This document shows positions 1-64,000 of a stretch of 64,000 nucleotides of DNA, piece after piece; position 1 is the stretch's first letter, and each line of letters begins with the position of its first letter. Below the pieces are notes generated by a model. That model was given only the letters and a program-made list of their open reading frames with translations. It was not told where the DNA came from and did not search any database. The DNA comes from Procambarus clarkii. Its lineage: Eukaryota > Arthropoda > Malacostraca > Decapoda > Cambaridae. The translations under genes and the position numbers were made by a program. The stretch spans positions 13,239,241 through 13,303,240 of the forward strand of contig NC_091237.1 of the NCBI RefSeq assembly GCF_040958095.1, given 5' to 3'.

Positions 1-30
1 AACATATTTTATCAATTTGGATAAATACTA

Positions 31-268
31 CCTATTCAAATAGGTACTACCTATTCAAATAGGTACTACCTATTCAAATAGGTACTTTTCTTTCCTGATG
101 AAATTACTGTTTTCCACATTTGTTGGACTGGATTATTGCAAATTTGAACATTCTACCTATTTGAATAGGTAGTACCTATTTGAATAGGTAGTACCTATTT
201 GAATAGGTAGTACCTATTTGAATAGGTAGTACCTATTTGAATAGGTAGTACCTATTCAAATAGGTACT
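31..268. repeat. 19-bp tandem repeats in two opposed arrays
   Basis: About three 19-bp units with core CCTATTCAAATAGG lie at 31-87. Five units with the reverse-complement core CCTATTTGAATAGG lie at 154-248, followed by one unit in the first orientation to about 268. The core is nearly self-complementary, so each unit can form a small hairpin and the two arrays can pair with each other. Each array is followed by a similar ~65-bp spacer (shared CATTTGTTGGA and CAAATTTG), which suggests an array-plus-spacer duplication. No coding potential is seen. Confidence 0.85.
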
Positions 269-410
269 TTTCAAAATATCCTTATGAAAACTTGTCTTCT
301 ACATTTGTTGGAATTTATTAATACAAATTTGTTAATATACCTATTTATTATCACCATGGGAATATTCATGGGCAACAAGGCGAGAGTCGGGGCTACAGGA
401 AAAAGGACTC

Positions 411-443
411 CTATCTTGAGGTTATCTTGAGATGATTTCGGGG

Positions 444-477
<34 letters not shown>

Positions 478-683
478 TCCCCCCGCGGCCCGGTCCTCGA
501 CCAGGCCTCCACCCCCCAGGAAGCAGCCCGTGACAGCTGACTAACACCCAGGCACCTATTTTACTGCTAGGTAACAGGGTGAAAGAAACTCTGCCCAATG
601 TTTCTCGCCGGCACCTGGGATCGAACCCAGGACCACAGGATCACAAGTCCAGCGTGCTGTCCACTCGGCCGACCAGCTCCCCC
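411..683 (-). mobile_element. tRNA-derived SINE, family S1 (copy 1)
   Basis: Read on the minus strand, a tRNA-like head at about 683-600 carries an A-box-like GGTCGGCCGAGTGG and the B box GGTTCGATCCC. A central domain (GTTTCTTTCACCCT-like, then CAGCTGTCACGGGCTGCTTCC) follows, and then a 3' tail with GCCTGGTCGAGGACCGGGCC ending in CTCAAGATAACCTCAAG. The tail matches the 3' end of LINE family A at 3868-3938. An expanded T tract of about 28 nt (447-475) sits inside the tail where other copies have 3-6 T. Confidence 0.9.
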
Positions 684-1185
684 GACTCGCACACACCTGA
701 AACCTAACTCCCAAGTTTACTGCATTACAATGCACGTGTTGCCACCAATGGCAGGTGTTTTTTTTTTTTTTTTTTTTTTTTTTTACGTCCTGAGTAGGTA
801 GTGCCAAAAAACCAGCACAATGTTATGAAAAGCCCCTTTCTGATGGGTTTCTGGGACCCTCCCTTCTTTCAGGTGCTTTTGGTTTTCTTGGCTAAATGAC
901 AGGTGCAAGGCTTGAGGAGAATGGAGAGTACATAGTTCCACCTGCACACCACAAAGGGACTAACGATAATAGTTTAATTTATTGAGTTCTGTTTTGAGAC
1001 ATGCCCTCATTTTCTATGCTTTTACTTTATGGATTTATGTTTAGGTTCTCCCACTTTTCTAGGGGTGTTTTCTTTGTAGGGCAATAAAGGATCCCCTGCT
1101 CCTTGCTTCTGTGAATGCATGTGTGTATGTATGCAAGTGTATAAAGTATATATGGAAGGTGATCAGAATTACATTTCACCTTTGT
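684..1185. other. no gene seen; T tract
   Basis: This stretch holds a run of about 25 T at 759-784. Read on the minus strand this is an A tail just upstream of the SINE head. The rest is unique-looking AT-rich sequence. I see no exon, RNA gene or terminal repeat. Confidence 0.5.
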
Positions 1186-1405
1186 AAATGCACATTAATG
1201 ACTATGTAGGGTATACGTAAATCTGTGTATCTATGTATTTACCTATATAGGTTAGCTTAGCATTTTAAAAGCACCGAATCACCTTCAGTGGTTGATTGTT
1301 CAATAAACCCCTGAACTATATGTTTAACACTTCTCTAACCCTGTCCATGGAGGACAGAAGAAAATGTATATATGCTGGTTAGCATTGTAAATGTGGCGCC
1401 ACGTC
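1186..1405. repeat. dispersed repeat fragment D
   Basis: The sequence around 1258-1300 (GCACCGAATCACCTTCA, TGGTTGATTG) recurs in reverse complement at 21377-21422, where it lies as filler inside a CR1 copy. This copy continues to 1405 and runs straight into a (GGAA)n and (GA)n array, so the array probably grew from the tail of the repeat. I recall similar sequence as a very common dispersed repeat in decapod genomes but cannot check that here. Confidence 0.55.
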
Positions 1406-1447
1406 TGTGGTAGGAAGGAAGGAAGGAAGGAAGGAAGGAAGGAAGGA

Positions 1448-1538
<91 letters not shown>

Positions 1539-1876
1539 AAGAGAGAGGGGAGAGAAAGAGAGAGGAGAGAGAGAAAGAGAGAGGAGAGAGAGAAGAGGAG
1601 AGAGAGAGAGAAGAGGAGAGAGGAGAGAAGAGAGAGGAGAGAAGAGAGAGGAGAGAAGAGAGAGGAGAGAAGAGAGAGGAGAGAAGAGAGAGGAGAGAAG
1701 GGAGAGGAGAGAAGAGAGAGGAGAGAAGGGAGAGGAGAGAAGAGAGAGGAGAGAAGAGAGAGGAGAGAAGAGAGAGGAGAGAAGAGAGAGGAGAGGGAGG
1801 AGAGAAGAGAGAGGAGAGGAGAGAGAGGAGAGGAGGAGAGAGGGAGAGAGAGGGAGAGGGAGGAAGGGAGGGGGGT
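1406..1876. repeat. (GGAA)n / (GA)n / (GAGAGAA)n purine array
   Basis: About 470 bases are almost purely purine on the plus strand: GGAA tetramers, then about 80 bases of GA dinucleotide, then an irregular GAGAGGAGAGAA-type array. Long Arg/Glu open frames run through it only because the repeat lacks stops. They are not genes. Confidence 0.97.
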
Positions 1877-2605
1877 GTTTAGTCTCTGGCAGGCTTACAA
1901 TAATTTGCAGGGGCCTACTGTGGACTGAATTGACAGAGCTCTGTAAATAGCAGCACTAAGGAGCTACCATAAGAGCCCCACTCAGAAAGATTACAGAGGG
2001 GCACCATAAGTGAATTATAATTGCTGATAACATAACCACTGCAACTACAATAACATTACACTAGCCATTTAAATAACACTGCAGAATTTTTCAATATTGA
2101 ACATTACAGAGTAAAGATATCAAAAGAAGTCACCAACCCACAAATATATTATTACAAGGGTAAAATAAATACTTCTGTTTACTGGTACATGAAGTGAAAC
2201 GGTTGCCTCTGATTTTAGAAGATGCACCTTACAATTTCATTACATGTACCAGGTATTTCTTTTACTAGTAGCACAATGTGGATCCTCATACAAGCGTTAT
2301 TGATAAGTATCATTCACTTAATTAAAATTCGGTATCTAACACGCGTATCATTTTTTTCAGTCAAATTTTTCTTGGCAGAAATTGCGTACAATCATCATCT
2401 CATTGCCGACTGACTTCTTGCATCACTTCATGAGCAATGATGAACCAACAGTCACCAGCTGTTTCCTCGATGCCGCCGCCTGAAAAAAAAAATTATACTT
2501 AAAATAAAACATGTAGAACTATCCCCTACCTTGCCTATTAGTAGCGAGGTAAGGTATACAGTAGTTTATTATATGAGGAATATCATGAAAATTTAAGTTA
2601 CTTTT
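1877..2605. other. no gene seen
   Basis: This is AT-rich sequence between the purine array and LINE A. I found no splice-flanked exon, terminal repeat or RNA gene. A ~60-codon open frame at 2222-2413 has no recognisable motif. Confidence 0.5.
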
Positions 2606-2606
2606 T

Positions 2607-3906
2607 ATGGGATATTCTGATGGTTTTATCTATATGGCTATAGTTTTATCTTCCATAGCATTAGATGCTATGGAAGACAAACATAACGCGGATGTAATTT
2701 ACACAGATTTCGCAAAAGCTTTTGATAAATGTGACCATGGTGTTATTGCACATAAAATGCGTTCAAAAGGAATTACCGGAAAAATAGGCAGATGGATCTA
2801 CAATTTCCTGACCAACAGAACCCAATGTGTAATAGTCAACAAAATAAAATCCAGCCCATCAACCGTGAAGAGCTCAGTCCCCCAGGGTACTGTGCTTGCT
2901 CCAGTACTTTTTCTCATCCTCATTTCGGACATAGACAAGAACACAACCTATAGCACTGTATCATCCTTTGCAGATGACACTAGGATCTTCATGAGAGTAG
3001 GCAACATAGAGGACACGGCAAACCTCCAGTCAGATGTAGATCAGGTCTTTCTATGGGCTACAGAAAATAATATGGTGTTTAACGAAGATAAGTTCCAGCT
3101 CATGCGCTATGGAAAAAATGAAAATATAAAAACGGAAACCACGTATAAAACTCAGGCAAATCATAACATAGAACGAAAAGGCAATGTAAAGGATCTGGGT
3201 GTACTCATGTCGGAAGACCTTACCTTTCTTTAAAGAACACAATAAAGTAGCCGTCACAACTGCAAGAAAAATGACAGGTTGGATAACAAGAACTTTTCAC
3301 ACTAGAGATGCTATACCGATGATGATACTTTTCAAAACGCTTGTGCTCTCTAGAGTAGAGTACTGCTGCACAATGACAGCACCTTTCAAAGCTGGAGAAA
3401 TTGCTGACCTGGAGAGCGTGCAGAGATCCTTTACTGCTAGAATCCACTCAGTAAAACATCTAAACTATTGGGACCGACTAAAGAGCATAAAACTGTACTC
3501 CCTTGAGCGCAGGTGGGAGAGGTACATAATAATTTACACGTGGAAAATATTAGAGGGGCTGGTCCCAAACCTGCACACAGAAATAACATCACATGAGACC
3601 AGAAGACATGGCAGGATGTGCAGAATACCCCCGTTGAAAAACAGAGGTGCAACTGGTACTCTGAGAGAGAACTCTATCAACATCAGAGGTCCGAGACTGT
3701 TCAACACGCTTCCACTACACATAAGGGGCATAACTGGCCGACCCCTCACAGTGTTCAAGAGAGAACTGGATAAGCACCTCCAAAGGATACCTGATCAACC
3801 AGGCTGTGACTCATACGTCAGGCTGCGAGCAGCCGCGTCCAACAGCCTGGTTGATCAGTCCGGCAACCAGGAGGCCTGGTCGACGACCGGGCCGCGGGGA
3901 CGCTAA
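2607..3906 (+). pseudogene. LINE A reverse transcriptase (ORF2 C-terminal part)
   Basis: This would copy LINE RNA into DNA at a nicked target. Visible RT motifs are YTDFAKAFDKCDH (palm A region), SVPQGTVLAPVLF (region B/4) and SFADDTRIF, the FADD catalytic box near residue 120 of the first frame. One frameshift near 3230 separates this 208-codon frame from a second open frame (3199-3906). That frame carries the CR1/Jockey-type C-terminal region: LSRVEYC, LESVQRSFTARI, LERRWERY and a terminal PLTVFKRELDKHL. With only one frameshift in about 1.3 kb the copy looks fairly young. The 5' part is missing, so it cannot be autonomous. Confidence 0.88.
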
Positions 3907-3938
3907 GCCCCGGAAGCACCTCAAGCTAACCTCAAGGT
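2610..3938 (+). mobile_element. LINE family A (CR1/Jockey group), 5'-truncated copy
   Basis: This is a non-LTR retrotransposon copy. It keeps the reverse transcriptase palm and thumb regions and the C-terminal domain, but the endonuclease and ORF1 are absent, as expected of 5' truncation. It ends in the tail GACCGGGCCGCGGGGACGCT ... CACCTCAAGCTAACCTCAAG. That tail is nearly identical to the 3' end of SINE family S1. A second 3' copy sits at 52831-53514 on the minus strand and a short RT fragment at 5255-5400. Confidence 0.9.
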
Positions 3939-4167
3939 AAGGTAGGCTAATGTTATGAGAGAAAATATTTGGTGAAGTTAATACTGCCATTGACTAATTT
4001 ATACACTGGGACGTTGGTCATAATTTCTAGAGCACCATAGATTTTCTATGAAGCCATCCCTATCTTGAAAACTTGGTAAATCAATTGCAGGTAGCTTAGC
4101 TTATGATGGACAGTTAGCAAGTGAAGCAGCTCTGGTTGTTGTCAGAGCATTTTGATTTGTAGGGCTG
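3939..4167. other. no gene seen
   Basis: This is short unique-looking sequence between the LINE A tail and the TTAA element. It resumes after that element at 5251. No features were recognised. Confidence 0.4.
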
Positions 4168-4171
4168 TTAA

Positions 4172-5246
4172 CACTTTCGCGCTCTCGGCGCTCAAAAAAA
4201 AACAATACCCCAGATGCTTTTGGCACTTCGCGCGCCTATGCGGTAAGACCGAAAAAGTGTACACTCTTTTGATTGTCCTGACAATAATTGAAGGCGCACG
4301 TATTTAAATTTGGTATCACTGTGTTCGCAATGAAATTGTCTATAAGAGCATACCTATAAAATGCCGCCCAAGCATAAGGAGTATCAACACCAAATAAAAA
4401 ACTATGCAGATCACTCGCCAAGAGCGCCAAACAGCAACAAAATGTTTCCACTCTCTTAATGGTTGCGAAGCCTACAGTTGTCCTACATCGCTAATTTTGG
4501 TATCATTGGAATCGCAATAAAATTCTCTACACGGACATATGCATATGAATGTTTAATATAGGTAATTGCCCACCCGCAAGAGTGTGTGAAGTGGAGAGTA
4601 GTTAGCCGCGAGCGCACTGGCGAAAACACAGGGGGGAAATCATGCTTGGAAAGTTTATACGTTTCCTGACCCTACTTTTCTATGTACGTATTTCTTTTTT
4701 ATACCAATGTGTTCGCAATAAAATTTTCTATAAGATGAACTGTATAACATTTGTACAAAGCATGTGTAAGAGAAGCGCCAAATATAGAACCACGTCACTC
4801 AGTATGCGTTCGCGGCAGAAACGAACGCATTGTTTTTGTTCGTTTGATGTTTGTCATGTTTATACTTGTTGAAACATTTTATAATTTGTATGACAGTGAT
4901 CGCAGTAAAATTCCCTACACAGACATATACATAACACATACAAATATTTCCCACGTGTTGGATATATCAACGGCTAAAGGGAACCCACTGCCACACGCTC
5001 GCCACACCCCCAAACATACTTTGTGTATTTTTTTTTTACTCATAGAAGTTTATGTGATATAATATTCATTCTGGTACCAAAACATTCGCAAATAAATTCT
5101 CTACAAAACAAAAGTATCCCCATCCATTTCGGTTAAAAAATGGAATTTATAGAAATATTTTTTCGATGGACGAGAAAAGTAGGCTGTTATGCGGAATCAT
5201 AAGAAAAAACAGCGACGAGTTATCTCTAATCTAAAGCGCGAAAGTG
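4172..5246. mobile_element. TTAA-flanked element T with internal ~195-bp monomers
   Basis: The element is bounded by TTAA at 4168-4171 and 5247-5250 and has inverted ends CACTTTCGCGCT... and ...AGCGCGAAAGTG. TTAA target duplication is the hallmark of piggyBac-type transposition. No transposase is encoded, so this would be a non-autonomous element. Inside, a motif of the form GGTATCA...TTCGCAATAAAATTCTCTA recurs near 4305, 4498, 4700, 4890 and 5071, a spacing of about 190-200 bp. The body is therefore a short array of diverged tandem monomers. Its ends differ from those of the P and B elements elsewhere in the window. Confidence 0.75.
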
Positions 5247-5254
5247 TTAATTAA

Positions 5255-5400
5255 TATACAGAATGCAGATGTGGTATACACAGACCTTGCAAAGGCATTT
5301 GATAAATGTAACCATTGAGTGATAGCTCATTTTATGAGGTCAAAAGGAATAACAGGTAAAGTAGGGCAATGGATATTCAATTTTTTGTCAAACACGGGCT
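5255..5400 (+). mobile_element. LINE A reverse transcriptase fragment
   Basis: This matches 2670-2815 of the LINE A copy: GATGTGGTATACACAGACC, then AAGGCATTTGATAAATGTAA. It encodes the YTDLAKAFDKC region. It is truncated on both sides and has a stop directly after the KCNH motif. Confidence 0.8.
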
Positions 5401-5692
5401 GACTCTTGTTATAACCAAGAGTCATCAATAAAGGTAAAGCTACTATAACCATTATAATAATGGTGCAGACTAGGATAGTGAAGTTAATGTTTTATTTTCT
5501 GTTTTTTGTTTTACTGTACAAGTTTAAAGATTAAACAATTCCTTAAACTTGGGAATATAGACAAGTAAATTTAAAGTACTGTAATATTTAGCCTCTCATT
5601 ATGCGTTGGTAATATTTAATGGTATTAATTTATTTAGTAGCTTCATAACCTTGAGATTCTCATGAGAGGTGCACACCATCAGTGAATAAATT

Positions 5693-5748
<56 letters not shown>
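5401..5748 (+). other. possible retrocopy 3' end with AATAAA and long poly(A)
   Basis: A run of about 51 A (5696-5747) is preceded 10-15 nt upstream by AATAAA (5687-5692). That arrangement is expected at the 3' end of a reverse-transcribed polyadenylated RNA. The upstream 280 bases are AT-rich and non-coding with no recognised parent. A perfect 9-bp inverted repeat (TGACTCTTG / CAAGAGTCA) lies at about 5400-5425. It could instead be a microsatellite expanded at a genomic AATAAA. Confidence 0.4.
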
Positions 5749-5750
<2 letters not shown>

Positions 5751-7480
5751 TTGAATGTAATGAAACACCATTTTCCGAGTGAAACCCGGAGCTATACCAG
5801 GCTGATGCATATGTATTAGACCGTGGCAACAGTCAATCGATGGAGTTCTAGAGCTACCAGGACCACGAGCTAGAACCTGGCCCCCTCAGAGAGGCACGAG
5901 GAGCAATGGCCTATAGACACCCCCATATGGTTGGAAGCAGTCTATGTCTGCCATTTACCAGGTCAGGCACCCAGAAAGGTAAGAATCCCCAAACTACAGC
6001 TGGTTAAAAATTGCAAACCAAAAGCCGAACAAGCAGGCAGAGCTCCCCAATCAAAAAACAAGCAAACAAGCATGATGTCACCACAGCTGCCGGGATGCTG
6101 TCCGTGCAGCTCCCCCTCCTCTTCCTGGGAGGAAAAAGGGGTAGCCCCAGACCTCCCATGTTGGCTACCCAACCCCAGTTCAGAGGCTCAATATAAAAAA
6201 TGCAAACAAACTCCTCAACTCGAAGTCGAGACAACTGGCTCCAACCTATGACCCAAGGCTACACAAGCCCGAGAAGGGCCCGGAATATTAATAAGGTACC
6301 GTGCGGCCAGGACCTGGTCTGGCCTTCAAAAACCCTGTGCCTGAATGTCAACCCAGGACATATCAGAAATAGCAGCCAAAGCTGCGAACTTACAAATGTC
6401 GTGGTCACGGGATAGACTGCAGGCTGGCTGGACCGAATAATCCTGCGGACAACCTGGGAGACCCGTGTCATGGAACAGGGAAGAAGTTAAACCAGGTCAA
6501 CCCAAAGCACGTCCCCTGCCATGGAGGCTGTGGCACACAAGTAATGGCAAAGAGCCGCAACCGGACACAAAACATGATGCACCCCTGGCCAAACCAACCA
6601 AGCATCAACAACGCAAGGATCCCTCCTGAAAGTAGCAGTCTCATTCTTCCTCAGAAAAGAAGGAGACGACTGCAAACGAACGACCACTAGGACCGAAAGA
6701 GCAGAAACCCGTGCTGAAGGAGAGCATGAAGCTCCCTGACCTGACACTCAGAGGTCAATAACACAAAGAAAAGAACCTTAGAAAAAGAGTCCTGAACCAA
6801 AGGGGCCACCACAAACCGAGGAAAAGAGAGCACCCGCTCCAACGACCAGGACGGCTCAGGCGGCACATGAGCAGGCCGGAGATAAAATAACGCCCGAGAA
6901 AGCTTGTGGAATGGAGCAGAAGTGACATCCTTCCCGAATGCATGCCGAGGCGGCTTGAATACGAGGCGACAGTATTCGACATAAGATGACAGTCCTGAAA
7001 CATCCAAGAGAGAAATGACAAAACAACCCAATCAGAAATTGAAGACAACCAACGAAGAATCAAGAAGTGCCAAAAGGACCGGCAGGAAACTTCATACTGG
7101 CGTCGAGACGAAACTTGCAGGTGGGACACCATTAACAAAGTCACCTGGTCACCACAAATGGTGATAAACCCACATCAAAAAGACCAGATGTGAAGATCGG
7201 AAGAGAAGATCGAACCAGCCATGTACTAGACTGGACAGATCCACTGAAAGAGGTGGAGCTGCGGGAAGACCCTCGGGGTTCGGACACCGAGCAAGACTTC
7301 GGGCCAAAGGTGTCATTGACCCAACAGGCAGCATGGTGGAGGCAAAGACAGTGAATGTCACCCTGAGACAAGGACAGAGCAACCTTCAAACTCGTATGAA
7401 GCAAGGTGGGACTCATTGGTCCAATGGAGGACTCCTCCATTGGACCAATGAGCCCCAATGGGGGTTTCCAGGGTCCTTAA

Positions 7481-9068
7481 CCCTCAAACCGCGCATATCA
7501 TATATAAATGATATCAGTGACAAAACCGAAACCGCGCACATCATTTATATATGATTTCGTGTCTAGCGCTATAATTTAAACTCCCTGCCTGGGATAGGGG
7601 CAGCTATAGTACAGCCACGACCGATAGTTACCAGATGCCACCTAGAAAAAAAATCCAGGCCAACATTCTTGGGTGGTACAGTGTCAGTATTGAGCAAGCC
7701 ACCAAGGCTGGCGCACGCAGCACGAGCTCACAGCACCGCTGTTCAGCTTGTGACCACAGCATCGCCTACAAATACCATAATATATATGATACTACTATTA
7801 TTTAGCAGTGATAGTATTACTGAAGCCCCCTGACTGTGATAAAACTGACCAGGATTCTGATAATAGCAGGATTGTGGTAATATTTAGCGCTGTGTTCCAT
7901 GGAGGGAGGCGTAAGGCTGTGCGAGGGAGGGTTGTGGCGTCGTCTTCTGACTGTGTGTGGCCACCATTTATTGACTGCACTCACCATACCAGCTTAGTGG
8001 TTCGATATGGTGAACACAAATGTAGATACTTATATATAACGTGTGTATAGAGTGTGATAACAGCGAGAGGAGTAGGTTGGGAGCCGCCATTTTGGTGAGG
8101 GAGGAGCGTCGTCTGCACGTCTTGGCATGGTGTTTACTGATGGCCACTATGGTCTTTGGGCACCATACCAGCTTATTTGTTCAGGTATGGTGAATAAAAC
8201 AGGTAGATACTTATATATAATGTGTATATAGCGTAATAACACCACAAACAATATTGTTGAAGGACAAATATTAGTGCGTCTGGCCTTGAGGGCGGCCGCC
8301 GATCAGCTGACTGTGTGAGAAGCTACGTCTTTGTGGCCTTTACTCACCATACAAGCTTAGATGTACAGTTATGGTGAACAAAACATGTAAATACGTATAT
8401 ATAACATCTGTGGATAGTGAATAAATACAGAAAGAGTATTGTAGGAGGTGAATGAGGGTGAGTGAGGTGGTGTTGAGGGAGGGAGTGGCAGTGAGTGGCT
8501 CGCTGGTGTTTGGCGGTCACTCCTCGTTGCTTTTTGACTCACAAGACCAACTTAGTAGTTCGTTATGGTGTACAAAACATGCGAATACTTATATATAACC
8601 TGTGTATATAGTGTAACAACAGCAAAACTATTTGTTTATTGTTTTATGAACATAATTGAATCACTAATATGCACACCATAATTTTGAGTACAGCGATGGT
8701 TCACACATTTTATAATATAAATATACCACAATTCACTGTATGGAATAATATTACTGCAAAAAAACTAAGAAAAAAATCAATCAGAGACATTGAAATAATT
8801 AGGTAATAATATATTTGTGGCAACTGCCGTCTGACAGCTCGGGCGGAGTAGACCTCATCTGGCGAAGGCTCTGCCAACGCCCCTTTTTTGCCACACTTCC
8901 CTACCCTATTGCGGCTAAAATATGCCACCTACGATTTTTTTGTTATTTTTTCCGTGATCAGGTTACAAAAATGAACACTTCTATAAGACGAAAGAATTTT
9001 TTGGAATTTTTTTTTTTTTGTTGCGCCTGTGGGTGTGAATTCCATTTGGGCCCCTAGCGGTTTGAGGG
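7481..9068. mobile_element. P element 1: TTAA-flanked, piggyBac-like, non-autonomous
   Basis: TTAA duplications at 7477-7480 and 9069-9072 flank perfect 12-bp terminal inverted repeats, CCCTCAAACCGC and GCGGTTTGAGGG. The 1588-bp body has no transposase. Four tandem diverged monomers of about 180-196 bp start at 7980, 8160, 8343 and 8541. Each begins with a stem of the form CACCATA...TATGGTG followed by GAACA and TAGATACTTATATATAA. The first 100 bases hold AT-rich palindromes such as ATATCATATATAAATGATAT. It is inserted in DIRS fossil 1, so it is younger than that element. Confidence 0.85.
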
Positions 9069-9962
9069 TTAATCAGACTGCTAAGGGAAGCCCAGGGAAA
9101 GTATTGCTAACCAGTTATACCAGAGTTACCAAGTAATCAAACTAAAAGCTGAATCCCTGCGACGTATACAATCACGGGGGTCTAGAGGAGGACTACCAAA
9201 AATAAAAATGGACCTATAGCCACACAAGGCAGACCCCTGTCAGGCAAACAAAACAAGAAAAGAAAACCCCCTGTAAAAGCACAATGTCTCTAAGGAAACA
9301 GAACCGGCCTCTATGCATATATTCAGCCAGCTGCACAGTACCTTGCACCCCAGCCAGCAATGATAATAACTCCTACTCAAGGTCAAACAAGAGGCAGGAA
9401 CAACTCCAGCTGACCCCAAGGGCGGGCAACCACCGAGCAGCAAAAGAACCCTGCGGAGGTAGCTCCCGAACGGCTTATAGAGGAGTAAGCTTATGGAACG
9501 AGAATGTTCTCTTATGGAAGATAACGGCTTATGGTAATGCCCTGTAAGCAAGGCCAGTACTTACAGGGCACCTAGGGAAGGTGACCTTAGGCACATACAG
9601 CCCTAGTGCTTATGGAATTACTCCTGGCTTGCACACCACCACACAACAAGGCACAACACTGCTCAAGTATTGGAGCCAGAGTCGATCGCCTGCCACCCAA
9701 CACAACAGCCTCAGAGATCAGGTAGCCAGTGCACAAGGTCTGGGGCTCCCCCTTCCCCCTCCCAGGGGGGGGGGGGGGGGGGGGAAAGCTTCTCGGACAG
9801 CGGTGCGGCGGCTGAGATGACATCATGCTTGCTTGTTTGTTTTCTCATTGGAGAGTTCGGCTTTCGGTTTTCAATTTTTAACCAGCTATAGTTTGTTTTG
9901 GGATTCCTTCCTTTCTGGGTGCCTGACCTGGTAGATGACAAACATAGACTGCTTCCAGCCAG

Positions 9963-12900
9963 CAGTCGGTCACTCATTGTGATGCAGGTGCTGACACCCC
10001 TTGTGTCAGCAACTGCATCAAAGGAGCTCTAGGATATTTTACAATTCCTTAGTATTGTAGTACAGGTTGATGATAGTGAGTGGTATCCCAAAGAACATAA
10101 AGGTATAGTGCTTTGGAAATATAGGAGAGATAATGCGAATGTGCCAAGGGAAGTAAAAAATTGGACGAGAAAAAGTTGCCCCAGTGTTCACAGTACAGAC
10201 AACAACATTCAAGATGGCCGCCAGCAAGACAGAAAACAAAACAGCTAGATTTTGGGGGTTTTAATGAAGAAAGCATTGATATAAACAGTCTACACAACAA
10301 ATTGTCAAATTATATATTATAATGACCTATCATGTAGAAATAATTAGCAAACTGAAAAAAGTAATGACCACTTGAGTAGCAAAGTTTTAGGTCTTGAGAG
10401 GTTAGTGAAAGACTTGTGCAAGGACAAAAATCAATTGAAAACAAATTGCATAGCCATAAAAGATGAAAATAAACTCTTAAAAACAGCTTTGGAAGAAGTT
10501 AAAGCAAATTTAAACATAAATGACTACAATAGGTTTGGTAAGGAAATTCAACAGGAAAAACAGCTTTTGTATGTAAAAATGGAGGAAGTTACACAGGGAA
10601 TAGAACAGTGCAAGAAAGATATGCAACTTACTTATGCACAAGTGGGCAAGGAGAAGGAAAAAATAGAATAAGCAGTAAAGGAAGCCAAACACTGCAGCAA
10701 ACCAGGATAAAACAAACATTAGGCTGGAAGTCAGAAAGGAACTAGCATCAAATCCTAAATTGGTGCAAAACACAGTTGATCGAAGTGCCTGATAATTTTT
10801 GGTTGCAAAGAAAGGGAGATAACATCTAGGTCAGAAAGAGCTGTAGAAGAAGAGAAAGTAGTAGATAAAATTGTTGGCCTCGTGGAAGGTCTTACTACCA
10901 TCGAGAATGTCTGCGACTACAGGAGGATTGGAAAGTACTGTACGTAAAAGGGAAAAATCGACCTTTGAGGATCACCCTGAACAGTGCCAGATGGAAGAAG
11001 TACTAAGGAATGCTAGAAAATTACAAAATGATGAGGAAGGGAAAGTATAGTCATTAAGGTGAGATCTTTCAAAAGAAGACAGAAGCTGAAACTAAACCTC
11101 GTCAAGGCAAAACGTCTAAATGAGAGCAGGAATGAAGAAGAAATCAATTCTTTTTTCTACAAAGTGATAGGGGTAGGCAGACCAGTAAAGTGGTACATAA
11201 GGGCAAACCAACAAAATCATTAGAGAGAGGGGGGAGTGAAGAATAAGGAGAGGGGGGAACAAGTTCCTGAAATTTGTATACACCAACATCGATGGAGTGA
11301 GATCAAAGATACTGGAGTTAAGTGATGTAATACAGTTGCAGACACCAGACATTGTTGCACTCACAGAGACAAAACTTGAAGATGATATTTTAAATGAGGT
11401 CATATTCCCAAGGGGCTACTCGGTTTGGAGATGGGACAGAAATTAGGAAAGGCAGAGGCGTTGCTGTGCTGGTGAAAGAACACCTGAAGGTAAAAGAAAT
11501 AATAATTGCCAATCCACGAGAAGTTGACATAATAGCACTAGAGATCTGCAATAAGGATGATAAATTAATGATCATAAGTGCATATAGTCCACCGCCAAGC
11601 AACACATGGACAAAGGAGGAGCTAGATAATAAATGAGAGGGTCTTACAACAATAATGAGAGAAATTATAGCGAGAGCTGATAAAGATAGATCACGACTGT
11701 TGATAGTCGGCGATTTTAACTTGAAACCCATTGACTGGGAGGCATATGAAGCTAGAACAGAGGATTTTTGAACTTGTAGATTTGTAAACCTCATCCTGGA
11801 AACATTCATGTTTCAATATGTTAATTTAAACAAGCTACGAGGATGAGGGAAGGGGATGTTCCCTCCATGCTGGACTTGATATTTACCAGGAAAGAGGAAG
11901 ATATATTTGACTTTCAGTACCTTCCTCCCTTGGGTAAAAGTGACCATGCCTTTTTGGAAATAAAGTATGCAATGCGTTATAATCTGAAAGAAAATGAGGT
12001 TGAAGCAGTTGAAAAACCTGATTTTAGGAGGTCATTATGGGGAACTCAGACATTTCTTTAAGGAATTTGATTGGAAAGATTTGCTGTTAGGACACAAAGT
12101 AAATGAGATGTACTCTATGCCAAGTTTTGTGAAATAAATGGTAATGGCACAATAAAATTTGTACCAAAGCAGAGATGCAGAACTAGGAAATAGGATTGGT
12201 TCAACAGAAATTGCGAGAGGGTCAGAGACCAAAAGACATGAAAATGGAATCAATACTGGTAGAGGCCAAACCCCCAAACATACCAGCGATACAAAGATGC
12301 AAGAAACACGGCAGTAAGGAGAGAGGCAGAAAGAAATTTTGAAAAGAGATAGCGGACAAATGTAAAACAGAACCAGGCCTATTCTACAAATTTATAAACA
12401 ACAAATTGCAGATAAATGATAATACTGTATTCAGAGGGTGAAAATGGGAAACAGATGCATGGAAAATGCATGGAAAAGGGAAACATGCATGGAAAGGAAA
12501 TGTGTGAAACATTAAACAAAAATTTCCAATGTGTGTTTGTGCAAAATGAAATCTTCAGGGAACCAGACACAATAAGAAATCCAGAGAACAACATAGAGCA
12601 CACAGAAGTGTCTAGAGACGAAGTGGAAAATATGCTGAAGGAGCTAAGTAAGAACAAAGCAGATGGCCCAAATGGAGTTTCACCATGGGTTCTGAGAGAA
12701 TGTGCATCTGAGCTCAGCATTCCACTTCACATGATTTTTCAGGCATCCCTGTGTACAGGAGTCATAGCAGATGCGTGGAAAAAGGCTAACATAGTTCCAA
12801 TCTACAAAAGTGGCAGCAGGGAGGACCTTATCAATTATAAACCTGTATTGTTGACAAGTGTAATTGTCAAAATATTGGAAAAAATAATCAAGACTAAATG

Positions 12901-14147
12901 GGTAGAACACCTGGAGACAAACGATATAATATCAGATCAGTATGGTTTTCGATCTGGAAGATCCTGTGTAACAAATTTACTCAGTTTCTATGATCAAGCC
13001 ACAGAGATTTTACAGGAAAGGGATGGTTAGGTTGACTGTATCTATCTGGATCTAAAAAATGATTTCGACAGAGTTCCACATAAGAGGTTGTTCTGGAAAC
13101 GAACACATTGGATGGGTGACAGGTAAGCTGCTAACATGGATGAAAAATTTTCTGATAGAAAAATGAGGGCAGTATTAAGAGGAAGTGTATCGGACTGGAG
13201 AAATGTCACAAGTGGAGTACCACAGGGTTCAGTTCTTGCACCGGTGATGTTCATTGTCTACATAAATGATCTAACAGTTGGAATACAGAATTATATGAAC
13301 ATGTTTGCTGATGATGCTAAGATAATAGGAAGGATAAGATACTTAGATGATTGTCATGCCCTTCAAGACCTGGACAGAATAAGTATATGGAGCACCACTT
13401 GACAAATGAAATTTAATGTAAATAAATGCCATGTTATGGAATGTGGAATAGGAAAACATAGACCCTACACAACCTATAAATTATGTGAGAAATCTTTAAA
13501 GAAGTCTGATAAAGAAAGATATCTGGAGGTAGTTCAACATAAGAAGACTATCACCTGAAGATCACATTAAGAACACTGTGTGAGGAGCCTATGCTACACT
13601 TTCTAACTTCAGAATTGCTTTTAAATACATGGATGGTGAAATACTCAAGAAATTGTTCACGACTTTTGTTAGACCAAAGCTGTAATATGCAGCAGTTGTA
13701 TAGTGCCCATATTTTAAGAAGCACATCAACCAACTGGAAAAAGTGCAAAGACATGCCACTAAGTGGCTCCCAGAACTGAAGGACAAGAGCTACGAAGAGA
13801 TATTAGAGGCATTAAATATGCCAAAACTAGAAGACAGAAGAAAAAGGGGTGATATGATCACTACGTACAAAATATTAACAAATTGATAAAATTACTAGGG
13901 AAGATTTTCTGAGCCCTGGAACTTCAAGAACAAGGTCATAGATTTAATCTAACTAAACAAAGATGCCAAAAAAAATATAAGAAAATTAACTTTTGCAAAC
14001 AGAGTGGTAGAAAGTTGTAACAATTTAGGTGAGAAGGTGGTGGAGGCCAAGACCGTCAGTAGTTTCAAAGCGTTATATGACAGAGTGGTGGAAAGACGGG
14101 ACACCACGAGCGTAGCTCTCATTCTGCAACTACACTTAGGTAATTAC
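9963..14147 (+). mobile_element. CR1-type LINE, long copy (CR1-a)
   Basis: This is a nearly full-length CR1-clade non-LTR retrotransposon. In order it shows a coiled-coil-like ORF1 part (10372-10671), then an endonuclease (IVALTETKLE near 11345; LLIVGDFN near 11700; KSDHAFLEIKY near 11940). The reverse transcriptase follows (NKADGPNGVSPWVLRE near 12655, DQYGFRSGRSC near 12935, SGVPQGSVLAPVMF near 13210, MFADDAKI near 13300), then the C-terminal domain to 14130. The tail is TACACTTAGGTAATTAC, and the other copies show the tail repeat GTAATTACCCAAGT. Frameshifts and stops break the ORFs at many points (for example TGA near 11770 and 13400). It lies in the right inverted repeat of DIRS fossil 1. 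Confidence 0.88.
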
Positions 14148-14310
14148 CACATGGGTGTGTCTATAGGCCATTGCTCCTTGTGCTTCTCTGAGGGGGCAAG
14201 GTTCTGGCTCTTGGTTCTGGTAGGCCTAGAACTCCATTGATTGACTGTTGCCACGGTCTAATATATACACATCAGCCCGGTATAGCTCCAGGGAGCCGAA
14301 AGGGCTCTCC

Positions 14311-15264
14311 AAAGAAAGGTTTTAGCTTCTCTTGACATTTTCCAGCTTTTCTAGACCTAGAAAAGTTCTGTGATATGTAAATTATGGCAAGATCATAAGG
14401 CCAACAAATGCTGCTGTTAAAATTGAGTTATTATAAAATTACAGCCACACTAGCCTAGTGACCTAGATAATATTTGTTGAGGCTGTTTATTTAATTATTT
14501 TATTTATTTTAATGATGATGTTACTTCAATCTGAACTAGCAACAATAATTAATTTGAATTAAGTTTTGATTAAGCTGATGTGTTCCATAGCACATCAGGC
14601 TATGGCACATCCAAATACAAATGACTAGCAATTAGCCATCTAGGTATGAAAGATTAACAATGTGGGATTACTTGGATAACTTAACTTCAATATTTAATTT
14701 TAATTTCCAGAGGACTATATAAAATAGGTTACTTTACACACAGTTTCCACAGTGGAGGGTTATTTATTAATTATTTGAATTCAGATGGTGCCGTATTTAT
14801 TATTTATTTGATTTAAAGCTTTAATTCTGTTACTCCCAAGTTTATTTCAGACTAATGAATTTATTTATATGATTTACTGCACCATCTGAATTGGAATCAG
14901 TAGTAAACAAAATACTTATCTAAGAAAATCCATAGACCAGAGTAAGCCTTAATTAACATCGTTCACGGACCAGAAACAGCTTCATGGGGAATACGGCTGC
15001 CTCTTGTCTGACTCGTAATGTTGTTGCTTCCTCTCCTGCCGGCAATTTACTTATTAGATTGGGAAAATCACAATTGGTTATGTAATTAAAGAATCTCAGT
15101 TTCATCAATTGTTAACTTCAATTTGATGTTGAAGAGTTAGTATTCTCACTTTTGATTATGGTGATATCCTACAGTGTAGACACGCTCACTCCTAACACCT
15201 TATATACACAAGAAATGGCCAAATCTTATATATTATATTTGGATATTTATCAACCATGAGGCGA
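14311..15264. other. no gene seen
   Basis: This is AT-rich intron sequence between two DIRS-like fossils, with short repeated ATTTATTTAATT-type tracts. I found no coding exon, RNA gene or clear terminal repeat. Confidence 0.5.
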
Positions 15265-15265
15265 A

Positions 15266-17338
15266 AAAACCAGCGTTGAATGTAATGAAACGCCATTTTC
15301 TGCGTGACACCCAGAGGCTCCCTGGAGCTATCCAGGCTGATAGGGAAGAGGAGACTCAGAGGTCGCATCCATTGGACCAAAGTGCCCCCGCTGGGTTTCT
15401 CTGGGCCCTTAGACGGGAAACATGCTAAGAGAACCCCAGACAGGGTACTGTGAACCGGTGCCCAAGTCTACCAACCAAACTTATTAAAAGCTGAACCCCC
15501 AGGATGTGTCTACCCACGGGGTCCTAGCATGGGATTACCACCAAGAAAAGTAAGTGAGAGAGTGTGAGTGAGTGTGTAATTACCCAAGTAATTACCCAAG
15601 TGTAATTACCTAAGTGTAGTTACAGGATGAGAGCTACGCTCGTGGTGTCCCGTCTTCCCAGCACTCTTTGTCATATAACGCTTTGAAACTACTGACGGTC
15701 TTGGCCTCCACCACCTTCTCACCTAACTTGTTCCAACCGTCTACCATTCTGTTTGCGAAAGTGAATTTTCTTATAGTTCTTCAGCATCTGTGTTTAGCTA
15801 GTTTAAATCTATGACCTCTTGTTCTTAAAGTTCCAGGTCTCAGGTAAACTTCCCTATCGATTTTATCAATTCCTGTTACTATTTTGTATGTAGTGATCAT
15901 ATCACCTCTTTTTCTTCTGTCTTCTAGTTTTGGCATATTAAATGCCTCTAACCTCTCCTCGTAGCTCTTGCCCTTCAGTTCTGGGAGCCACTTAGTAGCA
16001 TGTCTTTGCACCTTTTCCAGTTTGTTGATGTGCTTTTTAAGATATGGGCACCACACAACCGCTGCATATTCTAGCTTTGGCCTAACAAAAGTCTTGAACA
16101 ATTTCTTTAGTATATCGCCATCCATGTATTTAGAAGCAATTCTGAAGTTAGAAAGCGTGGCATAGGCTTCTCGCACAATATTCTTTATGTAGTCCTCAGG
16201 TGATAGTTTTCTATCTAGAACCACCCCTAGATCTCTTTCTTTATCAGAATTCTTTAAAGATTTCTCACATAATATATAGGTTGTGTGGGGGTCTATGTTC
16301 TCCTATTCCACATTCCATAACATGGCATATATTAACATTAAATTCCATTTGCCAAGTGGTGCTCTATATACTTATTCTGTCCAGGTCTTGAAGGGCATGA
16401 CAATCATCTAAGCTTCTTATCCTTCTTATTATCTTAGCATTGTCAGCAAACATGTTCATATAATTTTGTATTCCATCTGGTAGATCATTTATGTAGACAA
16501 TGAACATCACCGAGGACAACGTACCCAGGCGGAACACAGCCGGCCACTATAATGGGTGATAACTAGCAGTGCAGTACCCTGCGCCCCACCGGTGCAAACT
16601 ACCCCTAACCCTAAAGCAAACAAGGATGTATGAAACACCCCAGCACACTCAGAGTGGTCGATCACCAAGCAGCAAAAGACCAAACAGAGGTAGAACCCAA
16701 GGTGTCACGTGGTAGGTGGCCCCAAGCCCCAAGGGCAGCACTTATAGGGCACCTGGGGAAGGTGACCCTAAGTACATGCAGCCAGAGTACTTGTGAAATT
16801 ACTCCTGGCCCGTGCACCACCAGAAGAGCAGCACCACACAACAAGGCACAGAGCTGAAAGCCAAGAAAACAGAAGCCATAGTCACATGACCTCAGCCTTT
16901 CACATCAGTCACGGAATTGGGGTGCAGATTGTCAGCGTGAGGGTCTGGGGCTCCCCCTTTCCCCTCCTGGGGAGGGGGAACTGCGCAGACAGCGGCACGG
17001 TAAAGTGGTGACGTTAGATTCATTTGTTCGTTTTCACTTAAGAGTTCTGTCCACTAGTTTGGCTTTCAGTAGCATTTTCTTAGCCAGAATAGGGGTTTGT
17101 TTTGGGGCACTTACCTTTCTGGGTGCCTGACCCAGTTGATGGCAGACATTGAATGCTTCTAACCACACACGGGTTTCTATAGGTCATTGCTCCTCATGCC
17201 TCTTCTGAGGGGGCCAGACTCTGGCTCGTGGTCCCCAGTAGGCCTTGAACTCCGTTCACATTGATCCCAAAGTCTAATATATCCATATCAGCCTGGATAG
17301 CTCCTGGGAGCCGGAGCTAGTTACCCAGAAAAGAGTGC
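15266..17338. mobile_element. DIRS-like fossil 2 (mostly inverted terminal repeats)
   Basis: The left end at about 15275-15330 has TTGAATGTAATGAAACGCC and GGAGCTATCCAGGCTGAT. The latter recurs in reverse complement at the right end near 17285-17310 (ATCAGCCTGGATAGCTCC), giving inverted termini like those of fossils 1 and 3. Shared inner landmarks with fossil 1 include GCACCTGGGGAAGGTGACC (16747) and TTCTGGGTGCCTGACC (17128). Little internal coding sequence is recognisable. A CR1 fragment is inserted at 15565-16512. It is broken and looks old. Confidence 0.72.
15565..16512 (-). mobile_element. CR1-type LINE, 3' fragment (CR1-b)
   Basis: This is a 5'-truncated CR1 on the minus strand. The tail at 15575-15625 shows the tandem GTAATTACCCAA unit typical of CR1 3' ends. 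A 147-codon open frame (15781-16224) encodes the C-terminal region: RKLSPEDYIKNIVREAY, FVRPKLEYAAVVWCPY, KLEKVQRHATKWLPELKG and LEDRRKRGDMITTYKIV. The 5' truncation is at about 16512, inside the conserved RT stretch PVMFIVYINDL. It is nested in DIRS-like fossil 2. Confidence 0.9.
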
Positions 17339-18625
17339 AGTTACCTTAAATGAGGCTATTAGACCTTTAGGCAACTAATGCAAGGATTTTGTCGTCAACA
17401 TGTTATATCACCAACATAGGCTGTGTTTATCCATAATGATGAACCCTTTCTCCCTCCCACACTTTCCAACCTTTTAGTCAGTGCAAGGCTTAATAATAAT
17501 TTAGGAGTGGTCACTAAAGTCTAAGAAATTAAATTAATATTATTAACTCAATGTATTTAATCCCCTCACCTTAATTTAATAACGAGATGTAAAAGAATAA
17601 CAGCGGGTCTTCAATCATCTGGAGGCAAGGCAGGAGGAGCTGACGTAACCAAGCAGAGAACTGTGTCGGCCCCCAAGGCATATTACTGTGTATTATTTCA
17701 CCTTAATTATATTACACTATTATAAACAAGACAAACGTTATAGTAATTTAATTTAATATTTAGTATCTAAGTGTTAAATGTGGGGACTTATTTCCAATAT
17801 ACAGTATATGCATTACTAAAAGCTTAAGATGAAAATCTTTCCTTTATCAACTTAACTGAAATATGGCTAAATGAACACTTCAACCAACAACAGTATACAC
17901 CTTAAATGGTTACACAGTTATTCACATTTGTAAATCTAACAAAAAATCAAGCTGCCAAACTGAACTTTGGTAGCAGTAAACCTTACCTCAATGCACCAGC
18001 CTCCAAGACCCATTCATAATCAACCAACTGCAAGAGTCGGAACCTGGCTTATATAAGGTAGAAGCACCATAACAGAGATCAGCCAGAGAAACTGGGAAAA
18101 TTCCAATAAAAACATGTGCAACAAAACAAGTGATTGCCTGAAGTAAATTTGGCATCCCTAAACTAACAAGGCTTACTAACAATACTGCAGGGAAAATTCC
18201 TGAATAGACCTCTTTGCTCTGTATTGACTTCTTCTGCTGGTCTTACTTACCAAGTTCAGTGAATATTGGTTCGACTGGTATCTAATTCTTCTCTGTTGAT
18301 TTAATCTGCAGGCCCGCTGGTGCCATCCCTTCATCAACATTGGCCCCTTATTCTTTCATCCATCAGTTGCCCCACTGTTAACAGTAGAAAACTCTGCCCC
18401 TGTGGCTCACATCCTGCTTTTATTGTGCTATACAGTACATCTATCACTGCTTTCCCTGAAGCATATGGCTGCCTTTGCTGTCTACTACATGTGCAGCATG
18501 ACTATTGTGTCTTTGGGGATGGCCTACTGGATGGCTAACGGCCTAGTCTTTCATCGTAAGGGAATGAACTGGTAGCCATATCCTCGAGTACAAACTCACG
18601 AAACGGGTCCTTACTTCCTTACTGT
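17339..18625. other. no gene seen
   Basis: About 1.3 kb of unassigned AT-rich sequence lies here. Short open frames (17988-18182 minus, 18320-18538 plus) have no recognisable domain and no convincing splice context. Confidence 0.5.
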
Positions 18626-18705
18626 GTGTACATTATATATGTATATATGTGTGTATAGATGTCTGTGTGTATATATGTGTGTGTGTAAATAAATGTGTGT
18701 GTAAT
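18626..18705. repeat. (TG)n/(TA)n simple repeat next to a CR1 tail
   Basis: Alternating TGTGTG and TATATG tracts cover about 80 bases directly beyond the 3' tail of CR1-c. This probably reflects tail slippage. Confidence 0.85.
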
Positions 18706-19383
18706 TCCCTAAGTGTACTTACAGGATGAGAGCTATGCTCGTGGTGTCCCATCTTCCCAGCACACTTTGTCATATAACGCTTTGAAGCTACTAACGGTTT
18801 TGCCTCCACCACCTTCTCACTTAACTTGTTCCAACCATCTACCACTCTGTTTACAAAAGTGAATTTTCTTATATTTCTTCGGCAACTTTGTTTAGTTAGT
18901 TTAAATCTATGACTTCTTGTTCTTGAAGTTCCAGGTCTCAGGAAATCTTCCCTATCGATTTTATAAATTCCTGTTACTATTTTGTACGTCGTGATCATAT
19001 CACCTCTTTTTCTTCTGTCTTCTAGTTTTGACATATTTAATGCCTCTAACCTCTCCTCGTAATTCTTGCCCTTCAGTTCTGGGAGCCACTTAGTAGCATG
19101 TCTTTGCACCTTTTCCAGTTTGTTGATGTGCTGCTCAAGATATGGGCACCACACACCCGTTGCATATTCTAGCTTTGGCCTAACAAAAGTCGTGAACAAT
19201 TTCTTTAGTATATCGCCATCCATGTATTTAAAAGCAATTCTGAAGTTAGAAAGTGTGGCATAGGCTCCTCGCACAACGTTCTTTATGTGGTCCTCAGGTG
19301 ATAGTATTCTATCTAGAACCACCCCTAGAACTCTTTCTTTATCAGGATTCTTTAAAGATTTCCCACATAATATATAGGTTTTA
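18706..19383 (-). mobile_element. CR1-type LINE, 3' fragment (CR1-c)
   Basis: This is a 5'-truncated minus-strand copy whose open frame (within 18633-19541) carries the CR1 C-terminal region: LCGKSLKNPDKERVLGVVL, RPKLEYATGVWCPY, TKWLPELKGKNYEERLEAL and NRVVDGWNKLSEKVVEAK. The tail lies at 18700-18725 (GTAATTCCCTAAGTGTACTT). Its truncated 5' end abuts the 5' end of CR1-d at 19383/19384, so the two copies lie head to head. The frame is open for about 230 codons, so it is less decayed than CR1-a. Confidence 0.88.
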
Positions 19384-22300
19384 AAATATAAGGTTGTAAA
19401 AATATAGGTTTTTGTAAAAGAGAAAGAGACAATCAAGGAAGTGTGTTTGGAAGTCAAAACCAGTAATGATAAACAAGAAGCGGATCTTAGGCAAGCAATT
19501 AGGAAAGAACTGGCAACCAACAGTAAACTGGTACAAAACACTGTAGATAGAAATCCATAATAATTTTTGGATGTTTAAAGAAGGAAATTTCATCTAGGGT
19601 GGACTGAGCAGCAGAAGAGATGAAAATCATAGAAAAAATAGTAGGATTAGGAGAAGGCCTAAATTCAAAGGAGCATATTAGTGATTTTAAGAGGATAGGA
19701 AAATATGAGAAAGCCAAGAACCCCCTCTTAAGGGTGACGTTTAATAGAGTGCAGTACAGTATATGACAGAAGTGCTTCGGAATACCAGAAAATTGCAATG
19801 TGACGAGAACGGCAAACTTTGGTCAATAAGACAAGACCTCTCAAAAGAGGACAGAGAAATGCTGAAAATGAACCTCATTGAAGCAAAACGTCTAAATGGG
19901 GATAGAAATGAAGAAAGGAATTCTTTTTTTCTACAAAGTGTCAGGGACTGGAAAGCTTGTGAAATGGTACTTATAGACTGAGCAACAAAATCATTAAAGG
20001 AAGGGGGTGTAAAGAACAAAGGGAAGGGGAACATATTCCTGAAAATAGTACAAACCAATATAGATGGGTGAGATTGAAAATATTGGAGTTGAAGGATATA
20101 ATTCAAATCAAAGTCCCAGATATTGTCGCATTAACAGAAACTAAACTTGAAGAAAATATTTTAAATGAGGTCGTATTCCCAAGGGGCTACTCAGTTTGGA
20201 GATGGGACAGGAAAACTAGGAATGGGGGAGGAGTGGCTGTGCTGGTGAAGGAACACCTGAAGGTAAGAGAGTTAATATTTGAAAACCCTCGAGATATTGA
20301 CATAATGTCATTGCAGGTCTGGAATCAAGATGATAAGCTGATAATTTTAAATACCTACAGCCCACCAGCAAGCAACACATGGACAAAGGAAGAACTGGAT
20401 GACAAATGAGAGGGCCTCATAATGGTCATGAGAAAGATTATGGTAAAAGCTGGCAAAGATAAATCCCGATTGTTGGTACTGGGGGACTTCAACTTTAAGG
20501 CAATAGACTGGGAGGCCTACGAGGCAAGAACAGAGGACATTTGGACAGGCAGATATTTAAACCTCATCTTGGAGACATTCATGTATCAACACGTCAAGCA
20601 GGCCATAAGAATGAGGGTAGGGGATGTTACGTCAGTACTGGTATTCACCAGGAAAGAAGGAGATATTCGACATCCAGTACCTTCCTCCCTTGAGAAAGAG
20701 TGATCACATCCTCTTGAACATTAAATATGCCATGCGATATAATCTAGTAGAGAATGGGGACATTGAAACAGTTGTTAAACTCCATTTCAAGAGAGGATGC
20801 TATTAGGAACTAAGAAATTTTTTTCATGGGTATAATTGGACAGACTTGTTGCTAGGCAAGGAAGTAAATGAGATGTATGCCAAATTTTGTAAAATATTCT
20901 ATGAAGGCACACAAACATTCATTCCAAAACAGACATGTAGACCTAGGAAACAGGGTTGGTTCAACAGAAATTGAGAGAGGGCCAGAGATCAAAAGACACA
21001 AGCATGGAATCATTATAGAAAGAGGCCAAACCCCCAAACCATACCAACGATACAAAGATGCAAGAAACAACTACACGTCAGTAATGAGAGAGGCAGAAAG
21101 GAACTTTGAGAACAGTATAGCAGACAAATGAAAATCAGATCCAGGACTTTTCTATAAATTCATTAAAAGCAAGCTGCAGGTAAAGGATAATATTCAGAGG
21201 TTGAAAATGGGGAACAGAACACAGAAAATGAAAAGAAAATGCTTGAAACATTAAATGAAATGTTCCAAAGTGTGTTTGTACAAAATGAGATCTTCAGAGA
21301 ACCCGACACAATAAGAATTCCAGAGACCAGCATAGAGCACATAGAGGTGTCTAGAGACGAAGTGAAACAAATGCTCAAATCAACCACAGAAGGTGATTCG
21401 GTGCTTTTAAAATGCTAAGCTAACCATGAGGGCAGTAATCAGAGGCAATGTATCGGATTGGAGAAACGTCACAAGTAGAGTACCACAGGGTTCAGTTCTT
21501 GCACCAGTGATGTTTATTGTCTACATAAATGATCTACCAGATGGTATACAGAATTATATGGAACATGTTTGCTGATGATGCTAAGATAATAGGAAGGATA
21601 ACAAACTTCAATAATTGTCATGCCCTTCAAGAAGACGGACAAAATAAGTACATGGAGCACCACTTGGCAAATGGAATTTAATGATAATAAATGCCATGTT
21701 ATGGAATGTGGAATAGGAGAACATAGACCCAACACAACCTATAAATTATGTGAGAAATCTTTAAAGAATTCTGATAAAGAAAGAGATCTAGGGGTTATCT
21801 TGAGTTATCTTGAGATGATTTCGGGGCTTTAGTGTCCCCGTGGCCCGGTCCTCGACCAGGCCTCCACCCCCAGGAAGCAGCCCGTGACAGCTGACTAACA
21901 CCCAGGTACCTATTTTACTGGTAGGAAACAGGGGCATAGGGTGAAAGAAACTCTGCCCATTGTTTCTCGCCGGCGCCCGGGATCGACCCCGGGACCACAG
22001 GATCACAAATCCAGCGTGCTGTCCGCTCGGCCGACCGGCTCCGACTCGGGTGGTTCTAGATAGAAAACTATCACCTGAGGGCCACATAAAGAACATTGTG
22101 CGAGGAGCCTATGCCACGCTTTCTAACTTCAGAATTGCTTTTAAATAAATGGATGGGGAAATACTAAAGAAATTGTTCATAACTTTTGTTAGGCCAAAGC
22201 TAGAATATGCAGTGGTTGTGTGGTGCCCATATCTTAAGAAGCACATCAACAAACTGGAAAAGGTGCAAAGACATGCTACTAAGTGGCTCCTGGAACTGAA

Positions 22301-22648
22301 GGGCAAGAGCTACGAAGAGAGGTTAGAGGCATTAAATATGCCAAAACTAGAAGACAAGAAAAAGAAGTGATATGATCATTACGTACAAAATAGTAACAGG
22401 AATTGACAAAATTGATAAGGAAGATTTCCTGAAACCTGTAACTTTAAGAACAAGAGGTCATAGATTTAAACTAACTAAACAAAGATGCCGAAGAAATATA
22501 AGAAAATTCACTTTCACAAACAGAGTGGTAGACGGTTGGAACAATTTAGGTGAGAACGCGGTGGAGGCCAAAACCGTCAGTAGTTTCAAAGCGTTATATG
22601 ACAGAGTGCTGGGAAGACGGGACACCACTAGCGTAGCTCTCATCCTGT
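19384..22648 (+). mobile_element. CR1-type LINE, long interrupted copy (CR1-d)
   Basis: This plus-strand copy starts inside ORF1 (KEVCLEVKTSNDKQEADLRQ near 19430). The endonuclease follows (PDIVALTETKLE near 20118; LLVLGDFNFKAIDWEAYEA near 20465), then the RT (SRVPQGSVLAPVMF near 21475) and the C-terminal domain, ending SVALIL at 22648. Part of the RT (palm and fingers, present in CR1-a) is missing at 21376-21424. About 47 bases of dispersed repeat D sit there instead. An S1 SINE is inserted at 21795-22049, splitting the text between ERDLGV and LDRKLSPE. Several frameshifts and stops make it inactive. Confidence 0.88.
21795..22049 (-). mobile_element. tRNA-derived SINE, family S1 (copy 2)
   Basis: This is a complete minus-strand S1: head GAGCCGGTCGGCCGAGCGG, B-box region GGGTCGATCCC, central domain, and a tail ending AAATCATCTCAAGATAACTC. 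It is inserted in CR1-d between GATCTAGGGG and TGGTTCTAGATAG, which are adjacent in intact CR1 copies (for example 16215-16235 on the minus strand). Confidence 0.92.
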
Positions 22649-22654
22649 AACTAC

Positions 22655-22948
22655 ACTCAACTCTTTTTCCCTCCCTCCTTCCCTTCCCTTCCTGATCGAC
22701 TCCCTCCCTCCTTCCCTTCCCTTCCTGATCGACTCCCTCCCTCCTTCCCTTCCCTTCTTGACCGACTCCCTCCCTCCCTCCTTCCCTTCCCTTCTTGACC
22801 GACTCCCTCCCTCCCTCCTTCCCTTCCTGGCCGACTCCCTCCCTCCCTCCTTCCCTTCCTGGCCGACTCCATCCCTCCTTCTCTTCCTGACTGACTCCCT
22901 CCCTCCTTCCCTTCCCTTCCTCCTTCCCTTCCCTTCCTCCTTCCCTTA
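22655..22948. repeat. CT-rich minisatellite
   Basis: Tandem units of about 35-39 bp are built from CCCTCCCTCCTTCCCTTCCC plus a GATCGACT or GACCGACT block, about seven units long, decaying to CCTTCCCTT at the end. It begins just after the CR1-d coding end (22648), where the CR1 tail repeat should be. No gene lies in it. Confidence 0.93.
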
Positions 22949-23244
22949 GGAAGGTTATTATGGACAGTTGAGCTGTGACCTTTAAGCAGTGTATGGGATG
23001 TGGAGCGGGTTGGGAAGGTGTGTCGGTGGTGGGGGAAGGGACGGGCTCACTCAGATAACCCTACACTTGTCACCGGTAACCAGAATTGTTTCTTAAATTC
23101 TGGATGTACAGTACATGATCATATATATTTTTGGTTGCAGATTTTGTTTAGCAATATTATTAGGATAATAAAAAGTTATCAAAATACTCGTTTCATGAAT
23201 GCTTTATTGTATTAGATGGACATTCTCCAGGCTGGCAATCTACT

Positions 23245-23491
23245 GCCACCTACAGAAGGACCTCTTGGGGAGGGAGGGGAAAGTGAATGTGCGCAGGACA
23301 GAGGAAGTGAGCAGCAGTGAGGGGTGACTCCTTCCCTCCCTGGTGGTGGTGGTGTACAGCGAGTGTTAGGCCACTTTTCCGGCTCCCATGGACATTTTGG
23401 CCGGATAGTGAGAACTCTATCAGGCCACGATTTTAGCTGGATAAGGGCGTTTTTCCGGATGGTCAGATTTCGGATAATCGCGTGTCTACAG
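23245..23491 (-). mobile_element. Tigger/pogo-like DNA transposon end
   Basis: Read on the minus strand from 23491, the sequence starts after TA with CTGTAGACACGCGATTATCC and continues with CGAAATCTGACCATCCGG, then CCGGCCAAAATG. This style of terminus, a C-rich start then a 'tcGATTATCCG' box, is typical of Tigger-type mariner elements. Only one end is present and no transposase is seen. Confidence 0.6.
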
Positions 23492-23976
23492 TATCATTTA
23501 ACATTCTCGAACAAGTAGAACAAGCAATGAAAACTTCTTAAAACCACTGCTAGCAACCACAACTGTAATTCAGATTCTGCTGAGGACTGGTAATATAAAC
23601 AATTAAATGAATAAAACCTGATTTTCAGGTAAATTTATATTTATACATTTACAAACTTGGCTTATACTAGCATACAAAAAATTTATTCATACATAAATTT
23701 ACAAATCTTTTTGCTAATTCAGTACTTATTGCATATGTACTACACAAAATACATGAAATTGATGTTCAGTCATTTACATAATAAATATACATTACGACTT
23801 AAGATTGCATGAGTTTATCAACTTTTAACAAGAATAATGATTCAAATTATCCTGAATATGAAGATTATATTTCATTTTAACATCAATATGAAACTAAGAT
23901 GTAAAAATTTTGATTGTACACATGCCATACAAGTAGTAAAGATAACATAGAAAATATTTAAATAATAAATTTTTCA
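23492..23976 (-). promoter_or_regulatory. COA6 3' UTR and candidate poly(A) signal
   Basis: This AT-rich stretch lies downstream of the COA6 stop codon. On the minus strand an AATAAA lies at 23687-23682, about 290 nt after the stop, and is a plausible poly(A) signal. I saw no closer canonical hexamer. No other gene was seen here. Confidence 0.4.
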
Positions 23977-24140
23977 TTAACCTTTAACTTTTCTTGGCTC
24001 AAAATCCAATGGCTCATATCCCTGCTTCATCTGCTCCTTAAAAATGAGGTAGCTCCGCTTCCTATCAAAATGCTTCACCCATGTTGAAGGGCAGTGTTCA
24101 TTATACATATTTCTTAATTCCTTGCAACTTTCGTCAGTGC
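23977..24140 (-). CDS. COA6: COA6 last coding exon
   Basis: This exon encodes 53 complete residues, from the end of the split Gly through TDESCKELRNMYNEHCP and WVKHFDRKRSYLIFKEQ to EPRKVKG and TAA. The acceptor TTTTATTTCCATCAG|GC lies at 24141-24142. It carries the second cysteine pair (CX10C). The DIRS-like fossil 3 begins at about 24164, so only about 22 nt of pre-existing intron separate the transposon from this acceptor. Confidence 0.95.
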
Positions 24141-27100
24141 CTGATGGAAATAAAAGCAGCACAGAATGTAATAAAATGCCAATTTCTGGGCAAGTCATGG
24201 TGGGTCCCTGAAGTTACTATGAACTGACATCCACATGGTCGCAGCAGCCACAGAGTTCCACAGACCTACTGGCTACCAGCATCAGAACCTGTTCCCCACG
24301 AAGAGGCGCAGGGAGCGGTTGACGTTTATTTTTGCTGGCCACTGGGGGAAGGCAACCAGAAAAACAGTGAGTCAGAACTGGTAGCTTTCCTGGAGACCAA
24401 AGCCTTGAGTACTGCCAAAAGAATTCCCACAACAATGTAAACAAATGATCAAATTTTCTCTGAACTAGTAAGAGCTTATTGGCCCCACCTCTCCCCACTC
24501 ATTTGGGGGGGCAGGAGAAGGGGGGGAATGCCATCCCAAGCTCAGTTCTAGGGCAGATGTAGGCATCCATCCAATGACCTGGGAGGGGGGAGGGGGGTCA
24601 GGGATCCACCAGAGCTCACCAAGAAATTGTCATTTCATTACATTCACACTGGTTGGGGAAAAGCTCCTTGTGGCTACCTGAAGCTAACTATCAATGGAGA
24701 TAAAAAAAAACAACAAAAAAAAAACACGGGTGCCCACCTGGAAAAAGGAAGCACCACAGAATTCAAGTTGAAGAGGACAGACCGGGGCACCCAAGAGCAC
24801 CGGGGCCCGGAACAATAAGAAGACATCGAGCCCCCAGAACCCAGGTCGACCTCCAAAACCTCAGCACCCAAAAAGCAGCCTAAGACATGTAGGTAAACAC
24901 TGCCAAGAGAACTGCATACCCCCAAAACATGTTATGTGGGGTCAATCACAGGCTGGCTACATTGAAGAACACTGCAGACAACCTGAGAAAAACGAGTTTT
25001 AGAACAGGAAAGGCAAGGTAAGAGAAGCAACTCCACAAGGCAGAATCTGTGGCACAAAGGTAGCAGCTGAGAGCTCCCACCAGACACAGCACATAATGCA
25101 CCCCCAGCTGAACCAACCAAGCACCAATGATCAAAGGACCCCTCCAGAAGCCAAATGGCTCATTCTTTATCAGAAAAGGAGCCGGCTGCAAATGAACAAA
25201 ATGCCCACCGGGGCAAAAAGAACGAAAACCAAGCCTCCAGCGGAGAGTATGAAGCTCCCAAACCTGACAACCAATAGCAAGAGAAAACAAAGACTTAAGG
25301 AAACGATCACAGACCAAAGGGGGGGGACCATAAATCGAAAGGAAGAAAGAAATGCCGCTGGAGACGGGGAAAGCAACGCTGACCAAGAGTCTCAAATAAA
25401 GCCTAGCCAAGTCCAAACCTGAGATGAAACCAACTGGGACTTGCACCAATTCACCAGGAACTTGAACCCAGCAAACTGAGAAAGAACCAAATCCCTGGCT
25501 AGCAGACTCATATAATGGCAGGGAGTCCACACTAGCCAGTCATAGAGGTAGGCCAAAACACAAACCCCCAACAACTTAAGACGAGCCAGGACGACTTGAG
25601 TCAAGCGTGTTAACAAGCATGGAGGCAGATTGAGGCCAAACAGAAGAACCCAAAAGAGGTAAGAAGACAGGAAGAACCTGTTGCCTTCAACAAAACCTAG
25701 CCAATCCCTGAACCCAAAATGTAAAGGACATGCCAGTACATGTCCCTGAGGTTCATGGAAATCAAGCAAGAGTCCGCCTTAAGAATGAGATGAACCCGGG
25801 AAAATGTGATCTGGAAGGAGAGGCAAGGAATGAACTGGGCCAGCTGCAAAAGATCAAGGATAAACTTGAAGTCCTGCGAGTTCCATTTAGGGACTTAGAA
25901 GAGGTGCAAAACCCACTGAAGAGATGAAGTCATTCCAACCACACCAGAAACCACCTATTCCAAGAACACCCAACACAGGTGAGGAGAGGAAGCCTGCTTG
26001 GAAAGACTCGAACCCCTGGGTGGGAGAGGAACCGACCAACACCACCGCTGCCTGTGGGAAATGACCCGAAAAGCATACGAATCATGAAACTAGGAGTCAG
26101 CAAAACAGGCACAATGCCCCCATCAAAAGGGCCAGCACAAACCATGGAAAGCCTCCTTGCAAAAAAGAGCGAGCACAGCGCCAACCTGATGGAGAAGGAC
26201 CAGCCACAGGATGCACATGCAACCCGGCATCTAAATCCATAGATGGCCTACCTCAACCAACAACAGGTAATGCCCCCAGCTCTTCTCGACCACCTCGAAA
26301 AGAGAATGAGAAGTCCAAAATGGGTCGATAAACTGTATTCTCCAAAGAGAGGAAATGCATAACAGAATTCTCAGGAAAGAGGAGAAGAGAAAAAGGAGAG
26401 GCAGACAGAAGAGGAAAGGCCTATGCCAAATCCAAAGAATGGACTAACACAGCCTGTTGACAAGTGAGTTGGGTAGCAAAGAACATGTCCACTGCCTCCC
26501 AGAGCATGGGAGAGTACAGCTTGAAAAGCAGACCGACGCAGCCACACTGGAGGCCAAGAGTCCCACAAGGGACCTCCCACCTAGCATTCCCATGTCCTCT
26601 GTGAACCAAATAGAATGCAGCTAAAGCAGGCACAGAAAATGCACGATGGAACCCAAATACAAATGAGCACAAAGGTCATCTACCACAAGCATCACAGACA
26701 ATAGGGTAACGTGGGCATGGAACTGCACGAGACCCACGTCCTGAGAAAGAGCAGGGGCAAACAGTCGGTCATTTAAGGCACAAAAGACAGGCCTCCCAAA
26801 AACACCTGTGACATGATCAACACCACATGCCACTCAAGCATGTGGGTATGACAAAAGTTGCACCAAGTGAGAACAAGGGATAGTCTACCAGTCAGGAAGA
26901 CTCCAGAACCTCATAAAGCATCCAAGAGGCTGTGAAGGCCGACCCTGGCTGCACTGAGAGAAGCACAAACTACCCGCACGTTCCGCAGACAAAGCTGCAC
27001 TTGACCCACGTGAAGATAGGAACATCCCAAGACACCTGGCCCTGGCCCTGGCCCTGGGCCAGGCCACCACAAGCGAGGAGAATCTCAAAGGAAGTAATTC

Positions 27101-30100
27101 CCAAATACTCCAGAATACCCCAGGGAAGATAACCCTGGCACTGCAAGAGTAGCACTAAAGAGCACACTGGAAACATGCACTTGGCTCATGTTATAATACA
27201 GTGTACAAGAAATGCATGAAGAGCAAACACCACAACTTAGCTGAAGAAGCAAAACATGGAAGCATGGACGAGAAGCAACCTGGTACCTACTAAATCAGCC
27301 ATAGAAGTGAGCGTGGTGATGCCGGCTGGTGGTGGGTTACCTCCCCCATCCCCCAAACAAGTGACGAAGGTGGGGCAAATGAGCTCGTGCTAGTTCCATC
27401 AGAATTCAATCATTTGTTTACATTGTGGGGGAGTTCTTTTGGTGATTCTCAAGGTTTCAGTCTCTATTGAAGCCAGCAGTGGTTTCTTTTGACTCGTTGA
27501 CTTTCTGGTCACTTTCCCCAGTCTGTGGCGAAAATAAATGTCGCCCACTCCTTGCGCCTCTTTGAGGGATGGGGGGGGGGGGGGAGGGGGGCAGATTTTG
27601 GTGCTGGTCCCTGAGAGGCCTGTGGAATTCCAAAACTGATGCAACTTCATAGATGTTACCATATCAATACATAGTAGCATCAGGAAGCAACAATGGGCTC
27701 CCCCTTCTCCCCTAGAAAATAGCATTATTTTTTATGGTACATGATGGTATCGCAGATACTATATAGCACCTTGCAAAGAATTTTGATAATGATGGTTGCA
27801 TAACATCAAAAGTATAACAAGAGGCTCATCTTGCCTTCTGCCTAAGATATCTAACCAATGCAAATCACTTCATTATTTCTTCTTAAAGTAAAAATAGATT
27901 CTACATCATTAAGGAGTACAGTACGGGTACAGTATTACCAAATTATTTTATTATTACTGCTTTCATCAAAAGCAGCACCAACCTGATTGGAGAGGAATGT
28001 GGTCTCTCCCTGTGCATGCTAGTTCCTGATCTACAGTACAGTCACCTGGGATATCAGCTTTTTCCAACTCACCCGGAACAAACTAGGTAAAAGCTTTCAA
28101 ATACCAATTTTAATCTCGCACATTACTGCAACAGCAGACTGTTCTAGCTGGACATGCCTTAACATAAAATAAGGATTGGCAGAGCTACGATCTTAATTAC
28201 AGCATTTGCAAATAATGAAAGTTATGATACTATGTTTATATACAAATTGTATGGAAAATTAGAATTCATAACCAAATACTGTAGTTGTATTTTATATGCC
28301 ATTAGAACCAAGGGAGTTTATTGAATGGAGCACTTGTTGAGCTAAGCAGTAAGATACGAAACAGCTGTTTGACCCTAAACTTCAAACATGTTTGCCATCC
28401 TCCACCTAGCAAAAATGTCCTATCATATACATATTCAGTTATTAGGACCTGTGTCACTGAAGTTTGGACTACTATTTCATCTTGCACAATAAAAATTGCA
28501 TTAGCATATATATTCTGGGAGATTTATGAAGGTAAATAGTGTTTTCTGGGAGATCAGTGTTGGTGGATGCATAATCCTAAATCAAATACAGCGACACCTC
28601 GACTTACGATCGACTTACAATTTTTTCGAGTTACGATATAAATTTGGTCGGAAAATGCGACAACTTACGATCGTGTCGTCGACTAACGATATTCGTTGAT
28701 ACACGTTCGAGTTTAATAGACCTTGGACTGGGGCTTTATCTTCAGCTCTCCCATTGACACTTGGCATTGTTAGGTGCTTCACTTTTGGTCTTCATCTTTA
28801 ACCACTTAACTGCGCCGAGTATTCTCGGCCGGTGGGAAACTGTGTTAACCCTTAAAGTGCACATCACGTCATATGACGTGTTGGTGTACTACGCAAGATT
28901 TAAACGGCCCGCGGATACACGGGGTTCACCACACTTTCATCAGGGCTCTTGTAAACAGACGCCATTTTTTACAAAAATCGTGGGCCAAACTCCTGGGTGT
29001 TAGGGGCCTCAGTATTGAGTGAGCTACCAAGCCTGACGCATGCAGCATGAGCTCACAGCACTGCTGTTCAGCTTGTGACCACAGCATCGCCTAAAAATGC
29101 CATAATATACTTGTTCATGCTATTATGTAGTGATGATATTATTACAGAAGACCCCTGATTGTGATAAAACTGACCAGGGTTCTTCTGACTGTGTGTGGCC
29201 ACCTTTTATTGACTGCACTCACCATACCAGCTTAGTGGTTCGCTATGGTGAACACAAATGTAGATACTTATATATAACGTGTGTATAGAGGGTATAAACA
29301 GCAAGAGTAGGAGGTTGGGAGCCGCCATTTTGGTGAGGGAGGAGCGTCGTCTGCAGGACTTACCATGTTGTTTACTGATGACCACGATGGTCTTTGGGCA
29401 CCATACCAGTTTACTTGTACAAGTATGGTGAATAAAACAGGTAGATATTTATATATAATGTGTGTATATAGCGTAATAACACCACAAACAGTATTGTTGG
29501 AGGAGAAATATTAATGCGTCTGGCCTTGAGGGCGGCAGCCATCAGCTGACTGTGTGAGGTCCTACGTCTTTGTGCCTTTACTCACCATACAAGCTTAGAT
29601 GTACAGTTATGGTGAACAAAACATGTAAATATTTATAAAGTCTGTATATAAAAGCAAAAACAGTATGGTGGGTGGAGAATGGTGGCAAGTCAGGTGAGGT
29701 GAGGGAGGGAGGGAGTGGCAGCCAGTGGCGGGCTGCCACTGGCTGCCACTGCCACTCAGCATACCAACTTAGTGGTTCGTTATGGTGAACACGAATGTAG
29801 ATACTTATACTGTATATAGCGTCTGTATATAGTGAATAAAAGCAAAAACAGTATTGTGGGAGGAGAATGTGGGTGAGTCAGGTGACTTGAGGGAGGGCGT
29901 GAGTGGTTGGCTGGTACACGGCGGTCACTCCTCGTTACTTTTTGACTCATAATAGCAACTTAGTGGTTTGTTATGGTGAACAAAACATGCAGATACTTAT
30001 ATATAACCTGTGTATATAGTGTAATAACCGACAAAGTATTTGTTCACTGTTTGATGAACATAATTGAATCAACAATATGCACACCATATTTTTGAGTACA

Positions 30101-31981
30101 GTGATGATTCACTAATTTTATTATATAAATATATCAAACTACACACTATTGAATAATATTACAGCAAAAAACTACGAAAAATCGATCAGAGACATTGAAA
30201 TAATTAGGTAATTATGTCTTTGTGGCAACTCTGGCCTGACAGCTGGCGATGAACAGACCGCCTGGGACGCACGCTGAGTCAGCGCCTGTTTTTTGCCAGA
30301 CTTCCCCGCCCTATAGCGGGCAATATATGTCACTTACGATTTTTTTATTATTTTTCCCATGATCAGTGAACACAAATTAACAGATTAGGAAGAATTTTTT
30401 TTTTTTTTTCAAAATTACATGCGCCTGTGGGGAACAAAGGATATTATACCCCTAGCATGTTAAGGGTTAACCGAGAAAACTCTTTGATTTTTACGTACCC
30501 ATTCTAAATGTGTGCGTAGCTGGTTGTGTACAAAATGGACTCTTAGGACCTCCAGTGAGAGGTAACCATCTTGTAAAAAAATTCCCATAATACCCTAGGG
30601 CTGCTGGCTGGGTTAGTACTGAGTGAGCAACCATGGGTGGTGCACACGCCTCTGGCTCCCAAACACCTGTCCGACGCGGTGTTGAAAGATCGCGCTTTGT
30701 TGGTGAAATTCAAACCTTATTGTTTGAAGAACATAAGGGGTCATAATATTGGTGAAGCTAGGTGCAATAAGGACCTAACACAAAGGTCAGATGCAAGTGA
30801 TACAGCACCTATGAGGACGATACAGAGCGCGTATCCAGTTGTAGCTCTGAGCGCCACCCTTGCCCACCTATGCTATCTCCAATTTATATAGATGATACAT
30901 AGATGAATCGTTTTCTGCATTCACTGATGATGCATCTGATACAAGTAGCATAGATGTTAGCGGCTTCCATGGTGGTGTTTTCCATAGATATTTTCAAGAA
31001 TAGCTGAATCTCTTCCAAACTGACAGACTCTTCGAGGCTAGCTGAATCTTTCCCTGTGTGGGACCTTGCAAAGCGATCTTTTCATGACTACCTTACAAAC
31101 TGATCTTTTCCTATAATCTTTTCAAGACTACTTTATGCTTTACAAGCTTAGCTACATACCACCTACAGGTACTAAAGCCAAGGATGTACGTGAGTGCATT
31201 ATTTGCAAGCACACAGAACGAAGAAACAGGAAGCGAAAATCTATCTGTACCTGGTGCAACAAGAGCGAAGTTGCGCTGTGTACCATGGACTACAGATTAT
31301 TACTCACTTCCAAAGTACTGTGTAATACAGTGTGTTACTGTGTAAATAGTGTGAAACTGTACATACTGTAATTTTAGTGAATTTTTAACAAGTAATATTG
31401 TGATAATAAATATTTATTGTGGACACATTACTGACACATGTATCACAGTTCCATGGAACATTATGAACGTTCTACTGTATACACATTGTAAAGGACACAA
31501 ATATGCATCATATACGATAAAAAGCAAATAAAAAACGCATTGGAAATAGAGCAAATAATTGAAAATATATTTGTGACAACACCCGGTGTTTGAATGGCCC
31601 ACCCGACCGTGTCTGGGCGTGTCACGCACGGGCGACCAGCCACTGATGACGTCACAGCGCACCTTGTCCACGTCCCCACAGCCAAAGTGGAAATTGGTAT
31701 TTATTTTTACATAGACATGTTCAGGGAAGGGAATTTATCATTTTACGAATAAAAAAATTGGGGGGGAACACGATTTCATGCTTAAGGGGCCTCGTAGCCT
31801 GGTGGATAGCGCGCAGGACTCGTAATTCTGTGGCGCGGGTTCGATTCCCGCACGAGGCAGAAACAAATGGGCAAAGTTTCTTTCACCCTAAGTGCCCCTG
31901 TTACCTAGCAGTAAATAGGTACCTGGGAGTTAGTCAGCTGTCATGGGCTGCTTCCTGGGGTGTGTGTGTGGTGTGTGGGGG

Positions 31982-32021
<40 letters not shown>

Positions 32022-35000
32022 GTTAGTAAACAGTTGATTGACAGTTGAGAGGCGGGCCGAAAGAGCAAAGCTCAACCCCCGCAAAAACACAACTAGTAAA
32101 CACAACTAGTAAACACAGGGAATTTTACAATAAACTCGGTGCATCACAGGTTAAAGGTGAATGTGTTTGAGGTAGTCTTGCTGATGCTTCAGCCCATCTG
32201 TTCTTACAGGGCTGTTTCTGATGTTGTTTTCCTTGTTGTTATGATGCCTTCTCCAGGTACAGAGAAGGTATCAAAGTAAAAGGAGCCCAACTGCAAGACT
32301 GGTCAACATGCATTGACCAGTCAATGGGACCAGCATTGAGGACCAAATTGTGAGAAGTCAGAAGTGAGACTATCCTCGGCGACCAGCTCTTGTGGAGACA
32401 GCAAACATTACAGGGTCGCGCCTTGTAGGCCACCAAAGTGAAGATGCTAAGAACGCCAGCACTATGGTTACATCCAAAAACACTGCCCATCAAAAGCCTA
32501 CACAATTATAAAATCTGTGCAACAAGTATAACATCTGAACTCTATGACAAGTTTCCATTCAATGCCACGATCTCATTAGGGCAAGGAAGTTTGTTATATC
32601 TAAATGCATACTCTCAAACTCCCATCCTGGCCTGTCACTGACATTCTTCTACACGACTCGTCAATCTAGACTCCACAGGCGAGTGGAAAGTTGCCATCTG
32701 TGACGACCACAATCCTGACAGCTTCTTTCAACACTAACAGGAATGCAGATTCAATAACACACTCATCCCTCATAGGAGAGTAGCAATCACAACAGCAAGC
32801 TCTTTACCCCTTTAACTGCACGGCCTCCAAATATGACAACCCCCCCCCCCTCCCAGTGCGCAGGAAATAAATTCTCTTGAAAAAATTCTTTTGTTTTCTT
32901 AAAGTGTCAAAAACCCTTCCCTCAGTATGGGTGTCAAAAAAAAAATCAAAATTGTACTTACTTTGGCTGCTATGGGGTCTGTAAGTTGGGGTGTGACGTC
33001 ATCATTCCCCGTTCACCCGTCATGTACTCTCCCGGGGCAGGGCACGCGAGTTGGCGCGAATATATTTTTTTTCATTATTTGCGCACTGTTCCAAATACAT
33101 TTTATTTGCTTTTACGTGCTAATCCTATGTATAATGAACACATACACTATATTACTGCAGTAAAACATCCGTACTGTCCGAGGACACTGTTGCGTCATGA
33201 CATGTGTACACATATCCGACACACATTTCCAATGCATCATGCTAATTTATGTATATATACAATCTATTTACACATTGTACAGTATCACACTATATACACA
33301 CACACCATAAACACACTCGGAACTCTGCATGTGTGAGCTGCCACACCCAGCCAGTCCTCCCTCACTCCTCCAACACCGTACTCGCCATCACACCACCTCC
33401 CACCATACTGTTATTCACACCAATGTTTCATGTTCATTTATGTATATTTACAACATATTTTCACACTATACACTATCACACACTAAATACATTCACCATC
33501 AACACAACTCAGAACTCCGCAAGCGTGAGCTGCCACATGCCGCCAGTCCTCCCTCACTCCTCCAACACCTAGCTTACTCCTTACACCTCACTTGCCAACA
33601 TTGCTCCTCCCACCATACTGTTATTGTTTTTATTACACTTTTTACATGGTATGTATACCTATCTACATGTTTTATTCACCAGAACTATGCAAGTAAATTG
33701 GTATTGTTTCCAAACAGTACAGTGGCCACCATACACTGCACGAGAAATCACACAGCAGACGACGCTACATGTATAGTGTAATATAGTGTACGTGTTCATT
33801 ATACATAGGATTGGCACAAAAAAAATAAATAAAATGTATTTGGAACTGTGCGCAAAAAATGAACAAAAATCGAGTTTATCAACTGTTCAATGTCCCCAAT
33901 TTCTTCTAGATGGTATCTTAAATCATATTCAATGTCTAACAGGACATGATCACTCCTTTCCAAGGGAGGAAGGTACTTGATGTCAAATATCTCCTCCTTT
34001 CCTGGTGAATACTAGATCCAGTACATCCCCTTCCATTATTCTTGTGGCCTAATTGACGTGTTGATACAAGAATGTCTCCAGAATGAGGTCTACAAATCTT
34101 CAAGTCCTCCATTCTTGCTTCATAGGCCTCCCAGTCTATTGCTTAAAAGTTGAAGTCCCCAGTATCAACAGTCGTGATTAAAATTTATCTGCTTGTTCAA
34201 TAATTTCTCATGACCATTATGAGGCCCTCTCGTTTGTCATCCAGTTCTTCCTTTGTCCGTGTGTTGCTTGCTGGTGGGCTGTAGGTATTTAAAATTATCA
34301 GCGTATCATCCTGATTCCAGACCTGCAATGCCATTATGTCAATATCTTTAGGATTTTAAAATATTAACACACTTACCTTCAGGTGTTCTTTCACCAGCAC
34401 AGCCACTCCTCCCCACTTCCTAGTTTTCCTGTCACGTCTCCAAACTGAGTGGCCCCTTGGGAATACGACTTCATTTAATACATTTCCTTCAAGTTTCGTC
34501 TGATAATGCGATAATATCTGGTACCTTAAGCTGAATTATATCTTGCAACTCCAAAGTTTTTTTTTATCTAACTCCATCTTTTTTTTTTTTTTTTGAGATA
34601 CTGTATGTACAAGAGTTGTTACATTCTTGTACAGCCACTAGTACGCGTAGCGTTTCGGGCAGGTCCCTGGAATACGATCCCCTGCCGCGAAGAATCATTT
34701 TTTCATCCAAGTACACATTTTACTGTTGCGTTAAACAGAGGCTACAGTTAAGGAATTGCACCAGTAAATCCTCAACGACCAGGATACGAACCCATGACAT
34801 AGCGCTCGCGGAACACCAGGCGAGTGTCTTACCACTATCTTCTTGAGGTTATCTTGAGATGATTTCGGGGCTTTTTTAGTGTCCCCGCGGCCCGGTCCTC
34901 GACCAGGCCTCCACCCCCAGGAAGCAGCCCGTGACAGCTGACTAACTCCCAGGTACCTATTTACTGCTAGGTAACAGAGGCATTCAGGGTGAAAGAAACT

Positions 35001-38000
35001 TTGCCCATTTGTTTCTGCCTCGTGCGGGAATCGAACCCGCGCCACAGAATTACGAGTCCTGCGCGCTATCCACCAGGCTACGAGGCCCCCTACACCACGG
35101 AGACTGTTAATGTTGGTATATACTATTTTCAGGAACATATTCCCTTTTCCTTTGTTCCTTACTCCCCTTTCCACTAATGATTTTGTTGCCTTGTTTTTAT
35201 GTACTGTGACAATAATCTCCTTCAAGAGATTGAGCCTGCTCTTCCCTCCACAAATACGTCGCAACAAATATATATAACTACTATGGAAGAAATGTCCAAC
35301 AACGACAACAACACCAGCAAGGTTTGCCAGAGCGCAAAACGTATGCAGCCAAGAACACCTGCTCAGACTCAAACCGCCAAACTACCTGTCTTGCTGCCGG
35401 CTCCTCTGATTGGTCGCCGGTCGGGCTGCAACTGCACTCCACCCCCCCATACTACTTGATGTCTGGGGCCGCCACGACCTCAGTCCTCAGAATATTCCGT
35501 GCTTTCACAGTTAACACTTCTCCCTGCTAGACGTAAGCTTTAGCGTACGTATACTGAGAGAGGTGATAGCTTAAAGCCAATATTCCAGCACCTTTCATAT
35601 ACTTGTATATTGCACTTCTTGTTATTTTGTCTTAACGTAACTTTTCATTGTGTCATTTAATTATTCTTATTATTTTGATTGATTGATTTTATTATACGAA
35701 TTTGTTTGACCATTTTATTCATGTTTTATTTCTTTAACGTAATTAAAATTTCATTGTTAAAATTTACTTGTGTTTTGTGTGTCTTCTCCTTACCTTACCA
35801 CAGACGAAGTTCCAGATTTTCTATTTTTTTTTTAATACTATGTGACGAGGCCATACCCCTAGCTTTGAACAGCCGAACACCAACGCGTTACCGTCACAGT
35901 ACCATTACACTAGCTTTCCAGTCCCTGACACTTTGTAGAAAAAAGAATTTCTGTCTTCATTTCTATTCCCATTTAGAAGTTTTGCTTCTATGAGGTTCAT
36001 TTTCAGCTTTTCTCCATCTCCCTTTGAGAGGTCTTGTCTTATTGACCAAAGTTTGCCAACCTCATCACCTTGCAATTTCCTGGCATTTCTAAGCACTTCC
36101 ATCATGTTTTGTACTCCATTAAACATCACCCTTAAGGGGCAGTTCTTGTCTTTCTCATATTTTCCTATTCTTCTAAAATCACTGACATTTTCCTTCGAGT
36201 TTAGGCCTTCTCCTAAACCTATTATTTTCTATATGATTTTCATCTCTTCTGCTGCTCTGTCCACCCTAGATGAAATTTCCTTCTCTAAACATTAAAAAAT
36301 TATTATAGACTTACTTCTGTCTGCAGTGTTTTGTACTAGTTTACTGTTGGTTATCAGTTCTTTCCTAATTGCTTGCCTAATTTCTGCTTCTTGTTGGTCA
36401 TTTCTGGTTTTGACTTCCAAACACACTTCCTTGATTGCCTCTTTCTCTTTTACAACTTGCACATAAGTCTCTCTTATTTCTTCTTTATACTTTTCTATTT
36501 CTTTATTACCCTCCTCTATGTGAGTTGTCAATGAAGTTTCTCGTTGCATATCCTTGCCTAATTCTTTGTTAGCCCCTCAGGGTTCCTTGGACTTGTTTAC
36601 CATATGAGTATTTTCTTGTTAATTTCTTCAAATTCCCTACTCTTCACTTTCCATGCCTCATTATCCTTTCCTAGTTCCTTGATATGTGCCTTCTGTATCC
36701 TTACCTTATCAGTCAAGCTGGTAATTTCCTTACCTTGCTGGAAAATACTTCCTTTTAAATTACAAAACTCAATCTTGAGACCTTCATTTTCTTGTTCTAA
36801 TTTAATTACCTTTTCTTCATAATTCTTTAACATGTCCTCAATTATCACTAACCTGCCAAGAAAACCACCTTTCATTACATCTTGTTGTGAGAAACCTGCA
36901 AAAGATTCCTTTGTTAGTATGGTGTCCTCCCCTGTGGTGGCAGCCATCTTTGTTGTTGACATTCTGCTGTTTTGAAAGATCAACTTTTCTAGTCAAGATT
37001 TTTCATTCACTGACACTTATTTCTTATCTCTTAGTTTCTTTCTAAATTCCTTACACCTTCATGTGTTCTGGGATATCACTTGCACCCCTCACCCCTACTC
37101 CCTAACACTTTGATAATTTGAATTATCCTGGAGCTTGCAGCAGTGTGACTTCTCAATGTGATGTTCCTCCAAACACATTATGTTCACTTGCTATGTGTTC
37201 ACCATAGTGAACCACTAAGTTGGTATGGTGAGCCCAAAAACCAAGAGTGGGCTGCCACACCCAGCCAACCCTCCCTCACTCCTTCAACACCTAACTTGCC
37301 AATATTACTCCTCCCATAATACTGTTTGTGGTGTTTTTACACTATACACACATTATATATAACTATCTACATGTTTTATTCACTATAACTGTGCAACTAA
37401 GCTGGTATGGTGTCCAAACAGCATAGTGGCCACTGCATGACACGTCACACAGCAGACGACAGCCCCTCACTCATTCCCTCACCTAAATGGCTCCTCCCAA
37501 CATAAGCCTTTTGCTGTTATTACACTCTATACACATGTTACATAAAAGTATCTACATTTGTTTTCACCATAGCAAACCAGTAGCCTGGTATGGTGATTCC
37601 AGACAATAATATGTTGCCACACACCAGCCAGCAGCCAATGCCACCTATCCCTACCTCACCAAGATTACTCCTCCCACCATACTATGTACGTCGCTAGTTC
37701 TCACCACAATCCTGCCATTATCAGAATCCTGGTCACTAAATCATGTAAATAATTTTCCACATGTTTATTTTGTAAAGGAACATGAAAAATCATTTGAAGA
37801 ATTTTAGATGGACAAAATAATTGATGTGTGCTGTAGCTAACGCTGTAAACATCTTGAACAGCAGTTATTCACTGATATCTGAACATTGTACACAGTCTTT
37901 ATCTCAGTCAGGTTCTTCTGTAATACTATCATGGCTAAATAATACTAGATACGTATATATTTGGAAAATTTTAGGCAATGCTGTGGTTAAAAGCTGAACA

Positions 38001-41000
38001 GCAATGCTGTTCACTCATGCTGCATGTACTAGGCTTGGTTGCTCACTCAGTACCGAGGCCTTCACACACGGGAATGTTGGCCATGACAAAAAAAAAAAAA
38101 ATGCTGTCTATTCAGGAGAGCCCTGAGAAAGCTGGTGTGAACCCCGCGTAGCTGCGAGAGTTTTGAATGATACACTATACCTATAGATCCCTGAGGAGCG
38201 TTGCGCACCACCCATCGCCTCAAGGTGTGTTGTGCAGTGCAGTGGTTAATTAAAAGAAAAATATTTTATATTTTTTAAATCAACAACCCTGTTATAACCT
38301 AATAACTGTATAGTACAACCTCGATTCAACGTACCCCAATTCAACGAATCTCTGGCTAGATCGCACACTTTTCAGGCAGGATTTACTCACCCGGTTCGAC
38401 GAACAATGGTTCGCCGAAGCGGGGGATGTGCAGATTTGCTTACAATGTTGGGACAGAGTTCACAGACTGGTGGAAAATTTTCCCATTCTATCACAGGTTG
38501 CAATTAATAATTCCCTCATATGACAAGTTAGATCACACAAGTGGATCACACAAGGGGACCACACACGTGGACCACAAGCTTATGATGTTGGGACAGAGTT
38601 CACAGAGTGGTGGAAAACGTTCCAATTCCATCACAGGTTACAATTAATAATTCCTTCATATGACAAGTTGGATTACACAAGTGGACCACACAACAAGTGA
38701 ACCATATGAACCAAACACCAGCCAGAATGGTCCACACATCAAGTGAAGCATATTACCCAAACACCAGCCAGAGTGGTCCACACAAGTGTTTCCATGATTT
38801 TCATTCACCGATTTGTGGCACATGAGATCTTTGCAAATTTAAAGGCTGAAGCATGAATAGCTAGGTAATGTGTTGAAATCTCATATACTGTACATTTTCT
38901 GTAATGAAACAAGATGAGCAAGGGTGGACAGATAAGGGAATACCATACAGTAAACCTCACTTTACAGTGAGGTTTCACTCACTTTCGTCTATGTCATCAT
39001 AGTTCAGTGACCCATGACTTTGAACGTTTCAGATTAATAAATAATTTCTAAAACCGGTGTTTTAATAGCTCTTTATTATCCTAATTAAACTAAACTAAAT
39101 AAAACCAAAAATATACTGTAATATGATACATATCTGCTATTTGAGAAATAATTCATGTTATTGGTGGCACAACTCCAGCGCGAGTGAATGGGTCTAATCC
39201 GTGTGTACACACCATGCGTGTTTCGTTTGATTTCGTCGCCACAGTTCAGTGACCCACGGCTTCGAAATAATAAAATTAATAAATCACTTCTAAAGTAAGT
39301 ATTTTTTATAGCTCTTATTATCGTAATAATGTTGCAAAACTAAATATATAACCCAAAAATATATAACTTGATGTAAATCCAATATTTGAGAGAAATTTAT
39401 GTTACTGGATCTTGCTTAAACACCAGCCTACTGTAGGGTGTATAGACCTAGTCTGCGTTCGTACAGTAGGCACCCAGTGCCCTTAGCTTCGTCTGCGATT
39501 GACCTATTTATCCGCTGGTGGAAGAATAATAGTGGAATTTACCATTTTTTTACTACAGCTGTATTGTTATACAACAAGATGTCTCAGGGGCTAGCTAATA
39601 GTGCCTTATTAATGCCAAAAATGAAGCAATATTTTGCAAGAACTAGTAGCAGAAAATAAACCAGCACAGCCATACCCAGCACGAGCACAGCCGTACCCAG
39701 CACGAGCACAGCCATACCTAGCACGAGCACAGCCGTACCCAGCACGAGCACAGCCGTACCCAGCACGAGCACAGCAGTACCCAGCACGAGCACAGCAGTA
39801 CCCAGTACGAGCACAGCCGTACCCAGCACTAGCACAGCAGTACCCAGCATGAACACAGCCGTGCCCAGCTCGAACATAGCCATGCCCAGCACGAGCACAG
39901 CCATACCCAGCACGAGCACAGCCGTACCCAGCACCGGTACGACAGCAGCCAGCACCAGCTCAGAAGCAGCTGAAGCAAACACAGCAGTAGTGAGCACCAG
40001 CAAAGCTGATGCAAACATCTAAGAACATCATGTGGGGAGTGTACAGTTAGAATAAGTGTTAAATTTAAGTACATAGTGTTAGTGTTCAAGTAAGTAAGTA
40101 ATTATCAAAAGAAGGCACCAAACCGGGAAGGCTATGTAGCACCATCAAATGCGCAAAATAATCAGAGGGCGCTAAATATCACCAAGGATGCCAATACAAG
40201 AACAAAAACGCATAAGGCGAACGATATCAAAAGTATCCGAGTCGCCAAGAATTCTACTGAGGGACAGGTGACCGCGAGGGGCGGTCGGAAAGCAAGACAC
40301 ACGCTCGTCCTGAAAGTCAGGACATTCAAGAAGGACATGCACGACCGTAAGAGGGACAATGCAACTAGGACAATAAGGAGCAGGGCGGCGCTCCATCAAG
40401 TGACCATGGGTTAAGCGAGTATGGCCAATACGCAACCTCGCCAGAGCTGTTTCCAACCGCCGGTTACGATGGAAGGAGGACGGCCACGAGGAAACACAAC
40501 ATTTAAGAGTACGTAGTTTGTTACCAGTAACAGACAACCAAGAACCCTGCCAACGGGTAAGGACGGAGGAATGGATAACCGGGTAAAAGTCGGAATACGG
40601 AATACCTTTACGAGAGATGGGACAAGAGCAGACAGCTTCCTTAGCGGCAGCATCTGCACGCTCATTTAAAGACACACCAATATGGCTGGGAACCCAACAA
40701 AACTCAACCGACTTAAATTTACTGTGAACAAGAAACAGCCAATGCTGGATCTCGACAACTACTGGATGAACTGGATTAAAGGACCCGAGAGCCATGAGGG
40801 CACTACGAGAGTCAACAACAACTACAAAGGAGGACTGACAACGAGAAAGCAGGAGACGAAGAGCATAGAGAATAGCATAAAGTTCCGCTGTAAAGATGCT
40901 AGTCTCCGGAGGTAAGCGACACATATAAGTGCGATCAGGAAAAACAACAGAGTAGCCAACACCGTCCGCCGACTTAGACCCATCGGTGAAGACAGAAACG

Positions 41001-44000
41001 GAGCGGGAGTGAGAAGAAAAGTGCTCAAGGAAAAGGCGTTTTAGAACCGTAGGAGGGGTAAAAGCTTTAGTGATACGGGTCAAGGAAGTACAAAACCGCG
41101 GAAGAGGGACTCTCCACGGGGCAAAGAAGGAACAACACGAGGAGAAACATTAGAAATACGAACGGAAAGAGAATCCTGGAGGCGAGATAACTGGACAGAA
41201 AGAGGGAGGTGGTGAAGAGGAACAGGAACCGCAGGAGGGGTAAAAGTTAAAGCACGACAGAGGCGAGAGGAAGGACGTTGTAAGGACCGCGCAAGATAGC
41301 GAAGACAGTAGCGATCACGGCGGTACTGGAGAGACAGGAAGCCAGTGTCAACACACAAGCTTAGGACAGGAGTCGAACGAAAGGCACCAGAACTGAGGCG
41401 CAACCCAGTATGGTGCAAAGCATCAAGACGGCGAAGAGTAGAAGGAGAAGCAGACGAGTAAGCAGGGCAACCATAATCGAGCTTGGACAGGACAAGAGAG
41501 GAATGTAAAGCAAGGAGAGTGCGCCTATCTGCTCCCCAAGAAGTATGGGACAAGACCCAAAGGAGGGTAAGGGCCTTAGAGCACTTAACACGGAGGTAAG
41601 AGATATGGGGAGACCAAGACAAACGAGTGTCAAGGAATAACCCCAAAAGCTTTGCGGAATCTTTGTATTCAAGGGGATGACCATAAAGTGAGAAAGAGGG
41701 ACGAAGAACAACCCGTTTCTGCGTACAAGTCATGGCGCAAGTCTTAGAAGTAGAGAACCTGAAGCCATGATCAGTGGCCCAAGACGACACGGCATCAATT
41801 GCAAGTTGAAGCCGGCGCTGAAGGAGAGGCGAATCATCACCCTGACAGCAAAGGGTAAGATCATCGACATAAAGAGCGGAGAAGACATCAGAAGGAAGAG
41901 AAGAAAGAAGACCATTGAGGGCAACCAGAAAAAGAGTAGTGCTCAGAACACTACCCTGGGGCACACCTTCGTATTGCTGAAAAGAGGCAGAGAGCGCGGT
42001 ACCAAGGCGCACCCGAAAGGAACGACGCGAGAGGAAGCTCCGGAGAAAGAGATTGAGATGACCACGAAGGCCAAAAGAATGAAGTTGAGATAGAATATGA
42101 TATCTCCAAGTGGTGTCGTAAGCCTTTTCCAGGTCAAAAAGGACGGCAACAACGGAGGTCTTCGCAGCAAAAGCAGTACGAATATAGACCTCCAAGTTCA
42201 CCAGGACATCTGTCGTGCTGCGGCACTTGCGGAAACCAAATTGAGAAGGGGAGAGGAGGTGATGGTGTTCCAGGAACCACATCAGACGAACATTAACCAT
42301 ACGTTCAAAGAATTTGCAGATACAACTTGTGAGAGCAATAGGGCGAAAGTCCTTAGGGAAAGTACCCAGAGACCCCGGTTTGCGAACAGGGAGGACAACA
42401 GCATCGAGCCAGTCCTCAGGGACTGACGACGACTCCCAGATCCGATTATACAGACTCAGTAAATACTGAGACGTGCACGGAGGGAGATGGCGAAGCATCT
42501 CATAATGAATACCATCGGAGCCCGCCGCCGTAGAACCGCAGAGGGCCAGGGCAGAACGAAGTTCAGAGAGAGAGAAGGGATCATTATAGGGAAGTTGAAG
42601 ACGAGTGCAGAAATCTAAAGGACGAGACTCAAGGACAGGTTTACGAAGAAGAAAAGATTGGGGAAGATGAAGACCAGAGCTAACAGAAGAAAAGTGGGAA
42701 CCCAGTACGGAAGCGACCTGCAACGGGTCCGCCACAAGAGTATTATGGAGGTGAAGGACCGGTGAAACATCAGGAACGAATTTACCCGCTATCTTGCGGA
42801 TACGCTTCCAGATCTGGGCCAGAGGAGTTTCGGACGTAATTGTTGAGACATAAGATGCCCAAAATTCACGTTTAGCCGTACGGATGGCCCTACGGGCCAC
42901 CACACTCGCTTTCCGAAAGAAAAGAAAAGAATCGGTCGTCTGCCTACAGCGGTGCCTCTTCCAGGCTGCACGCTTACAGCGGACAGCCCGAGCACAGTCT
43001 GCATTCCACCAGGGAATGCACTTCCGTGGACCTCGAGAGGAAGAGCGAGGGATAGAGCGGAGGGCAGCGTTGAAGACAGTGTCATGAAAAAGGAGGAGAG
43101 CGCGAGAGAGAGGCAGAAGGGAGAGGTCAGAGAGAGTAGCACTGAGGGAAAATAGGGTCCAGTCCGCCTTAGCAAACTGCCACCTAGGGAAAGAGAGGGA
43201 AGGGCGAAAAGAGAAAAAGGAAACAAGGATGGGGAAATGATCACTTCCATGGAGGTCATCAAGAACCTGCCACGTGAAATCTAAGTAAAGAGAAGAAGAG
43301 CAGAGAGAAAGATCAAGACAAGAAAGGGTGCGAGTCCGAGAGTCCAAATGAGTGGGCTCACCAGAATTCAGAAGAGACAGGGAAGAAGAGAGGAGAAACG
43401 GCTCAAGAAGGTGACCCCGGGTATTCGTCAGAACGTCACCCCAAAGAGAATGACAATTGAAGTCACCCAGCAGGAGCACAGGCTCCGGCAAGGAGTCTAG
43501 GTGGTGTTTCAAATCAGGAAGAGAAAGCGGGACACTCGGGGGGGAGATAAATGGAACAAACAGTGTACCATTTCCCCACAAAGATACGAGCAGCAGAACA
43601 ATGGAGAGGCGAAGGAAAAAGTAAAGGAACAAAGGGAACATCAGCACGAATCAAAAGAGCAGAAGAATTAGAAGCCCCAGCAACAGCTGGGGGAGGGGGA
43701 GAGAAAGGAATAGCCACGAAAACGACCAGGACGAGCACCAAGCATCGGCTCCTGGAGACAGACACAAAGAGGCGAAAACCGCGAAATCAGAAGTTGGAGT
43801 TCGAGGAAATTGGCGTAATAACCTCGAACGTTCCATTGAAGAATGGACAACGACGAGAAGAGAAAGGACAAAAACAGAGAACAAGGAAGAAACAAAGGCG
43901 AAAGAGCAACAGAGCACGTTAAAGAATATCAGGGTCGGGATCAGGGTCAGCAAAGTCAGGGTTAGGGGGCATGGGTAAACTGAGCAAAGACGGAGGGAAG

Positions 44001-47000
44001 GAAACGGGAGAACAGATCAGAGGTGGGCGGGCGGGGTCCGGAGGAGGAGGAGGAAGAGGAGGAGACAACGGAGAGGAGCAGGCAAGGACAGCGGCAGGAA
44101 GAGGAGGGGTAGAAAGAGAGGAGCGTACCTCAGCAAGGGCAGCAACTGAGAGGGAAGCGGGGGCTAAAGAAACCTCCATAGCAGGAACAGGGGGCGCAAC
44201 CACCGAAATGGGAGGGGAAGGAGCGAGAGAGGCAGAAGTAGGGGCCGAGGAAGAAAGCAAAACCTTCTTACCCGCCGGGGAGGAGGAAGGAGAGGAGCCA
44301 GGTTTACGCTTCTGACGTAAAGAGACAGGTGTCCCAGCAACCACGTACTGGGCAACGGATTCTAGCGTCTCAACAGGAGAAGCTGAACGAGAGCACACAT
44401 GACGACCGTTTGGAGAGCGATGGACATCAGCCCGCACCGACAGGCAGCGGGGAGAGTCAAGAGACGGAGGGAGACGAGGAAGACACAGGAGACACGACAG
44501 ACCGGGTAGAAGGAAGGGGAACCCCAGACAGAGGACCAGGAGGAGGATCCTTCGGGAGAGAACCCAAAGGAACAGAGGAGGGGGCAGTGGGTGCATCAGG
44601 GTCCAAGGCCCGGAAACGGTTGTGAGTCTGAGGAAGGCGGGAAGGACGAGGAGAGGAAGAGCGCAACACGCGAGCATAAGAGATATTAGCATAAGGCGGG
44701 AGCCGGCGAACCTGGCATCTCGCCTCAGGAAAAGATAAACGCTCCCGGTGCTTCAAGTTGAGGACGGCTGCCTCAAGCTTGTAATGGACACACGCACGGG
44801 AGAAGGTAGGATGGGCCTCACCACAGTTGAGGCAACGAGCCTGGGGAGAAGTGCACTCCGACTTAGAGTGACCTTCGCCACCACACAAAGGACAGAGAGA
44901 GACAGTCCCAGAGCAGCGGAGGGCACCATGCCCAAACCTCCAGCACTTGTTGCAGAGCCGAGGAGAAGGAATGGACTCCTGGACAGAGCACCTGGCACCA
45001 GCAAGAATGACAGAGGGTGGAAGGGTCCTACCATCAAAGGTAATCTTCACAACCCGGAGGGGTTGACGGCGACTACCACGAGGGGGACGAGTAAACGTGT
45101 CCACCTAGAGAATAGAATGGCCCTGGGCAGCAAGGATATGTCGAATATCGTCGTGGCAGTCGCGCAGGTCCCGAACACCGGTCGCAACATGGGGCGGGAG
45201 CAAAATAGTGCCAACACTGGCATTCAACTGAGCGTTCTTCGAGACCCGAACAGGGGTCTTGCCAAGGCAGGATAAGGCAACCAAGCGGGAAGCAGCATCC
45301 TGAGAAGGAGCAGCAACGACACGTGTACCGAGACGAGTGGGGTTGAAAGTAATGGAGGCATCCACGGAATCAACGAGATGTCGATGGAGGGAGAAATCGT
45401 CAGGAGGCGCAGAATCAAGAGGGAGGAGATCAAAATATTTGGCCCACGAAGCGGGACCAAACAAGGCTAGATAGGTAGCAGAACTGGAAGGAATTGAGCG
45501 AGGGCGGCCGTGACGAGGACGGCGGTGAGAACCCCCAGAGAGAGAGGGGTTAAAAGGCGCAGTAGTTACAACTAGAGAAGGAGCCGCGCCAGGGGACGAG
45601 GTAGTCACCACTGGGGGCTTGGGGCTCGACCCAACCACAGAGGAGGGAGGGGAACCAGAGGAAGGAGTCAGAGAGGCCAAAGGAGGAGCAAGGTCGGGAC
45701 CCAATGCAGCGGAAGCTACAGAGCCCGGTCTTCCAACACGGACTGACTCGGGGGCTTGGTCGCCCACCCCACGAGCCTGAGAAGGTAAACCAGAAACAGC
45801 CGAAACAGGGGTCATCATCATTACGAAAAGAAGAATTCATTCACGAATGTGCCCCCACACCCACCATGGAGCCACAATTAGAGGCAGGACACCCAACAAG
45901 AAGCTATCGCTGATCTTGCCGGGGCCTCCTAGGGTGCGTCGTGAGTATACGCCCCACAAACGCCACCTTAAGAAACCGACAGTCCGTCGAGATCGGGTTC
46001 AGTGACGAAAGGGGGATTGACAATAAAACGTTCCCCTCGCTCTCGACGTCGGGTACTACAGTTCTATGGGTGCAAGAGTATGCCTCCTCAAGCACCCGGG
46101 CGTCAAAATAGAAGAAGTCCAAGGGAAGAACCAGAACAAGCAAAAGGTCGGCAGGAAACGGCAAGCAGATAGGAGAAGAGGGGGGAGAAAAACGAAACAG
46201 AAGGAAAAGGAAAAGGTGCCCAGCAGAATTGGAGAGGACGGCAGCAGGAGCACAAGGCTAGAAAAGGACAGAGGACTGTCCCAAGGAGCATCACACTCCG
46301 GCAGCCGCCCACTAAGCCCCCACACGGCGACAACGAGCTGAGCGGGGAGGGGGTGTTAGTGTTCAAATTAAAGTTGCAGTACAGTAATTTTAGTGTAAAA
46401 TAGTTTTCATAAACTGTATTGTAGTACTCAACATACAGTAGAACTACTTATCAATACAGTGTTAATGGCATAATACAGTACAGTACGTATTTACTGTACA
46501 GCATTCACAATGCCATGAGAATTCAAGATGGGCATAACTTCAACAATAAGGTAAACAACAACTGTAACACAGCATTTTTTTTTGTGGAGTAGTAATATAG
46601 GTACAGTATACAGTGTATATGAAAATGCATTTTTATTGTTGACTAGAAAAAAAAAAAAAAGACTGACGAAAACGCCTCTTGAAGGTCACCTCTTGCAATG
46701 AATCCAACGCTGCAACACACCGGGGTTGATCCCATTTAGTGCGTTGAATCGAGGTTGTACTGTATTGACATTTAAATTGTCAATGTTTACTATGTATTGA
46801 TTTATTGTCGCAATAAAACTTGTACTGTAAATTAAAATTAATTCTGTTCATAAGTATCCAAATACCAGTTGCTGTTTTTCAACAAGTAGCCTCCATAGTT
46901 TACTGTGCTGAAAAAAATTATTATTTGACATATTGAACATGGCTGTCCTAGATGGCCAGTAGTCCATCCATCCACAGTATTCAACCGTGCCCAGTTTCCA

Positions 47001-47951
47001 TCAAGGTCAGATAAGCAGAAGTTTACTGGAATTCTGATTATTTTTCTTAACAATATTTCACTGAACACAGATACCCAATATTTTATTTTAAGGAGCCCTC
47101 TTAACCCTTGCACTGCTCACCTATTTTCGGCAAAAACGTCTTGGTGCAATTGTCAAGGACATATTTTTGTTATTTTTACAAATGTTCAGGTAAATTTAAT
47201 GTCAAAATGTTTCCAAAGTCAACTATTTCCATTTCAAAACACAAATAGTAATGAAAACATTAAAAAACATTAAAATATAGCCAAATTAAAAAACAAAGAG
47301 CACAACTCTCTAAGCGCCTAAAGGCGCTTTGCGCAGTGCAGTGGTTAATGCAACACTGAAAACATTTCAAAGAATATCTACAAAATTCATGAGTGCTTTG
47401 CCTTGATGGGCAGAGGGGCCTGACAAATGAGTGAACAGCGCTTCTGATTCGTAGTCCTGAGGTTCCGGGTTTGATCCCCGGTGGAGGCGGAAACAAATGG
47501 GCAGTTTCTTTCACCCTGATGCTCCTGTTACCTAACAGTAAAAAGTTACCCAGGAGTTACAGCTGCTACAGGCTGCTTCCTGGGAATGTGCAACAAAACG
47601 GAGGCCTGGTCGAGGGGATGCTAAGCCTCGAAATCATCTCAAGATCACCTCAAGATGGGTATTATTACATAACATTAGCAAAGGTCCCTACTCATCTGTA
47701 GTTAACTTTATCCATGGAGGAAGTACTGTAGGCAATGGCAATGCCAAGTACTATGGCAATGCCTACAAATTAAATAATTCCATAAAGCATACAGTTATGA
47801 GTCTCATGCTACTGAGCTTCTTAAATAGACTACCACAATATTTACCTCCAGAGTCTAAGCATTCCCAATATTTGTCCCTGGAGTCCCAACACTGATAGCG
47901 GGCTTCCTTGTCTGGGAACTGGGATGACTTTTCACTTATTTCCCTCGGCAT
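23977..47951 (-). CDS. COA6: COA6, cytochrome c oxidase assembly factor 6 (join of two exons)
   Basis: COA6 works in the mitochondrial intermembrane space, where it helps deliver copper to the CuA site of cytochrome c oxidase subunit 2 with SCO1/SCO2. The CDS joins 47951-47846 to 24140-23977, giving 89 residues with an ATG start and TAA stop. The fold signature is intact: CX9C (CWDSRDKYWEC, residues 21-31) and CX10C (CKELRNMYNEHC). The family C-terminal stretch follows: WVKHFDRKRSYLIFKEQ then GYEPL. Human COA6 carries the closely similar VCWGARDEYWKCLD and QWIKYFDKRRDYLKFKE, from memory. The splice is phase 1 inside a Gly codon (GGA G|GC). The ~23.7 kb intron is almost entirely transposons. 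An acceptor just upstream of the ATG (47958) points to a further 5' exon that I could not locate. Confidence 0.93.
24164..27736 (-). mobile_element. DIRS-like tyrosine-recombinase retroelement fossil 3
   Basis: Inverted terminal repeats of roughly 300-400 bp bound the element. Matching landmarks are GCGCAGGGAGCGGTTGACG and CAATGTAAACAAATGAT on the left (24305-24450), and their reverse complements near 27420-27570. On the minus strand the interior shows a gag-like region (about 26670-26000). A DIRS reverse transcriptase follows (about 25900-25390: RDMYWH-like palm, FGLNLPPCLLTRLTQVVLA, WLVW). Then comes a tyrosine recombinase region (about 25330-24946: CQVWELHTLRW, VHYVLCLVGALSCYL). Inverted rather than split-direct repeats point to the DIRS1-like branch. 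It is broken in many places and shorter than I would expect of an intact element. It is homologous to fossil 1 over the recombinase. Confidence 0.85.
27737..28588. other. no gene seen (COA6 intron)
   Basis: This is intron sequence without recognised repeats. A 72-codon frame at 28321-28539 has no motif. Confidence 0.5.
28589..28797 (+). mobile_element. Tigger/pogo-like DNA transposon end
   Basis: After TA at 28587-28588 the sequence starts CAGCGACACCTCGACTTACG and continues with repeated CGACTTACGAT-type boxes. This is the classic terminal arrangement of Tigger-like mariner elements. It is cut on the right by piggyBac-like element B at 28802. No transposase was recognised. Confidence 0.65.
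28849..30466. mobile_element. P element 2: TTAA-flanked with five ~180-bp monomers
   Basis: TTAA lies at 28845-28848 and 30467-30470, with ends CCCTTAAAGTGC and GCATGTTAAGGG. The 1618-bp body begins with the perfect 16-bp palindrome CACGTCATATGACGTG (28866-28881). Monomers starting CACCATAC...TATGGTG lie near 29219, 29400, 29582, 29757 and 29945, one more than in P1. A perfect 16-bp-stem hairpin (AGTGGCAGCCAGTGGC) lies at about 29716-29752. The right part contains AAATAATTAGGTAATTA, shared with P1, P3 and P4. No transposase is present. Confidence 0.88.
31135..31371 (+). pseudogene. piggyBac transposase C-terminal cysteine-rich domain
   Basis: The 78-codon open frame begins in the tail of a piggyBac-family transposase. 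LSYIPPTGTKAKD is followed by a zinc-binding pattern C-x2-C-x13-C-x2-C-x5-C (ECIICKH, TWCNKSEVALC). This matches the cysteine-rich domain that piggyBac transposases use to bind their transposon ends. The upstream catalytic region is not found, and reading frames before 31135 are interrupted (stops near 30740 and 31010). It therefore cannot be a functional enzyme. The basic patch RRNRKRKS between the cysteine pairs is also typical of the family. Confidence 0.72.
31787..32018 (+). mobile_element. S1-type SINE with a tRNA-Thr-like head (copy 3)
   Basis: The head GCCTCGTAGCC...GCACGAGGC closes as a 7-bp acceptor stem (GCCTCGT/ACGAGGC). It has the B box GGTTCGATTCC and an anticodon-loop CTCGTAA that would read CGT (Thr). 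The central domain TTTCTTTCACCCT and CAGCTGTCATGGGCTGCTTCC is shared with S1. The LINE A-type tail is missing. The element ends in GTGTGTG and about 38 A, so it is 3'-truncated or retrotransposed through poly(A). Confidence 0.85.
32155..32804. other. no gene seen (COA6 intron)
   Basis: This is unassigned sequence. Open frames on both strands (32239-32505 minus, 32438-32641 plus) lack known motifs. Confidence 0.45.
32807..33862. mobile_element. foldback piggyBac-like fragment with internal monomers
   Basis: The left part (32807-33165) has the end CCCTTTAACTGCACGGCC. It is homologous, in reverse orientation, to the 3' non-coding part of element B (31480-31700; shared TGTGACGTCATCA and ATTTGC...TTCCAAT...TTTTATTTGCTTTT). 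A ~85-bp arm at about 33078-33165 (GCGCACTGTTCCAAATAC, CCTATGTATAATGAACAC) recurs inverted at 33782-33862. Between the arms lie P-type monomers in reverse orientation. The whole could fold into a large hairpin. A clear TTAA duplication on both sides is not preserved. Confidence 0.6.
34577..35108 (-). mobile_element. tRNA-derived SINE, family S2 (copy 1, split by S1)
   Basis: The minus-strand head is CAGTCTCCGTGGTGTAG...TGGTAAGACACTCGCC with B box GGTTCGTATCC. The body carries CTTAACTGTAGCCTCTGTTTA, and the tail GAAACGCTACGCGTACTAG, then GGCTGTACAAGAATGTAAC and a poly(T) at 34577-34595 (A tail). An S1 SINE has inserted inside the A-box region (between 34844 and 35092). The tail matches LINE family B (58840-58890). 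Confidence 0.88.
34845..35091 (-). mobile_element. S1-type SINE with a tRNA-Thr-like head (copy 4)
   Basis: The minus-strand head GGGGCCTCGTAGCCTGGTGG is followed by the B box GGTTCGATTCC. The S1 central domain and the full LINE A-type tail (CCTGGTCGAGGACCGGGCC ... AAATCATCTCAAGATAACC) follow. It shows that the Thr-like head of copy 3 can be joined to the complete S1 tail. It is nested in SINE S2, which is nested in CR1-e. Confidence 0.92.
35205..35898 (-). mobile_element. solo LTR (Gypsy-like), fossil
   Basis: A 694-bp block starts TGTGACGGTAACGCG and ends ATTGTCACA on the minus strand. It is flanked on both sides by a 4-bp GTAC duplication (35201-35204 and 35899-35902). Flanking CR1-e sequence is continuous across it. 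Short inverted TGTGAC/GTCACA ends and a 4-bp duplication fit a Gypsy-type LTR left by recombination. No internal region is present here. The family call is tentative. Confidence 0.75.
36292..36983 (-). pseudogene. CR1 ORF1 coiled-coil protein
   Basis: Two adjoining minus-strand open frames (36597-36983, 128 codons; 36292-36549, 85 codons) are rich in Lys and Glu with heptad-like spacing: MLKNYEEKVIKLEQENEGLK, then EEGNKEIEKYKEEIRETY. A coiled-coil RNA-binding ORF1 is normal upstream of the CR1 endonuclease. The same protein is seen in CR1-a (10372-10671) and at the start of CR1-d. A frame break near 36560-36590 separates the two parts. Confidence 0.7.
37140..38245 (-). mobile_element. P element 5: reversed, related to P1-P4
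   Basis: The right boundary is TTAA at 38246-38249 after GCAGTGCAGTGG. The 38090-38245 segment matches the arms of the foldback MITE at 63275 (GAGCCCTGAGAAAGCTGGTG, GTTGCGCAC). Monomers of the P family run in reverse from about 37200 (TTCACCATAGTGAACCACTA, TGGTATGGTG) with spacing near 180 bp. The left boundary is unclear, at about 37140 against CR1-e. No coding sequence was seen. Confidence 0.7.
39660..39955 (+). repeat. 21-bp minisatellite encoding a TSTAVPS heptapeptide
   Basis: About 14 units of CACGAGCACAGCCGTACCCAG-type sequence run in tandem. Because 21 is divisible by 3, the array is open in several frames. In one plus frame it reads (TSTAVPS)n and continues through EAAEANTAVV to TAA at 40019-40021. 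A TAA at 39658-39660 separates it from the upstream MSQGLANS frame. Ser/Thr/Pro-rich tails are common at the C-terminus of Tigger-type transposases, so this may be the expanded tail of a lost one. Confidence 0.85.
40172..43895 (-). pseudogene. I-like LINE ORF2: endonuclease, reverse transcriptase, RNase H
   Basis: This is the polyprotein that nicks the target and reverse transcribes the LINE RNA. The APE-type endonuclease shows QWNVRGYYAN and CLQEP (43895-43668), LLGDFNCHSLWGD and GSDHFPI. The RT lies in an 855-codon open frame (43647-41080) with FRPIALTSCICKFFER, FGFRKCRST, GVPQGSVLS and the catalytic YVDD in LYVDDLTLC. RNase H (41083-40172) has FTDGSKS, TAELYAI, VVDSRSAL and ADAAAKEAV, so all four acidic positions are visible. 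Two frameshifts fall in the endonuclease (about 43765-43640) and one between RT and RNase H (about 41085). Otherwise it is remarkably open. Confidence 0.93.
43919..45821 (-). pseudogene. I-like LINE ORF1, gag-like protein with CCHC zinc knuckles
   Basis: This would bind LINE RNA in the ribonucleoprotein. The Pro/Ser-rich N-terminal half (45821-45108) is followed by a central fold (KYFDLLPLDSAP, VRVSKNAQLNASVGTI). Three retroviral-type knuckles lie near 44970-44850: CNKCWRFGHGALRC, CPLCGGEGHSKSEC and CLNCGEAHPTFSRAC. A Pro/Ser-rich tail ends DPDPDPDIL at 43919. The frame is broken by one TAG at 45105-45107 and by a frameshift near 44460, so the intact protein is not encoded. The N-terminal ATG at 45821 is the first in frame. 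Confidence 0.88.
46765..47100. other. no gene seen (COA6 intron)
   Basis: This is AT-rich intron sequence between the Tigger-like element and a small TTAA MITE. No exon was recognised. Confidence 0.5.
47105..47344. mobile_element. 240-bp TTAA MITE
   Basis: TTAA at 47101-47104 and 47345-47348 flanks inverted ends CCCTTGCACTGCTCACC and GCGCAGTGCAGTGG. The AT-rich interior is non-coding. The CACTGC core of the ends resembles the ends of P5 and of the foldback MITE at 63275, suggesting they are mobilised by one transposase family. Confidence 0.8.
47410..47655 (+). mobile_element. S1-type SINE with a tRNA-Thr-like head (copy 5)
   Basis: The head starts GGGGCCTGACAAATGAGTG and has the B-box region GGTTTGATCCC and anticodon-loop TTCGTAG (CGT). 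The central domain and the S1 tail GGCCTGGTCGAG...AAATCATCTCAAGATCACC are complete. It is more diverged than the other copies. It lies about 190 bp from the COA6 start-codon exon, in the intron. Confidence 0.85.
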
Positions 47952-47957
47952 TTTACA
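47846..47957 (-). CDS. COA6: COA6 start-codon exon
   Basis: The coding part is 47951-47846: MPREISEKSSQFPDKEARYQ then CWDSRDKYWECLDSG plus one base of the next Gly codon. It holds the first cysteine pair (CX9C). The donor is GGAG|GTAAAT at 47845-47844, and an acceptor TTTTTTCACTTTCAG lies at 47958-47959, six bases upstream of the ATG. The ATG is the only Met before the conserved region. The short N-terminus fits the family, which has no cleaved targeting peptide. Confidence 0.94.
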
Positions 47958-47959
47958 CT

Positions 47960-48398
47960 GAAAGTGAAAAAAAGAACCTTCAATTATGGTATTTCTATAA
48001 CAAAACAACTTATGTTTCATGCAATACTGTATTAAGTTTGAAGATTTAAAGCAAAGTTTAAGAAAAAGATACATATGGTTCGATCACATGTGGCCAAATT
48101 TGCACTTGACAGGTTGGAGATCTCTCTCCAACCTGACAACTCTTATGATATGAGTAGAAGCTAAAACAAAAAACATTAAAATTGGTGTAAAACCTGCCAT
48201 CAGGAAGTTACATGGCCAAATAGCAATAGTGGCCTTCCTTGAATCACTTTATAATAATCATGAAAGTTTCAAGCAATTATGAGGCTATAATAATTCATAA
48301 TAATTAATTCATAGTTCATAATAAGCCAAATAATGACCCAAGAATGGAAACTGAAGCTAATTCAATAGCTGCCTGATTAGGTAAGGTGTGATATAGCT
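47960..48398. other. COA6 5' intron sequence; no exon recognised
   Basis: The upstream acceptor implies at least one more 5' exon in this direction, but I could not identify it. A perfect 11-bp hairpin (CAGGTTGGAGA, loop TCTC, TCTCCAACCTG) lies near 48112-48137. Confidence 0.45.
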
Positions 48399-48402
48399 TT
48401 AA

Positions 48403-49953
48403 CCCATAAACTGCGCAACACCTCATATGACGTGTTGAGTAACTTGCCCAAAAGTGCGCATCACGTCATATGACATGTTGGAGTACTATGCAAGATTTAA
48501 ACGACCTACGGATACACAGGGTTCACCTCACCTTCATCAGGGGTCTTGTAAACAGACGCCATTTATTTTTTTAAATCGTGGGCAACATTCCCGGGTGTGA
48601 GGGCCTCAGTACTGAGTCAGCCACCAAGGCCGGCAAATGCAGCATGAGCTCACATCACTGCTATTCAGCTTGTGACCACAGCATCGCCTAAAAATGTCAA
48701 AATATATATGTACATGCTATTACTTGGCAATGACAGTATTACAGAAGACCCCTGTGATAAAAATGACCAGGATTCAGCTAATAGCAGAATTGTTGTGATA
48801 ATTAGCGCTGTAGTAGGAGAAGTAATCTTGGTGGGGAGGGAGGTAGCGTTGTCTGCTGACTCTGTGTGACCACCTTTTACTATCTGGACTTATACTAGCT
48901 TAGTGGTTCGCTATGGTGAACAAAACGGGTAGATATTTATATATAACGTCTGAATATACAGTAGTGAATAAAAGCAAACACAGTATGGTGGGAGTAGAAT
49001 GTTGGCAAATCAGGTGAGGTGAGGGAATGGCAGCCAGTGGCGGGCTGGCTGGTGTGTGGTGGTCACTCCTTGCTGCAGTTTGACTCGGCATACCAACTTA
49101 GTTGTTTGTTATGAACACAAATGTAGATACTTATACATGTATATAACGTGTATATATAGTGTAATAACAGCAAAAGGAGTGTTGGAAGAAGCCATTTTGG
49201 TGAGGGAGGTGGTGTCATCTTCTTGACTTGTCATGCTGTGTAAGGGTGGCCACTATGCTCTTTGTGCACTATACCAGCTAAGATGAACAGAACATGTAGA
49301 TACTTATATATAACGTCTGTATATAGTGAATAAAAGCAAAAACAGTATGATGGGAGGAAGATGTTGGCGAGTGAGGAGTTTTTGAGGGAGTGGTGGCGAG
49401 AGGCTGACTGGCAGATGTGGTGGCCACTTCTCGTTGCTTTTTGAATCGCAATATCAACTTAGTGGTTCATTATGGTGAACAAAACATGCAGATACTTATA
49501 TATAACCTGTGTATATAGTGTAATAACCAACAAAGTATTTGTTTATTGTTTTATGAACATAATTGAATCAATAATATGCCCACCATAATTTTGAGTACGG
49601 CGATGATTCACATTTTATTATTTAAATATATCATACTACACACTATTGAATAATATTACAGCAAAAAAACGAAGAAAAAATCACACATTGAAATAATTAG
49701 GTAATTATATCTTTGTGGCAACTCCCGCCTGACAGCTGTGGCGGAGCAGAACTCCCCAACGCTTGCTGAGTCAGCATCACTTTTTTGCCAGACTTCCCTA
49801 CCCTATTGCAGCCAAAATATGCCACTTACGATTTTTTTATTATTTTTTCCTGTGATCAAGGAACACAAATTAACAGGTTTGTAAGAGAAAAAAAAATTTG
49901 ATTTTTTTTTTTATGCACCTGTGGGTGACAAATGCCAAATAGCCCAGAGCAGC
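48403..49953. mobile_element. P element 3: TTAA-flanked
   Basis: TTAA lies at 48399-48402 and 49954-49957. The left end is CCCATAAACTGCGC, and the right end AGCCCAGAGCAGC is degraded. Two copies of the TCATATGACRTG palindromic motif lie near 48422 and 48466. P-type monomers lie at about 48890, 49090, 49265 and 49445, each with TAGATACTTATATATAAC or a close variant. Its right TTAA is also the left TTAA of P4. Confidence 0.82.
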
Positions 49954-49957
49954 TTAA

Positions 49958-51554
49958 CCCATAAAGTGCGCATCACGTCATATGACAAGCTGGACGTTGT
50001 TCCAGTCAACTGCGCATCACGTCATATGATGTGTTGGAGTACTATGCAAGATTTAAACAGCCCGCGGATACACGGGGTTCACCACACCTTCATCAGGGCT
50101 CTTGTAAACAGACGCCATTTTTTTTAAAAATCGTGGGCCAAACTCCCGGGTGTTATTGGCCTCAGTATTGAGTGAGCAACCAAGCCTGACGCACGCAGCA
50201 TGAGCTAACAGCACTGCTGTTCAGCTTGTGACCACAGCATCGCCTAAAAATGCCAAATTATACTTGTTCATGCTATTATGTAGCGATGATATTATTACAG
50301 AAGACCCCTGACTGTGATAAAACTGACCAGGGTTCTGATAATAGCAGGATTGTGGTGATATTTAGCGCTGTGCGCCATGGAGGGAGGAGTAATGCTGTGG
50401 GAGGGAGGGTGGTGGGAGGGCCACACAAAGTCAAAGTCTTTTGACTTTGTGTGGCCACCTTTTATTGACTGCACTCACCATACCAGCTTAGTGGTTCGCT
50501 ATGGTGAACACAAATGTAGATACTTATATATAACGTGTGTATAGAGGGTATAAACAGCAAGAGAAGGTTTGGAGCCGCCATTTTGGTGAGGGCGGTGGGG
50601 TCATCTGCACGACGCCACCGTGCAGACGACGGTGTTGTTTACTGGTTACCACGATGGTCTTTGGGCACCATACCAGTTTATTTGTACAAGTATGGTGAAT
50701 AAAACAGGTAGATATTTATATATAATGTGTGTATATAGCGTAATAACACCACACAGTATTGTTGGAGGAGAAATATTAGTGCATCTGGCCTTGAGGGCGG
50801 CCGCCGATCAGCTGACTGTAGCCACATCTTTGTGCCTTTACTCACCATACAAGCTTAGATGTGCAGTTATGGTGAACAAAACATGTAGATACTTATATAT
50901 AACGTCTGTATATAGTGAATTATAGCAAAAACATTATTGTGGGAGGAGAATGTGGGTGAGTCAGATGACTTTAGGGAGGGCGGGAGTGGCTGGCTGGTAA
51001 ACGGCGGTCACTCCTCGTTACTTTTTGACTCATAATAGCTACTTAGTGGTTCATTATAGTGAACAAAACATGCAGATACTTATATATAACCTGTGCTTAT
51101 AATGTAATAACTGACAAAGTATTTGTTCACTGATTGATGAACATAATTGAATCAACAATATGCACACCATATTTTTGAGTACAGCAATGATTCACTCATT
51201 TTATTATATAAATATATCAAACTACACACTATTGAATAATATTACAGCAAAAAAAGTATGAAAAATCAATCAGAGACATTGAAATAATTCGGTAATTATC
51301 TCTTTGTGGCAACTCCAGCCTGACAGCTTGCGAGCAAAAGACCGCCTGGGACGCACGCTGAGTCAGCGCCTAGAATTTGCCAGACTTCCCCGCCCTATAG
51401 CAGGCAATAAATGCCACTTACGATTTTTTTATTATTTTTCCCGTGATCAGTGAGCACAAATTAACAGGTTAGGAAGAAAAAATCATTTTTTTTTTTTCAA
51501 AATGACATGCGCCTGTGGGGATGACAGGATATTAGACCCCGAGCATGTTAAGGG
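49958..51554. mobile_element. P element 4: TTAA-flanked, tandem with P3
   Basis: The left TTAA is 49954-49957 and the first right TTAA is 51555-51558. The left end CCCATAAAGTGCGC is followed by two copies of CATCACGTCATATGA about 50 bp apart. Monomers start near 50476, 50667, 50840 and 51030. A perfect 17-bp-stem hairpin (GGCCACACAAAGTCAAA, loop of 4) lies at 50419-50456. The right end is GAGCATGTTAAGGG, as in P2. The body is closer to P2 than to P1. Confidence 0.85.
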
Positions 51555-51612
51555 TTAAACCCTGAGCATGTTAAGGGTTAAACCCTGAGCATGTTAAGGG
51601 TTAAGGGTTAAA
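51534..51612. repeat. triplicated terminal sequence of P4
   Basis: The 22-23-bp unit ACCCTGAGCATGTTAAGGGTTA, i.e. P4's right end plus its TTAA, occurs three times in tandem. An extra AGGGTTA follows. It looks like local duplication or repeated end insertion. Confidence 0.9.
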
Positions 51613-51860
51613 TAGGGCTACAAGAACAGAAGAACTGGCAAAATTTTACTGGTAATAAATATATATATACAGAATATACTGTATACGGTTTTGAAAACAA
51701 AATAGCATTGTTGACAGTCTTGTGTACGTTTTACTACCCTCCCCCCAACCCATGCCAGATCATCCTGATACTATATCTACAGTATACTACTGTATATAGT
51801 ACTATCAGTACTATCACCTCAGAGCCCAAAAGAAAGTAGTAGAATTATTACTATTAAATA

Positions 51861-52460
51861 AAAAACCCAGCATTGAATGAAATGAAATGCCATTTTCTGG
51901 GTAAGACCCGGGGGCTTCCCGAGCTCACCGGACTGATATGTATGTATTAGACCATGGCATCAGTCGATGGAGTTCTTGCCTACCAGGGACCACGAACCAG
52001 AACCTAGCCCCCTCAGAAAGGCACAAGGAGCAATGGCTTATGGAAACCCCCATGTGTTTGGAAGCATTCTATGTCTGCCATCGACCGGGATTTGATACCC
52101 AGAAAGGTAGGCGTAACAAAACAAACCCCACATGGTAAAAATTGCTACCTATCTTGAGGTTATCTTGAGATGATTTTGGGGCTTTTCAGTGTCCCCACGG
52201 CCCGGTCCTCGACCAGGCCTCCACCCCCAGGAAGCAGCCCGTGACAGCTGACCAACACCCAGGTACCTATTTTACTGCTAGGTAACAGGGGCATAGGGTG
52301 AAAGAAACTCTGCCCATTGTTTCTCGCCGGCACCTGGGATCGAACCCAGGACCACAGGATCACAAGTCCAGCGTGCTGTCCGCTCGGTCGGCCGGCTCCC
52401 ATGCTCGGGAGCCGGCTAAAACCAAACCTAAAACTGAACAGGGAGGCAGAACTCTCAAAT
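51861..52460. mobile_element. DIRS-like fossil 4 (terminal repeat fragment)
   Basis: This matches the left inverted repeat of fossil 1: TGAATGAAATGAAATGCC, GGACTGATATGTATGTATTAG, AGCAATGGCTTATGGA and ACCCAGAAAGGTAG. It continues beyond the SINE at 52409-52460. It is split by an S1 SINE at 52153-52408. No coding part is seen. It is broken and old. Confidence 0.75.
52153..52408 (-). mobile_element. tRNA-derived SINE, family S1 (copy 6)
   Basis: This is a complete minus-strand copy with head GGAGCCGGCCGACCGAGCGG, B box GGTTCGATCCC, central domain and tail ending ATCTCAAGATAACCTCAAG. It is inserted in DIRS-like fossil 4. Confidence 0.92.
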
Positions 52461-55400
52461 TAAACAAGCAAGTGATCTCAAGTGAAACGTCATTCCACAT
52501 TCTGGGTCCCTTGATTTGCCGAGTATTTCTAGTTTGGTTAAGTCGCACTCTTGGAATATCAGATATGTATGTCTTTCTAGTGTTGTGCCCACACTAGAAA
52601 GTGAAACCCATGGGTTCCATTGTACAACGTTCACAGAAAGTGTTTAAGGTCAGGATTGGCATTACAGTTCAGAGTTTTAAATATATAGAGTACACTTGAG
52701 AGGATGTGCAGTGACTTAATATCTAACATATTCAAAGATTTAAGGGGGCCAAGTGCTGTCTGGGACCAAAGTTTGTTATTGTTCTGATATCATTTTTGTG
52801 TCAAGTAATTATTGGATGTAGATGATTTTGGTTACCTTACCTTGAGGTTACCTTGAGGTGCTTCCGGGGCTTAGCGTCCCCCCGGCCCGGTCGTCGACCA
52901 GGCCTCCTGGTTGCCGGACTGATTAACCAGGCTGTTGGACGCGGCTGCTCGCAGCCTGACGTACGAGTCACAGCCTGGTTGATCAGGTATCCTTTGGAGG
53001 TGCTTATCCAGTTCTCTCTTGAACACTGTGAGGGGTCGGCCAGTTATGCCCCTTATGTGTAGTGGAAGTGTGTTGAACAGTCTCGGACCTCTGATGTTGA
53101 TAAAGTTCTTTCTCAGAGTACCAGTTGCACCTCTGTTTTTCAACGGGGGTATTCTGCACATCCTGCCATGTCTTCTGGTCTCATGTGATGTTATTTCTGT
53201 GTGCAGGTTTGGGACCAGCCCCTCTAATATTTTCCACGTGTAAATTATTATGTACCTCTCCCGCCTGCGCTCAAGGGAGTACAGTTTTAGGCTCTTTACT
53301 CGGTCCCAATAGTTTAGATGTTTTACTGAGTGGATTCTAGCAGTAAAGGATCTCTGCACGCTCTCCAGGTCAGTAATTTCTCCAGCTTTGAAAGGTGCTG
53401 TCATTGTGCAGCAGTACTCCACTCTAGAGAGCACAAGCGTTTTGAAAAGTATCATCATCGGTATAGCATCTCTAGTGTGAAAAGTTCTTGTTATCCAACC
53501 TGTCATTTTTCTTGCAGTTCCTTGCAGCTTGCAGTTCCATGGTTAGTAGAACCCCAAGCACAGATACCATAATTGAGATAAGGATAGATGAGAGAGTAAT
53601 AGGGCATTACCATGGCAGGGCGAGGTACATAATATCTGATTTCAGAAAGAATGCTAAATGTTTTAGACACTTTTTTTTGCTATATTTTCAATGCGGCCCT
53701 GAAAATTCAGCTTGTTATCAATGAGAATACCAAGGAATTTAACATCTACTTTGTTACTAATTTGGATATTGTTAATTCTTTGATTAATTTAATCTGAGGA
53801 TTTATTACCAATATACTGTAGAAGGTTTTTGTCAATGTTAAGGGTGAGTTTGTTAGCAGTTAGCCAAAGATGGACTTTATTTAGTTCAGTATTCACTGTC
53901 TTTCTAAATACAAGGGCTAGGACTGGAGAAAATGATGGTTGTGTCATCAGCAAATAAAATTGGCTTCAGATATTGAGAGATGCATTTGGAAGGTCATTAA
54001 TGTAGATGAGAAAAGGGAGAGGGCCAAGTATACTGTCATGTGGAACACCAATGTTGATGGATAGGGTGGGAGAAATGGAATCATTCACGGAAACATACTG
54101 GAGCCTGTCAGTAAGGTAAAACTGAAAGTATTGGAGGGAGTGACCTATGACTCCATAATGATGTACAGTAATTCAAGAAGGTTGTGGTGGTTAACAGTGT
54201 CAAAAGCCTTACATAGGTCAACAAGTAACCCAACAGGGAACTCATTTTTATCAAGAGCTGCATATATTAAGTTAATCATACTAATCAGTGCATCATTGAT
54301 GCTTTTTTGAGTCTGAAGCCATACTGGCAAGAGCTAAGTATATTGCGTTTAGCTATATAAGAGTAAAGCTGCTTGTAGATTTGGTTTCAAATGCTTTAGA
54401 CACGGTTGGCAATAATGATGTCTCAAATTGTTGACATCAGTGAGATCACCAGATTTATGGGCTGGGGTTATTTTTGCTTTTTTTTTTGTAGAATATCACG
54501 AAAGGTTTGGACTTCAAGTGATTTGTTGTAGAGCAATGCAATGGCCGGAGCTTGAAATCTAGAGGCTTTTTTGTAAATTAGATTTGGTATCTCAGCAAGG
54601 GCACCTGACTTAAGAGAAAGGATTCTCTCATTAACATCACAGTATCTCCTTGAAAGAAATTTGGAGATGACCCCTAACCTATACTTTTTCTCATGGTCAT
54701 GTTTTTTATTAATAGATTTTAATATACCCTTAGTAAGTCATGGATTGTTTAACCTTTTAGTTGTGGCTTGTTTAGTTAACATTGGACAGTGGGTATTATA
54801 GAGGCTCAATTTTGTGAAGAAATGTTTGCACCGCTAGGTTGATGTTCACTATGTTACCTATTTCAGTCTCCCAGTTGATATTTACAGCATCAATAAGTTG
54901 TTTATAGAAGTTTCATTGTGCAACCTAAAGCTTATTTTCATTATATCTACAGGTGGTTTATTAATATTGGTTAGAAGAAATGTGGGGTAATAGTCTGTGG
55001 TCCAGTGATTATCCCTGAAGTGAAGAGGTTATGTTAGTCCAGATGTGGTCAAGAGTAGAAGCAGTCATTTTAGTAATTCTGGTAGGTTTAGTAATTAAGG
55101 GTATGAGCATGCAGGAATTCATACAGTTGAGGAAACTATTTGTAGCAACGTGTGGGTTATCAGGCTCGCAGAGGTCAATATTATAATCCCGATATTATTA
55201 GTTGGTTTTTGTCAAGTTTGTTCGTTAGTACCCTGTATTAGATTTCTAAGGTAGAGTTGAATTCAGCAACATCAGTGTTAGGAATTCTGTAAACTGTTCC
55301 CACAGTCAAGTCAGCCTCGGCACCCTTGACTCTGAAACGGGCAAAGAAATACTCGCCACAAATGTGTCTAGTTTAAATAACTTTTAAGCTTGTCAGTTTT

Positions 55401-55645
55401 TATTGGTAGTAAAGAGCAGTACCACCACCTCTCTGGATTGACCGACAGTTGTGAATTGCCGAGTAGTTTGGCATGTTATAGAGTTGTGTTGTATCATCTT
55501 TCAACCACATTTCAGATAGTATAATAAAGGTGAATTTGTTGTCAACTGTTTGAATTAGGGCACTAACATCATCAAAATGTTTGCTTAGAGATCTTACATT
55601 CAAGTTAATTACAGAAACATTGTGATAATGTGTTAATACAGTACA
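52461..55645 (-). mobile_element. LINE family B (Jockey/CR1 group), with LINE A nested
   Basis: On the minus strand the endonuclease start reads INVRSLSKHFDDVSALIQT and FTFIILSEMWLKDD (55605-55400). The RT follows: KSINDALISMINLIYAALD, FPVGLLVDLCKAFDTVNHHN (54310-54190) and the catalytic FADDT at 53954-53940. The C-terminal region LYYSLIYPYL-type follows near 53600, then resumes at about 52790-52470 as KSLNMLDIKSLHILS and SDIPRVRLNQTRNTRQIKG. A LINE A 3' copy (52831-53514) interrupts it. Many stops and frameshifts are present (e.g. TAG/TGA breaks between 53730 and 54140), so it is inactive and older than LINE A. Confidence 0.85.
52831..53514 (-). mobile_element. LINE family A 3' copy nested in LINE B
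   Basis: An uninterrupted 211-codon minus frame (53506-52871) encodes the LINE A C-terminal region: MTGWITRTFHTRDAIPMMIL, LSRVEYCCTMTAPF, PLTVFKRELDKHLQRIPDQ and NQEAWSTTGPGGR. The tail CTAAGCCCCGGAAGCACCTC, then AAGGTAACCTCAAGGTAAG follows. It is nearly identical to 3280-3938, and the frame is open throughout. It is clearly younger than the surrounding LINE B. Confidence 0.93.
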
Positions 55646-56340
55646 TTGTTTACATCATATGCTGTATAATACCTGCAATTTTGATCATTAAAGTAATGAC
55701 TGTCATAGATACTTTAATAAGAGGTTTGCTTCTGGGTCTATTAGTTGCATAAGTAAGCTGTTTGATGGTAAAATGGCAAAGGTATAATTAATGATGCAAT
55801 GTAAAGAGAAAAAAAAAAACTAATTTCAGTAGAATGATGAAATTTGGAGTAATTAAAAAAAAATCTAGATATAAAAATAACTATAGCATGAAATACAAAT
55901 AAGATGGGAACAAGTAAAAATGAATTAAGATTCAATGTAATTAGACAAGTATAATACAGATGCCAAGTAAAATTAAAGTTTCAATAAAGATTGAATGTTT
56001 AGAACATGATAAACTAGAATAAATGAGGTAGATTACTTTGAGGTACACCCAGGTACACTGAAAACAATAGTTTACAATACAGGCACAGGCATAGCCAGAG
56101 TAAAATGGAGCTAGGGAGCATGGGGAGGCTAGGTAACGATGAAACCTAGTTTGCCTAGCCTGCACTAGGTAACAAAGGGGTTAATTAAGATGGGGCACTG
56201 ATAGGGTTAGTCAGGTCTGATACCCTACATTGGCAGAGGAGTTTATTGAGTTTTTCTCACTTTCATTGTGCCATCTTTAACATAGCACTGATGGATCACT
56301 CCTTAGTTTTCTTTATGGATTTGTTCAAATTCAAATGTTT
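55646..56340 (-). other. probable LINE B upstream region; no clear ORF
   Basis: This AT-rich sequence lies between the LINE B endonuclease start and the SINE S2 pair. It may be the degraded ORF1/ORF2 junction of the same LINE, because an ORF1-like stretch appears at 57040-57490 on the same strand. No convincing motif is seen within it. Confidence 0.35.
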
Positions 56341-56384
56341 ATTCAGGTAAAGTACATTCAGTACATAAAAGGGGTGATACAAAT

Positions 56385-56657
56385 TTTTGAGATATATACA
56401 AGAGTTGTTACATTCTTGTACAGCCACTAGTACGCGTAGCGTTTCGGGCAAGTCCTTAATCCTAAGGGTCCCTGGAATACGATCCCCTGCCGCGAAGAAT
56501 CGTTTTTTCATCCAAGTACACATTTTACTGTTGTGTTAAACAGAGGCTACAGTTAAGGAATTGCGCCCAGTAAATCCTCCCCGGCCAGGATACGAACCCA
56601 TGACATGGCGCTCGCGGAACGCCAGGCGAGTGTCTTACCACTACACCACGGAGACTG
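56385..56657 (-). mobile_element. SINE family S2 (copy 2)
   Basis: The minus-strand head GTCTCCGTGGTGTAGTGGTA, B box GGTTCGTATCC and body GGAATTGCGCCC / CTGTAGCCTCTG are followed by the tail CGAAACGCTACGCGTACTAG and ACAACTCTTGTATATATC. It is complete at the 5' end. Confidence 0.92.
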
Positions 56658-56712
56658 CAAATATTGCTGAATTTATAGATAGAGCTAATACATACAATGC
56701 CGGTATGTATGT

Positions 56713-56899
56713 TCGTATCCTGGCCGGGGAGGATTTACTGGGCGCAATTCCTTAACTGTAGCCTCTGTTTAACGCAACAGTAAAATGTGTACTTGGATGA
56801 AAAAACGATTCTTCGCGGCAGGGGATCGTATTCCAGGGACCTGCCCGAAACGCTACGCGTACTAGTGGCTGTACATGAATGTAACAACTCTTGTATATA

Positions 56900-56943
<44 letters not shown>
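56713..56943 (+). mobile_element. SINE family S2 (copy 3, inverted to copy 2)
   Basis: This plus-strand copy starts inside the B box (TTCGTATCCTGGCC) and runs through the body and tail to TTGTATATATCT plus about 40 A. With copy 2 it forms a ~200-bp inverted repeat with a ~55-bp spacer. A small third tail fragment in minus orientation lies at 56944-57025 (CGCAAAGCGTTTCGGGCAGG, then poly(T)). Confidence 0.9.
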
Positions 56944-56945
<2 letters not shown>

Positions 56946-57039
56946 CCTAAAGCCACTATTACGCAAAGCGTTTCGGGCAGGAAAATCACTAAAGACTAAA
57001 ACTTAATACTAATTTTTTTTTTTTTTTTTTTTTTTTGAG

Positions 57040-57490
57040 ATTAATTGAGATTAAAGTATAAAATGTGTTGAGACAATATATAAATAAAAGAGGGGGAACA
57101 TAGCAGGAAAACAGCAATAATACAATTTGCTCGACAAACAGCATTGTTTAAAAATAACAGACATGGGTTGACATTACAGGTATAGGGATAAGGTAGGTTA
57201 CAGGGAATTGTCGCAGATGGTAGGAGTTCCTGCCTTTTCCTGGTCAGGAACTTGTTGATGTACACCCCTTGTTAGATAATACTGCTGCCTGACTACGGGC
57301 TCACCATAGCCCGTGCTACTTGGAACTTTGTTCTAGGTAGCGAATCTTTAACAACAAATGCTGCTTGAACAAGACCGGATTTTAGGTTATGGGCAACTAG
57401 TTTGAGGCGAATTGTACGTTGATTTTGACCTGCTGTATTCTTTTTGCCTACCCTGTAAGCAGCAATTATGTCTGTTTTGTTCATTTCATA
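57040..57490 (-). pseudogene. LINE ORF1 fragment (probably LINE B)
   Basis: The open frame at 57484-57293 reads MNKTDIIAAYRVGKKNTAGQ and RTIRLKLVAHNLKSGLVQAA. Across a stop, GVYINKFLTRKRQELL follows. The pair 'IxAAYRVG' and 'VYINxxLTxxRxxLL' is the usual C-terminal part of ORF1 proteins (nucleic-acid-binding, RRM-like plus CTD) in several animal LINE clades. It is on the same strand as LINE B ORF2 and upstream of it. It has no intact frame. Confidence 0.6.
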
Positions 57491-57524
57491 CTGTATTTGA
57501 TGTATTATGATATCAAACTCAATA

Positions 57525-57640
57525 CACGCTGCGTACTAGTGGCTTTACAAGAATGTAAATACTGTACTATCCAATGTATTCTCACAAACCCAATGTACCT
57601 TCTTGTATATATATAAATAAATAAATAAATAAAAATAAAC
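57525..57640 (+). mobile_element. LINE family B 3' tail fragment
   Basis: The sequence CGCTGCGTACTAGTGGCTTT then ACAAGAATGTAAATACTGTA and CCAATGTACCTTCTTGTATA ends in an (AAAT)n run. It matches the 58840-58950 LINE B end and shows the unshortened tail that SINE S2 mimics. Confidence 0.75.
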
Positions 57641-58070
57641 ACGGCTCACCTTCGCTCTCCGCCAGGACAACTGAAGATCACACAATAACAGAGTCCTCCG
57701 CCACTTGCTGGTCTTGTTCGTCCTGGGAGATAGATTGTTGGGCGGTTATAGTACTGATACATGCATTCGTTTAGTTTTTAGTTTAGTATTATTTAAGTTA
57801 GTTAATTAGTATTAGTTTAGTTAGTTAATTAGTATTAGTTTACTTTACTGTTTACTTATTAGTTTAAATTAAATCTACTCCTGCGTCAGGTTCACGTTTT
57901 CTTTCACGTGTTTTGTTGGATTGACTATTTTCTTGTTGGGTTATTGGCGATATTTAGCGAATACCCTAGCAACTTATTGATTTATTTTTAGTAGAAGAGC
58001 TCCTCCTCCTCATATGTTTTCGATTCATGGCTAATATACGCTTTTTTCAGAGTGGTTTATTTATTAAGCA
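57641..58070. other. no gene seen
   Basis: This stretch holds a repeated TTAGTTTAGT-type tract (57765-57865) and a short GC-rich block. No coding exon was recognised. Confidence 0.45.
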
Positions 58071-58074
58071 CCTG

Positions 58075-58950
58075 TAGCAGTCACATTAGATAAGAAAAGA
58101 GGCAAGAGACCGAACTTTAGCACCCACATACAACACATAACCAATAAAAGTCTCAACAATGGTAGGAATACTTTCTAAAATCAGATATTATGTTCCGCAC
58201 TCTGCTCTCCTCTCATTATACTACGCGCTAATCTATCCCTATCTTAAATACGGTATCTGTGCATGGGGTTCAACCACTGCAAATTACCTCAAGCCCATCA
58301 TCATTCAATAAAAATCTGTTATCAGAACTATAACAAACTCTGTCGTCAGACAACACAAAGCCCCTCTATTAAAGTCCCTTAACTCACTCCACACATTCTC
58401 ATGTGCTATCTACATGTACAAAACCTTGTTCCTAAATGCTAATCTTGATTTGAAACTTTTCCTTCATAGATGTAATAGAACCCATGAGCACCACACCAGA
58501 AATAAATATCTTTGATATTCCCAGAGCAAAGACTAAATCTGTGCAAACATTCCATGCAAATAAAAGGGCTCAATCTCTGGAACTCACTCCCTGATGAATT
58601 AAAAAATTGTCCAACCCATGCCCTGTACAAAAGTAAAATGAAAAAGTACCTGATTTCATCCTCATAGTTTCCTAATTTGTGCTTTAAACTCACACTGTAT
58701 CTTGTACTACCCACTTCCCCCAATATTAGTACTGTACTTAAGACATATATATCTTCACCAGTGTAATCACCTCTGTCAACTTTCAACTGCTACAATGTAC
58801 CCTTTCATCTTACCTGAAATGTTAGATTAAGGACCTACCTGAAACGCTATGCGTGTTAGTGGCTTTGCATTAAAGTAAAAATACCAATCCTTTGTAATCT
58901 CACCAACCCATTGTACCTTCTTGCAAATAAATTATTATTATTATTATTAT
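58075..58950 (+). mobile_element. LINE family B, 3' copy with complete tail
   Basis: This plus-strand C-terminal RT region includes YALIYPYLKYGICAWGSTTAN, KSLNSLHTFSCAIYMYKTL and RTHEHHTRNKYL. The 3' UTR has CCTGAAACGCTATGCGTGTT, then AGTGGCTTTGCATTAAAGTA, then CCCATTGTACCTTCTTGC, and the microsatellite tail (ATT)n at 58930-58948. Stops break the frame. This copy defines the LINE B 3' end used for comparison with SINE S2. Confidence 0.87.
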
Positions 58951-61900
58951 GTGGCAGCCAATTTATTTATCACAAAGTTATTCCACATTCCAAGAAATTC
59001 TATTCCAATTATTTAAAAGCTCACAATAATCCCCATAATCGCTAATGACACCTGCAATCATATTCACTAACCATTATTAATGGCATCTGTAACAAATTCC
59101 CAAGGTTTCCACTTATCACTTAGGACATTAGTTTTTTTAGTTTAGGTTTATTATTATGCACCTCCATGCCCATCCATGTAAAGCTTGCCAGTATGCAGTC
59201 TTCAGTAACCTTTAACCTCCAGGAGTCTGTTTGGTCAATGTTTTTAATATTAGAAACCCATTTTGCAAACTACTCTTTCCTTCAGGGATGGTTAGATTGG
59301 GCACTGGTTGAGGTAGGAGCATGTCTTTCAAACAGTTTCTAAGGTACAGTATTTCTGCTGTGGTCTGCCTCTTAGTTCTTTCCTTGGGCCATTCCAGGCA
59401 GTGTTTTTCTCAAGGAGTTTCTGGCTTGAGGTTGGTATCTCTCCTACATTCACCAAACTTTGGTGGCTAGAGGGATTTCTACCATCTGCTCTTTCATAGT
59501 AAGCATCAGTGATGGTGTAGTGGTGCGATGTCTTTAGACTTTTCAGCAAGCTTGGGCCCAGTAAGCTTGCATATTCTGCCTTGTCACAGGGCTTTTGTTA
59601 GGTTTGGTCTTATATTCAAAGCCAGGTGTCCCAGGTTTCTTCCCAGCCATCTCAAGTCTCTCCCTGGATTGACTATCATTTGTGATGTTGAGCAAGAGTA
59701 ATTTCCATTACTGTACTTCATTCCTCTGGCTGATTTTTCTCCAAATCCTCACTCTTTCCTTTCTCTATACAGTACTCTCATTAATGTCCAACTCTCCAGA
59801 TAACCAGTTTGCCAGGTTTGCCAAGGAGTTTTCTGTCAGTCTTGGATTATTTCCCTGGACCTGCAGGATGCTTACTTGATACTACAATTCAGGGATTAGT
59901 TGGGATTCAAAGTGGACATCTTGGATTCTCAAGATATGTTATTACCTTTGGGGCTTCCATTTGAGCTGATCTTGGTGTCCCTAATGTTCTAGACTTTTCT
60001 TACAATTTTTTAAGTGTCAGATATAAAGTGGCTTTGCCTATCCAGAAGCATACAAATCTAAAAACCCCACCTCACTGGTTGAGGCTGGTACTCGTTAATC
60101 CTATGAAGCATAAATTTTGTGGGGCATTTAATACAATGATTGAAGGTAATAGTTCCCATCATAAGGAACAGAAAGCCTGTTATAAATATTGAGGTCCCCC
60201 GTAGTAAATGATACACCTGTTTGCATTGTTATTCCATGCTACACTATTGCTATTCTAACTCAGACAAATGGAAAGGAAGGGGGATCTATCAGGAGAAAAT
60301 GACAAGCCATTGCAACTATGTAGCTCTTGGAAGGGATCAAGATAAGGATTTGGGAGGGGATATAGGGAAAGAATGGTGCCCAACCACTTGGACGATCGGG
60401 GATTGAAAGCTGATCCTTTTCTCCAGACAAATGGAGAAAAAAAAAGGTTGAAGACATGTCTTTTATTTTGTACTAACCAATTATTACAGAGGTGTGCCAA
60501 GATGCAATATATATTTTTGTGTATTAGTAAGAAGTATTGCGCATCTGAATCTGTGATGTTGTCCAGATACAAACTACTAGTATGGTTTCAATTACTATGA
60601 GTTTCTTACTTGTACAAGTCAATACTGTTAGCTAGCTGAGCTGAATAATGCTAGAGATGTTTGTCACTGAAGATTGTCCCTCGTCTATTAACAAAATAAA
60701 GGAAAGCAAAGGATCACGTACAGTACTGTACCTAAAAATTTGAATGAATTTAATAATTAGCTGATTTGAACTACTTTTTCATAAGTTTTGCAAGACGTTT
60801 TTATATATTTTGCCTTCATATCAATATTCACTTTTCTAACAAAGAAAAATATTTAATATGCATAATAAAATCTGAAATTATTTTTGAAAACCATGATGTC
60901 CAAATCAGACACTTCTTTTTTCATATAAAATTATCAAATAAAGAAACCTAAGTAAAACAATGATGTATAAACATCTACCAGTAAATGTTTCTCTTTGACA
61001 TACTGTATAAACAAATCAAAGATTAAAATATAAACATTACTATTCTGAACTTCACATATAAAATTCAGAAGTTTTGTGTATGAATCTTTATTAGCTTTAC
61101 AAGTTCAATGGCAATATTAAAAAATGACAATATTTGATTTACCTCATATAAAATGCATGTACTGTACTTTATTATAATATAATAATGTTAAAATAACCCT
61201 CAAACAGCCACTGTGAATATATAATAAAGTTTTTCTATACAGATGTTATTAAAGAAACAGCAATTACAATATCTATGGAGATTTTGTATAACAATTGATA
61301 TAGCAAATATTAATGGAATTGAACTTCTATGAAGCTATACTAAATATACATTAATTTTAAATGATTTAGGAACTATATTACACAAGATAATGACAGTTCT
61401 ATTACTACACCTTCAGTTAAATAAAGTATACAATATGCCATATCTTGCCTGTGCCCAAATAGTGCTGAACATTTGCCAAGAGAAATATAATATAGATTAA
61501 GTAGTTCAATTGTAAAACTGTACACATATACAAAGCATTATTTAATATCTACATATTTATATAAATAACATACTGTATATGATAAAATAACACTTTACAA
61601 AAATAAATTCATATCAGCAAATATTAGTTTTGCATATGTGTTTGGTTAAATCATCTGAGGATGAGTAACTATGTTGAATTTAGTTTTCCAATCTATTTGC
61701 AGTCTTATGCCTCATTGCACTCATGTAAGTAAGACTTGTGTATAATGTGTTTTATATATACAGTACAGTGCAGTATAATAAAAGAAATCTTTCAGATACA
61801 ATATTAATACCAGTATTATCCTTTAATAATGAAAACCTGATATTGGCATAAATAAACTCTAAAAACCTGTCCCTGATGTTTTTGTATAAAAATTGTAATA

Positions 61901-62099
61901 TGCTTACTATTTGTGCCTGCAGAATCGAGCTATTAGCTCTTGGACCCTGCCTTTCTAGCCAATCTATTTTTCCTCTATTATGTTTTTATTTTATTTTATT
62001 TATATATATATACATGAGTTCTTTCAATCTTGTAAAGCAACTAACACGCATACCATATATGTCTATTATATATTTTTCTCTCTAACACATGCTCGCACA
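58951..62099. other. AT-rich intergenic or intron sequence; weak DIRS-like RT trace
   Basis: About 3.1 kb has no recognised host exon. Between about 59640 and 60080 a plus-strand stretch resembles DIRS-type RT text (LDLQDAYL, LGFKVD, LLPLGLPFELI), heavily degraded. This is a weak call. 60600-62000 is very AT-rich with no structure that I could name. Confidence 0.35.
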
Positions 62100-62282
62100 C
62101 GCATTCCCAGTAAGCAGCCGTAACAGCTGTCTAACTCCCAGGTACCTATCTACATTTAGGTGAACAGATGCATCAGGGTGAAATAAACTGTCCATTTGTT
62201 TCTGCCTCTGCCAGGAATCGAACCCAGGCCCTTCGGATTATTACCCCCGAGCACTGTCCACACAGCCACGAGGCCCCCCGGA
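62100..62282 (-). mobile_element. S1-type SINE (copy 7, 3' truncated)
   Basis: The minus-strand head GGGGCCTCGTGGCTGTGTGG is followed by the B box GGTTCGATTCC and the shared central domain (TTTATTTCACCCTGATGC, TACCTGGGAGTTAGACAGC). It ends at CTTACTGGGAATGCG without the LINE A-type tail. The anticodon region differs from the other copies. Confidence 0.82.
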
Positions 62283-62305
62283 TGTGCGGGCTAATGAGAG
62301 ATATC

Positions 62306-62722
62306 TTACCAGTGAGTTTTAATATGCCTCCTTAAACCACTGTTATTAGTGCAACGAAAAGGACAGTGTGGGCATGCATATGGCTTTTCTCCAGTGTGAA
62401 TGCAAAGATGGTCCTTCAGGTGAACATTCTGAGAAAAACGAGCAGGGCATTGAGGACAAGAAAATGGCTTTTCTCCTGTATGAGTACGAATATGAACATT
62501 AAGATTGCCTTTATCAGTGCCACGATATGAGCAATGAGGGCATGAGTATGGCCTTTCTCCAGTGTGTGTGCGAAGATGTCTCATTAAAATATAATGCCGA
62601 GGGGTGGAATACGGACAGAAACGACAATGGTGGATCTTGCTGGATGTGGCAACAGCAGCATTCTCTCTATCTCGTACACTCTCTTCCCCTCCTGTTATCT
62701 GAGCATCATAACTCTGGGAGAT
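62306..62722 (-). CDS. C2H2 zinc-finger exon (four fingers)
   Basis: This is probably the DNA-binding exon of a transcription factor. After an acceptor (ATTTTTTTACAG, AG at 62724-62723) the frame reads ISQSYDAQITGG, a short acidic linker, and four C2H2 fingers: CRFCPYSTPRHYILMRHLRTH, CPHCSYRGTDKGNLNVHIRTH, CPQCPARFSQNVHLKDHLCIH and CPHCPFRCTNNSGLRRHIKTH. The linkers are TGERP, TGEKP and TGEKP. All zinc ligands are present. The end is ambiguous. TAA follows directly after HW at 62308-62306, but CTG|GTAAGA there is also a good donor, so the exon may end at 62310 and splice onward. The layout recalls alternative zinc-finger exons of arthropod lola-type genes, which is only a suggestion. Upstream exons were not found. 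Confidence 0.88.
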   Translation of the reverse strand: MSQSYDAQITGGEESVRDRENAAVATSSKIHHCRFCPYSTPRHYILMRHLRTHTGERPYSCPHCSYRGTDKGNLNVHIRTHTGEKPFSCPQCPARFSQNVHLKDHLCIHTGEKPYACPHCPFRCTNNSGLRRHIKTHW

Positions 62723-62929
62723 CTGTAAAAAAATATGCATCTTATTTAAATCTATGAGTAAAACCAATGAAAGCATATGAGGTACAAAATATATTATTAT
62801 TTTAGAATTATCAAACTTCCAAAGATGGTACTTTTTCCAATGAGAAGGATTAACAGAATTTGGATCCCTCACATGAAAACAGGGATCAATTCCACACAAT
62901 ACATAGTATGTACTACATACCTCGCCCTG

Positions 62930-63240
62930 CCCTAGTAACCCTGTATTATTCACTCATTTATCCATATCTCACCTATGGTATCCGTGCTACATTGGGATCT
63001 ACCACCTATGATTACTCAACAAAAATCAGCAATTAGGACAATGACAAATTCCAGTTCTGCTCCCCTACTGAAAACGTTAAACATGTTAAATAGCAAATCT
63101 CTGCACATACTCTCAAACATTCTCTATATCTATAAAACTCTGAACTGCAATGTTAATCCTGACTTTAAGCACTTCCTAGAGGGCAGTAATAGAACTCATG
63201 GTCACTACACAAGAAACAAATATCTCTGATATTCCTAGAG
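62930..63240 (+). mobile_element. LINE family B C-terminal fragment
   Basis: This encodes text parallel to 58200-58520: FIHISHLWYPCYIGIYHL in a shifted frame, then NVKHVK and KTLNCNVNPDFKHFLEGSN, then RTHGHYTRNKYL. It is truncated on both sides with a stop after each block. It is about 200 bp from the zinc-finger exon. Confidence 0.75.
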
Positions 63241-63274
63241 TGAGATGCAACCAAAACAGAAATGCTATAATTAA

Positions 63275-63645
63275 CCCTTTAACTACACAACGTGCCTGCA
63301 GGCCCACGTCTGGGGTGTGCTACGCGCCTCCGGGTATTTGTATTTTTCATGTTCCATTCAAAACTCCCACGGCTACATGGGGTTCCCATCAGCTTCCTCA
63401 GGGCTCTTGTAAACAGACGCCATCTTTAAAAACTACGTTCACTCAGTACTGAGGCTCTCACACCCAGGAATGTTGGCCACGATTTTTTTTTTTAAATGGT
63501 GTCTGTTTATAAGAGCCCCGAGGAAGCTGATGTGAACCCCATGTAGCCGTGGGAGTTTTGAGTCGTATACTAAAAATATAAGATCCCGGAGGCACGTTGC
63601 GCACTCCCCGTCGAGCGCCTGCAGGCGCATTGTGCAGTTCAATGG
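63275..63645. mobile_element. 371-bp foldback MITE of the P group
   Basis: TTAA at 63271-63274 and 63646-63649 flanks ends CCCTTTAACTACACAACGTG and (reverse complement of the right end) CCATTGAACTGCACAATGCG. The two halves are inverted copies of each other: GGGGTTCCCATCAGCTTCCT on the left and AGGAAGCTGATGTGAACCCC on the right, around AAACAGACGCCAT / ATGGTGTCTGTTTA. The arms match the first 120 bp of P2 and P4. It is thus a head-to-head pair of P ends. Confidence 0.87.
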
Positions 63646-63754
63646 TTAAGTACTTTATTACTTTTTATTTTACTCATTTGTTATTTTTTGTGAACTTTCT
63701 CAACTTTATTAGCTTCTCATTTAGTTTAAAGTGCTTACCCTTTCACACCTTTAA

Positions 63755-64000
63755 CCACTGAACTGCACCAACTGAGTATTCTCGGTCGGTGGAAAATTGC
63801 GCCAACCGAGAAAACTTTGATTTTTTCGGACCCATTCTAAATGTGTACAAAATGGACTCTTAGGACATTCAGAAGGCAACCATCTTGGAAAAAATTCCCA
63901 GAATGCCCAAGGGCTGCTGGCTGGGTTAGTACTGAGTGAGCAACCATGGGGGTGCACGCTTCTCTGGCTCCCAAACATCTGTCTGACGCGCTCTGTTGGT
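63755..64000 (+). mobile_element. piggyBac-like element B, second copy (cut by window end)
   Basis: After TTAA (63751-63754) it starts CCACTGAACTGCACCAACTG and matches element B at 28802-28845 and 30467-30710. Shared stretches include GAGTATTCTCGG, ACAAAATGGACTCTTAGGAC, GGGCTGCTGGCTGGGTTAGT and GAGTGAGCAACCATGG. The ATG of the putative transposase lies at 63933-63944. It lacks the P2 insertion, so it supplies the empty-site comparison. Confidence 0.85.

Follow-up and report, generated by a model that had tools for sequence, protein, structure and literature searches.

A new non-autonomous piggyBac-type family of Procambarus clarkii carries a short internal tandem array

The P1 family of Procambarus clarkii is a real, well-formed and new family of piggyBac-type elements, its arrangement is of a known kind, and the origin of its repeats can be read in a sister family. 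We analyzed a 64-kb piece (C88:13239241-13303240, hereafter the window) of the 4.03-Gb genome (2308 contigs), in which an initial annotation had described five TTAA-flanked elements, P1 to P5, each with an array of satellite-like monomers. In our reading, P1-P4 are very probably MITE-like piggyBac elements that lost their open reading frame (ORF), in which the stop-codon/3'-UTR stretch was tandemly duplicated and which spread with a fixed unit number. The initial annotation was partly confirmed in its observation as a whole and partly supported in its interpretation, which held where it saw a piggyBac-type vehicle for tandem arrays and found no support where it had arrays changing in size between copies and elements seeding satellites. 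The features of the window are collected in Table 1.

Table 1. Elements, blocks and monomers located in the window
Feature	Position	Strand	Basis
P1, complete non-autonomous piggyBac-type element	7477..9072	+	TTAA at both ends; paralogous flanks without P1
P1 left terminal inverted repeat, CCCTCAAACCGC	7481..7492	+	partner 9057-9068
P1 5' block, L077 positions 1-240 (TTAA end to just past start codon)	7477..7715	+	81 bits, best of 100 shuffles 31
P1 monomer a	7982..8160	+	core profile
P1 monomer b	8161..8344	+	core profile
P1 monomer c	8345..8539	+	core profile
P1 monomer d, last, partial, overlaps 3' block	8540..8663	+	core profile, L077 collinearity
P1 3' block, L077 positions 2363-2898 (stop codon to TTAA end)	8546..9072	+	122 bits, best of 100 shuffles 31
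P3, five monomers, inserted in piggyBac remnant	28845..30470	+	uninterrupted relative at 63751-63990
piggyBac remnant hosting P3	left end 28798-28844; right part 30471 to about 31759		
S33, right part of sister family; one P-type and two stop-codon/3'-UTR-type units	32804..33760	-	
P5, three monomers, 3' end apparently missing	37194..38249	-	
P4, four monomers	48399..49957	+	last bases GGGTTAA at 51605-51611, beyond P2
P2, four monomers, nested in internal TTAA of P4's right end	49954..51604	+	
Short TTAA fold-back element, two inverted copies of one piggyBac left end	63271..63649	.	

P1 starts with TTAA-CCCTCAAACCGC and stops with GCGGTTTGAGGG-TTAA (7477-9072), so that the short inverted ends reported earlier were recovered as a perfect 12-bp terminal inverted repeat (TIR). 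This fits the piggyBac definition of a 12-19 bp TIR with terminal CC[C/T]T given in the cited passage of PMC2872659, a definition that does not hold for every member, as the left ends of P2 and P4 start with CCCA. The left ends of P1, P2, P4 and of the transposase-bearing element L077 carry a terminal motif (GCGCA followed by a palindrome) twice, and P2 has, just inside the outer TTAA on its right (51530-51611), about three iterations of a 23-bp unit whose last bases are GGGTTAA. P1 had no match to the transposases of L014, L037 and L029, nor had P2-P5; the sole match in the window to these proteins, at 31132-31281, lies outside P1-P5, and is a 50-aa stretch kept by the decayed piggyBac around P3 (28798-31759). 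With an internal tandem array between its ends and without transposase, P1 is a tandem-repeat-containing MITE. When the P1 interval was compared with the genome, 40 places were scored of 3929 candidates (L001-L008 and L039-L070), with 94-98% identity besides P1 itself, and this bears out the claim that a piggyBac-type element has carried a tandem array to many sites. Full-length copies, defined by a query start of ≤2 and an end of ≥1594, made up 34 of these 40 loci, the remaining six being partial, and the p-distance among the 34 averaged 0.020 (range 0.001-0.050). Two loci, L005 and L042, have common flanks and look like one duplicated locus.

The TTAA at the ends of P1 is a target-site duplication. 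An exact TTAA was present on both sides in 30 of the 34 full-length copies (exceptions L045, L053, L056 and L060). With the joined flanks of P1 as query, 38 of 43 rows crossed the junction uninterrupted (the letters of the rows were not displayed), and the other five were P1's own flanks (two rows) and short pieces (three rows). Among the loci retrieved for this analysis, a clear uninterrupted counterpart with one TTAA was seen for four of 24 joined P1 sites (L048, L054, L061 and L039), and in some empty-site counterparts of P1 copies the four TTAA bases were mutated. The host sequence of P3 is found uninterrupted at 63751-63990 (81%), but with CCAA where P3 has TTAA. Removal of P2 from P4 restores AGC-TTAA-GGGTTAA, the expected end of P4. 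Duplication of TTAA relative to empty sites had been set beforehand as one of two observations on which the proposal would stand or fall, and it held for both the joined flanks and the counterparts. TTAA flanks had been claimed for P1 to P5 alike, which is correct for P1 but not for P5. Since P5 has a TTAA end at 38249 only, and the nearest TTAA past its other side is at 36827, it looks truncated. P5-like sequence gave six matches, all ending at query position 811, within 4.4 Mb of contig C14 (44667213-49078840), and five matches on contig C103.

Insertion of one P-family member into another is common. Seven of the 34 full P1 copies are flanked by TTAACCC-like or GGGTTAA sequence, and L039 sits inside a P2-type end. 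We also considered that TTAACCC/GGGTTAA beside P1 ends is a reiteration of the end itself, and rejected this, as by eye L002, L008, L040, L043, L059 and L062 are better read as copies nested within the end of a different element, L006 being ambiguous. P1-like sequence was seen in the flanks of five of 30 transposase loci (L009-L038), namely L011, L012, L028, L031 and L033, and in L011 and L033 the P piece abuts a piggyBac end at a TTAA. A start of P3 at 28798, suggested by its match to L077, was likewise dismissed, since positions 28798-28844 form the left end of the host element of P3. The window also holds a 21-bp minisatellite of 13 units at 39663-39934.

A profile built from the four ~85-bp cores of P1 detected 21 monomers across the window (E≤7e-8) against none in a single shuffled version of it, in agreement with the claim that the monomers are tandem homologues. 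There were four monomers in P1, four in P2, five in P3, four in P4 and three in P5, with one more at 33.7 kb. The four to five monomers stated per element thus stand for P1-P4 and fail for P5, and of the two counts given earlier the four of P1 was right, whereas P2 has four and not five, P3 being the one with five. Full P-type units measure ~180-190 bp. In some monomer pairs the sequences that separate the cores resemble each other, but in several others they score no better than shuffles, and monomer homology is therefore clearest in the ~85-bp core. Each monomer had been said to start with a CACCATA...TATGGTG stem; the full 7-bp stem is present in 11 of the 21 and broken in the other 10, which include all four P4 monomers and the last monomer of P1, P2 and P3, among others. 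By core identity each first unit of P1, P2 and P3 has its nearest matches in the first units of the other two (93-100%), and the same holds for the second units (87-99%); the third unit of P1 is closest to the third of P2 (88%), and the final units of P1-P4 form one group. Exceptions to this position-wise grouping are the first three units of P4, the third of P3 and the third of P5. Since similarity follows position within the array, the array predates these families and its units have escaped homogenisation, the reverse of the pattern that a homogenising array would give.

The number of units is constant within families. All 40 P1 loci have four monomers, with spacings near 179, 186 and 195 (extra monomers outside the P1 match were left out of the count). 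With P3 as query 40 places were scored of 6736 candidates, and 32 of them cover query positions 337-1626; all 32 comparable rows are 1268-1319 bp long (only lengths were compared), a range too narrow for the gain or loss of a ~185-bp unit in any of them. Expansion or shrinkage between copies, as proposed earlier, thus found no support in P1 or in the P3-type rows. Many P3-type copies have about 85 bp near query position 338 that are absent from the P3 of the window. Between families and in divergent copies unit number does differ, from three to six in the elements read; L076 has six units and L071 five (one of them weak), and of the stop-codon-type (B-type) units there are two versus three in L074 and L075.

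The relatives that encode a transposase were located by PF13843 (DDE_Tnp_1_7), for which 116 matches were scored of 7109 candidates, at 277-290 bits and all over the cut-off. The transposase ORF of L014 is 729 aa and that of L077 712 aa, with 54% protein identity, and L077 (488-3385) sits at a PF13843 match. Because L077 and L078, on different contigs, are 100% identical over 2898 bp, and because 40 scored copies show 91-100% identity, the data suggest that this family has moved and been active recently. P1-P4 align with L077 in two collinear blocks, the first ~240 and the last ~530 bp. The 5' block runs from L077 position 1 (56 in P3) to 240-252 and includes the start codon at 229 (71-83 bits), and the 3' block runs from 2362-2363 to 2886-2898, with the stop codon at 2365-2367 (92-122 bits); the best of 100 shuffles reached 26-31 bits. 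By this alignment the P elements retain both non-coding ends without the transposase ORF, the monomers sitting in the place of the ORF, and with both P1 ends collinear with L077 the family is continuous with a transposase-bearing piggyBac element. The terminal 16 bases of P1 and L077 differ at two positions. Identity in the 3' block is 58-61%, which makes L077 a relative and does not give it the status of parent. Matches of L077 in the window at E≤1e-3 fell in P1-P4, S33 or the short fold-back element in ten of 12 cases, and the remaining two begin or fall within the piggyBac remnant that surrounds P3. L014 was considered as the nearest relative and set aside, as its ends fit worse (3' 40-55 bits, 5' 29-46 bits) than those of L077. 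Under stringent local scoring of the 3' block against L014, P1 was below, P2 equal to and P3 one point above the null maximum, with P4 clearly above; with blastn scoring suited to the divergence, all four exceeded the shuffles.

The origin of the repeats is most readable in the sister family (S33, L074 and L075), where the 3'-most units align with L014 2389-2496, an interval that covers the stop codon (2405-2407), the codons just before it and the 3'-UTR bases just after it. This stretch matches L074 at two places (~81%) and L075 with 78-80%, and the sister-family repeat is recognisable as the stop-codon/3'-UTR stretch of an autonomous element. In L074 a P-type and a B-type unit share their spacer (score 124 versus a null maximum of 32 among 300). 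In the P elements the last monomer runs into the beginning of the 3' block, where the stop codon lies. We infer that the P-type monomers derive from the same stretch, given their position and register, the overlap of the last monomer with the 3' block and the intermediates with shared spacers, pairwise similarity being weak. Single P1 monomers compared with the 3' UTR of L014 gave scores that were reached by 8, 25, 96 and 2 of 300 shuffles, and this direct match was discarded as weak. The monomer profile found nothing significant in L077 (best E 0.79) or in the autonomous elements of L009-L038, where matches were confined to neighbouring P pieces and a 3-bit match in L015, and tandem copies of the unit were not seen in the autonomous L014 and L077. 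No source was assigned to the ~265 bp that separate monomer a from the 5' block.

The sequence of events that we favour would start from an ancestor of the L077/L014 kind, which would have lost its transposase ORF and kept the 5' non-coding end together with the stop codon and all that follows it. Several rounds of tandem duplication of the sequence around the stop codon and early 3' UTR would then have given the units seen today. Transposase from resident autonomous piggyBac copies probably recognises the P ends, which would be cut and pasted into TTAA. Each family may have grown from one or few source copies, by which unit number would be frozen and the array carried as a passive passenger; changes in array size would be rare, perhaps by unequal exchange or slippage.

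Alternatively, a P element could have captured a pre-existing genomic satellite, as proposed for miDNA4. The weak resemblance of the P-type cores to the autonomous 3' UTR and the lack of an assigned source for the ~265 bp before monomer a would agree with this, but the last monomer reaches into the block that is collinear with the autonomous 3' UTR, the repeats of the sister family come from its own stop-codon/3'-UTR sequence and tandem probes found no free long array, so that we regard capture as very improbable. Those probes bear equally on the idea that arrays grow inside the element and give rise to long satellite blocks. Seven head-to-tail P-type units gave no match longer than 856 bp (40 scored of 2033 candidates, very common words skipped), the best match being the six-unit element L076, and six head-to-tail B-type units gave none longer than 597 bp, which corresponds to about three units (40 scored of 1631 candidates, very common words skipped); the places read among these matches were L076 for the former probe and L074 and L075 for the latter. 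A long array should have ranked first, and the assembly may itself lack satellite, so these results lower the satellite-seeding idea and stop short of proof of absence. Seeding as proposed by the initial annotation thus found no support. Unit number does range from three to six between families and about two or three in B-type copies, as growing arrays would have it, but with four monomers in every P1 locus, one length in every comparable P3-type row and monomers of P1, P2 and P3 most alike by position, active growth seems very improbable.

Duplication of the element's own 3' sequence followed by passive spread, our preferred reading, is compatible with a further suggestion, that the array is kept for function, the monomers serving as putative accessory sites that raise transposition by binding transposase or acting as enhancers. 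All five P elements of the window and all 40 P1 loci contain an array, and about half of the monomers (11/21) have the full stem; yet the stem is broken in the other ten, the autonomous L014 and L077 showed no tandem copies of the unit, and a fixed number is expected too from copying one source. We consider such a function unlikely. Rather more doubtful is that the stop-codon/3'-UTR junction is a duplication-prone point in this piggyBac clade, with arrays kept as a selected cis-acting part that helps gene-less copies compete for transposase.

The initial annotation knew of no named system of exactly this form, but comparable elements are described in passages of PMC12628747, PMC9659126 and PMC2872659. 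Tandem-repeat-bearing MITEs, one of them piggyBac, are already in print (excerpts of PMC2872659 and PMC12628747), and MITE-derived satellites are tabulated in PMC9659126. In the cited parts of these papers, Xstir is, like P1, a MITE whose tandem repeats stem from sequence inside the element itself, and is termed piggyBac type (PMC2872659); its repeat source is the TIR (table in PMC9659126) and not the stop-codon/3'-UTR side as here, and it also forms separate tandem arrays (PMC12628747), whereas none was found for P monomers in our tandem-probe search of the genome. The miDNA4 of Xenopus tropicalis (Scalvenzi and Pollet 2014), as summarised in portions of PMC12628747 and PMC9659126, is likewise a MITE with a satellite monomer in one or several copies, but it is Tc1/mariner, its repeat is proposed to be captured and its repeat number varies between copies, a variation that the 40 P1 loci do not show. 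For Daphnia, the relevant passages of PMC3849761 describe Pokey, a piggyBac that uses TTAA and has ~200-bp internal repeats in the full element, and mPok, deletion-derived MITEs that also use TTAA; as with the P family, copies often occupy a TTAA next to an existing copy (23% of mPok and 7% of Pokey). Unlike the P monomers, which lie on the 3' side, the repeats of autonomous Pokey consist of rDNA spacer and precede the transposase, and mPok is without internal repeats. CMITE of Acropora corals is a TTAA MITE with one family whose ends are like those of a resident piggyBac, but in CMITE whole elements are in tandem rather than an internal array (cited part of PMC2872659). Tetris of Drosophila virilis is a DNA transposon that gave the building blocks of a satellite; it differs from P1 in being a foldback element (abridged from PMC4079207) with the TIR as repeat source (table in PMC9659126). 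In the main text of a crayfish satellite paper (PMC13130569) MITE and piggyBac are absent, and among openly licensed papers we found no title or abstract opening about the P family.

How tandem repeats start is still discussed. In this one genome one-unit autonomous elements, elements with two or three units and diverged elements with four to six units coexist, and the first steps of array formation can therefore be studied in order. The P family also provides a counter-example, in that an array spread by a transposon to many sites can stay short and fixed in number.
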